From NCBI GenBank assembly GCA_937899075.1, contig CALDJX010000208.1, forward strand, positions 1-64,000: 64,000 bases of DNA. The letters are read 5' to 3'. The stretch is from an uncultured Planctomyces sp. Its GTDB lineage: Bacteria > Planctomycetota > Planctomycetia > Planctomycetales > Planctomycetaceae. The notes beneath the pieces were generated by a model. The model saw nothing but the letters and a program-made list of their open reading frames with translations, had not been told where the DNA came from and searched no databases. Both the position numbers and the translations under genes were made by a program. Positions 1-64,000 of the stretch are shown here, piece by piece; the stretch's first letter is position 1, and each line of letters begins with the position of its first letter.

Positions 1-259
1 GCCATTTCACCGATACCCCAGTTTCTACAACGTCAGAATCCTTAACGGCGTTGCCCCCCGGGGGAGAGATAGCGGTCTTAGCCGCGGGTGAGGGGGCTTT
101 GGAGTCGAAACCCTAACCCTTCTGATCTGACAGCAGATTTTCAAACAGGATGAAACGGAGAGAGCAGAGACAGAATTCGAACGATGTCTCAGTTCTCTCT
201 GCTGACTCCTTTTCAAAATCGATTCTTCTCAAAAGCACATAAGAAACGATCTTTCGGCC

Positions 260-1918
260 ATGACTGAATCACCAGGCAGCGACGACTTAGCAGAAACCTC
301 AACGTCCGAAGGTCCGTGGTACGCCGGCGTCACTCGATACCAGTGGCTCGTCCTCACGATCGCGTCGGCTGGTTGGGTGTTCGACGTCTTCGAGGGGCAA
401 CTCTTCGCGGTCTACAAGACCCCGGCAATGGCTGACATCCTGCAGGTCGCCGAAACCGACCCGCTGGTGGACCAGTTTTCAAATTACGCACTTGCGGCAT
501 TCATGATCGGCGGAGCTTTTGGTGGTCTCGTATTTGGAATGCTGGCAGACCGGATTGGTCGTCGTCGTTCGATGATTTACAGCATCCTTGTGTACTCGTT
601 TTTCACGGGCATGCACTACTTTGCGACATCCGCTTGGGTGATCGTCGGATTGCGATTCTTCGTAGCGATGGGCGTCGGCGGCGAGTGGGCGATCGCAGCG
701 GCACTGGTCTCCGAAGTCTTTCCCAAACGAGCACGCGCAATCGCCGGAGGTATCTTTCACGCGTCCAGTGTGTTGGGTGCGGTTCTAGCGTCGCTGTGCG
801 GAATGTTCCTTGCTTTATCGAACTGGCGGATTGCATTCCTGATCGGTCTGGTGCCAGCGTTGCTGATTCTCTGGATTCGATCCAGTTTGAAAGAGTCCGA
901 GCGTTGGGAGGAATCACAGGCTGCGACGGATTCAACCGACAAGAAGCCGGGTATGATGTCGGCATTGCCGGCGTTGCTTGGCGATAGACGTTGGGCCGGT
1001 CGGGCATTCCTGGGACTGTCACTCGCTTCGATCGGCATGGGGACATACTGGGGCGTTTACGCTTGGGGGCCAGAGCTTGCGACCGATGTCCAGAAACGCG
1101 AAGCGGCCACTCTGTCAGGCTTGGAATTGCAGACGCACGTGCACGACGTAATCGCAGAATACGTCCCGCCTTCGGATAACAAGCTGATGGTGTTTCTGGT
1201 GGCTGCGGACGAAATCGCACTGAACGCAGGACTCGACGATCAAGGCGAGCCGCTCAATTCTGAAGAGTCAGTCAGCGACCGAGTTCTCGAAAAGAGGGAT
1301 GTGGCTCGACATCAGATCGCGTTGCTGGGCGAAACCCAGAAACTTGAATCAAGTTCGAATGGAACGCCAAATCAACAGCTAACCGTGAAGTACCGAGAGA
1401 TTCTTGAGAGCGGAATCGCCCGGCGACTTTACAGTCGCAACTCTAACTTTGCGTATCTAATTATGAACTTCACGGGGGGATTGCTTGGTCTGCTGGCGTT
1501 TGCGCCGCTGGCCTCAATCGCCGGCCGGCGGCCAGCGTTCGCCTTCTATCACCTCGGTGCGTTGATTATGGCCCCTGCCACGTTCTACTTCGCAAGCAGT
1601 CTTAACCAGACGATCATTCTGCTCTCAGTCATGGCGTTCTTCGTCGTTGGAATGCACGCCGGATACGCGATTTACTTTCCGGAACTGTTTCCGACACGTC
1701 TTCGGGCAACCGGAGCCAGTTTTTGCTTCAATGTCGGCCGTCTTGTTGCCGCGTCAATTCTCATCGGACGTGTGTATCTACGTGAGTCGTTTACGGCGAC
1801 ATACGGAGCGTCGCTGGGGTTGCGATACGCTGTCGCCACATTGGCACTTTTGTTTGCGGTTGGACTGGTGTTGCTGATCTTTGCCCCCGAAACAAACAAA
1901 CAGGAACTCCCCGAGTAA
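260..1918 (+). CDS. MFS transporter with a long soluble insert in the second half
   Basis: 552 aa; MFS motif 'GMLADRIGRRRSMIYSILVYS', many hydrophobic helices; about 120-aa hydrophilic insert between predicted helices. Confidence 0.9.
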   Translation: MTESPGSDDLAETSTSEGPWYAGVTRYQWLVLTIASAGWVFDVFEGQLFAVYKTPAMADILQVAETDPLVDQFSNYALAAFMIGGAFGGLVFGMLADRIGRRRSMIYSILVYSFFTGMHYFATSAWVIVGLRFFVAMGVGGEWAIAAALVSEVFPKRARAIAGGIFHASSVLGAVLASLCGMFLALSNWRIAFLIGLVPALLILWIRSSLKESERWEESQAATDSTDKKPGMMSALPALLGDRRWAGRAFLGLSLASIGMGTYWGVYAWGPELATDVQKREAATLSGLELQTHVHDVIAEYVPPSDNKLMVFLVAADEIALNAGLDDQGEPLNSEESVSDRVLEKRDVARHQIALLGETQKLESSSNGTPNQQLTVKYREILESGIARRLYSRNSNFAYLIMNFTGGLLGLLAFAPLASIAGRRPAFAFYHLGALIMAPATFYFASSLNQTIILLSVMAFFVVGMHAGYAIYFPELFPTRLRATGASFCFNVGRLVAASILIGRVYLRESFTATYGASLGLRYAVATLALLFAVGLVLLIFAPETNKQELPE

Positions 1919-1933
1919 CTCCGCGGCCGTTTT

Positions 1934-4900
1934 CTATTTGACGGGCTTCTGCAAGGTCATCAGGTAGGCGACAAGGTTGCGGATGTCGCGGCGGGAGAGG
2001 GCTTTGGTCATTTCGGGCATGATCGATGTTTTCTGTTCGAGGGCCTCGTCGATTTCGTCGTTCTGGACGACGACTTCTTTGCCCTGAGCGTTGGCGAGGA
2101 CCGTCACTTTGTCGTCCTTTCGCAACGGCAGGCCGACAACGATCTTGCCAGAATCCAGAATCAACGTTTGCGATCGAAACTTCGGCTCGATGTCGGCGCT
2201 CGGGGCAATGATCGATCGCAGCAGATACTTCGCGTCTCGCTTCAGAGCGATGCTTTCCAGATTCGGCCCGACAGTGCTTCCCGTCTTTCCAACCTTGTGA
2301 CAGCGGATGCATTGCACCGTGATGTGCGTCATGAAGATCTCTTTGCCGACGACCGCGTCGCCACCAGTGAGGCACTCGGAGAATCCAGCGACTGGGTCAC
2401 GATCGTCATTTCTTGACCGAGCTGTTTCATTTTTTTGACGGAGCATCGCGACCTGCAGTTTCTTGCTGGTACTCGCCGCTGCCGTTTCCAGCAATTCCAA
2501 CTCCGTGCCAGGCGAAGCGTTGCCAGCAGCCAGCTTCGAGAATTCTTCTTCGAGAACATCGTCGGCTTCAGGTGTGCCGATTTTCCCGAGCATTTGGATG
2601 GCGAACTGTCGTTCACGGAGTGACTGAGAATCTGCCAGAACGTTCTGGACTGCCGCGAGCCCCTCTACCGGATCGTCACAAATAATTTCGAGCGACGTGA
2701 TGCGCAGCGATTCGTTATCCGACCTAAACGCTTCATAAACAACATCCTGCAGGTCGGAATAACTCTGCGCGACGAGCACATTCAAGGCTTCAATCCGCAG
2801 CGTGCCGTCCGATCTATTGTCGAGAACGACTTTGGCCAACTTTGACAGGGCCTCGTCCGTCAGACGATTCTCAAGGTGCCTCGACGCTTTCAAAGCTGCT
2901 GCACGAACTGTTGGGTCGGAGTCGCCAAAGAGTCGGCTTAGCGTAGTGGCCAGTTTGTCAGATTCAACGTTGCGATAATCACGGTAGTATGCACGTGCCC
3001 GACCATCGACCCGGTCCAGCCGGGGCGGGCTTCGCCATTCACTCAACGCTTCCAAGGCGTCGAGGCGTAAGTTCGACGGCACATCGATCCGTGCTGCGTA
3101 TTGAGCGACTCTTTCCGCCGAGCCGGTATCGCCGATCAGGAATGCACAACCAACGGCTCGGCGAACGAGTGATTCGTTTGAGTGACGAATGCCAGGTAGG
3201 GACTGTGCGAGTCGTTTTGCATCCTCTGGAATTTCGAGAAAAGGATTTCTGTGACGGGCCAATCGTTCGTAGACAGCGAGAGCCGCCTCGGTCGCAACGG
3301 TTGAGTCGGCGTCGTCAAGAAACGCGATAAGCCCTGCAGACGGTTCGCGGTCGGCTGTGAAGCTTACGTCAGTCTGGTGACGCAGCGCGATCACAGCGGC
3401 CAGTCTTACCGACGGCAAATCGTGAGTAGCCAGCGTCTTGAGTGTGTTTGATGAAGGCTCGCCGCTCATTCCCAGCGAAACCGCATGTCGCATGTAAACA
3501 TCGTCGGCTTTCAGAGTTGTTGCCAGACGAACGAGGGCGGGCAGAGCGTCCGGATGCGGATGATTTCGCAGAGAGATTGCCGCGTGAAACTGAACTCGCG
3601 GTTCCGGATCGTTCAGCAGCGGAACCAGTCGAGCACCGTCGAACTGGTCAAGGTCGCTGACTGTGCGAGCGACTTGAGCCCGGAGTTCGGAGTCTTTGTT
3701 ACTGAGCAGCTCAACGAACGTTTTGTGGATCGCCGCGACGTCGATCTCTGAATCCTTCGATCGAGCAAGCTGGCCGAGCGCCCAGACTGCGTGAATTCGC
3801 GATATCTGAGTCTCGCTGTTTCGCGCGACCGATTGCAGCTCGGAACTGACTCGTCGTCGTACAAGTTCGAACTGGCATCCGAAGCGAACTCGCTGATCGG
3901 CGTGAGCGAGGTGGTCGATCAGTTTGACAGTTTCCCAATTTGCGAAACCCTCGGTGAGCAACTGCTGTGTGCCGGTTCGCCGTTCTGAGTTCGCCGCATC
4001 GGGAACGTCGATTTTCCAGACGGCCCCCTTCTGATTGAGTGGGTAGCCGCCGCCCCAGTCGACTCCGTACAGAGCGCCGTCTGGTGCGAAGTTGATTCCG
4101 ACCAGCGGGATACCTCGACCGATCTCGTGCTCGTTGATCATCTCGAACGAAGCGCCGCTCGGCTTCACCTGAAACGCTCGCTGTTCGCCTCCGGGCGCTC
4201 CGGTCAGGAAGAAGTAGTCTTTGTATTCCGGACTGAGAGCCGTGCCCGGGTTGAAGGCGAACCCGGCCGGGCCGTTCAGCGAGTGACTGATCGGCGGGAC
4301 GATGTATGCCGGTTGGCCTTCGTGCCAGGTGACCCAGAGTTTCTCTTCCGTCCAGGGATTGTAGCCGCTGCTGCGGTACTGGTAGTTGCACCGCCAGCCA
4401 GCGTCCATGCCCTCGACAATGTAAACAAACCGTTCGCGTTCGCCGGGCTGGTCGGCGTCGTTGTCGACTCCGAACAGGTTGCCGTACTGATCGAACGCCA
4501 GTTCCTGAACGTTTCGCAGTCCGTGTGCGAAGACTTCAAAGTCGGAACCGTCCGGGTTGCACCGCATCACTCCGCCCTGGTTGGGATAGTGAAAGCGTCG
4601 CCCCTCTTTCGAAGTGACGCTGATGCCTTTGTCGCCGACCGTCCAATAGACCTTTCCGTCAGGCCCGACGGTCAGACCGTGCATGTCGTGCCCGCCGTAA
4701 GCGATGTGAAGCCCGAATCCGGTAGCGATGACTTCGCGCTGATCGGCTTTGCCATCGTCGTTCGTGTCGCGAAGTTTCCAGACGTCGGGAGCGATCGTTG
4801 AATAGACGTTTCCATCGTGCCAGAGAACTCCCGCCGCGATGCCGGTCACTTCGGTTTTGAAATCTTCGGCGAACACACTGGTTCGATCTGCGATGCCGTC

Positions 4901-5341
4901 ACCATTTGTGTCTTCGATGAGATGGATCTTCTCGCTGATCACCATGAGGTCGCGAAAATCATGCGAGCCGTCGCCGTTCAGATCCTCAATCTTCGGATTG
5001 CCTCTGGACTTTCCATCCGCGGCCGGCGCGAGCATGCGGCGATAAAACGCTCGCTTGTCGGCAACGGACTGAAAGCCAACGTCGTCAGAAATCCATTCGC
5101 GAAAGGCTCGGATATCGAGGTCCTGAATTTTCCGTCGCGCCGTCTGTGTGACGAACGCTCGTCCGCGATTGTCGAAGCTGATGGCGACCGGGTCGGGCAC
5201 ATTGACGTCGCCGCTCCAGCGAGAAAACTCCAGCTCTGCCGGAGCAGAGTTGCTGGAGCCTTCGTCCTGAGCCTTCGAAACGCTGGGTGCGAGAATCGTC
5301 AGGACAGCGAACAGGAACGCCAGAATTCGGGAGCAAGGCAT
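1934..5341 (-). CDS. PVC-type membrane-bound dehydrogenase with HEAT-like repeats and C-terminal c-type heme domain
   Basis: Signal peptide MPCSRILAFLFAVLTILAPSVSKA from internal ATG at 5341; NHL/glucose-dehydrogenase-like beta-propeller; CIRCHKVG heme motif; helical repeats. Confidence 0.88.
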   Translation of the reverse strand: MPCSRILAFLFAVLTILAPSVSKAQDEGSSNSAPAELEFSRWSGDVNVPDPVAISFDNRGRAFVTQTARRKIQDLDIRAFREWISDDVGFQSVADKRAFYRRMLAPAADGKSRGNPKIEDLNGDGSHDFRDLMVISEKIHLIEDTNGDGIADRTSVFAEDFKTEVTGIAAGVLWHDGNVYSTIAPDVWKLRDTNDDGKADQREVIATGFGLHIAYGGHDMHGLTVGPDGKVYWTVGDKGISVTSKEGRRFHYPNQGGVMRCNPDGSDFEVFAHGLRNVQELAFDQYGNLFGVDNDADQPGERERFVYIVEGMDAGWRCNYQYRSSGYNPWTEEKLWVTWHEGQPAYIVPPISHSLNGPAGFAFNPGTALSPEYKDYFFLTGAPGGEQRAFQVKPSGASFEMINEHEIGRGIPLVGINFAPDGALYGVDWGGGYPLNQKGAVWKIDVPDAANSERRTGTQQLLTEGFANWETVKLIDHLAHADQRVRFGCQFELVRRRVSSELQSVARNSETQISRIHAVWALGQLARSKDSEIDVAAIHKTFVELLSNKDSELRAQVARTVSDLDQFDGARLVPLLNDPEPRVQFHAAISLRNHPHPDALPALVRLATTLKADDVYMRHAVSLGMSGEPSSNTLKTLATHDLPSVRLAAVIALRHQTDVSFTADREPSAGLIAFLDDADSTVATEAALAVYERLARHRNPFLEIPEDAKRLAQSLPGIRHSNESLVRRAVGCAFLIGDTGSAERVAQYAARIDVPSNLRLDALEALSEWRSPPRLDRVDGRARAYYRDYRNVESDKLATTLSRLFGDSDPTVRAAALKASRHLENRLTDEALSKLAKVVLDNRSDGTLRIEALNVLVAQSYSDLQDVVYEAFRSDNESLRITSLEIICDDPVEGLAAVQNVLADSQSLRERQFAIQMLGKIGTPEADDVLEEEFSKLAAGNASPGTELELLETAAASTSKKLQVAMLRQKNETARSRNDDRDPVAGFSECLTGGDAVVGKEIFMTHITVQCIRCHKVGKTGSTVGPNLESIALKRDAKYLLRSIIAPSADIEPKFRSQTLILDSGKIVVGLPLRKDDKVTVLANAQGKEVVVQNDEIDEALEQKTSIMPEMTKALSRRDIRNLVAYLMTLQKPVK

Positions 5342-5498
5342 GAGAAGACTCCGGACGCAAATCGCGTCAATCTCGAAGGTGGGCTGGGCGAAGGCGGGAT
5401 CGTCGGGGTGAGGGACGATCATCGTACGACAACCTCGCGTGCTGATTCCACTTCGTGACGATCAGTTTTCTGGCGATCGGTTCGGAGCTTTCGCGACG

Positions 5499-6341
5499 TC
5501 AGTCCATTTCGAACAGCAGTTTTTGCTGCGCACGTCCGGACAGGTCGAAGAGCTCGGCTGCCGACACCGCGTCTGGATGCTGGTGGTAAAAGGCGAGGCA
5601 CTCGGCTTCGCGGCCGCGAATGATGCGCCGACGTTTCAGCTGCCCAAATTGCGAAGTGATCACGGTCCAATGCCCGGATCGCTCGCCGGCATCGCGGTGA
5701 ATAATGACCCAGTCGTGAGTCATTCCCGCCTCGTGCGCGTGTGCCGTGTTCGAGAAGGCTGCCGTGTAATGCCACTTGTTTCGACGAGTGTGGAGAATTG
5801 GCAGCCACTCCTCACCGTTCGGGTTGAATTGCCGCGGAGCAATTCGAACCAATTGGTCATCGGCCGCTTTCGTTCGATATTCAGCGTCGATGCTGAGCAA
5901 CTGGCCGACCGACGTCGCGGCGTGATCGAGGACTGGTTTCGGCGGCGTCACCGCTCGCTGAAGAACGACTGGATGACGATTATGAATCACCCGACGCGGC
6001 CGAGGGCTGTCGGGCGACCGCATGAAGCGGGGTGAGAGACCGTTGCCACGCAGAAGTTCGAGCGTCGGCATGAGTCCGGTCTGCAGAAACTTCTCGACCG
6101 ACAGAGCCAGAGATTGACTGAGGCCGGGGATTTCTTCGAGCCCTTCGCGACCGGAGTCATCAAAGATGCGATCGACCGGGCAAAGAAGTTCTCGCAGAAC
6201 GGTCGAGCCTCGTCGGTAAGCAGCGATGCGGAAGTCGGTCGAGCAGCGACCTTTCAGCAGATCAGCGATTTCGTCAAAGCATCTGGCGACAGCGTCGTTG
6301 ACGCCGGAGATCGCTTCTTCGTGTGACGTACCTGGCTTCAT
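5499..6341 (-). CDS. Helix-hairpin-helix protein with PolX-like N-terminal 8-kDa domain and separate C-terminal domain
   Basis: N-term 'EIADLLKGRCSTDFRIAAYRRGSTVLREL...LEEIPGLSQSLALSVEKFLQTG' resembles the PolX N-terminal HhH region; no polymerase palm or PHP domain follows. Confidence 0.7.
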   Translation of the reverse strand: MKPGTSHEEAISGVNDAVARCFDEIADLLKGRCSTDFRIAAYRRGSTVLRELLCPVDRIFDDSGREGLEEIPGLSQSLALSVEKFLQTGLMPTLELLRGNGLSPRFMRSPDSPRPRRVIHNRHPVVLQRAVTPPKPVLDHAATSVGQLLSIDAEYRTKAADDQLVRIAPRQFNPNGEEWLPILHTRRNKWHYTAAFSNTAHAHEAGMTHDWVIIHRDAGERSGHWTVITSQFGQLKRRRIIRGREAECLAFYHQHPDAVSAAELFDLSGRAQQKLLFEMD

Positions 6342-6572
6342 TTCGGCTGCTCCTTTTCCTTGACCAGCATTCGGTCGACAGATCAGCGACAGCAGTAAAC
6401 GCCTCGGTAATATGTACGAGATTTTATTCGTAGAACGAGCAAAGCAAAGACGAAGAATCTGGATTCTTTTCCAAATTTTAATTTCGACGAATTGGAGATC
6501 TTGACGTCGCCCGGCAGCTATTTATCTATCGGACGGGCGTGACGGCACGGCAGATTCTTCGGTCGAAAAACA

Positions 6573-6609
6573 CCGCAAGCCGACTTCGAAGATCGAAGCC
6601 GGCTTGCGG
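6573..6609 (-). terminator. Strong hairpin downstream of the YTV gene
   Basis: CCGCAAGCCG ... CGGCTTGCGG inverted repeat just beyond the minus-strand stop at 6663. Confidence 0.5.
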
Positions 6610-6662
6610 ATGACGTTTGGATTGGACGTTGACTCAGCGAGCTTGTCGCTCAGTGAGTTGCT

Positions 6663-8060
6663 CTAGCTACCGCACGATCCCGTAGTGCATGACGGCTGCG
6701 GGCAGCAGCTCGTCACAGGAACCTGACGGCAAACAACGCGTGGCACGCAGACAGTTTCCGTGTAGGGAACCTGCTTAGGCACTCGGCGAGTGTTGTTGAC
6801 GTAGCGGGTTTCGCAAACCTGACGGCACACGGTGTAAGGAACCTTGCGGGTCTTTGTTTCCGAAACGTACGAGCACGTCGTGTAAGGCACCTTCGTGCAG
6901 ACAGTTTGCTTCTCAAAAGAAGTCACCGTGTGCGGCACCTGACGGTTCCGGGTTTCGCATCGCCATGAGCAAACCGTGTACGGAATGCGGCGGGTGCGGG
7001 TTTCGGTTTTCGTCGAGCAGACCGTGTAAGGAACCTTCTTCTGGCGAGATTCCTTCTGCATGCAGCAGGTGGTGTAAGGAACTCGGCGAGTCTTCTGCAC
7101 AGGAACCATGCGGCAGACCGAGTAAGGGACTCGGCAGCGTTTGACCTGGCGTTCCATGCGAGTGCACATGACCGTTTTCTTTTCGGTCCGTGGCACCCAG
7201 ACCTGCCGACATGTCGTCGAGCCTGGCTGGAAGAATCGTTCGGTCCGATTACAGCCTGGCTGGTAAACCTGACGGCAACTGTTGCAGTCGTAGTTCCAGC
7301 TTCCCGGAGACTGCACGCACTTGCTGCATGAGTTGTCCGGACACTGTTCAACGACGGTCTTGTACGAGCCGCCGCAGACGTCGATCTGCTTGCACTCGAC
7401 GACCGGCTTGCAGACCGTGTAGCAGACTTCGCGGTAGCGGGTTTCGGTACACGGCTTGTGAGTCGTGTAGCATTCTTCACGGTAGCAGGTCTTGTAGACC
7501 GGCTTGCAGACGTCGTAGCAGACTGTCTTGTAGCAGGTTTTGTAGCAAGGCTTGCAGACGGTGTAGCACTCGTTGCGGTAGCACGTCTGAGTGTGTGGCA
7601 CTCGGACGGTGTACTGCTCGTTGCGGTAGCACGTCTTCTGAACCGGCTTGCAGACGGTGTGCGGCACGTCTTTGTAGCAGACCTGATAGACAGGCTTCTG
7701 GATGTTGTAGCACTCGTCGCGGAACTTCGTTTCGTAGACGTTACGGGTGCACGTGATCGGTTGCTGCTCGCAGACCGTGTCATAAACCGTTCGGTACTTC
7801 GTCACCTGACATTTGTCATAGACGACGTCCTGGACAGTCTTGTAACACGTTGAGCACGAGCTTGCGGCAGAATAGTCCCCGCACGGCGAACACGCCGACG
7901 TCGGACAGCAACTGTAGCTGGCAGCTCCGCAATAGCCTGCCAGCGCTGATTGACCAATTCCTGCGACAAGCAGGCCGGCCAGAACAGCGAGTTTCATAGC
8001 GAGTCTCATCTGAGTCACTCCTTCCGTAATCCAAGTGAATCCAATCCAAAGGAGATTCAC
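6663..8060 (-). CDS. Cys-rich YTV-repeat protein, predicted exported
   Basis: Repeated (V/R)PYTVCR / CYKTCYKTVCYDVC units; signal-like segment 'MRLAMKLAVLAGLLVAGIGQSALA' (internal ATG possible). Confidence 0.85.
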   Translation of the reverse strand: MNLLWIGFTWITEGVTQMRLAMKLAVLAGLLVAGIGQSALAGYCGAASYSCCPTSACSPCGDYSAASSCSTCYKTVQDVVYDKCQVTKYRTVYDTVCEQQPITCTRNVYETKFRDECYNIQKPVYQVCYKDVPHTVCKPVQKTCYRNEQYTVRVPHTQTCYRNECYTVCKPCYKTCYKTVCYDVCKPVYKTCYREECYTTHKPCTETRYREVCYTVCKPVVECKQIDVCGGSYKTVVEQCPDNSCSKCVQSPGSWNYDCNSCRQVYQPGCNRTERFFQPGSTTCRQVWVPRTEKKTVMCTRMERQVKRCRVPYSVCRMVPVQKTRRVPYTTCCMQKESRQKKVPYTVCSTKTETRTRRIPYTVCSWRCETRNRQVPHTVTSFEKQTVCTKVPYTTCSYVSETKTRKVPYTVCRQVCETRYVNNTRRVPKQVPYTETVCVPRVVCRQVPVTSCCPQPSCTTGSCGS

Positions 8061-8368
8061 CGTTCAGAAGGTCGACAGCGTTGCCCGACTTCTCAGAATT
8101 CGACCTGGCAATCTCGGGGGAAAAACCTCCGAGAGCAAAGTCAAACTAAAAAAGGCGTGTCGATCCACGAACGGAAGAATCTCCGTACGTATTTGGTCGA
8201 CAGAACACCTTCCCTGCTTGAAGCAACTGGCACAGTCAGACGACTCCCCGCCAACGGGGAGCCGCCGCCGCCTACTCAGTCGTGAAAATTGTTACAGGGT
8301 GCCCGCTTCGCCCGTTCAAGCTGGAGCGACTTTGCCGGTTACGGCGAGGCTAACGGTTCGCCGGAGCG

Positions 8369-9832
8369 TCAGGCGAACACTTTTTCGACGACGTGGCCGC
8401 CGACGTCGGTCAGGCGGTAGTCTCGCCCCTGGAAGCGGAACGTCAGTTTGAGATGGTCCAGCCCCAGCAGATGCAGCAGCGTGGCTTGCAGATCATGGAC
8501 GTGGACGACGTCTTCGACGGAGTTGTAGCCGAGTTCGTCGGTTGCTCCGATTGACTGCCCGCCTTTCACGCCGCCTCCCGCCAGCCACATCGAGAAACCA
8601 TTGATGTGATGGTCCCGGCCGATCAGGTCTCGCGGTTCGCCTTGAGGAGTGCGGCCGAACTCGCCGCCCCACACGACGACGGTGTCGTTCAGCAGGCCTC
8701 GTTGCTTCAGGTCTTTCACCAGTGCCGCGGACGGTTGGTCGGTCTCTCCGCAGCGAGCATCCAGAGCCTTACCAAGGTCCGTGCCAGGATTTCCGTGATG
8801 GTCCCAGTCTGTGTGGTAAAGCTGGACGAACCGACTGCCTCGTTCAACGAGTCGTCGAGCGAGCAAACAGTTCCGCGCGAAGCTCGGTTTAGCGACGTCG
8901 GTGATGCCGTAGTCGGCGAGCGTTTCTTTCGTTTCGCCGGACAGGTCCATCAGCTCGGGAGCGCTGCTCTGCATGCGGTACGCCATTTCGTACGCGGCGA
9001 TCCGCGTGGCGATTTCTGGATCGCCGATCTGGTCCAGTCGTGCCTGGTTGAGATCTTTGACGGCGTCGACAAACTCGCCCTGACGCTTCCGGTCGAAACC
9101 TTTCGGCGATGAGAGATTCAGAATCGGGTCAGCACCGTTCAGCAACGGCACGCCCTGGTAAGTCGTCGGCAGAAATCCGCTGGACCAAAGCGGTGTGCCG
9201 CCACGAGGGCCGCGCGGGCCGGAGTTGAGCACCAGGAAGCCCGGCAGGTCGTCGGCTTCGCTGCCGATTCCGTACGTCACCCATGAGCCCATGCTCGGTC
9301 GGCCGCTGAAACGTTCGAAGCCGGTATTCATGTAGAGCTTCGCTGGGCCGTGATTGAAGACTTCCGTCTTCATGCTGCGGATCAAGCAGATGTCGTCGGC
9401 AATCGAGCCAACATGCGGGAGCAGTTCCGAAAGTTCGAGACCGCTTTCACCGTGCGGTTTGAACTTCCGTTTTGTCCCGAGCAGTTTGGCGTCCTTCTTG
9501 ATAAACGCGAAACGCTTGCCCTCGACGTACGACTCCGGGATGACCTGCCCGCTTAGTTCCTGAAGTTTCGGTTTGTAATCGAAGAGTTCCAGGTGGCTCG
9601 GACCTCCGGCCATGAAGAGGTAGATCACGTTCTTCGCGCGCGGTGGATGATGACCGTCCTGCGGTGCGAGCGGGTTGGTCAGCCGCGGATTCTTCGCATC
9701 TTCTGTCTTCGCGGCAAAGATTTTTCGATCGGACATCAGCGACGCCAACCCGATACTCCCCAGCGAAAGCCCGGCGTTGCCGAAGAAGTGCCGACGAGTC
9801 TGTTCGATGATCGGGTTGACTGAACTATTCAT
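8369..9832 (-). CDS. DUF1501 domain-containing protein
   Basis: Tat-like N-term 'TRRHFFGNAGLSLGSIGLASL', 'FMAGGPSHLELFDYKP', 'VVWGGEFGRTP...GRDHHINGFSMWLAGGGVKGG'. Confidence 0.93.
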   Translation of the reverse strand: MNSSVNPIIEQTRRHFFGNAGLSLGSIGLASLMSDRKIFAAKTEDAKNPRLTNPLAPQDGHHPPRAKNVIYLFMAGGPSHLELFDYKPKLQELSGQVIPESYVEGKRFAFIKKDAKLLGTKRKFKPHGESGLELSELLPHVGSIADDICLIRSMKTEVFNHGPAKLYMNTGFERFSGRPSMGSWVTYGIGSEADDLPGFLVLNSGPRGPRGGTPLWSSGFLPTTYQGVPLLNGADPILNLSSPKGFDRKRQGEFVDAVKDLNQARLDQIGDPEIATRIAAYEMAYRMQSSAPELMDLSGETKETLADYGITDVAKPSFARNCLLARRLVERGSRFVQLYHTDWDHHGNPGTDLGKALDARCGETDQPSAALVKDLKQRGLLNDTVVVWGGEFGRTPQGEPRDLIGRDHHINGFSMWLAGGGVKGGQSIGATDELGYNSVEDVVHVHDLQATLLHLLGLDHLKLTFRFQGRDYRLTDVGGHVVEKVFA

Positions 9833-9851
9833 CGTGCCTGTCCGACGTAAA

Positions 9852-9915
9852 GGTAGGCTGGGTCGCGACCCAGCTTTATGTGATTCCGTAATGCTGGGTC
9901 ACGACCCAGCCTACC
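9852..9915. repeat. REPIN-like inverted pair, family B (GTAGGCTGGGTC)
   Basis: GGTAGGCTGGGTCGCGACCCAGC (9852-9874) and GCTGGGTCACGACCCAGCCTACC (9893-9915); each arm is itself a hairpin preceded by GTAG. Confidence 0.85.
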
Positions 9916-9950
9916 GCATCTTTGTCGCTTTGACCGTGGGCTGTCGGGCA

Positions 9951-10982
9951 TCACGTCGTCAGGTCGGTGATCATCCCGATGTAGGTCAGCACGACTTTAA
10001 ATACGAAGAAGATGATGAACCCGGCGACGAACAACCAGACCACAACGCTGATCGCACTGGTCAGAATTTTCAATGCTCGGCGGGCATCTTCTTCGAAATG
10101 CGGGCTCAGTCGATGAAGCGCTTCCGGGACCGTGCCGGATTCTTCCGCGACAGAAACCATTTCGAGAAACTCCTCGGTGAAGAGTCGGCTTTGCGCGAGA
10201 CTTTCAGTCAGGCTGGAGCCTTCCATCACGGCTGAAGTAATGAATGGCGTCTGAGCGACGAATGCTCCGTTGCCGGTTGCTTTCAGACTTCCCTGCAAAC
10301 TTCGATTCACCGGCATCCCGGTCTGCTGAGTCAAGTAGTACGACCAGGAGAATCTGGCGATCGCGAACGATCTCATGCAGCGTCCCAAAACCGGAACCAT
10401 CAGAAGCAACGGATCGACAATCGCCTTGGCCTGAGCCGCTTTCTGAATCATTAGCCAGACGGCGAACATGGCAGCGAAGGTTCCGAACGTTCCCGTCAGC
10501 CAGATCACGGCACCAGTCGGACCTTTCAGGCCGAACACAATATTCGAGATAGCGTTGTCGCCGCCGATGAGCCCAAGGACCATGATCAGAATGGCGATGA
10601 CAAAGATCGCGGCGACCAGCTGAAACACCGGCCAGATCAACGATCCGATTAACTCTTTCTTCATCCGGATATTGGCGTCGTAATGTTCAGCCAGGTGCTT
10701 GAGAACTTCGGGCAGCGAGCCGGTCTCTTCGGCCATCGAGACCATCTCGACGAACAGCGTCGGGAAGAACTTGCCGTGCTCCTTCAGTGCCTGCGAAATG
10801 TCCGACCCTCCCTGAATCGCGTCGGAAACTTCTCGCAGCACTTTCTTTGTCGGGCCGTGCATGGCCTTCTTCGAGGCGATGCCGATTGCTTTTCGGATCT
10901 GAATGCCGGACTCGAGCATCGTCGCCAGCGACCTCGAAACAATCGCCAGTGTCTTAGGCGGAACTCGAGACGCGAAGATCAT
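9951..10982 (-). CDS. Type II secretion system F family protein (GspF/PilC-like)
   Basis: Duplicated 'LYTEEFLEMVSVAEESGTVPEALHRLSPHFEEDARRALKILT'-type segments with three TM helices. Confidence 0.88.
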   Translation of the reverse strand: MIFASRVPPKTLAIVSRSLATMLESGIQIRKAIGIASKKAMHGPTKKVLREVSDAIQGGSDISQALKEHGKFFPTLFVEMVSMAEETGSLPEVLKHLAEHYDANIRMKKELIGSLIWPVFQLVAAIFVIAILIMVLGLIGGDNAISNIVFGLKGPTGAVIWLTGTFGTFAAMFAVWLMIQKAAQAKAIVDPLLLMVPVLGRCMRSFAIARFSWSYYLTQQTGMPVNRSLQGSLKATGNGAFVAQTPFITSAVMEGSSLTESLAQSRLFTEEFLEMVSVAEESGTVPEALHRLSPHFEEDARRALKILTSAISVVVWLFVAGFIIFFVFKVVLTYIGMITDLTT

Positions 10983-11040
10983 GACGGTGTCTTTCCGAGA
11001 CGGTAGCGAAATCGAATTCCGAGGGCAGGCGGCTCAGGAA

Positions 11041-12078
11041 TCAGCCGTCGATGCTCCACTCGCCGAGCGAAACCGTGAATTTCGTTCGCATCTGACTGAT
11101 GATGGCGATTGCCAGGATCGGTGAAAACTGTTCCGGTTGATGCAGCATCTCGATCAGCCCGTACTTCAGGATTGGATCGCCACGCAGTACAACGATTTCG
11201 AGTTGCTGGTCTTCGCGATGTCCACCGACGATCCGGATCAAATCCTCGGGCTGCCTCACCGATTTGCCATCGATTTCGACGACGATATCACCGACCAGAA
11301 TTCCGGCGTTACCGGCCGCTCCTCCCGCACTCACTTTACTGATGGCACACCCGAGCGGCCCGGGCAATCCCATGCCGACTCCAAGCATCGCCGGTCCGCG
11401 AGGTTCAAATTCAGTATCCGGCATCTCGAGTTTAAGATCTTCGATCGCCTCCTTCGGAAGTGGATGGCCACTTACCAGATAGATCTTGAGCAGTGATTTA
11501 AGACGCGACAGATGCCTGAGCCCATCGACGCCGCCCATCCAGTGTCGGTCGATGGCCGCCGCCTGAGCCCATCCCTGTTCAGGACGAATGTGCTCGCCGT
11601 TGACGAGCACCGGAAAATCGTGCTGCATCTGAATCTGGCCGCCGAGTCGACGAACTTCGGCAATGGCTCGTCGCTGGGTGACCGTGAAGCGATTGGCTTC
11701 GAGCGTCTGCGCTGCCTTCTGCGCGACGGCCGGAAGTTTGGATCGAGAAATCAACTGATTCAGACTAGCCTCTGCCTGGTCAAACGCGACGGCATCTTCG
11801 GAGAGGTACAACGTTTCGAGAATCGCCACGGCTCGCAGCCCGGCTTCCAGGTTGTCCTGCAAAGCGATCTCTGTCACGGGAGCGATGACTGACGGGCCGA
11901 GCGACGGCAGCTTCTTCGTTGCTGAATCTCGAACAGCGAAGTCCTGATGCTTCAGGTCAAGAGCCAGTTTCTGTGCCTCGGCGGTCGATGTGCTGACTTC
12001 GTCGGCAATCAACACCGAACCCATCGCCACGATGAAAAGTAGCGTGCTGAGCAATCGGCTGGTTTGAAAGTGTGTCAT
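11041..12078 (-). CDS. Exported PDZ-domain protein
   Basis: Signal peptide; 'GPLGCAISKVSAGGAAGNAGILVGDIVVEIDGKSVRQPEDLIRIVGGHREDQQLEIVVLRGD'. Confidence 0.8.
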   Translation of the reverse strand: MTHFQTSRLLSTLLFIVAMGSVLIADEVSTSTAEAQKLALDLKHQDFAVRDSATKKLPSLGPSVIAPVTEIALQDNLEAGLRAVAILETLYLSEDAVAFDQAEASLNQLISRSKLPAVAQKAAQTLEANRFTVTQRRAIAEVRRLGGQIQMQHDFPVLVNGEHIRPEQGWAQAAAIDRHWMGGVDGLRHLSRLKSLLKIYLVSGHPLPKEAIEDLKLEMPDTEFEPRGPAMLGVGMGLPGPLGCAISKVSAGGAAGNAGILVGDIVVEIDGKSVRQPEDLIRIVGGHREDQQLEIVVLRGDPILKYGLIEMLHQPEQFSPILAIAIISQMRTKFTVSLGEWSIDG

Positions 12079-12275
12079 GCGGTCCCTGCTTTTCCGAACT
12101 TCGGCATCTGGCCAGATGCGTGGGGTCGATCATCGTGCCACAATCGGCACGCAGAGGCCAGAGCGCCTTGTCAGAAACGAAAGCGTGCAGCGTCTGTGGC
12201 GGTCGCGGTGGTCTCGTGCAATCATTCGTTGAACCGTCGACCGCATCCCAGACCGCGAGCCCTCCCGGAAGAATC

Positions 12276-12572
12276 ATGCCGCAGGAAAACCCGCCGCCAA
12301 ATCCCACGCCGAACCCCCTGTTCAAACTCGTCGTCGTCGTCAGCGCAGCGTTCGTGCTGACAATTCTGCTGATGATCGTGACAGCTTTTTCGTCGCTTGA
12401 AAATCCGCTGGTCATCTTCTTCAACGAGTATGGCCTGAAGCTGATCGGCGTCGAGGTGGCCCTGATCCTTGTCTTTGCCTTCGCCGCGATGTGGCTCGAC
12501 GGAAAACAGACGATCGCTGCAAAGCAGGATATCCCCAACCGGAACGATGTCGCTTCTAAAGATCCGCAGTAG
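12276..12572 (+). CDS. Small two-helix membrane protein
   Basis: MPQENPPPNPTPNP followed by two hydrophobic helices; start inferred at internal ATG. Confidence 0.6.
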   Translation: MPQENPPPNPTPNPLFKLVVVVSAAFVLTILLMIVTAFSSLENPLVIFFNEYGLKLIGVEVALILVFAFAAMWLDGKQTIAAKQDIPNRNDVASKDPQ

Positions 12573-12730
12573 CCACATCGGCGGCGTGCGGAATGCCGGC
12601 CGCCGGAGTCGACTTAAATAGATCGACCTGCCTCGCGAAAAAATTCAAAAGTCACGGTGCGGATTTGCGGTTTGTGTCGGAGTCTCGGCTGCCATTGAAT
12701 GTGCCGGTTCGTCGGGCCGATAGACCGGGC

Positions 12731-13207
12731 ATGATTGATCTCGAACTGGAACTTGTCTCCGAAAACCCATCGTGGATCGCCGTTCTGAAGGCTTATCAGA
12801 AGGCTCAGGAAGAACTCGCCGCACGGCAGGCCGAAGAGGCCGCGAAGTCTGCGCAGGCGGAAAAGTCTGCCACCAGTCCCGACGGCGAGATCGCCTCCGA
12901 AGCCACTGTTGACGATGCGGTGACCGCACAGCCTGACGAGCCGGAGACGTCGGACGAAGTCGACAATGCCGGCTCTGCTCCGAAGAAGCGTGCCAGTCGC
13001 TGGGTTCAGAGGATCACACAACTGTCCGGAATTGAAACGGCCGAACTGTCAAAGATTCATGGCCGGCTCATTGCCTACGACTTGTTGAAGTGCGATCTGG
13101 CTGGTCGCTCCGACGGGATGGTTTATCAGTTGACCTCGACCGGTAAAACCGTTCTGAATCGGCTCAGCGAAGAGGCACCCGAGAGCGAAGACCGGTCAGC
13201 CGCGTAG
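12731..13207 (+). CDS. Hypothetical protein, acidic/Ala-rich linker plus C-terminal winged-helix-like segment
   Basis: ATG at 12731 (MIDLELELVSENPSW); 'LIAYDLLKCDLAGRSDGMVYQLTSTGKTVLNRL' tail. Confidence 0.6.
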   Translation: MIDLELELVSENPSWIAVLKAYQKAQEELAARQAEEAAKSAQAEKSATSPDGEIASEATVDDAVTAQPDEPETSDEVDNAGSAPKKRASRWVQRITQLSGIETAELSKIHGRLIAYDLLKCDLAGRSDGMVYQLTSTGKTVLNRLSEEAPESEDRSAA

Positions 13208-13463
13208 TCGGTCCGTTCGGCATTTCGCTCGGCGAGGAGACGCTCATTCGAGGATACCGCCACGTCGTCGGCAAACGTCGATTGAAGCGACGCGGCGTGG
13301 CGCATAACATGCCGCCACGCTGATGTGTTCATCAGTTTGTCAGACTGCGGAGCAGGAATGACCTGCCGGCGTGATCTCATCGAAGAGAATTCACGATTCC
13401 GTCAGGCATGAAGTTCCGCAGTGAGAATCTCGTTTCTTCCCCACTCACGAGCTGCACAGAGTC

Positions 13464-14819
13464 ATGCCAAACGATACGGATGTCAGAATCCTTGACGCGG
13501 TCTGTTCCTTCGAGCCCGTTTCATTCAGGGCTCCGCTGAAATTCGGAGGCAGAATCGTCGACAAGACGTTCCTGATGAACGTCGAGGTCACCGTCGAGAC
13601 CCACTCCGGCAAACACGCGACCGGCTTCGGAAGCATGCCGGTGGGCAACATCTGGGCGTGGCCAACGTCCGACCTGACCGGCGACCAGACTGAGCTCTCC
13701 ATGAAGGATTTCGCCGAACGCATCGTCAGCATCGCGTCGGAGGTTCCTCATTACGGGCACCCGATGGAGCTGATGTTCGACTTAACCGAAGAGTACGCTC
13801 ACACTGCTAAGACGATCGTCGCCGGCCACAAGTTTGCGGGCGAGTTCCCAAAGCTCGCGCAACTGGTCGCTGCCAGCCCGCTCGACGCGGCTGTCCATGA
13901 TGCTTACGGACGGGTTCACGAAATCAACTCGTACGATGCACTGTCCAGCGATTTCATGAACGACGATCTGTCAGAGTATCTCGACGATCAGTTTGCGGGC
14001 GAGTATCTCGATCAGTACACACTGCGAACACCTAAAGCCCGAATGCCGCTTTACCATCTGGTCGGAGCGCTCGATCCACTGACTGATGCTGACGTCACCG
14101 ACCGACCCAACGACAAACTGCCAGTCACGCTCGGCGAGTGGATTAACGCCGACGGCCTGACGCATCTGAAGATCAAGCTGTCCGGCGACAACTTTGATTG
14201 GGATGTCGACCGGGTTGTCTCGATCGAAAAACTGGCCGCGGAAGTTCAGGCTGCACGAGGCTGCAAAGAATGGTTCTACTCGCTCGACTTCAACGAAAAA
14301 TGTGAGAACGTCGAGTACGTACTTGAGTTCCTGAAGAAAGTTCAGGAGCAATCGCCGTCAGCTTACGACCGGACTCAGTACATCGAGCAGCCAACCAGTC
14401 GGGACCTGAAAGCTCATCCGGAAATCAAGCTGCACGAAGCGGCGAAGCTGAAGCCCGTTGTCGTCGACGAAGCACTGGTCGATTACGAAGCGCTGCTGCT
14501 GGCTCGCGATCAGGGTTACACCGGCATCGCCTTGAAAGCGTGCAAAGGGCACTCTGAATCACTGTGCCTGGGAGCCGCCGCTCAGAAGTTCGGAATGTTC
14601 CTGTGCGTCCAGGACCTGACCTGCCCCGGCTTCTCGTTCCTGCATTCAGCCAGCCTGGCCGCTCGCATCCCAACCGTAACGGCCATCGAAGGCAACGGCC
14701 GGCAATACTGCCCCGGCCCCAACCGCCCTTACGCCAGAGTCATGCCGTCAATGTTCGACATCACCGACGGTACGGTCGGCACAAGCTGCCTCGACGACAT
14801 CGGCCTGGGCTTCGGTTAA
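13464..14819 (+). CDS. Enolase-superfamily (mandelate racemase/muconate lactonizing-like) protein
   Basis: 451 aa; 'LKIKLSGDNFDWDVDRVVSIEKL', 'YSLDFNEKCENVEYVLEF', 'PVVVDEALVDYEALLLARDQGYTGIALKACKGHSE'. Confidence 0.8.
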   Translation: MPNDTDVRILDAVCSFEPVSFRAPLKFGGRIVDKTFLMNVEVTVETHSGKHATGFGSMPVGNIWAWPTSDLTGDQTELSMKDFAERIVSIASEVPHYGHPMELMFDLTEEYAHTAKTIVAGHKFAGEFPKLAQLVAASPLDAAVHDAYGRVHEINSYDALSSDFMNDDLSEYLDDQFAGEYLDQYTLRTPKARMPLYHLVGALDPLTDADVTDRPNDKLPVTLGEWINADGLTHLKIKLSGDNFDWDVDRVVSIEKLAAEVQAARGCKEWFYSLDFNEKCENVEYVLEFLKKVQEQSPSAYDRTQYIEQPTSRDLKAHPEIKLHEAAKLKPVVVDEALVDYEALLLARDQGYTGIALKACKGHSESLCLGAAAQKFGMFLCVQDLTCPGFSFLHSASLAARIPTVTAIEGNGRQYCPGPNRPYARVMPSMFDITDGTVGTSCLDDIGLGFG

Positions 14820-14871
14820 AGGTTTGGAGACGGCGTGAATTTCTGATCGAGCAGCTCGGCATGTGGTGCGA

Positions 14872-17220
14872 TTACCGGTTCGTTATCAGATCGCTCGTGG
14901 CGATGCTTCGGACCATCTCGTTGAACCTGAAATCGTTCTTCGCTGACTGATCCACGAGTTCCTGCACGGTCGCATGGTCAGCGGCGACAAGCTTTCGGCC
15001 TTTGGCGTACTCGGCAATCCGAATGATTAAAATACGGGCGAAGGGGCGAATGTCACTCGACAGGATTTTCTTGAGTTCCGTGACGTCGGCGAAGTCTTTG
15101 CCCAGATAATTGCCGTGCGTGGTGACTTGTTGAGTCTTGGAATACTTCGTTCGCAGACGACCAATGGGATCGTACGCTTCGAGCGCGAACCCAAGCGGAT
15201 CCATGCGGCGGTGGCATTCCATGCAGGCAGGATCGCTGCGATGTTTTTCGAGCATCTCGCGAACGGTGACGGCACCGTTCAAGTCAGGCGTCAGCGCGGG
15301 AACTTCTTTCGGCGGCGGTGGTGGCGGAGTGCCCAACAGGTCCTTTAATACCCAGACGCCGCGTTCAATCGGCGAAGTCTCGACGCCGTTAGCACTGAGG
15401 GTGAGGATGCTGCCGTGCCCCAGCAGCCCGCCGCGTTTTGCTTCGGGTGGAAAGGTGACTCGCTGGAAGTCGTTCGTACCGTCGCGATCAAACGGCATTC
15501 CATAGAGGTCGGCCAGTCCCTTGTTGATGAATGAGTAGTCCGAATCGATGAAGTCGCGAACGCTGCGATTCTCATGCAACACATGGCGAAAGAATCGATG
15601 CGTCTCATTGAGCATCGCGCGTTCCAGATTCTGCTGGTAGTAGACTCGAAACTCGCCCTTGGCATCCGGTGGCATGCTTCCCAGCGATCCGAGCGAAAGC
15701 CACTGATCGGCGAAGCTTTGGCTGAAACGCGTTGATCGTACGTCGTCGAGCATTCGCGAAACCTGCTCGCTTAACGCTGCCGACTCTTTGAGCTTGCCTG
15801 ACTTCGCGAGCGAGAACAGTTCTTCATCCGGCATCGTACTCCAGAAAAAGTACGACAGCCGGTTGGCGAGTTCGTAGGAATCCAGCTCGCCCTGCCCTTC
15901 GCGAATGTAAAGAAAGTCGACCGATGCCATCATGGCCGCAAACGTCTTGATGATCGATTCGTGCCAGTCGCGGGTTCGAGCATATTGGACGTCGAGAAAC
16001 GTGAGGTAAGGGGCGAGTTCCTCCGCTGCCACCGGTCGCCGAAACGCTCGGTCAGCGAAGCGGCGAATGAGCTGCTCCCGCACGGCGGCACTTTTGAAAT
16101 CGGGCACGGTGTCCATCCCGTAAGTCGTGCGGAACGATTCGGGGGGCCATTCATCGTGAAACGGACCTTCGATCCAATATTGGGTGACACGAATGCCCGG
16201 ACCGACGAAGGGCTGTTTCATCGCAGACGCCGGAATCTTGCGGCGGCGGATGTTGGACCGAATCTGCGTAATGGGCTTGCCGGACCCGTTGACGAACGAG
16301 ACGTACGGGAAGTGACATTTGTCGATCCAGGCATCAAAGGTGAATGTCTGCTCGACGGCGTCTTTCAACTCAAACGTCTTCAGCAGCACGCGAGTCGCAG
16401 ACACGCTTTCAACCGCGTTCTGCTGGATGCCGAAACCCATAACCAGCGGACCTTTGGCCGGTTGAAACCTGACCGGATAACGATCGCGGTCAACGCCTGA
16501 GGCTGTCACCGTGATCGTGTACCGACCAGGCGTTGTCATCGTGCGTGTTGATAGACCGTCGTAGAGTTGAGCACTGCCACCGCTGCGCGTGATCGCGTAC
16601 TTGGCGCTGGTGTTGATGTACCGCGCCGAGGTGCCTTTCATCTTCGAAAGATTCACTTTGACAACCTGCACTGCCGGTCGATCTGGAGCTGCGGAGAACA
16701 AAGACTGTCGCAGACTCTTCTCTGCAGCGCCCATGTATTCGAGCAGCAACTCGTTGGAGATCACGAGCGATTCCGCATTCGTATCAAAACCCTCGTCCAC
16801 TTCGTCGTCGTAGATGTATTCCCCCGGATCGAACGTGCCCTGTCGCAAACCAAGCAGGTCACGGACTGAGTTTCCATACTCCCGTTTGTTGAGCCTCCGA
16901 AATCCCGTCGAGATTTCTGGGGAGTCATTCATCGCACACGTCAAAGCGAACTTCAGCGCCGATCGCCGTTCAGCCTCGGTCGGTTGCGACTGGTCGTCCG
17001 GAGGCATCGCCTCGCTCGCGAGCTGCTCGTAGATGTCCTTCCACACGACGGCGTCCACAGCCAACACATTCTGAAGCCCTACATCACCCTTCGGCTTGAC
17101 CTTGCCATGACAACGGACGCAGTACTTCGTAAAGAAGGGCTGGTGTGCTGCGAGTTCGTCTGCCGACGATGCGCCGACCTGAATGAGAAGTATGCATAAT
17201 GCGAATTGAAGTTTGTTCAT
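14872..17220 (-). CDS. DUF1592/DUF1588/DUF1585-type PSCyt cytochrome-like protein
   Basis: Signal peptide; CVRCHGK and CMECHRRMDPLGFALEAYDPIGR motifs; 'RLNKREYGNSVRDLLGL'. Confidence 0.92.
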   Translation of the reverse strand: MNKLQFALCILLIQVGASSADELAAHQPFFTKYCVRCHGKVKPKGDVGLQNVLAVDAVVWKDIYEQLASEAMPPDDQSQPTEAERRSALKFALTCAMNDSPEISTGFRRLNKREYGNSVRDLLGLRQGTFDPGEYIYDDEVDEGFDTNAESLVISNELLLEYMGAAEKSLRQSLFSAAPDRPAVQVVKVNLSKMKGTSARYINTSAKYAITRSGGSAQLYDGLSTRTMTTPGRYTITVTASGVDRDRYPVRFQPAKGPLVMGFGIQQNAVESVSATRVLLKTFELKDAVEQTFTFDAWIDKCHFPYVSFVNGSGKPITQIRSNIRRRKIPASAMKQPFVGPGIRVTQYWIEGPFHDEWPPESFRTTYGMDTVPDFKSAAVREQLIRRFADRAFRRPVAAEELAPYLTFLDVQYARTRDWHESIIKTFAAMMASVDFLYIREGQGELDSYELANRLSYFFWSTMPDEELFSLAKSGKLKESAALSEQVSRMLDDVRSTRFSQSFADQWLSLGSLGSMPPDAKGEFRVYYQQNLERAMLNETHRFFRHVLHENRSVRDFIDSDYSFINKGLADLYGMPFDRDGTNDFQRVTFPPEAKRGGLLGHGSILTLSANGVETSPIERGVWVLKDLLGTPPPPPPKEVPALTPDLNGAVTVREMLEKHRSDPACMECHRRMDPLGFALEAYDPIGRLRTKYSKTQQVTTHGNYLGKDFADVTELKKILSSDIRPFARILIIRIAEYAKGRKLVAADHATVQELVDQSAKNDFRFNEMVRSIATSDLITNR

Positions 17221-17240
17221 TGAAGGACTTCAGGATTTGG

Positions 17241-17347
17241 CCACGGATTTTCACGGATCAAAGGGTTTGTGCTGGCAGGACTCACATCCTTAACCAGCCG
17301 TCGAATGCTACTAATTCTACTTCATCCTCATCCGTGAAAATCCGTGG
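17241..17347. repeat. Inverted repeat pair CCACGGATTTTCACGGAT
   Basis: CCACGGATTTTCACGGAT (17241-17258) and its exact reverse complement (17330-17347). Confidence 0.85.
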
Positions 17348-17356
17348 CTGATTTTT

Positions 17357-18646
17357 TTACAGAGCAACCGTCCCAGTCGCGTTGTTGAAGCGGGCTATTT
17401 CGACGCCGAAGTTTTGCAGCATGGTCGTGAAGAGATTGTTCAGCGGCGTTTGCGTGCCGGTATGCTGCGTCGCATCGACGTGCCTGCCGTGTTTGAAACC
17501 ACCTCCAGCGAGGACGATCGGCAGGTCGCGATTCGAATGGCGCGACGCATCGCCGAGGCCGCTTCCAAAGAACACCATCGTCTCGTCCAGCAGGTTGCTG
17601 CCCGCCGTCTTCGTCTTCTTCAGTTTCGCCATGAAGCGGGCCATCTGCTCGATATAGAACGCGTCAATGATGCGGAGTTGCTTCAGTCGCTCCGGCAGAT
17701 TGCCGTGATGAGTCAGCCCGTGGTACCCCGTGTTGACTCCGTCGATTTCGATGACGTGGTTATGCATCCCGAAGCCAGCAGTGAAGACTCGGCTGCTGTC
17801 TGATTGAATCGCGAGGAACAGCAGGTCGAACATCACCGGCGAGAGCGTGGGGTAATCCATGTTGCCGTGTGCGTTCACCGAGTCATCAAACTCAACGGTT
17901 GGTTTCGGGACGTCCTGCCAGCGTTGCATGCCCTGAATTCTTGACTCGGCTTCGCGGATGGCGGTGAGGTATTCATCCAACTTCTCGCGATCGGCTGGGT
18001 TAACACTCTTTTCAAGTCGCGTGGCCTGTCCGCGTACAAGATCGAGCACGCTGCCCTGCTGATCGAGTTCCAGTTTGCGGGCCTGTTTGGCTGCCTCGGG
18101 GTCATTCACGAAGAGCTTGCGAAACAAATCCAACGGGTCAGATTCTTCCCGCACTTTGATTCCCGAGGCCGTCCACGACGCTCCCTGGCTTCCACCCAGT
18201 GAAATATGCACGGATGGAAAACGCGTCTGATAACCGACGTGCGCTGCAGCCACTTGATCCATCGAAAAGTTTTCGCCAGCAGAGGCCTTCTTTGCGTCGA
18301 TCCCGCTCAGCAACGAGTTCATCGCCCCGTGCTTGGTATAGATGCCCGGATGATCCATGTGTGAGAAGACAGTAAAGTCGTTTCTGAGATCGGTCAGTGA
18401 TCGAAGAGTCGGCGAGAGTTCATAGTCATCGTCGAATGAAGTCGGAAAGAACGCTTGCGGGTTCATCCCCAATGCGCTGCTGATGCACACCATCCGCATC
18501 GGCGGAGTGCCACTTGACGGTGCCGCGTGAGTGAGAGACTCCAAGGTCGGTAACGCGATGGAGACTCCGGCCGCTTTCAGAAACGTGCGACGCTGAAATC
18601 GTCTCGTCTTTATGATTGTCGATGTCTTCATTGAAATACCTTTCAA
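17357..18646 (-). CDS. DUF1552 domain-containing protein
   Basis: 'RRTFLKAAGVSIALPTLESL', 'RMVCISSALGMNPQAFFP', 'NLLDETMVFFGSGLGDASRHSNRDLPIVLAGGG'; adjacent to DUF1592 partner. Confidence 0.92.
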   Translation of the reverse strand: MKGISMKTSTIIKTRRFQRRTFLKAAGVSIALPTLESLTHAAPSSGTPPMRMVCISSALGMNPQAFFPTSFDDDYELSPTLRSLTDLRNDFTVFSHMDHPGIYTKHGAMNSLLSGIDAKKASAGENFSMDQVAAAHVGYQTRFPSVHISLGGSQGASWTASGIKVREESDPLDLFRKLFVNDPEAAKQARKLELDQQGSVLDLVRGQATRLEKSVNPADREKLDEYLTAIREAESRIQGMQRWQDVPKPTVEFDDSVNAHGNMDYPTLSPVMFDLLFLAIQSDSSRVFTAGFGMHNHVIEIDGVNTGYHGLTHHGNLPERLKQLRIIDAFYIEQMARFMAKLKKTKTAGSNLLDETMVFFGSGLGDASRHSNRDLPIVLAGGGFKHGRHVDATQHTGTQTPLNNLFTTMLQNFGVEIARFNNATGTVAL

Positions 18647-18910
18647 CGTCGTGGACTTAGCCAGAAGCCGCTGTCTGCAATCAGGTAAAGGGATCCTGGC
18701 GAATCCCCCTACTTCAATACCGGCCCAAAGTGCTTTTCGCCATTGGTACTCAGGATCTGAAAATGGTGAATGCCAACTCGCTGTCCGTTCACCGGTACCT
18801 ACACACCTATCGGAAATAAAAATTCACTCTCCCTGGCGAGAGTCGAGTCCCACTGAGGAGAGGGGAAATGCAGGAATTGGTCGACCAGATTTCGACTTGG
18901 CGTCCGGTTT

Positions 18911-19279
18911 TCAGTTTGAACGGAATTTAGGCTTCGGCTTGTTCGACTGATAGGATCGCAGCAGTTCACTCAGTTCTTTAACGACTTCAGGATGCTGCCG
19001 ATAAAGGTTCCGTGTTTGCTTCAGGTCGTTTTCTAAATCGTAGAGCTGCGCGGTTGGGGCGTCCTTCTTGGTCCTGCCGTTTTCGATGTCGCTGTTCCTG
19101 TATTCTGCGCAGGCGATGGCGGCGGCCCGTCCGCCGAAGGCATGTGCGCCGCGTTTCGCGGCGGTAAAACCACCGCTGCCCTGGGCTCCGATATACATCC
19201 ATTTTCCTTTGCGAACAGCCAGGTGCGTCGGCTTGCTCGGGGCGAGCACAATGTGGTCCCGGAGTGGCTCTGCGGGGTT
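18911..19279 (-). pseudogene. C-terminal fragment of an arylsulfatase-like gene
   Basis: Minus-frame 'NPAEPLRDHIVLAPSKPTHLAVRKGKWMYIGAQGSGG...AQLYDLENDLKQTRNLYRQHPEVVKELSELL' resembles a sulfatase C-terminus; catalytic N-terminal part absent. Confidence 0.7.
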
Positions 19280-19390
19280 ACTGGTTAACGCCGATAGAAT
19301 GACGGTGCAAACGAGTCGCTGTTCGAATGGCGGATCGCTCGCCAGGATTCTCGCGTTGCCAGTTTCTGACATCGCGCGAGAACTTTTGAA

Positions 19391-20155
19391 ATGCGAATTA
19401 CCACCTGGAATGTGAACGGGATCCGAGCCGCGATCCGCAAAGGCTTTGCAGAGATCGTCGAACAGGTCGCACCAGACGTGTTGCTGCTTCAGGAAGTCCG
19501 TGCTCTGCCGGAACAGATTCCCGCCGAATGGGTTAATCCCGACGGCTGGCATGTTCACTGGCATCCTGCCGAAAAAAAAGGCTACTCGGGAACGGCCATC
19601 CTGTCGCGCAGCCCGATCGAAATTCTGGGCACGGGTCTCGACAAAGACGACCCGGAAGGACGGATCGTTCGAGCACTCATCGACGGCGTCGAAATCGTCA
19701 GCGTTTATCTTCCGTCGGGCTCGTCCAGCGAAGATCGGCAGGCGGTCAAAGAAACCTGGCTGGACGAATTCGCACCGTGGGCGGATGACCTGAAGCGGAA
19801 GCGCCGACCAGTTATCATGGGCGGAGACTTCAACATCGCTCACACCGAGCAGGACATCTTCTACGCCAAGTCCAATGAGAAGACATCCGGCTTCCTCCCG
19901 CACGAACGCGAGTGGATGGGCGGCATGATTGCTGGCGGCTGGCGGGACTTCGTCCGCGATCACTACGGCGATATGCAGGGCCCGTATTCCTGGTGGTCAA
20001 ACCGCGGCCGCGCGAGGGAACTCGACCGAGGCTGGCGCATCGATTACCTGATCGGAAACACCGCCGCCGGCAAACGATTCAAGACGGCTGACATTTGTCG
20101 CGCAGGCGGCATGACCGTTTCCGATCACGCGCCGGTTTCAATCGACCTTGAGTAA
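19391..20155 (+). CDS. xth: Exodeoxyribonuclease III
   Basis: 'MRITTWNVNGIRAAIRKGF', 'LLLQEVRALPEQIP', 'GGDFNIAHTEQDI', 'RGWRIDYLIGN', 'SDHAPVSIDL'. Confidence 0.93.
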   Translation: MRITTWNVNGIRAAIRKGFAEIVEQVAPDVLLLQEVRALPEQIPAEWVNPDGWHVHWHPAEKKGYSGTAILSRSPIEILGTGLDKDDPEGRIVRALIDGVEIVSVYLPSGSSSEDRQAVKETWLDEFAPWADDLKRKRRPVIMGGDFNIAHTEQDIFYAKSNEKTSGFLPHEREWMGGMIAGGWRDFVRDHYGDMQGPYSWWSNRGRARELDRGWRIDYLIGNTAAGKRFKTADICRAGGMTVSDHAPVSIDLE

Positions 20156-20163
20156 GAGCAAGC

Positions 20164-20248
20164 AGGGTACGTCAAGCGCAGCGCCGGCGTACCGTGGAAA
20201 ACCTCAGCCGCAAAATGGTATGCCGGCGCTGCGCTTGTCATACCCTAC
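20164..20248. repeat. REPIN-like inverted pair, family C (GTAGGGTATGACAAGCG)
   Basis: AGGGTACGTCAAGCGCAGCGCCGGCGTACC and GGTATGCCGGCGCTGCGCTTGTCATACCCTAC; related pair at 55161-55242. Confidence 0.85.
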
Positions 20249-23200
20249 TTCTTTGTGCCCGCTGTGAGTTCTTCGATGAATTGTCGATAGGCCATCGAGT
20301 TTCGAATCGGATTCAAGGCATTGTCGTTCAACATTTCCCGCAGCATGATCCTCGCCATATTTGGATCAGACTTCGCGACGCTGAACGCTTCACGCAGCAA
20401 CTCAACTGACGTTGTCGACGATTCGTTGTAGCTGTTGATTTTCTGCTCGTCTGGCAGTTGCGGATTGAGCATGACCGAAGCGGCGTTACTGGCGTAGACC
20501 GTCGCCGCGTTGTGAAATAACGCGAATGCCTGCGGTCCAACTTCTGCCGCCTGAGCACGAGCCAGCGGGTGTGCTGCCTGAAGTTCTCGACGGGCGTCTG
20601 GCCAGCGACCGTTGCGTTCGTAGGCCGATGCCAGGCCGATCAGCGTGTCCGGGTTCTCGGGCGAGAGTTCTTTTGCTGATTCGAAATCCCGGATGGCAAG
20701 GTCGACATTGTCTTCAAGAAACGCCCACGCTCGTTTGGTCAGAGGCACAGCTTGCCGCCGTTCAAACATCAAAGACAGCGTGTAATAGTCGACGGCTTCG
20801 AACTTCTTGCTCATGCCGTGAAACGCCGTCGCGATGCCGTTGTAAACGAGGTGTGGTGACGGCACCGTTTTTTCGACTTCGCCATTGGCCATCTGAAGAA
20901 ATTCGGTGTACCGCTCGATGGCCTTTTCATTCTCTCGCAACTGCAACTGAGCTTCCGCAAGCAGAAGAACGGTGTTTGGATCGGTCGGCCGCAACTTGTA
21001 AGAAGCTTCCAGATTCACGACGGCTTCGCCGTGCTCGGCCAGGAGCGAGTGGATCCTCGCGATTCGCTTCAGCGTGAAGGCTTTGCGGTCCGGGTTCCCG
21101 TCAATTTCCAGGTGCCTTCGGTAACTGACGAGTGCTGCCTGCGTTTGACCTTGCCGTTCGTAGATTTGTCCACGCAACTGATGAAGTCCGGGGTGGTTGC
21201 CGGCTCCAGATTGCGCGGCCTGAGCCAGCGCATCCAATGCCTTGTCGTAGAGACTCTGAACCTGCTGCTCAATTTCAAGATCCGACAAGACGACCGCCGG
21301 TGGATCATTCGACTCGTCGGTCGCAGTCGACGGTTTCTGTAATTCTTCAGCGAGTGCCCAATAGGCAGCGGCGATATTGACCAGCGGCTTGCCGGAGTCG
21401 GGTTTTAACTCGCGAGCCTTCTCCAGGTTCTGCATCGCTTCATCGAACTTACGCTGAGTCAACAGCACGACGCCTCGACTGACAAACACGCTGAACAATT
21501 TGGGGTCGAGTGCTTCTGCCTGATCAAAATCAGTCGCCGCGTTTTCGAACTGGCCGAGTTCTGCCGAGCAGATTCCTCGCAGTACGTAGGCCCAGGGGTA
21601 ATCCGGACGGCGGGCGATGCACGACGAGAAACTGCTGGCGGCAGCGGCGTGCTGACCGAGGTTGCGATAACAAAGTCCCAGAAAATGCTGGACCCAATAA
21701 TGGTCCGGTGCAAGCTGTTGAGCCTTCAAATAAAACTCCAACGCTTCGTTAAAGTGTCCTCGCACACGGAGGTTCTCGGCGAGCAGATAAAAGTCCAAAG
21801 CCGTTTTCGGTTTGACCGACTTCGCTTCGTTGAAGACTTGTTTCGCGGCTTCACCCTTACCAGCCTGTTGCAGATAGTTGGCTTCGCGAGCGAGCAAGGC
21901 TTGCGACGAAATTCCCAGCGACTTCGCTTTCGCGACCCAGCCGAGAGATCTTTCAGCAGCTTCCGCTTTCTCTTCATTCGACGCGTGCTGAGCAAGCCAC
22001 CACTCCATCTCGGCCGCGGTCAGCAGCAGTTCGAACGTACCTTCCCGCAACGCCTGCAGCGGCCACTGTCGGTTGTCGCGTTGCCAGTCTCTCGTCCACG
22101 GAAGGCGTTCGGAAAAGTGAGGCGGCGGATCGGTCAACGGTTGTGGCTGGTCGAGGTCGAACTTGGCCAGCGCATTCTTCACATGCTCGACCGCCAGTTT
22201 CGCGTCTTCGGCGACGTCTTCTTCGTCGGGAAAACTCGACCGGACGCGAGCCTGGTCAAGCTCGGACATGAACTCGTCGAACCTTGCCTGCGTATCCGCC
22301 ACGGCTTCCTGCTGAGCCAACGCGTCCGTCACCGTCTTCGTCTGACGAGTTACTTCCGCGACGATGTCCGGCAGTTCGGTCTCGTCCTTCAGCAGCGTCG
22401 CCAGTTCGGCGAGCAACGTTCGCGCGGACTCGTAGTTGCCGTCCAGAATCTGCGATTTCGAGGTCGCGAGCTTCGCTTCCGTTTCTCGGCCGAGCTTTGC
22501 CAGTCGGTCGGTTTCGACAAGCTGCAATCGACTGCTGAGAAAACTCCGTAAATCACTCAGTTCAGAATGCTCGCCAGTGCGGCCGAGAGCCTCGTTCAGC
22601 AACTCGCGAGCCTGCACGTAATCGCCTTGATCGGCTGCCGTGGCAGATAGCTGCGCTCTAGTTTGGGCAACGCTTCGGATTGCATCCATCGCGTTGGAGT
22701 GAGACCAAATCGAGCCGACCCACACAACGACCAGAACTCCCATTGCGACGGCCACGCTGTTAACCGTTGACTGATTTCGCCTGGCCCAGCGTTTTGCTTT
22801 GACCTGCCAGGGATCTTCGAAGCACGACACCGGCTCATCGGCGAGCCATGCTTCGATATCCGCAGCAATCTTCAATGCCGAGTCGTACCGGTCTTCGCGG
22901 TCGGTCGCCAGCGCCTTCATGCAAATGGCTTCGATCGGTTTGCCGATGGATGCATCATGATCGCGCGGCGGAATGATGTTTCCTTCCTTAACGTTCTTCA
23001 GAACTTCTCGAATCTTGCCTCGCGCGATCGGCTGATGATTCGTGAGAAGTTTGTAGAGGATGCCGCCCAGCGAATAGATGTCCGTGCGGGCGTCGAGTTC
23101 GTCGAGCTTTCCGGCAGCCTGTTCGGGAGGCATGTACGCCGGCGTTCCCATCACGGAACCCATCATCGTCTGGCTGCCCGCCGAGCGAACGTCGGTGTGA

Positions 23201-24741
23201 ACCAACTTTCTGGTCGACCCGAAACTTCCGCTGAATTGCGACTGGCCACCGACTGACGCTCCGGCTTTCGACGCTCCACCGGTTGACGGTTCAGCAACGG
23301 CCGTTCCTGTTTGCAGTCCCGTGACCTGGGATTCCATAACGGTCTGATCGCCAGCACCGAGGGCCGACGTGCTTGTCGTAATGGGAGACTCGTCGCCGAT
23401 TGGCTCGACATCGGTGACTTTGGCCAGGCCCCAGTCAAGCACGAGTGTCTCGCCAAACGCGCCGATCATCACGTTGAGTGGCTTGAGGTCTCGGTGCAGA
23501 ACGCCGCGGTCGTGAGCGAACGCCAGCGCGTTGCAGATGTCGATGAAGCTGGCGAGGAGTCGCCTGAACGTGAGCGTCCACTCCGGGCTGCCTTTCGGGA
23601 GTTGATGGAATGAGTCGATTTCCTTCTCCATCGTCTCGCCGCGAACCAGTTTCATCGCGTAGAACGGCGTCCCGTTTTCCTGGTAGCCGATGTCGTAAAT
23701 CGGGACGATGCCGGGGTGCTCAAGTTGTCCCGTGATCTGAGCTTCTTCGAGGAAGCGTTCCAGCGCGTTGCGATTCTTCAGCGCGTTGGGGAGCAGCTCT
23801 TTGAAAGCAACCTCACGCCGCAGCCGGGAATCATTGGCCATCCAGATCTGACCGAGGCCGCCGCGCGCAAAATTCGTAACGAGCTGGTATCGCTGCTCGG
23901 CATCCCAGCGGTTGGCGGTTTCGTGTGCGGCCTTGCCTTTCGGTGGCTTCTTCTTCTGATTCGAATCGCGGGTCTTGTTCCAGTTTCCTTTACCGGAGGC
24001 TCCGGCTGTGCTGGACGATTCAAATTCGGTGGCTCCGGTTTGTGATGAGCTGGCACGACCCGTTGAGCCTTCGATGATCGTGCCGTCCGGGTCGGAACTT
24101 TCAGCCGTCGCGCCTTCGATGATGGTCCCTTCGGGGTCGGCGTTGCCTGTCGACGATCCCGTCACGTAAGTCGCGTCGTCGTGAGTCGCCGATTCAACGA
24201 CAGTTCCGTCGGCGCTGTCCGAGCCGCCTTCGATAGAGGTCTGATTGGGATCGTCTTCGGATATTGATGGTTGAGTGTTGTCACCTTCGCCGTTTGCTGA
24301 GAGTGAATCGTTCGAACGGGCAGAATCGGTCGGACCAGACGCCACCGTCGCGTCGTCGGCGTTTTCCTGCGGTGGCGGAGTGATGTCAGACAGAGGTTCG
24401 ATAACGGTGTGATCGCCTTCGTCCGTCTGCGCTGCCGATTCTGATGCCGGCAAGTCAGTAATTGTGGCGGGATCGCCGAAGGACGTGTCCTCGACGATCG
24501 TCTGATCTTCAGGCAGCATAAACGTTTGATCGACCGCGTCGGCGTTCGCGTGGCCTTGCTGATCAGCTGGAAGCTGCACAGTGTCGGCGGGTTTCGGTGC
24601 CGTTTCAGAGGGCTGTTCAGAACCCTCTCCCATGACGGTTTCCGTGTCCTGGTCGGGCGGCGGTTCCGGCTGTTTCTGCCCGTTGTCAGGTCCGTGTTCG
24701 CTGCCGTTGCCACCAGCCAGGGTCTCATCCTGATTCGACAT
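20245..24741 (-). CDS. Large Ser/Thr protein kinase with N-terminal Thr-motif array, TM segment and TPR repeats
   Basis: 'GGLGQIWMANDSRLRREVAFKEL', 'GVLHRDLKPLNVMIG', 'LVLDWGLAK', 'GTPAYMPPEQ', TM helix, then many TPR-like units. Confidence 0.93.
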   Translation of the reverse strand: MSNQDETLAGGNGSEHGPDNGQKQPEPPPDQDTETVMGEGSEQPSETAPKPADTVQLPADQQGHANADAVDQTFMLPEDQTIVEDTSFGDPATITDLPASESAAQTDEGDHTVIEPLSDITPPPQENADDATVASGPTDSARSNDSLSANGEGDNTQPSISEDDPNQTSIEGGSDSADGTVVESATHDDATYVTGSSTGNADPEGTIIEGATAESSDPDGTIIEGSTGRASSSQTGATEFESSSTAGASGKGNWNKTRDSNQKKKPPKGKAAHETANRWDAEQRYQLVTNFARGGLGQIWMANDSRLRREVAFKELLPNALKNRNALERFLEEAQITGQLEHPGIVPIYDIGYQENGTPFYAMKLVRGETMEKEIDSFHQLPKGSPEWTLTFRRLLASFIDICNALAFAHDRGVLHRDLKPLNVMIGAFGETLVLDWGLAKVTDVEPIGDESPITTSTSALGAGDQTVMESQVTGLQTGTAVAEPSTGGASKAGASVGGQSQFSGSFGSTRKLVHTDVRSAGSQTMMGSVMGTPAYMPPEQAAGKLDELDARTDIYSLGGILYKLLTNHQPIARGKIREVLKNVKEGNIIPPRDHDASIGKPIEAICMKALATDREDRYDSALKIAADIEAWLADEPVSCFEDPWQVKAKRWARRNQSTVNSVAVAMGVLVVVWVGSIWSHSNAMDAIRSVAQTRAQLSATAADQGDYVQARELLNEALGRTGEHSELSDLRSFLSSRLQLVETDRLAKLGRETEAKLATSKSQILDGNYESARTLLAELATLLKDETELPDIVAEVTRQTKTVTDALAQQEAVADTQARFDEFMSELDQARVRSSFPDEEDVAEDAKLAVEHVKNALAKFDLDQPQPLTDPPPHFSERLPWTRDWQRDNRQWPLQALREGTFELLLTAAEMEWWLAQHASNEEKAEAAERSLGWVAKAKSLGISSQALLAREANYLQQAGKGEAAKQVFNEAKSVKPKTALDFYLLAENLRVRGHFNEALEFYLKAQQLAPDHYWVQHFLGLCYRNLGQHAAAASSFSSCIARRPDYPWAYVLRGICSAELGQFENAATDFDQAEALDPKLFSVFVSRGVVLLTQRKFDEAMQNLEKARELKPDSGKPLVNIAAAYWALAEELQKPSTATDESNDPPAVVLSDLEIEQQVQSLYDKALDALAQAAQSGAGNHPGLHQLRGQIYERQGQTQAALVSYRRHLEIDGNPDRKAFTLKRIARIHSLLAEHGEAVVNLEASYKLRPTDPNTVLLLAEAQLQLRENEKAIERYTEFLQMANGEVEKTVPSPHLVYNGIATAFHGMSKKFEAVDYYTLSLMFERRQAVPLTKRAWAFLEDNVDLAIRDFESAKELSPENPDTLIGLASAYERNGRWPDARRELQAAHPLARAQAAEVGPQAFALFHNAATVYASNAASVMLNPQLPDEQKINSYNESSTTSVELLREAFSVAKSDPNMARIMLREMLNDNALNPIRNSMAYRQFIEELTAGTKK

Positions 24742-24982
24742 CACAAAGCCTCATCCGTTCCAATCGGCGATATTTTGAACAAGCAGGCCGAGTGTCGATT
24801 GCCGCTTGCCGGGCAGAAGGACAATATCCGTCCGTCTGTCGCATCATCAAGGTTGATCCCGGCGATGCGGAACCATCGAAACTGCTGGTCGCGATCGCCT
24901 GGCTGTCCGAAGTGGGATGCGACAAACTCCGCCAGCTGCTGAGCCATCGTCGAGAATCCGGACTAACTGAAAGAATCAACTC

Positions 24983-25735
24983 GTGCTTGAACTGCGAAAC
25001 CCTCACAGCGTCATGGCTGCTTTGAAACATCGACCTGATGATGTTCGCGAGATCCGCGTCCCCGCCGGGAAGCCTTATGGAGTCTGGGCCGACGCCGCTG
25101 ATCTGGCGAGAAGTCATCAGATTTCAGTGGTCGCTCAGCAGCTCGATGCGGGGGCTCGACGAGGGAAGAAGACGCAGGGAAAGAGTGAGCGGATCGGAAT
25201 TGCAACGGCGATTGTGTGCGAGCATCCCGGCATTCAGACGCCAGCAAAACTGCTCGGCACAGCGGCAGAGAATGATCCGAATGCTTCCGGTTTGTGGCTC
25301 GCTCTGGATTGTCTGCAGGATCCTCACAACGTTGGAGCAATCTTTCGAACGGCGTCGTTTTTTGGTGTAAAGGGAGTCCTGCTGACCAAAGATCGCTCGG
25401 CACCAATGACCGCGACCGTTTACGACGTGGCCGCCGGAGGCGTCGAAAGCGTGCCGTTCTGCCTGGTGCCGAATCTCGCAAAGTCGCTCGATATCGCCAA
25501 GAAATCCGGCCTGTGGCTGCTGGGCACGTCCGAGCACGAGGCCACCTCGTACGCTGACGTTCTGCCGGATCGTCAATGGCTGCTGGTCATCGGCAACGAA
25601 GAGAAAGGCCTGCGACGCCTGACGCTCGACACTTGCGACGTCATCTGCGGTATCCCGGCTCAAGGCGACGTGACATCACTCAACGCGTCCGTCGCTGCCG
25701 CAATCATGATCGCTCGACTGAGCCCACCAGCGTAG
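24983..25735 (+). CDS. TrmH/SpoU family RNA 2'-O-methyltransferase
   Basis: 'LALDCLQDPHNVGAIFRTASFFGVKGVLLTKDRSAP', 'LLVIGNEEKGLRRLTLDTCD', 'ASLNASVAAAI'-like SPOUT motifs; GTG start. Confidence 0.9.
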   Translation: MLELRNPHSVMAALKHRPDDVREIRVPAGKPYGVWADAADLARSHQISVVAQQLDAGARRGKKTQGKSERIGIATAIVCEHPGIQTPAKLLGTAAENDPNASGLWLALDCLQDPHNVGAIFRTASFFGVKGVLLTKDRSAPMTATVYDVAAGGVESVPFCLVPNLAKSLDIAKKSGLWLLGTSEHEATSYADVLPDRQWLLVIGNEEKGLRRLTLDTCDVICGIPAQGDVTSLNASVAAAIMIARLSPPA

Positions 25736-25888
25736 GTCAGGCTCCGCCTGACGGAGTTATTCGGAAGAATTTCCAACCACGAAAGACACGAAACAAACGA
25801 AAAAAACGTGTACTTAATGTTTTTCGTGGTTCATCTTTTTCGAAGCATTTGCCAACGCGAAGACGTCGTCAGGCCGAGCCTGACCTAC
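25732..25888. repeat. REPIN-like inverted pair, family A, enclosing a second inverted repeat
   Basis: GTAGGTCAGGCTCCGCCTGACG (25732-25753) and CGTCAGGCCGAGCCTGACCTAC (25867-25888); inside, AACCACGAAAGACACGAAA (from 25775) opposite TTTTTCGTGGTT (to 25831). Confidence 0.85.
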
Positions 25889-25903
25889 CGCCAACGCCCA
25901 CAA

Positions 25904-26800
25904 CTACGAAGCGGCTTTGAGCTGCAGCTCTTCGGCGTTCAGCGAGACCACGGCGATGCCCAGCTTTTCGGCGAGTGCCAGAACTTCTGCCTGGTCAAGC
26001 ATGATCGTCATGCCGCTTTCGACGGCCAGGCAGCGACAGCCAGCCTGGTGCATTGTCTGGATTGTCTTGACGCCGATCGTTGGCACGTCGAATCGCATGT
26101 CCTGTTGAGGCTTGGCGACTTTCACAACCGTCGAGGCGGCTCGCCGGCACAGCTTGCCCGCTCGTTCGATGCAGCGGTCCGTGCCTTCGATGGCTTCGAC
26201 GGCGATGACGGCCATGTCGTTGACGACGATCGACTGGCCGATGTCCAGGCCGCCCATCTGCTTGGCGATTTCCCATCCAAACCGAACATCGCGCCATTGA
26301 TTTGGCGTCGGTTTACGTCGTGTTAAAAATCCGTGTTCCACGAGTAACTCCGGGCAGTATTCCAGGGCCGATCCGAATGTAATGTTGTCTCGTTCAAACT
26401 CTCGAATCACCGCAAGCAGAATCGTGTCGTCTCGTCGGTCCTTCGTGAAAACGTAGGTCCAGAGCATGTGGATGGCTCGCCAGTCGGGAACGAAATTCCA
26501 GAACCGGCCCGGCGCGAACAGCTCAACCTTTTCAACCTTACCCGCCATGACCGCATGGTGAACGTCGTTACGCAGACAGGACCGAATGGCTCGACCGACT
26601 TTGCAGACCGGGAAGGAGTCCCACGAATCGCAGAGTGATTCAAGTTCGTCGTCGACCATTCCCTGAATGCCGACGCCGTGCACGCTGAGACCCTGTTCGC
26701 GCGCGGCCTCGGCAAAGATGATCGGAAACCGACCAGCGCCGGCGATGAGCCCGATTCTTTCACCAGGTTGCAATTTGTTGTCGAGAGAAATTACGTGCAT
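25904..26800 (-). CDS. lpxI: LpxI-type UDP-2,3-diacylglucosamine pyrophosphatase (DUF1009)
   Basis: 'RIGLIAGAGRFPIIFAEAAREQG', 'DIGQSIVVNDMAVIAVEAIEGTDRCIERAG', 'DMRFDVPTIGVKTIQTM'; next to lpxD. Confidence 0.88.
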   Translation of the reverse strand: MHVISLDNKLQPGERIGLIAGAGRFPIIFAEAAREQGLSVHGVGIQGMVDDELESLCDSWDSFPVCKVGRAIRSCLRNDVHHAVMAGKVEKVELFAPGRFWNFVPDWRAIHMLWTYVFTKDRRDDTILLAVIREFERDNITFGSALEYCPELLVEHGFLTRRKPTPNQWRDVRFGWEIAKQMGGLDIGQSIVVNDMAVIAVEAIEGTDRCIERAGKLCRRAASTVVKVAKPQQDMRFDVPTIGVKTIQTMHQAGCRCLAVESGMTIMLDQAEVLALAEKLGIAVVSLNAEELQLKAAS

Positions 26801-26917
26801 TGTTGCAGGATTGTCTGCTCCGCCGTTGCAGCGGATTCGTCTTACGGATTCGGAATGACGAATGTGCTGATGCAGCACGTTGTGAAATGGAGTCGCTGGT
26901 CAGCCATCCATCCGGGA

Positions 26918-28000
26918 TTAAGCAGCTTCTGACTGGTTGGCGTTGAGTTGTTCAATTTCGATGGAGAGCTTTGCGACCTGTTTCTGCAAAGTTCGAAGGG
27001 ACGATCGCATCTCGGGGAGTTTGTTCTGGGTCATCACGATTTTGATTGTTTCGTCAATTCGGCGAGCCGGCATTCCTGCCCACGTTTCACCGTCCGGGAC
27101 GTCCTTGTGGTGCGCCGAACTGGCTGCCAACGACGCTCCCGTTCCGATGTTGAGGTGGTCGCCAATTCCGGCCTGGCCGCCAGCACGAACGTAGTCACCC
27201 GTTGTCGATGATCCGGCGATGCCAACCTGTGAGGCAAACGCGTTGTGCTTACCGATTTCGCAGTTGTGAGCGATCATCACGAGGTTATCGATCTTCGTTC
27301 CTTCGGCGATGATCGTCGGGCCGATCATGCCGCGATCGATGGTCGCGTTCGCTCCGATTTCAACGTCGTCGTGGATCTCGACGGTGCCCTGCTGCGGGAT
27401 CTTTTCGAAGTGGCCTTCACGGAAGCGATACCCGAATCCGTCCGCTCCGATCACCGCTCCGGCGTGGATGATAACTCGGTTTCCGATCGTCACGTCGAAG
27501 TAGACCGCGACGTTTGCATGAATCGTCACGTTGTCGCCCAGTGCCACTCCGTCGCCAATGTACGCACCGGGGTAAATGTCGCAGCCCGAGCCGATGACGA
27601 CGTCTTCGCCGATGAACGCTCCGGGAAAGACGTTGACGCCTGCTCCCAGCGTTGCCGATTTCGCGACGACCGCCTGCGGCGAAATTCCGACGGACGATCG
27701 CGGACGATCGCTACGGAATTGTCTGGCTGTTTCGATGAACGCGTCGAGCGCGTCGTCGACGACAATGAAAGTGTGTTTCTCTCGCAGTTCGTCGGTCAGC
27801 TCTTCCTGTCGAGACCGACTGACGATAATCGCCGCAGCGTTCGCGTTAGAAAGTTCTCGAACCTTGGCTTCATCGGCCAGAAAAGTGACGCAGTCGAGGC
27901 CTGCTTTACTCAGCGCCAGCGCGTTCGCGACCGCTCGATCGGAATCGCCGATAACTTCACCGCCTAAACTGGCGGCCAGCGCCCCCACTGTCGCATCCAT
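26918..28000 (-). CDS. lpxD: UDP-3-O-acylglucosamine N-acyltransferase
   Basis: Left-handed beta-helix hexapeptide repeats; 'IGADGFGYRFREGHFEKIPQQGTVEIHDDVEIGANATIDRG'. Confidence 0.93.
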   Translation of the reverse strand: MDATVGALAASLGGEVIGDSDRAVANALALSKAGLDCVTFLADEAKVRELSNANAAAIIVSRSRQEELTDELREKHTFIVVDDALDAFIETARQFRSDRPRSSVGISPQAVVAKSATLGAGVNVFPGAFIGEDVVIGSGCDIYPGAYIGDGVALGDNVTIHANVAVYFDVTIGNRVIIHAGAVIGADGFGYRFREGHFEKIPQQGTVEIHDDVEIGANATIDRGMIGPTIIAEGTKIDNLVMIAHNCEIGKHNAFASQVGIAGSSTTGDYVRAGGQAGIGDHLNIGTGASLAASSAHHKDVPDGETWAGMPARRIDETIKIVMTQNKLPEMRSSLRTLQKQVAKLSIEIEQLNANQSEAA

Positions 28001-28245
28001 GCGCGGGTCCTTCCTGACGGCAGTCAATCATTGTTGAATTGGCTCCGTCGTCCGGGAATTTGGTCACAAACACCTTGGCTCTGCCGACGGGCGCGTGTTT
28101 GTAGCCCATACTTCCAAAATCGATCAAGACGTGTTTACCATTCGAACCTGCCGACTGACGAGCAGTTTGCGATGTCCGCAGGGCTCGATCGGCGAGCAGA
28201 TTGTCCTCTGCAAAACTCACTAACTCACAGCAAATTGGGCGGAAA

Positions 28246-28617
28246 ATGGGCGTTCGGGGAATCCGGGGAGCAACGACGGTCGAAAACGATGTGCCGGCAG
28301 AAATTCACGAGGCGACTCGGGAAATGCTGGAAGAGCTGCTTCGTGCCAACGGAATCAGCGATTTTGAAGAGGTCGGCTCGATCATTTTCACGACTTCGCC
28401 CGACCTGACGTCAACGTTCCCCGCCGAAGCCGCACGAGCCATCGGCATGAGTCAGGTGCCTCTGCTGTGTGCATCTGAGATCGCCGTGCCGGGTTCCATG
28501 CCCCAGTGCATTCGAGTTTTGCTCCACTGGAACACGGACAAGAAGCAGGGCGAAGTCGTCCACGTCTACCTCCGCGAAGCGAAACGCCTGCGCCCGGACG
28601 TCGCGTCCGCTCAGTGA
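28246..28617 (+). CDS. aroH: Chorismate mutase (AroH class)
   Basis: '[37 protein letters not shown]', '[53 protein letters not shown]'. Confidence 0.93.
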
Positions 28618-28623
28618 TGTCTT

Positions 28624-28734
28624 CTCGTTCGTACGCTCTGCGTGGGAACGCAATTCGCGCTCTGCGTCCGTGGGTTCAACACAGGGGACGCTGAGCGTCT
28701 AGAGCAACGTTCCAGCGCAGAGCATTGGAACGAG
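28624..28734. repeat. Imperfect inverted repeat (CTCGTTC...GCTCTGCG)
   Basis: CTCGTTCGTACGCTCTGCGTGGGAACG... versus ...CGTTCCAGCGCAGAGCATTGGAACGAG. Confidence 0.7.
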
Positions 28735-28904
28735 TTTTGATGTGCAGCGTTCGCCCGGTTGCTCTCGTCCCTCGGCTCTTGACTCTCGGCCATCCACACA
28801 TGCCTCGTTGCCGGCACTCTGGCTCAGGGTTAGAGTTTCACCGGAAGCCGAGCGTCGCTTGCGTCGGCCATTTGTGCGGGTCTTTTGAATTCCGGAGAAG
28901 CCAC

Positions 28905-29627
28905 GTGAAACGCCCATTCGTTTTTGGCGGTGTCGTTGCGTCAGGTCTCGTCATTGCAGCCGTTCTGGTCGGTCCGAGTTCCGTCTCTGACCTTTTCGGA
29001 CAACAGAAGAAGGCTAAAAAACCGCCCAGTGTCACCGCGATGCGAGCCTTCGAACTGCGGGAAAAGAAGGCTCGCGAGCAGTTTCTGCGAGACACCGCTC
29101 AACTGGCGAAAGACTACGAAGAAGCCGGACTGCTGGAGAAAGCCAAGGCTCTGCTCAAAACTGTCCAGCGAGTTGACGGCAGCATTCCTGGTGTGAAGGA
29201 AAAACTGGACACCATCGAAGAGACGATCCTTTCAGCCAATCCGTACGAGTTTCAGGTCGACACAGCCAAAGGTTGGGGCGAGCCCGTCGCTCGCGTTGAA
29301 CAGGGGAAGAAGTTCCGGGTCGCCGCCAAAGGCACGTACAAATTTGTCGTCGAGCAGACGGTCGGCCCGACAGGCTTCCCCTCCGACGATCCGCTTCGTC
29401 AGATGACCAAAGGAATACCCGGCGGAGCGCTCATGGCGATCGTGGTTCCGCTGAACGATCGAGGAAAACCCGGCAAGCCTGGTCAGCCGATTGAAATCGG
29501 CGAGGGCAAAGAGATCACGCCAAAGGACAGCGGTTTGCTCTTCATCGGAGTGAACGCTCCGGCCGGAAACAAGAACCAGGGAAGCATCGCCGTCCAGCTT
29601 TCCGGCTACGTCGCCCCGCGGCAGTAA
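28905..29627 (+). CDS. Exported hypothetical protein
   Basis: GTG start, N-terminal hydrophobic segment, helical region then beta-rich domain. Confidence 0.65.
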   Translation: MKRPFVFGGVVASGLVIAAVLVGPSSVSDLFGQQKKAKKPPSVTAMRAFELREKKAREQFLRDTAQLAKDYEEAGLLEKAKALLKTVQRVDGSIPGVKEKLDTIEETILSANPYEFQVDTAKGWGEPVARVEQGKKFRVAAKGTYKFVVEQTVGPTGFPSDDPLRQMTKGIPGGALMAIVVPLNDRGKPGKPGQPIEIGEGKEITPKDSGLLFIGVNAPAGNKNQGSIAVQLSGYVAPRQ

Positions 29628-29664
29628 GGTTCAGCCGCAGAACACGTCGCTGCATGGCTGCCCG

Positions 29665-29693
29665 AGACGACCGACTTCGGTCGTCTATTTTTT
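29665..29693 (+). terminator. Rho-independent terminator
   Basis: AGACGACCGACTTCGGTCGTCT followed by a T-rich tract, 38 bp after the stop of the upstream gene. Confidence 0.85.
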
Positions 29694-29920
29694 TGATAAT
29701 TGCGGCGTTTCTGCGAATTCGGCAGTTTGGAAACCCTTAATCCGAAGCCGCTTACGACAAATTTCGAAAAACACTTCAGTCCTGGCCAATATTCCGAGGC
29801 GACCGGCGAACTACTCTTCAGAACTTTGATCTGCATCGAGCAACGCTCGTTCAGCAAGACCTGCCATCAGGCAAATGAGACCAGTTTTTGAATTGGGAAT
29901 TGAATCAAGGAGACACAGTT

Positions 29921-30730
29921 ATGCTTTCACTGAAAACCGCAATCGTTGGTGGAGTCAGCGCCTTAGCACTTGGCACACTTGTCCTCGGCACAACCTGGAT
30001 CAGCTACGTTCGAACAGCAAAGAACGAAGTGGCCAACGCCGTCGAAGAAGCCATTCCGATCGAGTTCCAACTCAAACGAGCCAAAGACATGCTCGACAAC
30101 GAGCTGGAGCCGGAAATTCGCAAGATGAAGCACGCCGTCGCCGAGTCGCAGGTCGACGTGGAGCACCTTCAGGCAAGGCTGGATGAGAAGCAGGAAACCG
30201 TCACTCAGCGTCGTGCTGAAATCATGGCGAGAAACGACCAGCTTAAGTCGCAGAAAACAACGTTCCTGGTCAACGACGTCAGCTACACAAAAACTGAGTT
30301 GGAAGAAGACCTCGGGAAACGCTTTGATCGTTTCAAGACTCTGGAGCAGACTTTCAAATCAGAAGTGAAAGTGCTCGAAGCCAAGCGTCAAGCTGTCGTG
30401 GCCAACGAAAGCAAAGTTGAAAAACTCCTGGGAGCTCGTGAAGAGCTGCGTTTGCAGATCGAAGAACTCCAGGCACGCGTTAGTGCTCTGAAGGCTGCTG
30501 AAACGGTAGCTGAATCCGACTTCGACGATTCGAAGCTGGCAAACGTCAAGAACCTGCTCGACAGTCTGGATGCCAAGGTCGACGTTCGGGAACGCGAATT
30601 GTCTCTCGAAGGCAAAGAAACTGACCTGATTCCTGTCGAAACGGAAGGGTCTTCCAAGAGCGTTGTCGACTCGGTGGATGCTTACTTCGGAAACGAAGCA
30701 CCGTTCGAAGACACCGCTTCAACGAAGTAA
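29921..30730 (+). CDS. Membrane-anchored coiled-coil protein
   Basis: N-terminal TM helix, long heptad-like helices (PspA/IM30-like only superficially). Confidence 0.7.
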   Translation: MLSLKTAIVGGVSALALGTLVLGTTWISYVRTAKNEVANAVEEAIPIEFQLKRAKDMLDNELEPEIRKMKHAVAESQVDVEHLQARLDEKQETVTQRRAEIMARNDQLKSQKTTFLVNDVSYTKTELEEDLGKRFDRFKTLEQTFKSEVKVLEAKRQAVVANESKVEKLLGAREELRLQIEELQARVSALKAAETVAESDFDDSKLANVKNLLDSLDAKVDVRERELSLEGKETDLIPVETEGSSKSVVDSVDAYFGNEAPFEDTASTK

Positions 30731-30777
30731 CGAAGCGTCTTCTGATTCTCTGACTGGTAAAGACTGAGTTGCTCATT

Positions 30778-30814
30778 CGGATCGGCAGGCTGCATGAAGC
30801 AGACTGCCGATCCG
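30778..30814. other. Hairpin in the intergenic gap of the kinase/sigma cluster
   Basis: CGGATCGGCAG ... CTGCCGATCCG. Confidence 0.55.
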
Positions 30815-30847
30815 CTTCGGACGTTCCTTGACGAGAAACGAGGCATC

Positions 30848-31525
30848 ATGATCAGCTCGTTCTTCAGTCTGGCATCGAAAACTGCTTCGACGGAAAGTCA
30901 GGCAACAACTAACCGATACGTTGCTTGGATCGACGGTGTCGGAACGTGGCTGATTCTGACGGGTTCTTCCGTTTCGCTGGGACGGGTCAACGGCAACGTG
31001 AGCCCGCTGATAAAAACACCCGTGAGCGAGCCGGAAGCCGACATTGCTCTGGTCGCGAATCTTTCACGAAGTCACGCCAGCATTCAGAGAGTCGAAGAGA
31101 ACTACGTCTTGCATCCAGAATCTTCGGTGCGGATTCAAAGCAGACCGATTTCGTACGACACGGTTTTGCCGGACTCTTGCGAGATCACGCTCGGCGATTC
31201 TGTTCGGCTTTCGTTTTCGATTCCGACGCCGCTGAGTGCCACGGCGAAGATGACGTTTGCCAGCGAGCACCGACCTCGCACTTCGGTCGACGGAGTAATC
31301 CTCATGGCGGAGACATGCCTGCTCGGACCATCGGCCAGCGACCATATTCTGTGTCGCAACTGGTCGGAGTCAGTCGTGCTGGTACAGACGTCAGCGGGAA
31401 TCGTTGTGAAGTCAAAACAGGAATTACAGATCGGTGGTCGCAAGGCAGGGACATCGGGTGTCGTTTCAAATGGTCAGGTTGTCAGCGGCGACGACTTTCG
31501 TTTTCGCCTCGAACCATTGATCTGA
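30848..31525 (+). CDS. FHA-like domain protein
   Basis: 'SSVSLGRVNGN...ADIALVANLSRSHASIQRVEENYVLHPESSVRIQSRPI...LGDSVRLSFSIP' matches an FHA core. Confidence 0.7.
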   Translation: MISSFFSLASKTASTESQATTNRYVAWIDGVGTWLILTGSSVSLGRVNGNVSPLIKTPVSEPEADIALVANLSRSHASIQRVEENYVLHPESSVRIQSRPISYDTVLPDSCEITLGDSVRLSFSIPTPLSATAKMTFASEHRPRTSVDGVILMAETCLLGPSASDHILCRNWSESVVLVQTSAGIVVKSKQELQIGGRKAGTSGVVSNGQVVSGDDFRFRLEPLI

Positions 31526-31656
31526 CAGAAGTCCGAAGACAGGAAGCAGCGTTTGAGGAGTTACCGCCGGAGCATCGACAGGACGAACACACTGAAAGTC
31601 CGGCAAAGCCAATCCAGTTATTGATGACTCGGTTGAAATCCTCAAAACGGTAAACC

Positions 31657-33564
31657 ATGAATACAACAATCGACCTCAGACAGGGCCCGCGAAAGGGCGG
31701 TGGTTCGATGAACTTCAGATATGAACCGGAATCAAAGCCGCTCGATGGCTACACAATCAAACGCGCGATCCAGCGTGGTGGATTCGGCGAGGTTTACTAC
31801 GCGCTGAGTGACGGTGGCAAAGAGGTCGCGCTGAAACTGCTGCAGTCGAATGCGGACGTCGAGCTGCGCGGGATCGCTCAGTGCCTGAACCTGAAACACT
31901 CAAATCTGCTGTGCATCTTTGACGTCAAAGAGTCCGCTGCTGGCGAACAATTCGTCATCATGGAATACGTCGCTGGCCGAACGCTCGGCGAAGTGATCGC
32001 CGAAAAGCCAAACGGCATCGAACACGAACACGTCGAAGAGATGCTGATTCAAATTGCCGCTGGAGCCGACTATCTGCACGAACGCGGCATCGTTCACCGT
32101 GATCTCAAGCCGGCCAATATCTATCTCGAAAACGGAGTCATCAAGATCGGCGATGTTGGGCTGGCGAAGTTCATTTCCGAAAGCCGCCGCAGTGCTCAGA
32201 CGCAAAGCGTCGGCACTGTTTACTACATGGCTCCGGAAATTGCTCACGGTCGTTACGGCAAAGAAGTCGACGTCTACGCCATCGGCGTCATGCTTTACGA
32301 AATGCTGACCGGCAATGTTCCGTTCGACGGAGAGTCGACGGGCGAAATCCTGATGAAGCAACTATCCGCCGAGCCGGACCTCAGCTCGCTTCCGACGGCC
32401 ATTCGTCCTGTCGTCGCACGTGCCCTCGCAAAGGATCCAGAGAAGCGAACATCAAGTGCCGCGCAGCTTGCTCAGGAATTCTCTGCGGCACTTCACGGTA
32501 CAACCTCGCCAGCGCCTCCGCCCATTCCCGTAGAAGTTAAAGCGAGCTACCGGGACGAACCAATCCGCGGCGAACGGCTCAACAAATCAGAGGATCGTCA
32601 ACGTGCCGAACTCTACGACGCGAAACAAAGGCACTGGCAGGAACGGGCCGAGTGGTTTCAACGGCCCGGCAACTGGATGATCGTGGCTGGTGGTGCGGTC
32701 CTGTTGGTAATCCTTTCTCCGATCATCGCGGGAGTTGGAATTCCGTTGGTGGTTCTTGCAAGTCCGCTGTTGATCCTGCTGGCTTTTGCAGCCGGAGCAT
32801 TTGGACTGGTGAAGTGGGCAATAAATGTTTTCGCCGGTGACGGTTCCAACGTGGGGCATGGCCACAATCGGGGAGTAAAACTCAACAGCGGATACGTGAG
32901 GTACGAATCCGCGAACAGTGAACGGCAACTCGGAATGCTGGATCGAGTCGCGGAGTCGACCGGTTCGATGGCCGTGGCTGCGTTTTGTTCAGCGGCGATC
33001 GCGTTTGCTCTGTTTGCAACGAAGACCGCTCTCGACACGCCAACGCAAGCAACACTCTTTGGAATTGTCACCACGCTCGGAGCATGGGCCGCCTTACTGC
33101 CCGCAAAAATGTGGGAAGGTCGCGGCGGAGACGGATTTGTCCGCCGGATGATGACCGGTCTGCTGGGAGCTGCCGTCGGTGTCGCGGCATTCGGCGTCGA
33201 CGATGCCTTGATGGTACACCTGCCTGTTCGAAGCATCATGGATCCGGTCGCGACTCAACTGGCCAATCAGAACTTTCTGCCAGTCTCGTTGAGCTATGGA
33301 GACGCGTCACGACTGATCGGCTACATCGTCTTCTTCACGGTGCTGATGATGGTTCGTCGCTGGTGGTTCCACGTCGACTCTTACCGACCTCATCGCATTC
33401 GAGTGTCCTCGGTTTTCTGGACAGCCGCCGCCGCATGGCTGCTTTCTTTGACGACGCACTTCCCGGCCGAGTGGGCCGTCCTCTGGGCAATCGCAACCTC
33501 GACAACGGCACAACTTGCGGCCGTGTGGGTTCGCCCTGATCAACGTACAGCTCCGAAAGCCTGA
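31657..33564 (+). CDS. Ser/Thr protein kinase with C-terminal membrane region
   Basis: '[25 protein letters not shown]', '[29 protein letters not shown]', '[10 protein letters not shown]'; several TM helices. Confidence 0.92.
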
Positions 33565-33655
33565 ATTGGGCCTGACAGTTGCCTGGTGGAATAACTTCTT
33601 CAGCGACTGACAACGTTTAACGAGTCATTCAATTCAACTCCGATTGGAGTCAACT

Positions 33656-34606
33656 ATGAACGCAGCCCCGGTTCAACTTTCATTCATTGGGCTCCTTGTG
33701 CTCGGTCTGGTCGGGCTCGGATGCCTGTTCTTGCTCACGATGATTCTGCGAACCTTCACGGGACGCTCACACCGAGGGTATCAATCAGTCGAAGCGGGAA
33801 GCCCCGTTTCGCATCCTCGCAGTGTGCTAGGTCCGGTGCTGTTGGGTGTCGGTCTGTTGGTTGTCGGTCTGTTGGTTGTCGGCGTGGTGATGGTTGGAAT
33901 CCTGACTCTGAAAATGTCCTACCAGGTCCAGGAAATAGCCCCCGTCACCGTAACCGTAAGCTCTGAATCTGGCTCTGTCCGACCGAGGCAGGCCGCAATC
34001 GTCGAATCCACATCGATTGAAACTAACGCCAACACTAGAAGCGAAAATTCCGAGACAACCGATGGGGACTCCGAACTGCTTCCGTCATGGACAAAAAGAG
34101 AACGGATCGTTCTTGAGACGGGTGAAGTGCCGCGAGTCTTATTTGTCGAGACAAGCGGCTTGTACTCTTCCCAGGAAGAGGCCCTGGCCGAGGCGACGAA
34201 AAATGCGATCGACAAATTCAGATCACGACTCGCTGAAACGTGGAGCAGGCTCGCTGTCCAGCCGGTCCCTGAGAACATCTTTCAGGATGCGTCGATCCAG
34301 CAGGTTCATATCGAAAAACGAATGCACAGTTTCGGTGCCTACGAAGAACCCATGTACCGAGTCTACCTGCAATATCTGGACTCGGCTCAAACCAGAGAGC
34401 CAGTGATCGAAGCCTGGAAAAGCACATTCTCCAGCAATCGAGCGCTGCAGTTCGGAATCGGGTTCGGCGCTCTGGCCGCGTTGCTTGGAGTTGTCTCCGC
34501 AGGGCTTCGAGCTTTGTCCGCCGCCAAAGGAAGCCGCGGCCGCGCTGTCATGACGGCTCTGGCCTTTGCCGGTTTGGGGCTGGTTGGTTTACTGTTCATC
34601 GCTTGA
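33656..34606 (+). CDS. Hypothetical membrane protein
   Basis: Two N-terminal and two C-terminal TM segments around a soluble domain; ATG at 33656. Confidence 0.65.
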   Translation: MNAAPVQLSFIGLLVLGLVGLGCLFLLTMILRTFTGRSHRGYQSVEAGSPVSHPRSVLGPVLLGVGLLVVGLLVVGVVMVGILTLKMSYQVQEIAPVTVTVSSESGSVRPRQAAIVESTSIETNANTRSENSETTDGDSELLPSWTKRERIVLETGEVPRVLFVETSGLYSSQEEALAEATKNAIDKFRSRLAETWSRLAVQPVPENIFQDASIQQVHIEKRMHSFGAYEEPMYRVYLQYLDSAQTREPVIEAWKSTFSSNRALQFGIGFGALAALLGVVSAGLRALSAAKGSRGRAVMTALAFAGLGLVGLLFIA

Positions 34607-34652
34607 AGTTGATGCATAAGAAGTTCGCGAAAACCGACAGGAATCTCCACGC

Positions 34653-35291
34653 GTGAATCAAGCTGACCAGTTAATGCTTCGGCAGGTGAGGGATGGAGAT
34701 TCCGCAGCGTGGCAGCAGTTCATCGCGAGGTTCGAAGGTCGTCTACTCGCATTTGCCAACGCACGCCTGGCCAACAAGAGTTTGAGTGAAGACATCGTTC
34801 AAGAGACATTCATTGGTTTCCTGACCAGCCTGCCCAACTACGACGAGGGGACACCGGTCGAATCATTTCTCTTCGCCATTGCCGCGCACAAGTTGACCGA
34901 CGTCTTGCGCAGACAGGGCCGGCGGCCAACGGTTCCACTGTTCGCACCGACAGAAGACGGTGGCAAATTCCCAGAACCAGCCGGTAGCGCACGCCGAGCG
35001 TCAAGCATGATGCGCAGCCGCGAAGACCGGACAGCCGAACAGACGGTCGTTGGCCGTTGTCTGACCTCGCTGGTCGAACAATGGTTAAGCAGCGGCGAGT
35101 TCGAGCGACTGCAATGTGTCGAGCTTCTGTTCGTACTCGGCTGGCCGAATCGCGACGTGGCGACATTCATGAGCATCTCGGAACAGGCCGTCGCCAATCA
35201 CAAATACTTCGTCGTTACGAAGTTGAAGGCTGCTGCCAAAGAAGCTCGCCTGACCGACGTTTCGCTGCCCGAGTTGGTGGCCGAAGGCTAA
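34653..35291 (+). CDS. ECF-like sigma-70 family factor
   Basis: 'LSEDIVQETFIGFLTSLPNYDEGTPVESFLFAIAAHKLTDVLRRQGRR' region 2, 'LGWPNRDVATFMSISEQAVANHKYFVVTKLK' region 4. Confidence 0.88.
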   Translation: MNQADQLMLRQVRDGDSAAWQQFIARFEGRLLAFANARLANKSLSEDIVQETFIGFLTSLPNYDEGTPVESFLFAIAAHKLTDVLRRQGRRPTVPLFAPTEDGGKFPEPAGSARRASSMMRSREDRTAEQTVVGRCLTSLVEQWLSSGEFERLQCVELLFVLGWPNRDVATFMSISEQAVANHKYFVVTKLKAAAKEARLTDVSLPELVAEG

Positions 35292-35320
35292 GTGGTCTGT
35301 TTCAGAAGTCAGGGCAGGGT

Positions 35321-35392
35321 TACCAGCACGAAGCGCAAGCGAGTGAATACTTATTCCGCGGAAGATTCACTCGCTTGCGCTTCGTGCTGGTA
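35321..35392. repeat. Perfect 28-bp inverted repeat pair
   Basis: TACCAGCACGAAGCGCAAGCGAGTGAAT (35321-35348) and exact reverse complement (35365-35392). Confidence 0.9.
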
Positions 35393-35443
35393 CTGAAAAC
35401 GCTGTACAGACTTCCGAACTGGCCGACTAAGGTAACATCCGAT

Positions 35444-36706
35444 TCAACGGGCGTACCAAAGCAGAACCCGAGTCAGATCGTCCGTCTTCGCGAGCATGTT
35501 GACGCGACGTCGAAATCCGCCGCTGCCGAAAACTGGCGAGTAACCATGATGATGGTCGGCGATCGTCATGGCTTTGCTGAGGTCTGCTGTGGTCCATGTC
35601 GATCGACCATCGCTCGCCGCCAGCCACTTCGCGATCCAGCACATCGCCGAAATGACCAGCACGAGACTGCGGAAACCTTCCACCAGCGGGATGTCGTAGT
35701 ACGCCGGTCCGCAGAAGTGGAGACCCTGCAACTTCACACTTAAGTAACGGGTGAGGATTTCTTCGAACTCGTCAGGAAACTCGCCGAATGGTTGTTCCAT
35801 GGTTTCGAAAGGTACTTCCTGAAAGCAGTCCTGAAGCGGCGTCGCGGTGCCTCGACCTGAGGCGAATTTCGTCGCGGCTCGAAACAAACGCCAGCGTCCG
35901 GCTAGTCCGGCATCCAGGTCTGCGACGGTGTCTTTCCTCGCGTAATGAGCAACGAGCAGCCGAAACTGCATCTGCATCACGCCGGCTGGTTGAGCGGGCT
36001 CAGGGATCTCTTCGTTGAGAGCCGCTTCGGAAATGATCTCCAGAAAATCTCCCAGTCGCGCGCCTCGAATCAGATCAAACTGCGCCTGATCGACAAGGCC
36101 GACAACAAACAACGCTCGGTAAAGACGTTCGATGATCGGTGCGTCCTCGTCCTGCGTGACAAGTTCGTGCAGAGCGTTGACGACTTTCAGAGTGTCTGGC
36201 CAGTCGAGCTGTTCGCTTTTACTGATCCGTGGTGGAGGAACTTTGTCAGCATTTTCCGGGACGACGAGCCGCTCGATTTTCTTCAGCTCGTCACGGCTTT
36301 CAGAAACGGGCTTTCCGAGATTCGCGACTACGGAAGGGCAACTGAATCTCAGGCTGACAGTGACCTTCTTGCCAGCCGGGTGCAGGGCGTACGGATAAAT
36401 CCGACAGGCCAGCGGTTTAGCGGCTTCGCCGAACTTCGCATGGATTCGGCACAAGCCGTCGTCGTTGAGAAAAACGCAACCACCATCTGAGCCGTGAGCC
36501 AATCGCCAGCTCTTCTTGAACAAAGAACTTCGATGAGGCACCACGACCGGCCCGTCCTGCACACCGTCGTTCGCTGTCCACTTCTGATCAAGAATCCGTT
36601 GCCGTTCTTCCTCGGTGATCTCGATGAGGTGCTGTCTGCAACAACCGGAGCAGTTGTGGCAACTCCAGTTCTGAATCGTTGGCAGTTGAAGCGGAGGAAG
36701 AGACAT
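35444..36706 (-). CDS. YkgJ-family Cys-cluster protein
   Basis: 'CHNCSGCCRQHLIEITEEERQRI', 'GGCVFLNDDGLCRIHAKFGEAAKPLACRIYPY' metal-cluster pattern. Confidence 0.85.
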   Translation of the reverse strand: MSLPPLQLPTIQNWSCHNCSGCCRQHLIEITEEERQRILDQKWTANDGVQDGPVVVPHRSSLFKKSWRLAHGSDGGCVFLNDDGLCRIHAKFGEAAKPLACRIYPYALHPAGKKVTVSLRFSCPSVVANLGKPVSESRDELKKIERLVVPENADKVPPPRISKSEQLDWPDTLKVVNALHELVTQDEDAPIIERLYRALFVVGLVDQAQFDLIRGARLGDFLEIISEAALNEEIPEPAQPAGVMQMQFRLLVAHYARKDTVADLDAGLAGRWRLFRAATKFASGRGTATPLQDCFQEVPFETMEQPFGEFPDEFEEILTRYLSVKLQGLHFCGPAYYDIPLVEGFRSLVLVISAMCWIAKWLAASDGRSTWTTADLSKAMTIADHHHGYSPVFGSGGFRRRVNMLAKTDDLTRVLLWYAR

Positions 36707-36793
36707 TCAGGGGAAACAATTTCTTAAAGTCGCTCAAAACAAAATGGCTGACACAATGGGACGCCGGGAAACATCAACGTCTTTCAAATCCTT

Positions 36794-36876
36794 GAACCAC
36801 AAATGGACGCGAAGAAACATGAATGAGGACGTCGTCATAAGATGGATTCGCGTTTCTTCGTGTCCATTCGTGGTTC
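36794..36876. repeat. Inverted repeat pair GAACCAC(A/G)AATGGAC(G/A)CGAAGAAAC
   Basis: 36794-36818 versus reverse complement of 36852-36876, 2 mismatches in 25. Confidence 0.85.
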
Positions 36877-36895
36877 GCCCAGTCTGAATCGAAAT

Positions 36896-38515
36896 TCAAA
36901 GTAGCGATCCAGGGTTTGGTTCTTTTGATTCTTCAACGGTTGGCGGTGGTTCATCCTGGAAAATCCCGGCGACATCCATCAGGCCGCGAACGAATCCGTA
37001 GGCCGCGCAAAGGCCGACGACGACGCGCAGGATCAGATCGGTTGTCTCAGACCCTTTCTTTTTGCGGCGACTCTTTTTCTGGCCGGTCGTTTTCTGTTGC
37101 GCGGCGGGTGACTTTCTGATCGGTACTCCCAGGCGGTCGAGTACCGGATGAAATTCGCTGTGATCACCAAGCGGACGGAACGGCTGATTCTGTGCAGACT
37201 TGACCTGAACGGCGGGCGGCAACAATCGTCGCTCGAGGGCGAGGATCAGCTCGTCGGTCATCATCTTCGATAGAACCTGCTTGCCGAGCTTGTTCTTGTG
37301 TGAGACGTACCACATTTTTCCAGTGGACGTGCCGGCCGACGATGGTGTCGTCGATTGGGCAACTGGTCCGGTGGCTGGAGCGGATGGCCGGGAAGCCGAT
37401 GACGCAGCTCCGGCTGGGGAAGGCTTCGTCGGACCCGCGGACTTCGACCAGACGCCATAAGCGACGTACGGCGTCCTGCTATTACAGAAGCTGAGCGAAT
37501 CATTATGCCGGCCCAGCTTCGCGAGATCGCTAATCAGCTCACCGCAGTTTGCGTATCGTTGCTTCGGTTCCGGAACGAGCGTTCGATGAATGATCAGGTC
37601 CAGCCGCTCGGGAACTTCCGGGTTGAGCGACCTGGCCGGTTCGTACTTGCCGGACTGTTTGGCCGAAAGAAACTCGACAACCGACGATCCCTTGTACGGA
37701 AGCTCGCCAGTCAGCATGACGTAGAGCATCGCCCCCAGCGAAAAGACATCCGAAGCCGGAGTCGCCGTGCGTGCGTCGTAGGATTGTTCAGGGGCCATGT
37801 ACTCGGGTGTGCCAAGTCCGGTGCCGGTCGCCGTCATCGACATGTCGGCCTGAACGAGTTTGACGAGCCCGAAGTCGGCAACCTTCGCCATGCCGTCTCG
37901 CGAGATCAGAATGTTTGCCGGTTTAATATCTCGGTGGATGATGCCGAGGTTGTGAGCGTGTTCCAGAGCCGCCGCACAAACGAGCGTAATCTGAACAGCG
38001 TCTCCAACTGATAATCGTTTCTTCTGATCGAGGATGTCCTGCAGTGAGGCTCCGTCGATGAACTCCATCGCCGCGTAGTGGTGACCTTTCTCCTCGCCTG
38101 TCGCATAAATGCGAACGATGTGCGGATGATCGAGTGCGGCGAGTGACTTTGCTTCTCGTAAAAAACGTTCGAGCAAAGTTTCGTTGCTGGCAAACTCTTT
38201 CGGCAGAAGTTTTAGAGCGACTTTTCGACCAAGACTACCTTGCTCGGCAAGGAAGACTTCTCCCATGCTGCCTTCGCCGATCGCCTTCTTAATCCGGAAG
38301 TCACCGAGCTGCCGTTGTTCAGTTTCGGATGATTTGCGTTTGCGAGTTTTTTTCGGCTTATTGTCAAAGACAGTTGAACCGGGATTGGCCGAGCGTTTCT
38401 GGCCGCCCTGCAACGCGTCGATGCCGGGAAGGTCAAGCGTGCTGTCGCCGCCCCCCGGATCGCCTTCGGAGTGGGTGTCGCCTGCGGGCAGTTTAAACTC
38501 GGACGAAGACGTCAC
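36896..38515 (-). CDS. Ser/Thr protein kinase
   Basis: 'KAIGEGSMGEVFLAEQGSLGRKVALKLL', 'GIIHRDIKPANILISRDGMAKVADFGLVKL', 'GTPEYMAPEQ'; C-terminal TM helix. Confidence 0.93.
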   Translation of the reverse strand: MTSSSEFKLPAGDTHSEGDPGGGDSTLDLPGIDALQGGQKRSANPGSTVFDNKPKKTRKRKSSETEQRQLGDFRIKKAIGEGSMGEVFLAEQGSLGRKVALKLLPKEFASNETLLERFLREAKSLAALDHPHIVRIYATGEEKGHHYAAMEFIDGASLQDILDQKKRLSVGDAVQITLVCAAALEHAHNLGIIHRDIKPANILISRDGMAKVADFGLVKLVQADMSMTATGTGLGTPEYMAPEQSYDARTATPASDVFSLGAMLYVMLTGELPYKGSSVVEFLSAKQSGKYEPARSLNPEVPERLDLIIHRTLVPEPKQRYANCGELISDLAKLGRHNDSLSFCNSRTPYVAYGVWSKSAGPTKPSPAGAASSASRPSAPATGPVAQSTTPSSAGTSTGKMWYVSHKNKLGKQVLSKMMTDELILALERRLLPPAVQVKSAQNQPFRPLGDHSEFHPVLDRLGVPIRKSPAAQQKTTGQKKSRRKKKGSETTDLILRVVVGLCAAYGFVRGLMDVAGIFQDEPPPTVEESKEPNPGSLL

Positions 38516-38651
38516 GAAGAGTACTCTCGCTTCCGGGGTTGAATTGGCGAAGTCAGCTGACAGGAACTGCCCGCATCGCTTCGTTCAATGATCTGACTTT
38601 TAACGGCCACCGAACGGAACCTCAACAGGCCAGGCAACCCGAGGCAGTGAA

Positions 38652-39434
38652 TCACGACTTTGAAATGAATTCCCTCAGTGAGTTCATGCCCGCTTTCAAC
38701 CCGGCCTGATAAATCCAGACGTCGCCGCTCCATGCCAGCATGCGAAAGCCTTTCTGGACGACGACTTCGGCGAAGTCGAGCGTTGTCGGCATCAGGCCGC
38801 CAATCTTTCCGTGCGCGTTACATGCTGCGATGACACGATCCATTGCCGCCAGAAAGTCAGGATGGTCGAACTGTCCAGGGATCCCGATTGAAGCCGAGAG
38901 GTCTGACTGACCGATCCAAAGAACGTCGATTCCGTCAACGGCCGCGATGGCTTCCACATTTTCCAGACCGTCGGCAGTCTCGATTTGAGCAATCAGTAGC
39001 TGATGCTCGTTCGAGCTTGTCATTTTCTCGACCACGTCGCCGCCCTTGTAATCGTCGTGGCCGATGCCGAATGCACATCCTCGACGACCGACCGGCGGGT
39101 ACTTTGCGGAGTTGACGATCTTTTCAGCCTGCTCGACAGACTCGACCATCGGCACCATCACGCCCTGAGCACCCATGTCGAGTGCCCGGGCAATGAAGTG
39201 GTACTCGGTGGCCGGAACGCGAACGAGTGGCAGCATGCCCGTGCCGTGCGTCGTCGCGCACAACATGCGGATCGTTTCAAAGTTCCAGCCAGTATGCTCC
39301 ATGTCGAAAATGGCGAACTCAGCACCTGTCGACGCGGCCGCACGGGCGACTCCCGCTGAATGAAATTCGAACATAAAGGTTCCGATCGAGGAACCACCGG
39401 CCATTAAGTTCTGCTTGACGGAGTTAGGTTGCAT
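38652..39434 (-). CDS. HpcH/HpaI aldolase family protein
   Basis: 'FAIFDMEHTGWNFETIRML', 'GAQGVMVPMVESVEQAEKIVNSAKYPPVGRRG', 'QIETADGLENVEAIAAVDGIDVLWIGQSDLS'. Confidence 0.92.
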   Translation of the reverse strand: MQPNSVKQNLMAGGSSIGTFMFEFHSAGVARAAASTGAEFAIFDMEHTGWNFETIRMLCATTHGTGMLPLVRVPATEYHFIARALDMGAQGVMVPMVESVEQAEKIVNSAKYPPVGRRGCAFGIGHDDYKGGDVVEKMTSSNEHQLLIAQIETADGLENVEAIAAVDGIDVLWIGQSDLSASIGIPGQFDHPDFLAAMDRVIAACNAHGKIGGLMPTTLDFAEVVVQKGFRMLAWSGDVWIYQAGLKAGMNSLREFISKS

Positions 39435-39604
39435 CGAAAATCTCGCTGTGTACTCAAAGGGTAGTTTCAATTCTGGTCTGGATGCGGTAAACGCGGCTCG
39501 CAAGTTACTGACAATCACTTCGTCCGTCACGTGTTCCAGAATTGGTTCGGTGGCCGCTTGCGAAGTTCCAGGTTTCACCTTCCACGTGGCGACGAATTTT
39601 CGAA

Positions 39605-40801
39605 ATGAATGTCCTTCCTGAATCCGATCGAAATCCGGCGGCCCTGGCGACTCACGTTCGCGACGAGGCTCGGAGAATCGGTTTCGATCTGGTGGGAATT
39701 TCGCCAGCGACCGCTCCTGCCGGGTTCGATCATCTACAGAGTTGGCTGGAGCAGAACTTCGAAGGCGAGATGCAGTACATGCGGCGGCGAGAGGCCGCGT
39801 ACGAGCATCCCGACGGTGTGTTGCCCGGCACGAAAAGCGTGATCGTCACGGCGTTGAATTATCACGCATCGGGTACGGCCGGACCGAGCGTGCCGGTCGG
39901 AGCGAATGACGACCTCGCTCAGCCATCGGCCATCGGAAAAGTTGCGAGCTACGCAAACGGCACGGCGGACTATCACGATGTGATTCGAAAAATGCTGAAG
40001 CAACTCGGCGCCGTTCTGCACGAGGCCGTGCCTGGCTGCCGAACTCGCGCGGTCGTCGACACGGCTCCGCTGCTGGAGCGTGACTTCGCGAAGATTGCCG
40101 GGCTCGGCTGGTTCGGCAAAAACACGATGCTGATCAACAAGCACGCCGGAAGCTGGTTGTTTCTGGGAGCGTTGCTGACCGACGTCGAACTGGAGCCAGA
40201 CGCTCCGCATGACACTTCGCACTGTGGAACCTGCACTCGTTGTCTGGATGCCTGCCCGACGGACGCGTTTGCCTCGCCGTACGTGCTCGACGCGCGGAAG
40301 TGTATTTCCTACCTGACGATCGAACTGCGCGATCAGCCAATTCCAAAAGCACTTCGCGAGGGCATGCAGGATTGGATCTTCGGCTGCGACATCTGCCAGG
40401 ACGTCTGCCCGTGGAACCGCAAAGCGACCAGCACGTCAATCCCTGAGTTTCATCCAGCAGCGGACTTGTCGCCGCTTGATCTGAAATGGTTACTTTCACT
40501 CAGCGACGAAGAGTTCCGTACGCGTTTTCGCAAGACGCCGTTCGATCGGCCCGGACGGTCCGGGCTGTTAAGAAACGCTGCCATCGCTGCTGGAAATTCG
40601 AGCGACGCTTCGATGGTCCCATCACTGATCAACTGTCTGAATGACGAAGAGCCGCTCGTGCGAGGCGCGGCTGCGTGGGGACTTGGCAAGCTCGGCGGCG
40701 ACGTTGCCCGCAACGCTCTTAACGAGCGAGCGAGTGTCGAATCCGATCCGAGCGTTCAATCGGAAATTGAGTCCGCCGGCTCAGGAACAGTCCCGTATTA
40801 A
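39605..40801 (+). CDS. queG: Epoxyqueuosine reductase
   Basis: 'GYMRRREAAYEHP'-like motif, 'CGTCTRCLDACPTDAF', 'CDICQDVCPWNRKA' [4Fe-4S] motifs, C-terminal HEAT. Confidence 0.93.
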   Translation: MNVLPESDRNPAALATHVRDEARRIGFDLVGISPATAPAGFDHLQSWLEQNFEGEMQYMRRREAAYEHPDGVLPGTKSVIVTALNYHASGTAGPSVPVGANDDLAQPSAIGKVASYANGTADYHDVIRKMLKQLGAVLHEAVPGCRTRAVVDTAPLLERDFAKIAGLGWFGKNTMLINKHAGSWLFLGALLTDVELEPDAPHDTSHCGTCTRCLDACPTDAFASPYVLDARKCISYLTIELRDQPIPKALREGMQDWIFGCDICQDVCPWNRKATSTSIPEFHPAADLSPLDLKWLLSLSDEEFRTRFRKTPFDRPGRSGLLRNAAIAAGNSSDASMVPSLINCLNDEEPLVRGAAAWGLGKLGGDVARNALNERASVESDPSVQSEIESAGSGTVPY

Positions 40802-40941
40802 CTTCCCGAATATGGTGAGAGCGTCAGTTCTCGTCATTCCCGCGCAGGCGGGAAACCAGTTTCTCCGGGCGTTCTGGTTTCCCGCCTGCGCGGGAATGAC
40901 GTGGTTGAAAATCGGGAAGTTATTCTGCACCCATTCCTGAG
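40780..40941. mobile_element. 162-bp MITE-like element, copy 1
   Basis: 30-bp imperfect terminal inverted repeats (CTCAGGAA...TAACTTCCCGA) plus internal perfect 28-bp inverted repeat (40832-40859 / 40874-40901). Confidence 0.85.
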
Positions 40942-40997
40942 TGAGAGTGTGCCACCCACTTGCTCTGCACCTTTACTCGTGAGTGTGGCGACGATGT

Positions 40998-42311
40998 TCA
41001 TTCGCTGTGCGGGACGGTGTCGAACCTGGCCTGTGTGAACATGACGACGGCTCCGAGAAACGACAGCACGGCGGACACCAGAAAAACCTTCGGGCCCATG
41101 CCGAGGCCCTTGATCGTCAGGCTGCCGATTGTCTCGGTTTCGACGAAGAGGAACATCGCCAGCGGAGGGCCGATGAAGCCTCGTACTCCTGTCAGGAAAA
41201 CGTGGATTCCGTTGTAAAGCGAAACGTGTTCTGGCTTCGCGAAGTACATGCTGCCGGTGATCCAGTTGATCGATCCGCCGCCGTTGCTCAGAGCGTGAAT
41301 GGCTCCGCCAAGCGCCAGAGGCCACACCTGCCCGGTCACTCCGCCGACCGCGTAAAGAACGAACGCAAAGATCTGCAGCACGTTGAAGATGCCTCGCGCG
41401 GTCATCGGGCTTTTCTTATCCATATACCGGCCCCACAGCGGAGCGGTCATCACCAGCAGCAGCACCGGCATGACGGCCGTCACGAAGCGAATCGTTGAAT
41501 CCGCCGCTCCGGCATTTTCACGCATGATTCGCGGAACGAGGTACAAACCGATGTGATTGGCGATTCCAGCCAGAGCGAACCCGAACTGGTAAAGCACGAA
41601 GCGCCGGTCGCTGAAGAAAATGTGACAGCCGTTTCGAAATGATGTCAGCAGTCCTTCGCGGTTTTCGCGTACGAACATCGACTTTCGTGGGATGGGAATC
41701 TTTGAGTAGTACCACGCCGACGAAAACAGCATCAGCCCCATGATGCAGAACAGGCCCGAGTACCAGGCAGGCCACAGCGCGAACCACCACCAGCTCGTAA
41801 TCGTGATGGACAAACCGGAAATCGCCGAGACAGCTCGAAGAAGTCCGACAGCGGCGCTGCGATGCGTGTCGGGGTAGAGCATGCGGAACATGTTCATCTC
41901 GGCGACCTGCTGAAACACTTTCAACAGAAAAGTCGCGCCGATCAGGAACGTGAACCAGGTCGCTCCTTCTGTCGGGATGAACAGAGTCCCGAACAGCAGC
42001 AGGCCGATCAGGCAGTTCGGCAGAATGACAAGTTGACGCATCGGAACGACGGTGCCGATGCGTGTGACCAGTAACCCGAACAGGCAACTACCAAAGAAGA
42101 AAGAAGCCAGCACGGCCTGGTGCCAGACTTCGGCGTCGAGAATCGTTTCCTGAACAACCAGCGCGACGAGAAACAGAACGAGGTGAACTCCGTTTCCAAT
42201 GTTCGACACGCCGTCGAAAAACAACGCCGGTCGGTAGCGAGTCGGAAATCGGTTCAACGCCCGGCGGATCGGATTCGGAGCGGCGTCAGTGGGTGAGGCT
42301 TCAGTTGGCAA
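40998..42311 (-). CDS. MFS-type transporter
   Basis: 437 aa, about 12 hydrophobic helices, 'APLWGRYMDKKSPMTARGIFNVLQIFAF'. Confidence 0.82.
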   Translation of the reverse strand: MPTEASPTDAAPNPIRRALNRFPTRYRPALFFDGVSNIGNGVHLVLFLVALVVQETILDAEVWHQAVLASFFFGSCLFGLLVTRIGTVVPMRQLVILPNCLIGLLLFGTLFIPTEGATWFTFLIGATFLLKVFQQVAEMNMFRMLYPDTHRSAAVGLLRAVSAISGLSITITSWWWFALWPAWYSGLFCIMGLMLFSSAWYYSKIPIPRKSMFVRENREGLLTSFRNGCHIFFSDRRFVLYQFGFALAGIANHIGLYLVPRIMRENAGAADSTIRFVTAVMPVLLLVMTAPLWGRYMDKKSPMTARGIFNVLQIFAFVLYAVGGVTGQVWPLALGGAIHALSNGGGSINWITGSMYFAKPEHVSLYNGIHVFLTGVRGFIGPPLAMFLFVETETIGSLTIKGLGMGPKVFLVSAVLSFLGAVVMFTQARFDTVPHSE

Positions 42312-42347
42312 GATGCAGGTCTTTGTTACCTGGAGTGATCAGTTATT

Positions 42348-42493
42348 TGACGCAAAGGCGCGAAGACGCAGAGCTTCGCAAAGGCGTTTTAAGAAATACA
42401 TCTTGAGGTAAGAGGATTTCCGACCTGGGCTTATGACTCGCCCGAATATGGAGCCCTTCGCGTTTCTTAGCGTCTTTGCGACTTTGCGTCAGA
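42348..42493. repeat. CGCAAAG-family inverted pair
   Basis: TTGACGCAAAGGCGCGAAGACGCAGAGCTTCGCAAAGGCG opposite CCCTTCGCGTTTCTTAGCGTCTTTGCGACTTTGCGTCAGA. Confidence 0.8.
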
Positions 42494-42646
42494 ATTAGAA
42501 TGTGAAACTGTTTGATCCAAGCATATTCGAGGACGAGGAACGACGATCTGAATTACGAAATGGTCAAAATCAAACGAGCCCGCAGCTTTAAAAAGCCACA
42601 GGCTCTGGTTGAGAGTTTATCAGCGGAAGTCGAAAGTTCTCGACCG

Positions 42647-43444
42647 TCAGGCCGATTTCCGGCTCGCGGCGGCGGCAGCGACGGGCAGCATCAGCGTGAA
42701 GGCTGTTCCTTTGCCGACGGTGCTGGCTACTCGCATTTTGCCTTTGTGAGACTCGATGACCTCGCGACAGAAGGCGAGGCCCAGGCCGGTCCCGCCCTGG
42801 CCGTTGGTGTCGGCTTCTTTCGTTGTGAAGAAAGGCTTGAAAATCTTGGGCAGTTCTTCCGACGGGATTCCGGCGCCAGTGTCGCGAACTTCAAGCTCGC
42901 CCATGAGGCCGTCTTCGCTTGTGCGAACCGTGACGAACAACATGCCGCCGCCGTCCATCGCCTGCCGAGCGTTGACGATCAGGTTGAGCAGCACCTGCTG
43001 AAGATGAGAGATGTTCACTTCGCAAACAGGGTGTCCCAGAATGTCTGTCTGAAGTTTCACTCGATTCATCTGCAAATCTTTTTCGCAGAGAATCAGCACG
43101 TCGGACACGATCTGGGAAAGATCGATTTCTTCCTTACGAACGCCAGTCGAACGAGCGTACCCCAACATGCCTGTTGTGATTCGAGCGGCTCGCTGGCCAG
43201 CTGAGAGAATCCGGTTGAAGGCTTTCTCGCGGGTGGCGTCATCTTTGTGACGCAGCCCCATTTTGGCGTAGTTGATCGTCGTCGTGAGAATGTTGTTGAA
43301 CTCGTGCGTGATCGACGCAGCCATCTCGCCGACGGAACTCATCTTCTGAGCCCGCATCAGTTGTGCCTGCAGATCCTCGATCTGCCGCTGCAGTGACTCG
43401 ACCTGGTGCGTGAATTCATCATGTGCGGGCATCGTTGATTCCAT
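42647..43444 (-). CDS. Soluble sensor histidine kinase
   Basis: Coiled coil, H-box 'SITHEFNNILTTTINYAK', N-box 'NLIVNARQAM', 'DTGAGIP', 'GGTGLGLAFCREVIESHKG'. Confidence 0.92.
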   Translation of the reverse strand: MESTMPAHDEFTHQVESLQRQIEDLQAQLMRAQKMSSVGEMAASITHEFNNILTTTINYAKMGLRHKDDATREKAFNRILSAGQRAARITTGMLGYARSTGVRKEEIDLSQIVSDVLILCEKDLQMNRVKLQTDILGHPVCEVNISHLQQVLLNLIVNARQAMDGGGMLFVTVRTSEDGLMGELEVRDTGAGIPSEELPKIFKPFFTTKEADTNGQGGTGLGLAFCREVIESHKGKMRVASTVGKGTAFTLMLPVAAAAASRKSA

Positions 43445-43991
43445 TCAAAAAAGTCGAGCGTCCTGCTGTTGGGTTTTCAGAGTCACTCCCGAAATCATTT
43501 CCAATTCCGATTGGAATCTGGTCGACGCAGCTCTGAACAGAGCTCGGTATCGACCGACTGCCCAGCGAGCTGAAGCCGACAATCCGTACAATCAGATCAG
43601 CCGCGAAATCCCGCATCGCATGATCCTGCTGGGAAGCTCGCGGCAAATGACGGCGGACTCTCAATCGTTGCCGGCAATGCCGGATTGGTAATTCAGGCTG
43701 ACTTTGACGCGCCTTCAGCGAGACCGTTTGTGCGCAATTCGTCGTGCAGCGAATAACCTCCCAGACGTGCCCATCACGACGTTTGCGACAATGCATCCAA
43801 CGAGGGCAACATCTCCGAACAGATAGCGAGGCATCAGCCTCCACACGCGTCGCGGCTTCAAACTCAGACCTACTGTTGTGGTGAATGGCATCGCACGCGT
43901 ATCTCGAAGAGGAACGGCATGTTGTTCGATCAGCTTCGCAATCCAAATCGTTTCACTTGATCGATGATTCACTCGGCCGGAGGACTCTGAC

Positions 43992-44168
43992 ATGAGCCAG
44001 TTACTGAACAGCGTGAAGACGTTTCTGAAATCAGACGACGGCCCGACGTCAGTCGAGTACTGCGTCATGATGGCCTTCATTTTTCTCGTCTGCTTTGCGG
44101 CGATCGGGGAACTCGGGGCGACTACTAAAGAGCTTTACTCGGACTCGTTAGCCGAAATCGAGAAGTAA
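43992..44168 (+). CDS. Flp-type (type IVb) pilin-like protein, 58 aa
   Basis: MSQLLNSVKTFLKSDDGPTSVEYCVMMAFIFLVCFAAIGELGATTKELYSDSLAEIEK; G/xxxxEY prepilin pattern then TM helix; absent from ORF track. Confidence 0.82.
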   Translation: MSQLLNSVKTFLKSDDGPTSVEYCVMMAFIFLVCFAAIGELGATTKELYSDSLAEIEK

Positions 44169-44288
44169 CGGTCAACGTTACCCGAACAGTTCAACAACGC
44201 TCAGAATTGGTTCGTGCATCGTCTGACAAGACGCTGTGCCTGCGGCCTCCGGCGCGAACTCTTTTTGCCTCGACCCTCGAAGCGAATC

Positions 44289-44320
44289 AAAGCCCGACCT
44301 CTACCGGGAGGTCGGGCTTT
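44289..44320 (+). terminator. Terminator-like hairpin
   Basis: AAAGCCCGACCT...AGGTCGGGCTTT. Confidence 0.7.
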
Positions 44321-44442
44321 CTGCATTTAGCCCTGCGGTGAACGCTTTCGGTTCGCGGAAGTTCGCGTGACAATCCGCCGATCATCATGCCAGTGCATCT
44401 GTGCTCGCAAAATTGTCGAACTTTTGAATCCGGAATCGCGGC

Positions 44443-45408
44443 GTGTCTCATCCAAAGATCATCGTGCTCGGCTCGGTGAACACCGATCTGGTTATCAGCT
44501 CTCCTCAGCTGCCTGGAATTGGAGAAACCGTGATCGGCGGCCGCTTCTACAAATCCAGCGGCGGCAAAGGCGCGAATCAAGCTGTCGCTGCCGCGAGGAC
44601 ATCGGGCCTGCCGGTTGGGTTTATCGCGGCGGTCGGCAATGACGACTTCGGCAAAGCGGCGATTCGAGAACTCCGCAAAGAGAACATAGCGACGCAGCAC
44701 ATCCGCATGGTGGATGATCATGCAACGGGCGTTGCCCTGATCATGGTTGACGAACACGGCGAAAATCAGATCAGCGTCGCGTCCGGAGCAAACGCTGCGT
44801 TGTCGCCCGACGACGTCGCCCGCATCGATGACGAATTCTTTTCCAAAGCCAGCGTGTTCGTCGCCTGTCTGGAATCGCCGATCGAGACCGTCGTCGCCGG
44901 ACTCAAACGCGCGAAGGCTGCTGGCCTGATCACGATTTTGAATCCGGCCCCCGCTCGCGAGGAAGCGTGCGACCGCGAGGTTCTCCAGCTCGTCGACATC
45001 CTCACTCCAAACGAATCGGAAGCAACCTTCCTGAGCGGTTGGGACGAGATGAAGGACCTTGAAGACGCCTGCATCTGGTGCGAGCAGCTTCAGCAGCGAG
45101 GCAGCGGTCGGATCATCATCACTCGCGGAGACAAGGGCTGCATTTTGAAAGACGATTCGAGCGACGTTTGCCTGACTCCGGCGTTCGTTGTCGACTCGGT
45201 TGACGCAACAGGAGCCGGCGATTGCTTCAACGGGGCACTGGCGACCGGATTGGCGGAAGGCAAAACGCTCCTCGAAGCAACTCGATTCGCGATGGCCGCG
45301 GCCGCTTTGTCGGTCACTCGGCGGGGAGCGATCCCTTCACTGCCCACCCGAAAAGAAGTCGACGACTTTCTGACGAGTGATCCAGTGCGGTCGCAGCTCG
45401 CACTTTGA
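44443..45408 (+). CDS. rbsK: Ribokinase (PfkB family)
   Basis: 'IIVLGSVNTDLVIS', 'GRFYKSSGGKGANQAVAAAR', 'VVDSVDATGAGDCFNGALATGLAEG'. Confidence 0.92.
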   Translation: MSHPKIIVLGSVNTDLVISSPQLPGIGETVIGGRFYKSSGGKGANQAVAAARTSGLPVGFIAAVGNDDFGKAAIRELRKENIATQHIRMVDDHATGVALIMVDEHGENQISVASGANAALSPDDVARIDDEFFSKASVFVACLESPIETVVAGLKRAKAAGLITILNPAPAREEACDREVLQLVDILTPNESEATFLSGWDEMKDLEDACIWCEQLQQRGSGRIIITRGDKGCILKDDSSDVCLTPAFVVDSVDATGAGDCFNGALATGLAEGKTLLEATRFAMAAAALSVTRRGAIPSLPTRKEVDDFLTSDPVRSQLAL

Positions 45409-45553
45409 CCCGCCGCAACTTTTACGTCGGGAGGCAATTCAGTCTTCGGCCTCCCCCGCGCAACCGTGAAGGCACTACACTGGAACATTCGAATTTTCCA
45501 ATGTGCAGGCTGGCCGGCCGGAGAGTCGGCGACCGTCAATCCTGGAGACCGCC

Positions 45554-46597
45554 GTGCTGACACGCCTCCTTTCTGCCGTGCTGATCGTTCTGGGCTCTGG
45601 CCTGGCGATGACAGATTCGAATCTACTAAGCGCCGCCGACGATGAAGTGTTTGCACCGATGTCTTCTGAGAAGGCTCGATCACAAACGCTTGACTGGGCG
45701 GCCGGTCAGGGGCTGAAAGATCGAGCATTGATCGACAGCATCGGAAAGCTTTGGGCCCCCGGCGAGCTTCAAAAACGGCCGACGGAAATTCACAAACTCG
45801 CCATTCGAACATTCAGTCTGGCAAACCCGGCCGCGGACGAACTCGTCAAGCAGTGTCAGTTCGGGATTCTGGCAGCACCGAGTTCGCCGCTACTGGAATC
45901 TGACGCGAACGACGACTTCTTCACCAGCAATCTGCTGGCCTACGTTGGAACGTTTTTGACTCAGGCAGAATTCTTTGACGAAGCGCTCGCGATCTTTGAG
46001 AAAACGAAACCTCAACGACTGATCGACCCGGCTTCGTACTTTTTCCACAAGGCCGTCTGCGAGCATCGCCTGCTCAAAGCGAAAGAGGGCCTCGCCACTC
46101 TGAAGCAGCTGCTGGAGAACACTTCCGACGTCCCGGTCCGTTATTCGACGGTCGCCGACCTGATGAAATCGGATCTTGAGAAGCTCAAAGAAAAATCGCT
46201 CGACGAAGTGGCGAGAATGATGTCCGATGTTGAACGACGTCTGAAACTCGGCCGCGGCGGCGCTAAAGTTCAGAAGACAGAAGAAGAGATCGTTTCGCGG
46301 CTGGACGAGCTGATCAAGAAACTCGAACAGCAACAACAGCAGCAATCTCAAAGTCAGAGTGGCAATGGCCAGGGCATTCCGGAGGGGGCTCCCGACAGCA
46401 TCATCAAAGGCTCGACCGCGCCTGGCGAAATCGACGAACGAGATATCGGAGGCAAAGCCGGCTGGGGTGCGTTGCCCCCGAAGCAGCAAACGAAGGCACG
46501 AAACCTGATCGACCGCGAACTTCCTCCGCACTACCGCAACGCCATCGAGCAATACCTTCGCAAGCTCGCAGCACGACCGGAAACCCGCTCGCGATAA
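45554..46597 (+). CDS. Exported hypothetical protein
   Basis: GTG start, signal peptide, helical repeats, Gln-rich segment. Confidence 0.65.
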   Translation: MLTRLLSAVLIVLGSGLAMTDSNLLSAADDEVFAPMSSEKARSQTLDWAAGQGLKDRALIDSIGKLWAPGELQKRPTEIHKLAIRTFSLANPAADELVKQCQFGILAAPSSPLLESDANDDFFTSNLLAYVGTFLTQAEFFDEALAIFEKTKPQRLIDPASYFFHKAVCEHRLLKAKEGLATLKQLLENTSDVPVRYSTVADLMKSDLEKLKEKSLDEVARMMSDVERRLKLGRGGAKVQKTEEEIVSRLDELIKKLEQQQQQQSQSQSGNGQGIPEGAPDSIIKGSTAPGEIDERDIGGKAGWGALPPKQQTKARNLIDRELPPHYRNAIEQYLRKLAARPETRSR

Positions 46598-46646
46598 CCT
46601 CGCTCGATAGCCTTTCCCGCAAACGCGAACAGACTCAAGGACTGAA

Positions 46647-47813
46647 TTGATGACGGCATCGGTAGTGATGGTGCTTCTGGCGATCGTAAATGCTCCTCAG
46701 GTCGAAATTTCGACAATCGACGGTGCACGACATGCTGGAACTCTGACGTCGGCCGACGCGACTTCGTGGAAAATCGTCGTCGACGGAAAGCCAGTCGAAG
46801 TCGTCATGTCGAGCATTCTGGAAGCTCGACTTCAGACAAAAGGCGAGCCCGTACCAAAGGCGCCTCATGAAACCGTTCTGACTGACGGCTCTCGCATCGG
46901 GACATCGTCGGTCACTCTTGAAGGCGACAAACTGACCATCGCCGCAGCGGCCACGGAAGCTTTGACGATTTCCCGCTCGGCCGTCGGAAACATTCGGTTG
47001 TCCGAATCGCCCAGCAGCGTGGATGAACAATGGACAGAACTCCTCGACCGCGAACGGCGTGAAGACTGGCTCGTCCTTCGCAAGCAGGACAAGCTGGATT
47101 TCGTTCCTGGAGTCGTCAGCCGAATCAACGACACGCACGTCTTCCTGCTGCTTGACGGCGACACCGTCCCCGTACCGCGAGAGAAAGTTTTCGGAGTCAT
47201 CCTGCGACAACGCCAGGCCAGTGAATCAAAATCGGCCGGCATCATTGAACTCGTCAGTGGCGACCGGTTGGCGGTCCGTTCCGTAGTTAGCAAAGGAACC
47301 GACTTCACGTTGCAACTGGCCGCGGGCCCGTCGATCGTTGTGCCGGTGCAAAGCGTTCGAGTTTTCGACTTCAGCGCTGACAAGCTGACCTGGCTGTCGT
47401 CGCTGAAGCCGCGAGACCTCAAACATGAATTTCGATTCATCGATCCTGCGGCACCGCTCAAAAACGATCAGGATGTTTGGGGAGAAGAGCTTCGGCTTGG
47501 CAACCAGACGTTTACCCGCGGCGTCTGCCTCAGATCAAAAACAACTGTGCGATACCGTTTGAACGGCGACCACAGCCGGTTTGTGGCTCTCATGGGAATT
47601 CAGCACGGCTACGCTGGCGACGTCCACGTTGAAATCTCGGCCGATGGCCAACGGCTACTGACTCAGGACGTAACGCCTCAGGATGAGGCGCCTTTTGAAG
47701 TGGACCTGGATGTCTCGGGTAAGTTCGTTCTGGAGATTCTTGTCGACTACGGAAAAGTCGAAAGTGACATCGGCGACCATCTCGTTCTGGCCGAAGCTCG
47801 ACTGCTCAAGTAG
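46647..47813 (+). CDS. NPCBM-like domain protein
   Basis: C-terminal 'LGNQTFTRGVCLRSKTTVRYRLNGDHSRFVALMGIQ...GDVHVEISADGQRLL...VDYGKVESDIGDHLVLAEARL'. Confidence 0.8.
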   Translation: MMTASVVMVLLAIVNAPQVEISTIDGARHAGTLTSADATSWKIVVDGKPVEVVMSSILEARLQTKGEPVPKAPHETVLTDGSRIGTSSVTLEGDKLTIAAAATEALTISRSAVGNIRLSESPSSVDEQWTELLDRERREDWLVLRKQDKLDFVPGVVSRINDTHVFLLLDGDTVPVPREKVFGVILRQRQASESKSAGIIELVSGDRLAVRSVVSKGTDFTLQLAAGPSIVVPVQSVRVFDFSADKLTWLSSLKPRDLKHEFRFIDPAAPLKNDQDVWGEELRLGNQTFTRGVCLRSKTTVRYRLNGDHSRFVALMGIQHGYAGDVHVEISADGQRLLTQDVTPQDEAPFEVDLDVSGKFVLEILVDYGKVESDIGDHLVLAEARLLK

Positions 47814-47827
47814 AGAGTTCGCGTGTG

Positions 47828-48194
47828 TCTGACGCAAAGCCGCAGAGACGCGAAGGCTCGCAAAGACGTCGTTTTTCCGACAGTTTACTAAGGAACGTGT
47901 CGTGAATAATTATTCCGAAATGATCAGAAGAATCTAACCACAGAGGCTCAGAGGCACAGAGAAATACTCTCGTGTCAAACTCTGTGTCTCTGTGCCTCTG
48001 TGGTTAGAAACGGGAAGTTGTTGTCAACACGTTCCTGAACTGATGTTCGAGTCTGAGACAACTCTCGAAAGCATCATTAATAAGATCTCAATCATGTCGA
48101 TTTTAGCAATCGCTCTTCAATGGGCAGCAAGCAGAACGCAAGCATGTTTCGCACTCTTTGCGAACCTTCGCGTCTCCGCGTCTTTGCGTCTGAC
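47828..48194. repeat. CGCAAAG-family inverted pair, right arm inside protease CDS
   Basis: TCTGACGCAAAGCCGCAGAGACGCGAAGGCTCGCAAAGACG (47828-47868) opposite CTCTTTGCGAACCTTCGCGTCTCCGCGTCTTTGCGTCTGA (48154-48194). Confidence 0.85.
47888..48039. mobile_element. MITE-like element with TIRs related to the 162-bp family but a different core
   Basis: Left CTAAGGAACGTGTCGTGAATAATTATTCCGA; right CGGGAAGTTGTTGTCAACACGTTCCTGAA; core CTAACCACAGAGGC..AGAGGCACAGAGA / TCTGTGTCTCTGTGCCTCTGTGGTTAG. Confidence 0.7.
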
Positions 48195-49878
48195 GATTCT
48201 GGCAACCAGCATCCTGTTGCCTGCTGCAGAGTTCGCGAACGCCGCCGAACCTGTCGTCGCAAAAGCTCAGCAACAACGCGTCGATGTGCTTAAGAAGATC
48301 TCACCCGCCGTGGTAGCCATCTTCGGAGACGGCGGCCAGGGTGGCGGTTCGGGAGTTGTCATCAGTGCGGACGGTTACGCACTCAGCAACTTCCATGTGA
48401 CCAGTGGATCTGGCGACTTCATGAAGTGCGGTCTCAATGACGGAGTCCTCTACGACGCCGTCATCGTCGGAATCGATCCGACTGGCGACGTTGCGTTGAT
48501 CAAGCTGCTTGGTCGAGACGACTTTCCGTTTGCGACGATCGGCGACAGCGACAAAGTAAAGGTCGGCGACTGGGCCTACGCGATCGGCAATCCGTTCCTC
48601 CTGGCAACAGACTTTCATCCGACGGTGACTTACGGAATCGTCAGCGGCGTGCACCGCTATCAATACCCGGCAGGATCGTTTCTCGAATATGCCGACTGCA
48701 TCCAGGTCGATTCTTCGATCAACCCCGGCAATTCCGGAGGGCCATTGTTCAACGACGACGGAGAACTGGTTGGCATCAACGGACGAGGTTCATTCGAAAA
48801 GCGAGGCCGAGTGAACTCAGGCGCCGGTTACGCCATTTCGATCAACCAGATCATGCACTTTCTCGATCACCTGCGCAGCGGCCGTATCGTCGACCATGCG
48901 ACGCTCGGAGCAACAGTCACATCCGACGGCGATGGGCGAGTCGTCGTCTCCAGCATTCTGGAATCTTCAGAGGCTTACCGACGTGGCTTACGGCTCGATG
49001 ACGAAATCGTGTCGTTTGCTGGTCGCAATATCCGATCGGTCAATCAGTTCAAGAATGTGCTGGGCATCTACCCGAAGGGGTGGCGGCTTCCTCTGACCTA
49101 TCGTCGAGACCAGCAGAAGTATTCGGTGAAAGCTCGGCTGCGAGGCGTTCATACGAAAGCCGATATGATGCCAAAACAGGGTCCCGGCGGCCCGCCCAAG
49201 AATCCTCACAAGGATGGCGACGAACCCGAAAAAGAGAAGAAGGACACGACGCCAGAAGCCTACCGTCACATGTTGGTGAAGAAGGACGGCTTCGCGAATC
49301 ACTGGTTCAATGCCGAGGAGCAAAAACGTTTGCTCCCACTGGTGACTCGATGGGGCGATTTCGCAAACCTGAATGGCTTGTGGAAAATCACCGGCCAGAC
49401 CGGCGACGGCGACGACTTTTCATTGACACTTAGTGATCGAGGCCTCGGCCTTCAAATGCGGAATGACGTCTTCTTCCAGCCGCTCGACGGGTCCGACTTT
49501 CTCGACGAGCCACCCGGCAGCGGCGGACTTCTGGTCGCGATGCACCACCTTCGTCTGATGCTGCAGAAGCAGGCCGATGGTTTCTCCGAGTTCTACTACC
49601 TCGGTAGTGAGCCGCTGGATCTGACCGGTGAGATGGTCGACGTCCTGGTTACCACTCTGACCGGAGTCGAAACACGCTGGTACTTCGCCCGAACTCCGGC
49701 CGCGTTTGTCGGGATGTCCTGCCAGATCACCGAAGACAGCGAGGAATGCGAAGTCTACTTCGGCACAGTCGACCAGTTCGAAGACCGCTTCTTCCCCGGC
49801 CAGATCATCGTCCGCTCCGGCGGCCGAGAATATCTGCGACTGAAAGTCACAAAGACCGAACTCGCAACAACACCGTAG
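48094..49878 (+). CDS. S1C (HtrA/Deg-like) serine protease with PDZ and C-terminal extension
   Basis: 'GGSGVVISADGYALSNFHV', 'DPTGDVALIKLLG', 'CIQVDSSINPGNSGGPLFNDDGELVGIN', PDZ; start uncertain (ATG 48094 or TTG 48184). Confidence 0.88.
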   Translation: MSILAIALQWAASRTQACFALFANLRVSASLRLTILATSILLPAAEFANAAEPVVAKAQQQRVDVLKKISPAVVAIFGDGGQGGGSGVVISADGYALSNFHVTSGSGDFMKCGLNDGVLYDAVIVGIDPTGDVALIKLLGRDDFPFATIGDSDKVKVGDWAYAIGNPFLLATDFHPTVTYGIVSGVHRYQYPAGSFLEYADCIQVDSSINPGNSGGPLFNDDGELVGINGRGSFEKRGRVNSGAGYAISINQIMHFLDHLRSGRIVDHATLGATVTSDGDGRVVVSSILESSEAYRRGLRLDDEIVSFAGRNIRSVNQFKNVLGIYPKGWRLPLTYRRDQQKYSVKARLRGVHTKADMMPKQGPGGPPKNPHKDGDEPEKEKKDTTPEAYRHMLVKKDGFANHWFNAEEQKRLLPLVTRWGDFANLNGLWKITGQTGDGDDFSLTLSDRGLGLQMRNDVFFQPLDGSDFLDEPPGSGGLLVAMHHLRLMLQKQADGFSEFYYLGSEPLDLTGEMVDVLVTTLTGVETRWYFARTPAAFVGMSCQITEDSEECEVYFGTVDQFEDRFFPGQIIVRSGGREYLRLKVTKTELATTP

Positions 49879-49899
49879 GTCAGGCTCCGCCTGACGGAG
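49875..49899. repeat. Single arm of REPIN-like family A
   Basis: GTAGGTCAGGCTCCGCCTGACGGAG, same as arm at 25732. Confidence 0.8.
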
Positions 49900-49917
49900 T
49901 CGGCCGTTTGGAAGTCA

Positions 49918-49973
49918 GTAGGCTGGGTCGTGACCCAGCTTTACGGCGATTGCTGGCTCGTGACCCAGCCTAC
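49918..49973. repeat. REPIN-like inverted pair, family B
   Basis: GTAGGCTGGGTCGTGACCCAGC and GCTGGCTCGTGACCCAGCCTAC; cf. 9852-9915. Confidence 0.85.
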
Positions 49974-49977
49974 ACAT

Positions 49978-51372
49978 TCAAATCAGAATATCGGCTGGGA
50001 CTTTTCCGTAGACGTCGGTCAGGCGGAAGTCGCGGCCGGCGTAGCGGTAGGTTAGTTTTGTGTGGTCCAGGCCGAGCAGATGCAGGGTTGTGGCGTGGAA
50101 GTCGTGGACGTGGAATTTGTTGTCGACTGCTGAGATGCCGAATTCGTCGGTCGCTCCGTAGTTCATGCCGCCTTTGATTCCGCCTCCGGCCATCCACATT
50201 GAATAGCCCGTCGCGTTGTGGTCACGGCCGTCCTGATTGCGGACGGCTGGAGTGCGGCCGAACTCGCCGCTCCACACGATCAGCGTGTCTTTCAGCATGT
50301 CTCGTTCTTTGAGGTCTGAGATCAACGCCGCAATCGGCTGGTCGGTCGCGCCGCAGTTGGAAGTCAGCTTTGACTTCAGAGCCTTGTGCTGATCCCAGCC
50401 TTCGTGCGTCAGCTCGATGAACCGCACGCCGGACTCGGCAAATCGGCGAGCCATCAGACACGCTCGACCGAAGTCGTCCGTCAGTCCTTTTCCGATGCCG
50501 TACTTCTTCTGCGTCTGCAGAGTCTCGCTGGAAGTATCCATCACCTGAGGCACTGCCGACTGCATGCGGAAGGCGAGTTCGTAAGACTCGATGACTCCGT
50601 CGATCTGAGAATTCAGCGGCTGACGATCGGCGAGGCCCCGATTCAACGACTGCACAAAGTCGATCTGTTTTCGCTGGATGTCTTCAGGAAGCTGCGAGTT
50701 GCTGATGTTGCCGATCTGGACGTTGCTCAGTGAGTCGCCCTGATCGCCGATTCGGGTTCCCTGGTAGACCGCTGGCAGAAACGCTGAGCCATAATTCTGA
50801 GCGCCGCCCAGTCGAGCCGGAGGCTTGATCGTGATGAAGCCGGGCAGGTCCTGGTTCTCTGTGCCGAGCCCGTACAAAGCCCACGCTCCCATTGACGGGC
50901 GGACGAACTGGAAGTTGCCCGTGTGAAGCTGCACCAGAGCCTGCGGGTGATTCGGGATGTCCGTCCAGGCTCCGTTGATGACGCACAGGTCGTCAGCATG
51001 TTCCGAGAGATGCGGGTACAGGTCAGAAATCAGCAGGCCGCTGTCGCCGCGTGGTTTAAATTCCCAGGGCGACGGCAGCAGCTTACGACCCTTCTGAGAA
51101 TTCTGCCCCTTGGCATCGCCGCCGGGAGCCTCCCCCTCGTGCTTCTTCAACGCCGGTTTGTAATCGAATGTGTCGACGTGAGATGGTCCTCCGCGCATGC
51201 AGAGGAAGATGACGCGGTTGGCTTTCGGTTCGAAGTGAGGCTGTCGGGGCATCAAAGGATTTGACGACTGCCGCTCCTTCGCCGAGGCAGCGGCAGCGAG
51301 ACCCGCAAAGGCCATGTACCCAAATCCGCACGAAACAGATTTCAGAGCGTTGCGACGAGTGAATTCAAACAT
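49978..51372 (-). CDS. DUF1501 domain-containing protein
   Basis: 'CMRGGPSHVDTFDYKP', 'IVWSGEFGRTPAVRNQDGRDHNATGYSMWMAGGGIKGG'. Confidence 0.93.
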   Translation of the reverse strand: MFEFTRRNALKSVSCGFGYMAFAGLAAAASAKERQSSNPLMPRQPHFEPKANRVIFLCMRGGPSHVDTFDYKPALKKHEGEAPGGDAKGQNSQKGRKLLPSPWEFKPRGDSGLLISDLYPHLSEHADDLCVINGAWTDIPNHPQALVQLHTGNFQFVRPSMGAWALYGLGTENQDLPGFITIKPPARLGGAQNYGSAFLPAVYQGTRIGDQGDSLSNVQIGNISNSQLPEDIQRKQIDFVQSLNRGLADRQPLNSQIDGVIESYELAFRMQSAVPQVMDTSSETLQTQKKYGIGKGLTDDFGRACLMARRFAESGVRFIELTHEGWDQHKALKSKLTSNCGATDQPIAALISDLKERDMLKDTLIVWSGEFGRTPAVRNQDGRDHNATGYSMWMAGGGIKGGMNYGATDEFGISAVDNKFHVHDFHATTLHLLGLDHTKLTYRYAGRDFRLTDVYGKVPADILI

Positions 51373-51439
51373 GGAGTGTTCCTGGATCGATTGTCTCGAT
51401 GAAAGAGTTCTGCTTCGTTAACTCAAGTGAATAATTTTT

Positions 51440-51571
51440 CTGACGCAAAGTCGCGAAGACGCAAAGGACCGCAAAGATTCAAACTTAAATGAATGGAGTA
51501 TTTGCCGTCAGCCGAAGCTTCGCCTCTTCAGATTCTTTGCGAATCTTCGCGCCTCTGCGACTTTGCGTCAG
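51440..51571. repeat. CGCAAAG-family inverted pair
   Basis: CTGACGCAAAGTCGCGAAGACGCAAAGGACCGCAAAGA opposite TTCTTTGCGAATCTTCGCGCCTCTGCGACTTTGCGTCAG. Confidence 0.85.
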
Positions 51572-51626
51572 ATTGTGCATTCGGAAACACTCAGTCTGAC
51601 TTCGTGAGTTATATCGTCAGGCCGTC

Positions 51627-54092
51627 TTATTCGACGTATCGGAATTCGGCACTTGCGAACAACGATTGAGCAAGGCCGGTCCATGCTTTCTTCTGACGAG
51701 TGGATTCCGATTCGCTGCTTTCAAAGGATTGTGAGGTCTGAGCGACGAACGCCAGAGCTTCGTTTCGTTCGGAGTCAGACGGCTGCCGTGCAAAAGCGAT
51801 CTGCCACGCTCGATCGATGCGAGCTTCGTCGTGCAGGTCATCGTCGTCGAGTAGTCGTTGAGCGAACGCATCCGCCTGCGCGGTGACAAAATCGCTGTTC
51901 ATCATGTAAAGAGCCTGCGTCGCGACGGTTGTGACGTCGCGGCTTCCGTAAATCATACTCGGCTCAGGGAAGTCGAAGACTTTCAGAATCTCGGGGACAT
52001 AGCCACGAACAATCGGCAGATAGACGCTGCGTTTTGTGTCGTCTTCTCCGAACTTATCGGTTTTCAAATTTCGACCGATGATCCCATTGCCGACTGACAA
52101 AACGACGGAGCCCTTGGCCGGGTCGGTATCGAGCTTCCCACTGACAACGAGCATCGCGTCGCGGATTGATTCGGCTTCGAGGCGGCGATGATTGGCTCGC
52201 CACAGCAGATCGTTGGCAGGATCGGTTTCTTCCGAAGCCGAGTTGCTTTCGCTGCCCAGTTGATAAACGCGGCTGGTCATGATTCGACGGATGGTGTGTT
52301 TGACCGACCAGCCGTTGGCTTTGAAATCGGAAGCGAGCCAGTCGAGCAGTTCGGGATGCGTCGGCCGGTCGCCGTTGGCTCCGAAGTTGTCGACAGTCGC
52401 GACAAGGCCGCGTCCGAAAAGATGCTGCCAGATTCGATTCACGGCGACGCGAGCGGTCAGCGGGTTGTCGTTCTGAGTCAGCCACTCCGCCAGCGCAAGG
52501 CGTCCGCTGGTTGAACCATCCAGTTCGGGAATGTGACCGACGCTGCCGATCGTCAGGAACCCTCGCGCGACCACGTCTCCTTTGTCGTTTGCCTCACCTC
52601 GGATTCGCAGTTCCGTGTTGTCAGGCGAAGCCGAGTCGAGGACCGCCATTGTCTGCTCGCCGTCTTTCGACTCGCCGACTTCTGCTTTCTGTTCTTTGAT
52701 CCGTTTTGAAAGCTGTTTGATTCTTGCTTCCGATTTATCCCTTTGGATGCTGATGTTTTTTGTCTTCGGATTTTTCTTTAACTGAATCTCAAAACGTTTC
52801 AGTTTCGCTTGCTCGGCCTTGAGTTGTTTCTGTACGGCGGCCGTCGACGAACCTTTGCCCGTTCCCTTGGTTGAAATCTGACCGACCGTACCGTCGGCGG
52901 CGATGCTTAACAGCCGGCTGGGATTTCGATTTCCGTTCGACGCGTCCGTTCCGTAGAACGTGTCCGTGCTGCGGAAGATTCCGGCGAGCGCGTAGTATTC
53001 TTTCTGCGGAACCGGATCGAACTTGTGATCGTGGCAGCGGGCACACGACGCCGTCAGTCCGATGAACGCTCGCGTGGTGACATCAATCTGCTCGTCGACG
53101 ACGTCCATCGCGAAGGCTTCGTCGTTGGTCTCGTTCAGCGATTTAGGACCGATGGCCAGAAACGCCGTCGCCATGACCTGGTCACGCCGTTGCTTTGGAG
53201 AATCGTAAGGCAGCAGATCGCCAGCAACCTGCTCCTTGATGAACCGATCGAACGGCTTGTCATCGTTGAACGATTGAATGATCCAGTCGCGGTACCGCCA
53301 TGCGTAGGGGAAGGTGGCGTTTCGCTCCATGCCGGTGGACTCGCCGTACCGCACGACGTCCATCCAGTGGCGACCCCAGCGTTCGCCGAAGTGAGGCGAT
53401 GCAAGAAGCTCGTCGACGGTTTGTTCGACAGCGCTCGCCAGGTTTTTCGCGGCCCGACGTTCAAAGTCTGATAGCTGTTCCGGAGTCGGTGGCAGGCCAA
53501 TCAGATCGAAGTAGATTCGGCGAGCCAGCGTTTGAGCAGACGCATCATCAACCGGCGCGACGTCTCGTTCAGCATGTTTCGCCGCGACGAACTGATCGAT
53601 CCCAGTGCGCGGCCATTGAGTGTCGACTTTTGGCGGCTTCGGATTGGCGAGCGGTCGAAAAGCCCAGAAGCTGCGAGCTTTCTCGAAATCGATTTCCCGA
53701 CGAATCAACGCGGCTTTGCCATCTCGAGGATCCTGCGCTCCCATTTTGATCCACTGTTCAAACTTCGCGATCGTTTCGGGCGGAAGCTGTTCCTCGGGAG
53801 GCATCTCCAGCCCTTCCCACCGAATCGCTTCCAGCAGCAGGCTGTCGGAAAGCTGGCCGGGGACAACGGCTTCGCCAGAGTCGCCGCCCATGCGAATTCC
53901 CTCGCGAGTATCCAGCAGCAGGTTGCCCTTCGGCTCTTTGGTACTCGACGAGTGGCACTCGTAACACTTCGCCACCAGAACCGGGCGAATGTGCTTTTCG
54001 AAGAACTCGATGCCCGCCTTCTCATCGGCCGCCCGCAACGATACGGGCAGAAAGGCCAACAAGACGATCGCAAGTGACAGTCGCGGTATCAT
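51627..54092 (-). CDS. PSCyt1-DUF1549-DUF1553 (PSCyt2/PSD1) protein
   Basis: [23 protein letters not shown], '[17 protein letters not shown]', [24 protein letters not shown], '[17 protein letters not shown]'. Confidence 0.94.
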
Positions 54093-54337
54093 CTGACAAC
54101 TCCGGAGAGCGATTGGGGCAGGGGTGGGCTCGATGAGGGCGTTGCACGTCTGAATGCAAAGGAACAGATGCGCAGAAACGCTCGATTATTTGCCGAATCG
54201 ACCCGGCATATCAACTTACACTGTTCTGGCGGGGCTGATTGGAGGCGTTCAGTTCGGAATTTGACAACGGGGCAAGGTTCTCGTGAGTACGACCGTTTTG
54301 CGTTACCAGTCGTGACGTGATTTTCAGCGGCGTAACC

Positions 54338-54438
54338 TCGTAGGTCAGGCTTTGCCTGACGAAGTGCTGGGAGTTTAAAACGCTCGCAACCTGGACAACG
54401 ATCGCAGTCAATTTCGTCAGGCAGAGCGTGACCTACGA
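54338..54438. repeat. REPIN-like inverted pair, family A
   Basis: TCGTAGGTCAGGCTTTGCCTGACGAA (54338-54363) and TTCGTCAGGCAGAGCGTGACCTACGA (54413-54438). Confidence 0.85.
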
Positions 54439-55140
54439 GACGGGCTCAAGGCGGCCGTCGCGGAGTTCCATGTGTTGGGGGAATCGGCCGGCGAGTTCTG
54501 TGCTGTGAGTCACGCAGATCAAAAGTACGTTCTGTTCGCGGCTGAGTTCCAGCAGCAAGTCACCAACGGCGTCGGCTGTTGCTCGGTCGAGGTTTCCGGT
54601 TGGCTCGTCGGCCAGCAGGATTTCAGGCTGGTTGATGAGGGCTCGACAAACGGCGACTCGCTGACGTTCTCCGCCGGAAAGCTGAGCGGGACGATGCGTC
54701 ACGCGGTCGGCGAGTCCGACTCTTGTCAGCAGGTCACGAGCACGTTTTTCGTCAGCGTCCGCGACGCCCTTTCCCGCCAGCAATGGAATGAGCACGTTTT
54801 CCAGGACCGTACATTGCGGCAACAGATGATGATCCTGAAAAATGAATCCCAGGTGCTCGTTGCGAAATTTCGCGAGTTCCGATTCGGACATGCTCGTTGG
54901 ATCGCTGCCGAGTATTTCAATCCTTCCGGCAGTCAACTCGTCCAGCAGGCCGACGATGTAGAGCAGCGTGCTTTTCCCTGAACCCGACGGTCCGGTGACC
55001 GCCAGCGCGTCGCCGCGGTTAAGAGAAAGATCGACGTTACGAAGAATCGACAATTGCCCCGCCGCTCCGATGAAGTCTTTGGACAATCCGGACAGAGCGA
55101 TGTCAGCGACTGCCGTCGATGATCCTGTTGATTCAGTCAT
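54433..55140 (-). CDS. ABC transporter ATP-binding protein (LolD/MacB-like)
   Basis: Walker A 'GPSGSGKSTLL', 'LSGGERQRVAVCRALINQPEILLADEPTGNLD'. Confidence 0.93.
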   Translation of the reverse strand: MTESTGSSTAVADIALSGLSKDFIGAAGQLSILRNVDLSLNRGDALAVTGPSGSGKSTLLYIVGLLDELTAGRIEILGSDPTSMSESELAKFRNEHLGFIFQDHHLLPQCTVLENVLIPLLAGKGVADADEKRARDLLTRVGLADRVTHRPAQLSGGERQRVAVCRALINQPEILLADEPTGNLDRATADAVGDLLLELSREQNVLLICVTHSTELAGRFPQHMELRDGRLEPVS

Positions 55141-55160
55141 GGAGTGCCGCCGTTAATTGA

Positions 55161-55242
55161 GTAGGGGATGACAAGCGGAGTGCCGGCATACCATTGTTAA
55201 TCAGGCAGATGGTATGCCGGCGCTCCGCTTGTCATACCCTAC
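55161..55242. repeat. REPIN-like inverted pair, family C
   Basis: GTAGGGGATGACAAGCGGAGTGCCGGCATACCA and TGGTATGCCGGCGCTCCGCTTGTCATACCCTAC. Confidence 0.85.
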
Positions 55243-55276
55243 GTGTTCGGGAAAATTCTCGTCGAAGCTCACGACG

Positions 55277-55786
55277 TCACGGCTCGTTGCCGACCTCGCC
55301 GGATTCAAGAATCACGCTGTCATACTCGGGTGGGATCGGGATCGACTCCAGCGGCGCGTCGTGTCGACAAAGACAGCAGGCTGTTTTCATTCGCCCGTGT
55401 GCAACGCGAGTTCCGTCTCGGAAGAATTCATAGCGGATCGTCAACGACTTCACACCCTTCCGCTCGACGTTGACATGAACGTCCAGCACGTCTTCGAACC
55501 TCGCCGGCGCCTCGAACGTGCAGTTGGCGGAAACTCGCGGCCAGCCGATGACAACGCCGTCAGCCTGCTTCTTCATGATGCTCAGTCCGAGCGACCGGAA
55601 GAACTCGTGCTCGGCTTCTTCCATGTAGAAGTAGTAGTTCGAAAAGTGCATGATCCCGGCCATGTCGGTGTGAGAAAACTCGACGCGGCGTTGGGTGAGA
55701 AATTGAGCGGTCATTGGCGACTCGTGAAAAGACGGGATACGACGAACCGGCATTGTCGCGACGCGGGCAAAGGATCGCAAAGGCAC
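55277..55786 (-). CDS. Acyl-CoA thioesterase (4-hydroxybenzoyl-CoA thioesterase-like)
   Basis: 'RRVEFSHTDMAGIMHFSNYYFYMEEAEHEFFRSLG' hotdog motif; shorter start possible at MTAQFL. Confidence 0.85.
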   Translation of the reverse strand: MPLRSFARVATMPVRRIPSFHESPMTAQFLTQRRVEFSHTDMAGIMHFSNYYFYMEEAEHEFFRSLGLSIMKKQADGVVIGWPRVSANCTFEAPARFEDVLDVHVNVERKGVKSLTIRYEFFRDGTRVAHGRMKTACCLCRHDAPLESIPIPPEYDSVILESGEVGNEP

Positions 55787-55931
55787 CCGTTGTCATATCT
55801 CACAGAATTCGTCGGCGATGCTGAAATCATCACTCCGCTATCTTAGACTCGCGAGATTCCTGATCGAGATCAGCCGCTGCTGCCTCGTCGCGACACTCAT
55901 TTTCAGCCACCCTCCAGTTTGATCGCCAGCA

Positions 55932-57362
55932 ATGCTGAGACACCTTCCGTCCGTCACTGACCTGCTTGAGCAACCGGCGATTCTTGAGCTTTGCGCTGGG
56001 CATGGGCGACTTCTCGTCACGAAATGGGTGCGTCAGGCCGTTGATCAAAAACGGGCCGCTCTGCGAAAACAGTTGCAACAGTCACCGGCTGAGAAACTTC
56101 CTGCCGAAACCGGCGACAAGGACGCGGCGGCTGTCAGAGACCTGTTGCGGATCGAATTACTCGAGGCCGTAGTTGAAATCGCTCATCAGTCGGACCTCGA
56201 ACGTGTCCAGGGAATCATCAACGCGACCGGCATCGTTCTTCACACCGGACTTGGTCGAGCGCCATTATCGGCGGGAGCAAAGCAGGCACTCCAGGATGCC
56301 GCCGGAGCGTGCAACGCCGAAGTCGATATCGCGACCGGCGACCGGCGCTACCGCGGCTACCAGCTCAACTCGACTCTGCAATTACTGACGGGTTGCGAAT
56401 CGTCGCTGATCGTCAACAACAACGCGGCGGCAACACTGCTGACTCTGCAGGCGTTGGGAGCCGGTCGCGAAGTCATCATCTCTCGCGGCGAGCTGATCGA
56501 AATTGGAGGCTCGTTTCGGCTGCCGGAGATCTTCGAACTCAGCGGAGTCATTCTGCGGGAAGTCGGCACGACAAACCGCACCAGTTTGAAGGACTACGAA
56601 AACGCCATCGGCCCGGACACGGCCGCGATCATGCACGTGCATCCGTCGAATTATCGTGTCGTCGGTTTTGCCTCGAAGCCGGACGAAGCCGACATGTTTG
56701 CGCTTGCTCGCGAACACGGCGTCATCGCCATCGACGATATCGGCAGCGGTGCGATGTTCGACACTCGGGACGCAGGACTGCCGTACGAGCCAACCTTTCA
56801 GCACAGCATCGCCGCCGGCGCGGACGTTGTTCTCGGAAGCGGAGACAAACTTCTTGGCGGGCCACAGTGCGGCATCATTGTCGGAAATGACAAATGTGTT
56901 GCGAAGATTCGCCAGCACCCGCTGGCTCGTGCCGTCAGAGTCGGCAAGCTGACGCTGGCAGCGCTCGGCGCGACGCTCGATTCATACACCCGTGACGAAG
57001 CTCGTTCCGAGATCCCAACCCAGGCGATGCTCTTCGTCACGACGGAAGAATTGCAAAGTCGAGCGGAAGCTATCAAGCAGGAAATCGCCGACGGCTCTGA
57101 CTTACGACTCACGATCCGTGACGATGTCTCTCAGGTTGGCGGTGGTTCGCTGCCGGCCGTCGAACTGCCGACGGTCGTCATCGCGTTGAAGCACCAGAAG
57201 CTTTCCGCCGATGACCTGGCTGTCCGACTCCGCACCGGCCGCATCGGCGTCTTTGTTCGAATTCAGAACAACGAAGTCCTTCTCGACATCCGCAGCGTCC
57301 TGCCCGAAGACGATTCCCGCCTGGCTCTGGCCGTCCGCCTGATCCGCTCGGAAGGTCGCTAA
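55932..57362 (+). CDS. selA: L-seryl-tRNA(Sec) selenium transferase
   Basis: 'INATGIVLHTGLGRAPLS', 'NNNAAATLLTLQAL', 'ISRGELIEIGGSFRLPEI', 'GSGDKLLGGPQCGIIVG'. Confidence 0.93.
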   Translation: MLRHLPSVTDLLEQPAILELCAGHGRLLVTKWVRQAVDQKRAALRKQLQQSPAEKLPAETGDKDAAAVRDLLRIELLEAVVEIAHQSDLERVQGIINATGIVLHTGLGRAPLSAGAKQALQDAAGACNAEVDIATGDRRYRGYQLNSTLQLLTGCESSLIVNNNAAATLLTLQALGAGREVIISRGELIEIGGSFRLPEIFELSGVILREVGTTNRTSLKDYENAIGPDTAAIMHVHPSNYRVVGFASKPDEADMFALAREHGVIAIDDIGSGAMFDTRDAGLPYEPTFQHSIAAGADVVLGSGDKLLGGPQCGIIVGNDKCVAKIRQHPLARAVRVGKLTLAALGATLDSYTRDEARSEIPTQAMLFVTTEELQSRAEAIKQEIADGSDLRLTIRDDVSQVGGGSLPAVELPTVVIALKHQKLSADDLAVRLRTGRIGVFVRIQNNEVLLDIRSVLPEDDSRLALAVRLIRSEGR

Positions 57363-57520
57363 GGACAGGTCTCGAAATAACTTTCCGAATTCGGTGTAAG
57401 CGACGATTTCCGTCATTCCCGCGCAGGCGGGAAACCAGTTGTCCGTGGAATTCTGGGTTCCCGCCTGCGCGGGAATGTCGAAGTTGAATATCCGGAAATT
57501 AAACCGCGACAATTCCTAAG
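57359..57520. mobile_element. 162-bp MITE-like element, copy 2
   Basis: Same length and core (57411-57438 / 57453-57480) as copy 1 at 40780-40941; imperfect terminal repeats CTAAGGA...TTTCCGA / TCCGGAAATTA...TCCTAAG. Confidence 0.85.
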
Positions 57521-57860
57521 TCGCGTGAAAGAAGTAGCCGCGTTCACAACCAGCGGCTGTGGTTACATTGCCAGCCTCAGACAAGTCTGACGATCGTTGG
57601 CCGTGGCAATTCGCATTGCGGCGTTTTTGAAGCTGCGCTATCATGCGGCTCCCTCCGGGCACTTCGTAGCCCGTCCGCTGAAACGTTGGCCCATTCGGCC
57701 TTCACCTCCCGAGCCGTCCGGCTCAAACAGAACACTCACTCATAACTCAAAAAAAGCACATTCGCATCGCGCAGGTTCTTTGTGCGCGCACGGTTTCGTG
57801 CTTTACCCATCCACGAGCGAATTTCCTCCCCACAAACTCTCTTCAATTTCAGATCAAACA

Positions 57861-58763
57861 ATGTTGCGGCTGGGCATCGTCGATCTCGATTCGTCGCACT
57901 CGGTCGAATTCTCGCGCCGGTTTAACCATGCGGGAGTCGATCGCGAGCAATGGGTCGAAGGTGCGCAGGTCGTTGCTGCGTGGTCCGGCGGTTCGGTGAT
58001 GGCTCCGGAACGGGTTCCTGGCTTTCAGGCCGAACTGGACAGCATCGGCGTCGAGATCGTCGACAGCCACGAACAACTAATGGAACAAATCGATGGCGTG
58101 CTGATTCTGTCTCTTTGCGGCGATTGCCACCTCGAACGAGCACGACCGTTTCTCGAAGCAGGCATGCCGACGTTCGTCGACAAACCGTTCGCGTGTTCGG
58201 TCAGTGACGCCAGAGAGATCATCGCAATCGCTGAGAAAAATCAGACGACACTATTGAACAGTTCGGCTCTTCGATTCAGTCAGGAAGTCAAAGAGTCAGC
58301 GTTTCAGAAGCAGCACCTCGGAAACACCAACGGAGCGATTACCTACGGGCCGGCGAAGCGAGCGGACGGAAACCCCGGCCTGTTTCACTACGGAATTCAT
58401 TCCGTCGAGCTGTTGTTCGAACTGCTCGGCAGCGGCTGCGAAACAGTTTCGACAATCTGGTCCGACGAAGCGGAAGTCGTCACCGGAGTCTGGGCTGACG
58501 GCCGGATCGGAACGGTTCGCGGAAATCGGACAGGAGTTACTTCATACGGATTCGTGGCGTTCTGCGATGACGGCGTTGTGTCGGAAACGGTGTCGACAAG
58601 ATTTGCCTATCGAAACCTCTGTCGCGAGATCGTTCGGACGTTTGAGTCAAAGCAACCATCGGTCACTCACGAATCCAATCTGGATGTTGTTCGGTTCGTG
58701 CTGGCATCACTGAACAGCGAGCGGTCTGGCGGGCAGCCAGTTTCTCTGCGCGACATAAATTGA
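57861..58763 (+). CDS. Gfo/Idh/MocA family oxidoreductase
   Basis: ATG at 57861; 'GVLILSLCGDCHLERARPFLEAGMPTFVDKPFACSVSDAREIIAIAE'. Confidence 0.85.
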   Translation: MLRLGIVDLDSSHSVEFSRRFNHAGVDREQWVEGAQVVAAWSGGSVMAPERVPGFQAELDSIGVEIVDSHEQLMEQIDGVLILSLCGDCHLERARPFLEAGMPTFVDKPFACSVSDAREIIAIAEKNQTTLLNSSALRFSQEVKESAFQKQHLGNTNGAITYGPAKRADGNPGLFHYGIHSVELLFELLGSGCETVSTIWSDEAEVVTGVWADGRIGTVRGNRTGVTSYGFVAFCDDGVVSETVSTRFAYRNLCREIVRTFESKQPSVTHESNLDVVRFVLASLNSERSGGQPVSLRDIN

Positions 58764-58801
58764 AGCAGGAAGATTTCCTGAGTTGAGAGCAAGGTTTCCT
58801 C

Positions 58802-59647
58802 ATGAAACGATCATCAGTCACTCTCGGTCTGATTCTGGCAGTCGTTGCCGGGTTGAGTTCCGTCGCGTCGGCTCAGCAGTTCCGCGTTTATACGGAAGTG
58901 TCGATTCCGCCACAGAATCCGGAACCCGGAAAAATGCAGGGCGAGGTCGTCGCTCGCAGCCTGACAATCTTTCATGCGGGGCGTGTGTTCGACTGGCTGA
59001 AGACGGCCGGCGAGGTCACGATTTTCGAACCAGCTCATCAGCGATTCGTCGTTTTCAACGGTCGCAAGCTGATCAAAACAACGATCGACTTCAAAGAAAT
59101 TGATCGAATGCTGGCAGCGGCTCGGGACGAAACCAGCAACCATGCCGAACGCCTGCTGAACCGCAACGATCGGAACGCAACGACCATCGCGACGTCGTTG
59201 CAGTTTCAGTTGAACCCAACGTTCAAACATTCCTTCGAGCAGAGTTCGCTGCTGCTTGATCTGGACAGTCCAAAGCTTGAGTACCACGTCAACTGCGGCA
59301 CGACTCCGATTCCGGAAGCCGTGGATGCGTACATGGAATACGCTGACTGGACTGCGAAGTTGAATCACGTGATGCACCCTCGCAGCCTGTATCCCGCTCC
59401 GCGAATGAAGTTGAACGAGAGCCTGCGTAAGCACAAAGTTCTGCCGGTCAAAGTTCAGCTTCGAGTCGATTTCGACCAGCCGATGCACCTGCAGGCCGAT
59501 CATCGTTTTGCGTGGCAACTGGAAAAAATCGACCGGCAGAGTATTCAACACTGGGAAAACAAGGTCGGCGATCCATCGTTTAAGAACCTGACGTTTCGCG
59601 ACTACCAGAAAGCGATCCTCAACGAGACAGCGCAGGCTGCACGTTGA
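58802..59647 (+). CDS. Exported hypothetical protein
   Basis: Signal peptide MKRSSVTLGLILAVVAGLSSVASAQ. Confidence 0.7.
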   Translation: MKRSSVTLGLILAVVAGLSSVASAQQFRVYTEVSIPPQNPEPGKMQGEVVARSLTIFHAGRVFDWLKTAGEVTIFEPAHQRFVVFNGRKLIKTTIDFKEIDRMLAAARDETSNHAERLLNRNDRNATTIATSLQFQLNPTFKHSFEQSSLLLDLDSPKLEYHVNCGTTPIPEAVDAYMEYADWTAKLNHVMHPRSLYPAPRMKLNESLRKHKVLPVKVQLRVDFDQPMHLQADHRFAWQLEKIDRQSIQHWENKVGDPSFKNLTFRDYQKAILNETAQAAR

Positions 59648-59780
59648 GTCTTCGTGCCGGGAAGGCCCCAGACGTCGTTGCTTCTTGCTGACAGATTTCG
59701 AGGGGCGTAAGCTGGTCAGTCGGCGTTGCATTGGCAGATCGACGTTGAACGATCTCATGCGACGTGTCCTGGAGTTGCCC

Positions 59781-60470
59781 ATGCTGAATCTTATCGAAAC
59801 AGCTTTTCGCGCTGAGTCGCGATGTCTGGGGAGATCCCGGATCGCAGCAGCGGTTTGGATGATGGCAGTGCTTGCGATTTCGAGTTCGGTTTCTCATGGC
59901 GAGGATACTTCGGCTGGATCAGCCAATAATTTGAAAGTGGCTTCGCAAGCTCTACGCAAGTTGGAATCCGGCCCGAAGACTGGCTCGACGATCCATCAGT
60001 TCTTTGTTCGCGCCGTGACCGGACCTCATCGAAATCGATCGGTCTGCTACGTTTGCCGATACGGAAGTCGGCCGGTCGTGATGGTGCTGATTCAGAAGCC
60101 CGACCCGAAGATCGCCACATTGCTGAAAGCGATCGACGCCGTTGTCGACGATAACCGTGTCAGTGGCTTGCGGTGTTTTGGAGTGCTGGTGACAGACGAG
60201 TCTGCCCTCGCGGTTCCAGTTCTTCAGACGATGGCATTTGACGAGCGGATCATGATGCCTCTCACCGCGGCGACGACGGCGATCGCCGGTCCCAGTTGTC
60301 ACAATCTTCATGAAGACGCAGCCACGACCGTCATCCTGTACCGGAATCAGCAGGCCGTTAAAAATTATGCGTTTGGAGAAGGGGCGATCGACGAGCGTTC
60401 CATCAGGCCTCTGCTTGATGGTGTAAAACGGTTGATTAATCCGACCGGGAAGACTGACGTGAAGTCATGA
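59781..60470 (+). CDS. Exported thioredoxin-fold-like protein with CxxC
   Basis: 'SVCYVCRYGSRPVVMVLIQKPD'; ATG at 59781. Confidence 0.6.
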   Translation: MLNLIETAFRAESRCLGRSRIAAAVWMMAVLAISSSVSHGEDTSAGSANNLKVASQALRKLESGPKTGSTIHQFFVRAVTGPHRNRSVCYVCRYGSRPVVMVLIQKPDPKIATLLKAIDAVVDDNRVSGLRCFGVLVTDESALAVPVLQTMAFDERIMMPLTAATTAIAGPSCHNLHEDAATTVILYRNQQAVKNYAFGEGAIDERSIRPLLDGVKRLINPTGKTDVKS

Positions 60471-60730
60471 TTACTGTCTTTATCCCGCCGCAGTTTCGCG
60501 CCCTTGCCGACGGAGCAGAGACTGTTGACGTCGAAGCCGGGTCCGTCCGCCAGGCGATCGAACGGCTGGATGAACAGTTTCCCGGAATCGCAGATCGACT
60601 TCGTCAGGGCGATGAATTGCGTCCTGGATTGAGCGTCTCAGTCAGCGGCCGAGTCAGCGGTCTGGGCTTGTTTCAGAAAGTCGCGCCGGGGGATGAGATC
60701 CACTTCCTGCCTGCTATTGGCGGCGGCTGA
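60467..60730 (+). CDS. MoaD/ThiS family protein
   Basis: Ubiquitin-like length, ends in ...FLPAIGGG; ATGA overlap with upstream gene. Confidence 0.85.
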   Translation: MITVFIPPQFRALADGAETVDVEAGSVRQAIERLDEQFPGIADRLRQGDELRPGLSVSVSGRVSGLGLFQKVAPGDEIHFLPAIGGG

Positions 60731-60764
60731 AACGCGTGTCGGGAAGATCAAAGAGGAATGCGAA

Positions 60765-60797
60765 AAGGCCTCGCAGCCCAAAGGGATGCGAGGCCTT
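60765..60797 (+). terminator. Terminator-like hairpin
   Basis: AAGGCCTCGCA ... TGCGAGGCCTT between convergent genes. Confidence 0.7.
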
Positions 60798-60827
60798 CTC
60801 AGTCTCTCTTCTCATACACAAGCTACG

Positions 60828-61271
60828 CTACTCGTGTCTCATTGAGCTTTGTGCCGTCAGGTTTTTCCCGTTGAGGTAACTCCCTGGCACATAGCTGACT
60901 TTGTCAAACGGCACGGAAACATTCACAGTCACAAGGTCTCGTGCCTGCGCGTTTCCCACCTGATTGTTTGGGTCATCATTTCCTGGCGCGGCGACGACTG
61001 TGATTGCCACAGTGACATCGCTGGCTCCAACGTTAATCGAATCGTTCAGAAACTCCTCCACCCAGTCTTCGACATCCGTATTCGTCGACCCGTCGATAAT
61101 GGCCAGTCGAGTCGCTTCGCGAGCCGCGTTGGTCACCATCTGGCTAACCATCATCGCTCGTCCGAATTCGACAATTCCCAGCACGACTCCGAAGAAAATC
61201 GGAAGCACGAGGGCCATCTCAACGATTGCCGCCCCACGGCGGTTGTGGCGTCTGCTCATAAGCTGTTTCAT
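60828..61271 (-). CDS. TadE-like pilus-assembly protein
   Basis: 'RRGAAIVEMALVLPIFFGVVLGIVEFGRAMMV'. Confidence 0.9.
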   Translation of the reverse strand: MKQLMSRRHNRRGAAIVEMALVLPIFFGVVLGIVEFGRAMMVSQMVTNAAREATRLAIIDGSTNTDVEDWVEEFLNDSINVGASDVTVAITVVAAPGNDDPNNQVGNAQARDLVTVNVSVPFDKVSYVPGSYLNGKNLTAQSSMRHE

Positions 61272-61473
61272 AATTTGGTTCCTCCCGCCAGAACCTTAGC
61301 TCATGAAATCTGCGACGTCGGAATCGGAGACTTCTGTAAGAATTATTTCTGAGTCAGCACATTCGGTACTGCGAAGTTGCTTTGAATGTCACGTGGTGAG
61401 GGCTGCTGAAATGTCAGGGATGTTGCTTTTTGGCATCACTGACGAGCGTTGTTCAGAATCCCTGCCTCTTACG

Positions 61474-63237
61474 TTAGTAACTGGTCGGCAGAAGCTTGAG
61501 CGGACGATCGGCGGCGATGTCCTGGAAAACCTGCATGAGCTGGGCTTCGTATTCGGCGATCGTCCCACCGCCCGGCACGACAAAGTGCTTCCCGCCGGTG
61601 ATTGTGGCCAGTTCTTCCATCAAGTCTTCATCGGCACCGAGTCCCAAAGCGATGGCCATGATTTTGATTTTTGATGTCTTGCAGAGATTCGCCTGGTCGA
61701 TCGCCCATTGCTCGGGATTGCTCGATGGACGATTGGCGACGCCGTCGGTCATCAGCACGATCACCCGGTAGGCATCCTGTCGGCCGTTGTTTTCGAGTTC
61801 TTCGCGAGCGACTTTCAGGCCCCCTCCGATATTCGTCATATTGTCATAGTGAGCGGCCTGACGATCTCGATACAGCGGCTTGATTGACGCAATATCGTGG
61901 GTGAGGCCGCTTTCCAGGTAGGCACCGTTGGAATTGGTGTGCGTGTAGATCGACAGCCCAACCTGGTCATCAGCTTCGACGGCAGTGATGTAGTCACACA
62001 GCACGTCCGAGGCGTTCTTGGCGGCAGTCAGCGGCTGCGTGGAGCAGACAGCGAGACCGGTCGTCTGTGAGTATTTCGGCTTCGATTCGTTCCAGTAGTT
62101 GATCAGGCACTTCGTTCCGAACATTGATCGATAATTGGCCTCGTTGACATTGCCGCTGTCGTTCACGTAGTCCACAAAGCTGGTCCACGATCCCGACGGG
62201 TGAGGATAGTTAACGGCATCCAGCCCGAGGTATTCGACGATGTCGGCATCGTCGAACTCAAATCGTTCGCCTGCGTTGTCGCCCGAAATGGCAACGTTGC
62301 TGCCAGACTCAACCCAGACTCGACGAATTTTTCTGTTGTCCTGAAAGACGCCTGTCGTGCCGGAAAGATTTTCGAAAGTCAGGTAGTAGCCGTTGCTGTC
62401 TTTAAGCACGACTTTTTCGAGGCCCAAAGTCGACGTCACTTCGACTTCGTCCCCACGATACTCGACGGTGATATGCGGAATGTTGTTGCCGATATCTTCC
62501 GGAGTTCCGTCGACCGTTATGTACGTCGGTGCGTAGGGCATGTTGCCATACGACGGTTCGCCGAGTTCCGTCCACATGGTGTCGATGGCTGAATTGATCG
62601 TGGCATGCCCGAGTTCGTTGCAGCTTTTGAACTCGGTGTCGTCATTCATCGACCCCGAGTAATCCAGCACCAGGACCATGTCGCGAGGCTGGTACGTGGC
62701 GACCGCCCCGACTTTCATAATGACATTGTCGTGGTCGATGGCCGGTGCGAAAAACAGTGGCAGCTTTCGGTCTTCCATCTGTCCCGACGCAGCGTTCCAG
62801 ACGTCATCGAGCCGCCCGGTGATTCTCACGATGTTGTACGGAACGGCCTTTGGACCGAAGTTAAATACAAACGATGAATTCGCCGAATTCCAGTCTCGAC
62901 GTCCCAGCTCGATGTCGAGACTCGGGTCAAGCAAAAGGCCGGAATGATTACCGACCGGATTCAACCCGGCGATTTCGGTAGCGGCCGCTTTGACGTTGGT
63001 TTCGACCACCGCCTGGTCGATGTTCGGATTCAGCTCCATCGCCGCCGCCAGCGTTGCTGCATCAACGGCAGCTTGCAGCTGTCCTTTGGTGACGGCCAGG
63101 TAGCCGATGTCGATGCTGAAGGCTGCAAAGCCCAGGACCATCGTGATCACAAACGCCGAGAGCAGGATGATGTTCCCGCTGCGTGATTGTGGTTTGCTGA
63201 ATCTGGCCAGGAAGCCAGCCTTGATTGTGTGCATCAT
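61474..63237 (-). CDS. TadG-like protein with von Willebrand A domain
   Basis: '[49 protein letters not shown]', '[14 protein letters not shown]', '[13 protein letters not shown]'. Confidence 0.9.
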
Positions 63238-63404
63238 CGTCGATCCCCTTGCGCCGGAAATTTGAGTCCGGCAGTGACTCGATCACGCATCCGTTGCACG
63301 CAGCGAACCGAGCTTCGGTCGCCTGCTCCGTTTGTTTCAAAACTCTGATCTGCTACCTTCACCGGCTGCTTTCGACAGACGTGGAAGGCGAATCAGGAAC
63401 CATC

Positions 63405-63743
63405 ATGCCCACCATCTTCACAAAGATCATCAACCGGGAAATTCCGGCCGACATCGTCTACGAAGACGACAAGGCTCTGGCGTTTCGAGATATCAATTCG
63501 CAGGCCCCCACTCACGTGCTCGTCATCCCGAAAAAAGAGATCGCTTCATTAAGCGAACTCGAAGACGGAGACGCCGAACTGATGGGGCACCTGTTCGTTG
63601 TTGTGCGAAAGGTCGCCGAAGATCTCGAACTCGATAACGGCTACCGAACGGTGATCAACTGCGGAAGTGATGGGGGGCAAACGGTGGACCACATTCATAT
63701 CCACTTGCTCGGAGGTCGTTCGCTTTCCTGGCCTCCGGGATAG
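63405..63743 (+). CDS. HIT family (HinT-like) protein
   Basis: '[44 protein letters not shown]', '[22 protein letters not shown]'. Confidence 0.94.
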
Positions 63744-63932
63744 CGCAACCTGTTAGCGAGCTGCGACTTCCAGAATTCAGATGCAACGCTCGCGAGTTTC
63801 GAATTCACACTGGCAACCGCAAACCGTGTTGCATCGCGGCATCATCGGTGTTGCCTGAAATCATCATCGAGCAATCCCACAACGACTTCCTGCCTGAACA
63901 ATTTCCTACCCAACTAAGACGGAGTGACTTCT

Positions 63933-64000
63933 GTGAAAACGCGCCAGATGGTCGTATCGCTATCCGTAGTTCTCATGCTGGGAGCACTGCTCTCGGCGAA
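63933..64000 (+). CDS. 5' end of an exported protein, truncated by the window
   Basis: GTG start; (M)KTRQMVVSLSVVLMLGALLSA signal-peptide-like. Confidence 0.55.
   Translation, partial: MKTRQMVVSLSVVLMLGALLSA

Follow-up and report, generated by a model that had tools for sequence, protein, structure and literature searches.

In an uncultured member of the Planctomycetaceae, one arm of a dispersed inverted repeat, the CGCAAAG element, lies in frame before the hydrophobic core of the signal peptide of a secreted protease, and on balance this arm seems to have been exapted as the n-region of that signal peptide, translation seemingly starting at an ATG located 5′ of the arm. The stretch of DNA analysed (the window) is 64,000 nucleotides long and belongs to contig C208 of a draft planctomycete genome, G000 (8.0 Mb, 745 contigs). 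The named relatives are uncultured Planctomycetaceae known through metagenome assemblies. The features of the locus are listed in Table 1.

Table 1. Features of the protease locus and its upstream region (positions in the window)
Feature	Position	Strand	Basis
NPCBM/NEW2-domain protein, upstream neighbour	46647–47813	+	ORF list; Pfam PF08305, E=1.9e-21
Left arm of the CGCAAAG element, non-coding	47827–47866	-	Inverted-repeat search, arm-pair survey
Insertion inside the loop	47891–48036	no strand	Inverted-repeat search; none in congeners
ATG, favoured start codon	48094–48096	+	Conserved in frame in 5/5 species; simulation
22-codon leader, ATG to ANLR	48094–48159	+	Length and frame kept, sequence varies
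Right arm of the CGCAAAG element, coding FANLRVSASLRL, putative signal-peptide n-region	48155–48194	+	In frame in 5/5 species
TTG inside the right arm, rival start codon	48184–48186	+	TTG in 5/5 species
Signal-peptide hydrophobic core and c-region, cleavage predicted at FANA|AEP	48190–48243	+	Sequence and alignment reading
Mature protease with trypsin-like domain, PDZ and a long C-terminal extension (to the stop codon)	48244–49878	+	Pfam, NCBIfam, PDB relatives

The protease is of the S1C type and DegP/HtrA-like. It carries the Pfam domains Trypsin_2 (E=2.6e-31) and PDZ_2 (E=3e-6), and its best PDB relatives are HtrA and DegP. Like S1C proteases of the DegP/HtrA group, it possesses a trypsin-like domain with the NPGNSGGP motif and a PDZ domain, and it is an exported protein; it differs from them in having one recognised PDZ, a long C-terminal extension and NCBIfam scores under the named cut-offs (213 bits for TIGR02037, where the cut-off is 416).

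The stop codon of the NPCBM gene is located 13 nt 5′ of the left CGCAAAG arm, and the order of the NPCBM and protease genes is kept in the congeners (in L013 by DNA match). The two arms of the element are 40 nt long, 90% complementary and 288 nt apart. The insertion inside their loop was found only in the window genome among the congeners compared; its outer arms (47891–47909/48018–48036; AGGAACGTG.../...CACGTTCCT) enclose a nested hairpin of the CACAGAG family (47933–47961/47980–48008). A similar CACAGAG palindrome is present 5′ of the same protease gene in Schlesneria (L074). As a candidate for a known RNA family, the hairpin gave sub-threshold microRNA-precursor matches only, which were judged spurious; the terminator scan found none.

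According to the first-pass annotation, the right arm reads in frame within the signal-peptide region of the S1C protease. The codons at 48154–48192, CTC TTT GCG AAC CTT CGC GTC TCC GCG TCT TTG CGT CTG, translate, in the long-ORF frame, as LFANLRVSASLRL and confirm this. The arm itself stands as described, with one correction to its coordinates of 48154–48194: position 48154 is a codon boundary, and the repeat begins at 48155. The TTG said to lie inside the arm is found there, and a start at this codon would give M-RLTILATSILLPAAEFANA|AEP. The arm is best read as the charged, Arg-containing n-region of the signal peptide and not as its hydrophobic core.

The genus comparison comprised five other genomes, four of them with the protease gene; the five species with the gene, including that of the window, are related and are all represented by draft metagenome assemblies. 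The arm precedes the hydrophobic core in the same frame in 4/4 congeners (ANLRVSASLRQ, ANLRSSVTLRQ, ANLRVSAALRQ and ANLRTSAFLRQ). The left arm is also present in all four, partly deleted in L011. In the locatable orthologues of other genera no CGCAAAG arm was found at the protease, and most of these proteins have Met directly before the core. Since the arm is present in every congener with the gene and missing from the located orthologues of other genera, its capture appears to be ancestral to the genus and not recent. No empty site was found within the genus, so the insertion is inferred from the other genera.

The further proposal of the first-pass annotation, that the export signal or the start was shaped by a repeat insertion, is supported, and the two results that would speak against it were sought and not found. 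Leader and arm occur together in 4/4 congeners and the located orthologues of other genera have neither; among all of these there is no orthologue with the leader but without the repeat. A start 3′ of 48194 cannot hold across the five species: in L014 the stretch from the arm TTG to the cleavage site is free of ATG, GTG and TTG codons, and in the other species starts 3′ of the arm would leave truncated signal peptides. Because of the absence of such codons in L014, the start is placed at or before the arm TTG.

About 50 further sites in this genome match the right arm (E down to 3e-11), which is therefore no chance match; a query with the hairpin gave 82 matches in the window genome. These copy numbers derive from searches and samples of G000 and are not a full census. 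In the window and 49 sampled loci together, 38 pairs of arms stand head to head and 20 arms are solo; the consensus of the pairs is TCTGACGCAAAG...CGCAAAGA-loop-TCTTTGCG...CTTTGCGTCAGA, with loops mostly of 3–5, 12–15 or about 43–78 nt. The loops of about 43–78 nt look mutually unrelated (L109, L112, L123, L124, L125, L131, L134, L142 and window positions 42384–42455); those of the 12–15 nt class are similar to one another. At a contig end, L106 (G000:C159:15351–15420) repeats the 8-nt arm unit (CTTTGCGT-like) in tandem. Of the copies examined, most fall outside genes, and the clear in-frame cases number two.

Seven of the 61 genomes searched have an arm match, two of them in the genus of the window. 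Near-identical arms are found in G011, G069, G027, G017 and G065, which are other genera of the family, in a patchy pattern that points to spread between lineages. A search for a plasmid origin of the repeat gave no match; its own sequence strings did not occur in the literature searched, which does not prove the repeat undescribed. In the relative G003, a whole-genome search with the hairpin query found the protease arm as the only place at E<=1e-3, with 31 nt identical to the query, and a profile search of a 1.27 Mb sample found few other arms, that of an isomerase gene among them. The window elements at 42349–42490 and 51442–51569 are missing from the syntenic stretch of G003, and their flanks gave no base-by-base alignment when examined for target-site duplication; the elements of L107, L110 and L142 are likewise missing from G003.

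The second clear in-frame case belongs to another gene. In a secreted ankyrin-repeat protein (G000:C536; L119/L162), the left arm is read as SDAKVQRREGSQR before the signal core, and in its G003 counterpart (L163, G003:C5) the arm is read, also in frame, as SDAKMQKRKHSPR. The changes between the two species are mostly charge-conserving, and in other genera the signal peptide of the ankyrin homologues is short. A parallel is seen in another genus, where the same NPCBM/protease interval (L016, G017:C57) holds an unrelated GGTCATTGG palindrome that has 38 candidate sites across the G017 genome. Its left arm is located just past the NPCBM stop and its right arm precedes the signal core in frame, the repeat lying about 130–300 nt 5′ of the protease VAIF motif. 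Different palindromes are present in this intergenic region in several genera (L016, L023, L025, L062 and L074); apart from that of L016, they lie outside the frame.

The proposed course of events is as follows. An inverted-repeat element, or two of its arms, would have entered the gap between the NPCBM and protease genes in the ancestor of the genus. The end of the right arm would have fallen at the old start codon, so that the signal peptide lost its own start, and translation would now most likely begin at ATG 48094, 22 codons before the ANLR of the arm. Translated as an Arg-containing n-region preceding the hydrophobic core, the arm would have become a part on which export depends, and the protease would still be exported.

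Either of two conserved starts, ATG 48094 or TTG 48184, could be used. An in-frame ATG lies 22, 22, 21, 22 and 22 codons before ANLR in the five species, and the frame between them is open in each. This ATG is favoured because it and the open frame have been kept despite a leader sequence near saturation (pS 0.60, pN 0.63); in a neutral simulation, which assumes a star tree and was run for an ATG picked after the data had been seen, all five frames were open with the ATG kept in <=0.0007 of runs. No amino-acid selection was seen on the 22-codon leader (dN/dS about 1.1). Across the leader, stops interrupt both remaining forward frames in most species, and the distance from the left arm to the ATG ranges from 58 to 227 nt (227 nt in the window genome versus 58–133 nt in the congeners). 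No Shine-Dalgarno-like motif was seen 5′ of either ATG or TTG. It is possible, though distinctly less probable, that the TTG is the real start: the end of the repeat would have put its own TTG in place of the old ATG, the upstream sequence and most of the arm would be a 5′ untranslated leader, and the length of the signal peptide would be unchanged. The TTG is conserved in 5/5 species at the place of the ATG of other genera, and its distance of 20–22 codons from the cleavage site would give a signal peptide close in length to those of several other genera (21–25 aa). The unrelated arm at L016 also has a TTG, which would give MVIGHSGNRLLLALAF, and no in-frame ATG was seen there; repeat codons at N-termini are often attributed to misannotated starts (PMC3733652). 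However, a TTG start leaves the open frame and the constant ATG-to-arm length in five species unexplained, TTG is a weak start codon, and in each of the five species more pairing is predicted around it than around the ATG.

Conservation of the protease arm extends to its bases. Synonymous divergence over the 11 arm codons is 0.214, versus 0.56 on average across the mature gene (2/377 windows are as low), and the left arm, which is non-coding, shows conservation as well (p 0.08–0.19 in the four species keeping it whole). Because its synonymous sites are conserved, the arm is probably retained also as an element of the mRNA leader or of the DNA. A conserved hairpin between the left and right arms was rejected: within-species pairing is no better than between-species pairing, and there is no left–right covariation, with no pair changed on both sides. 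The arm is thus conserved at the nucleic-acid level as well as in its peptide, with no visible sign of a conserved paired stem. As a control, the six genomes of the genus each carry a conserved solo CGCAAAG arm 37–40 nt 5′ of the start codon of an AP_endonuc_2 isomerase gene (mean p 0.11; L130/L270–L275). The frame of this arm is not kept, G002 having a stop 15 nt before the ATG and G005 a frame shift, and the idea that every in-frame arm is coding was rejected for this gene; the comparison suggests that the isomerase arm is a leader element. The protease arm, too, might be kept only as a nucleic-acid element of gene leaders (an operator, an mRNA-binding or a processing site), its frame being incidental. 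The conserved synonymous sites, the conserved left arm and the isomerase arm, maintained without a kept frame, are all consistent with this, but it is rather unlikely, as the start has to be at or before the TTG, making at least the last part of the arm coding, the reading frame persists at the protease and not at the isomerase, and a conserved hairpin lacks the covariation that would support it. Conservation might also be mimicked, without selection, by recent insertions that struck a hot spot independently of one another, or by gene conversion with other copies. The different palindromes in this intergenic region of several genera and the near-identical arms in other genera would fit such an origin, but the insertion end and the frame are identical in all five species, G003 and G005 are almost without other good copies and the isomerase arm is likewise conserved, which makes it improbable.

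A nucleic-acid role can accompany either start, and the degrees of confidence given to these readings therefore overlap. Along with the favoured reading, an ATG start and an arm serving as n-region, a broader one may be advanced very tentatively: the CGCAAAG arms would be a conserved, sequence-specific gene-leader element of the genus, acting through a regulator or at the RNA level, and at the protease the arm would both be kept base by base and encode the front of the export signal. If the arm does have this dual role, planctomycetes would have drawn repeatedly on palindromic repeats for new start regions of secreted proteins. The locus would offer a concrete route by which scattered repeats create or shift start sites and export signals, with a hint that the arms themselves play a role in gene leaders. 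It also brings together evidence usually missing where repeats are read at bacterial N-termini: an arm in frame in five species that other genera lack, a control locus at which the frame is not kept, a second gene and a parallel case that arose independently with another repeat.

Several known repeat systems resemble the CGCAAAG element in part. Rickettsia palindromic elements (RPEs) are small palindromic repeats found in frame in unrelated proteins, in some cases N-terminally, as cited in PMC3733652 and PMC10969869, where expression of N-termini bearing RPE-1 is also cited as shown. An RPE is a palindrome of about 100–150 nt in frame in many unrelated ORFs, and CGCAAAG is not of this kind; compared by description, its copies are mostly intergenic, a single arm is coding and forms the front of a signal peptide, and the phylum is another. 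REP repeats, for which N-terminal gene overlaps are on record (PMC3733652), and REPINs are, like CGCAAAG, dispersed short palindromes, often in opposite pairs and near gene ends. CGCAAAG has no unpaired GTAG/CGTC tag, its terminal GACG/CGTC lying in the paired arms. Mobilisation by a RAYT was rejected: the 12 Y1_Tnp loci of the genus have no full arm nearby, the best match being 21 nt at 81%. Bacterial MITEs (ERIC, BOX and others) are miniature inverted-repeat elements able to lengthen host ORFs (PMC10969869); CGCAAAG shares with them terminal inverted repeats, many copies and no coding capacity, and differs in that no target duplication or source transposase was identified for it. In-frame N-terminal palindromes are already known from RPEs, REPs and MITEs (PMC3733652, PMC10969869), and what the CGCAAAG arm adds is conservation across species, a control and a parallel case.
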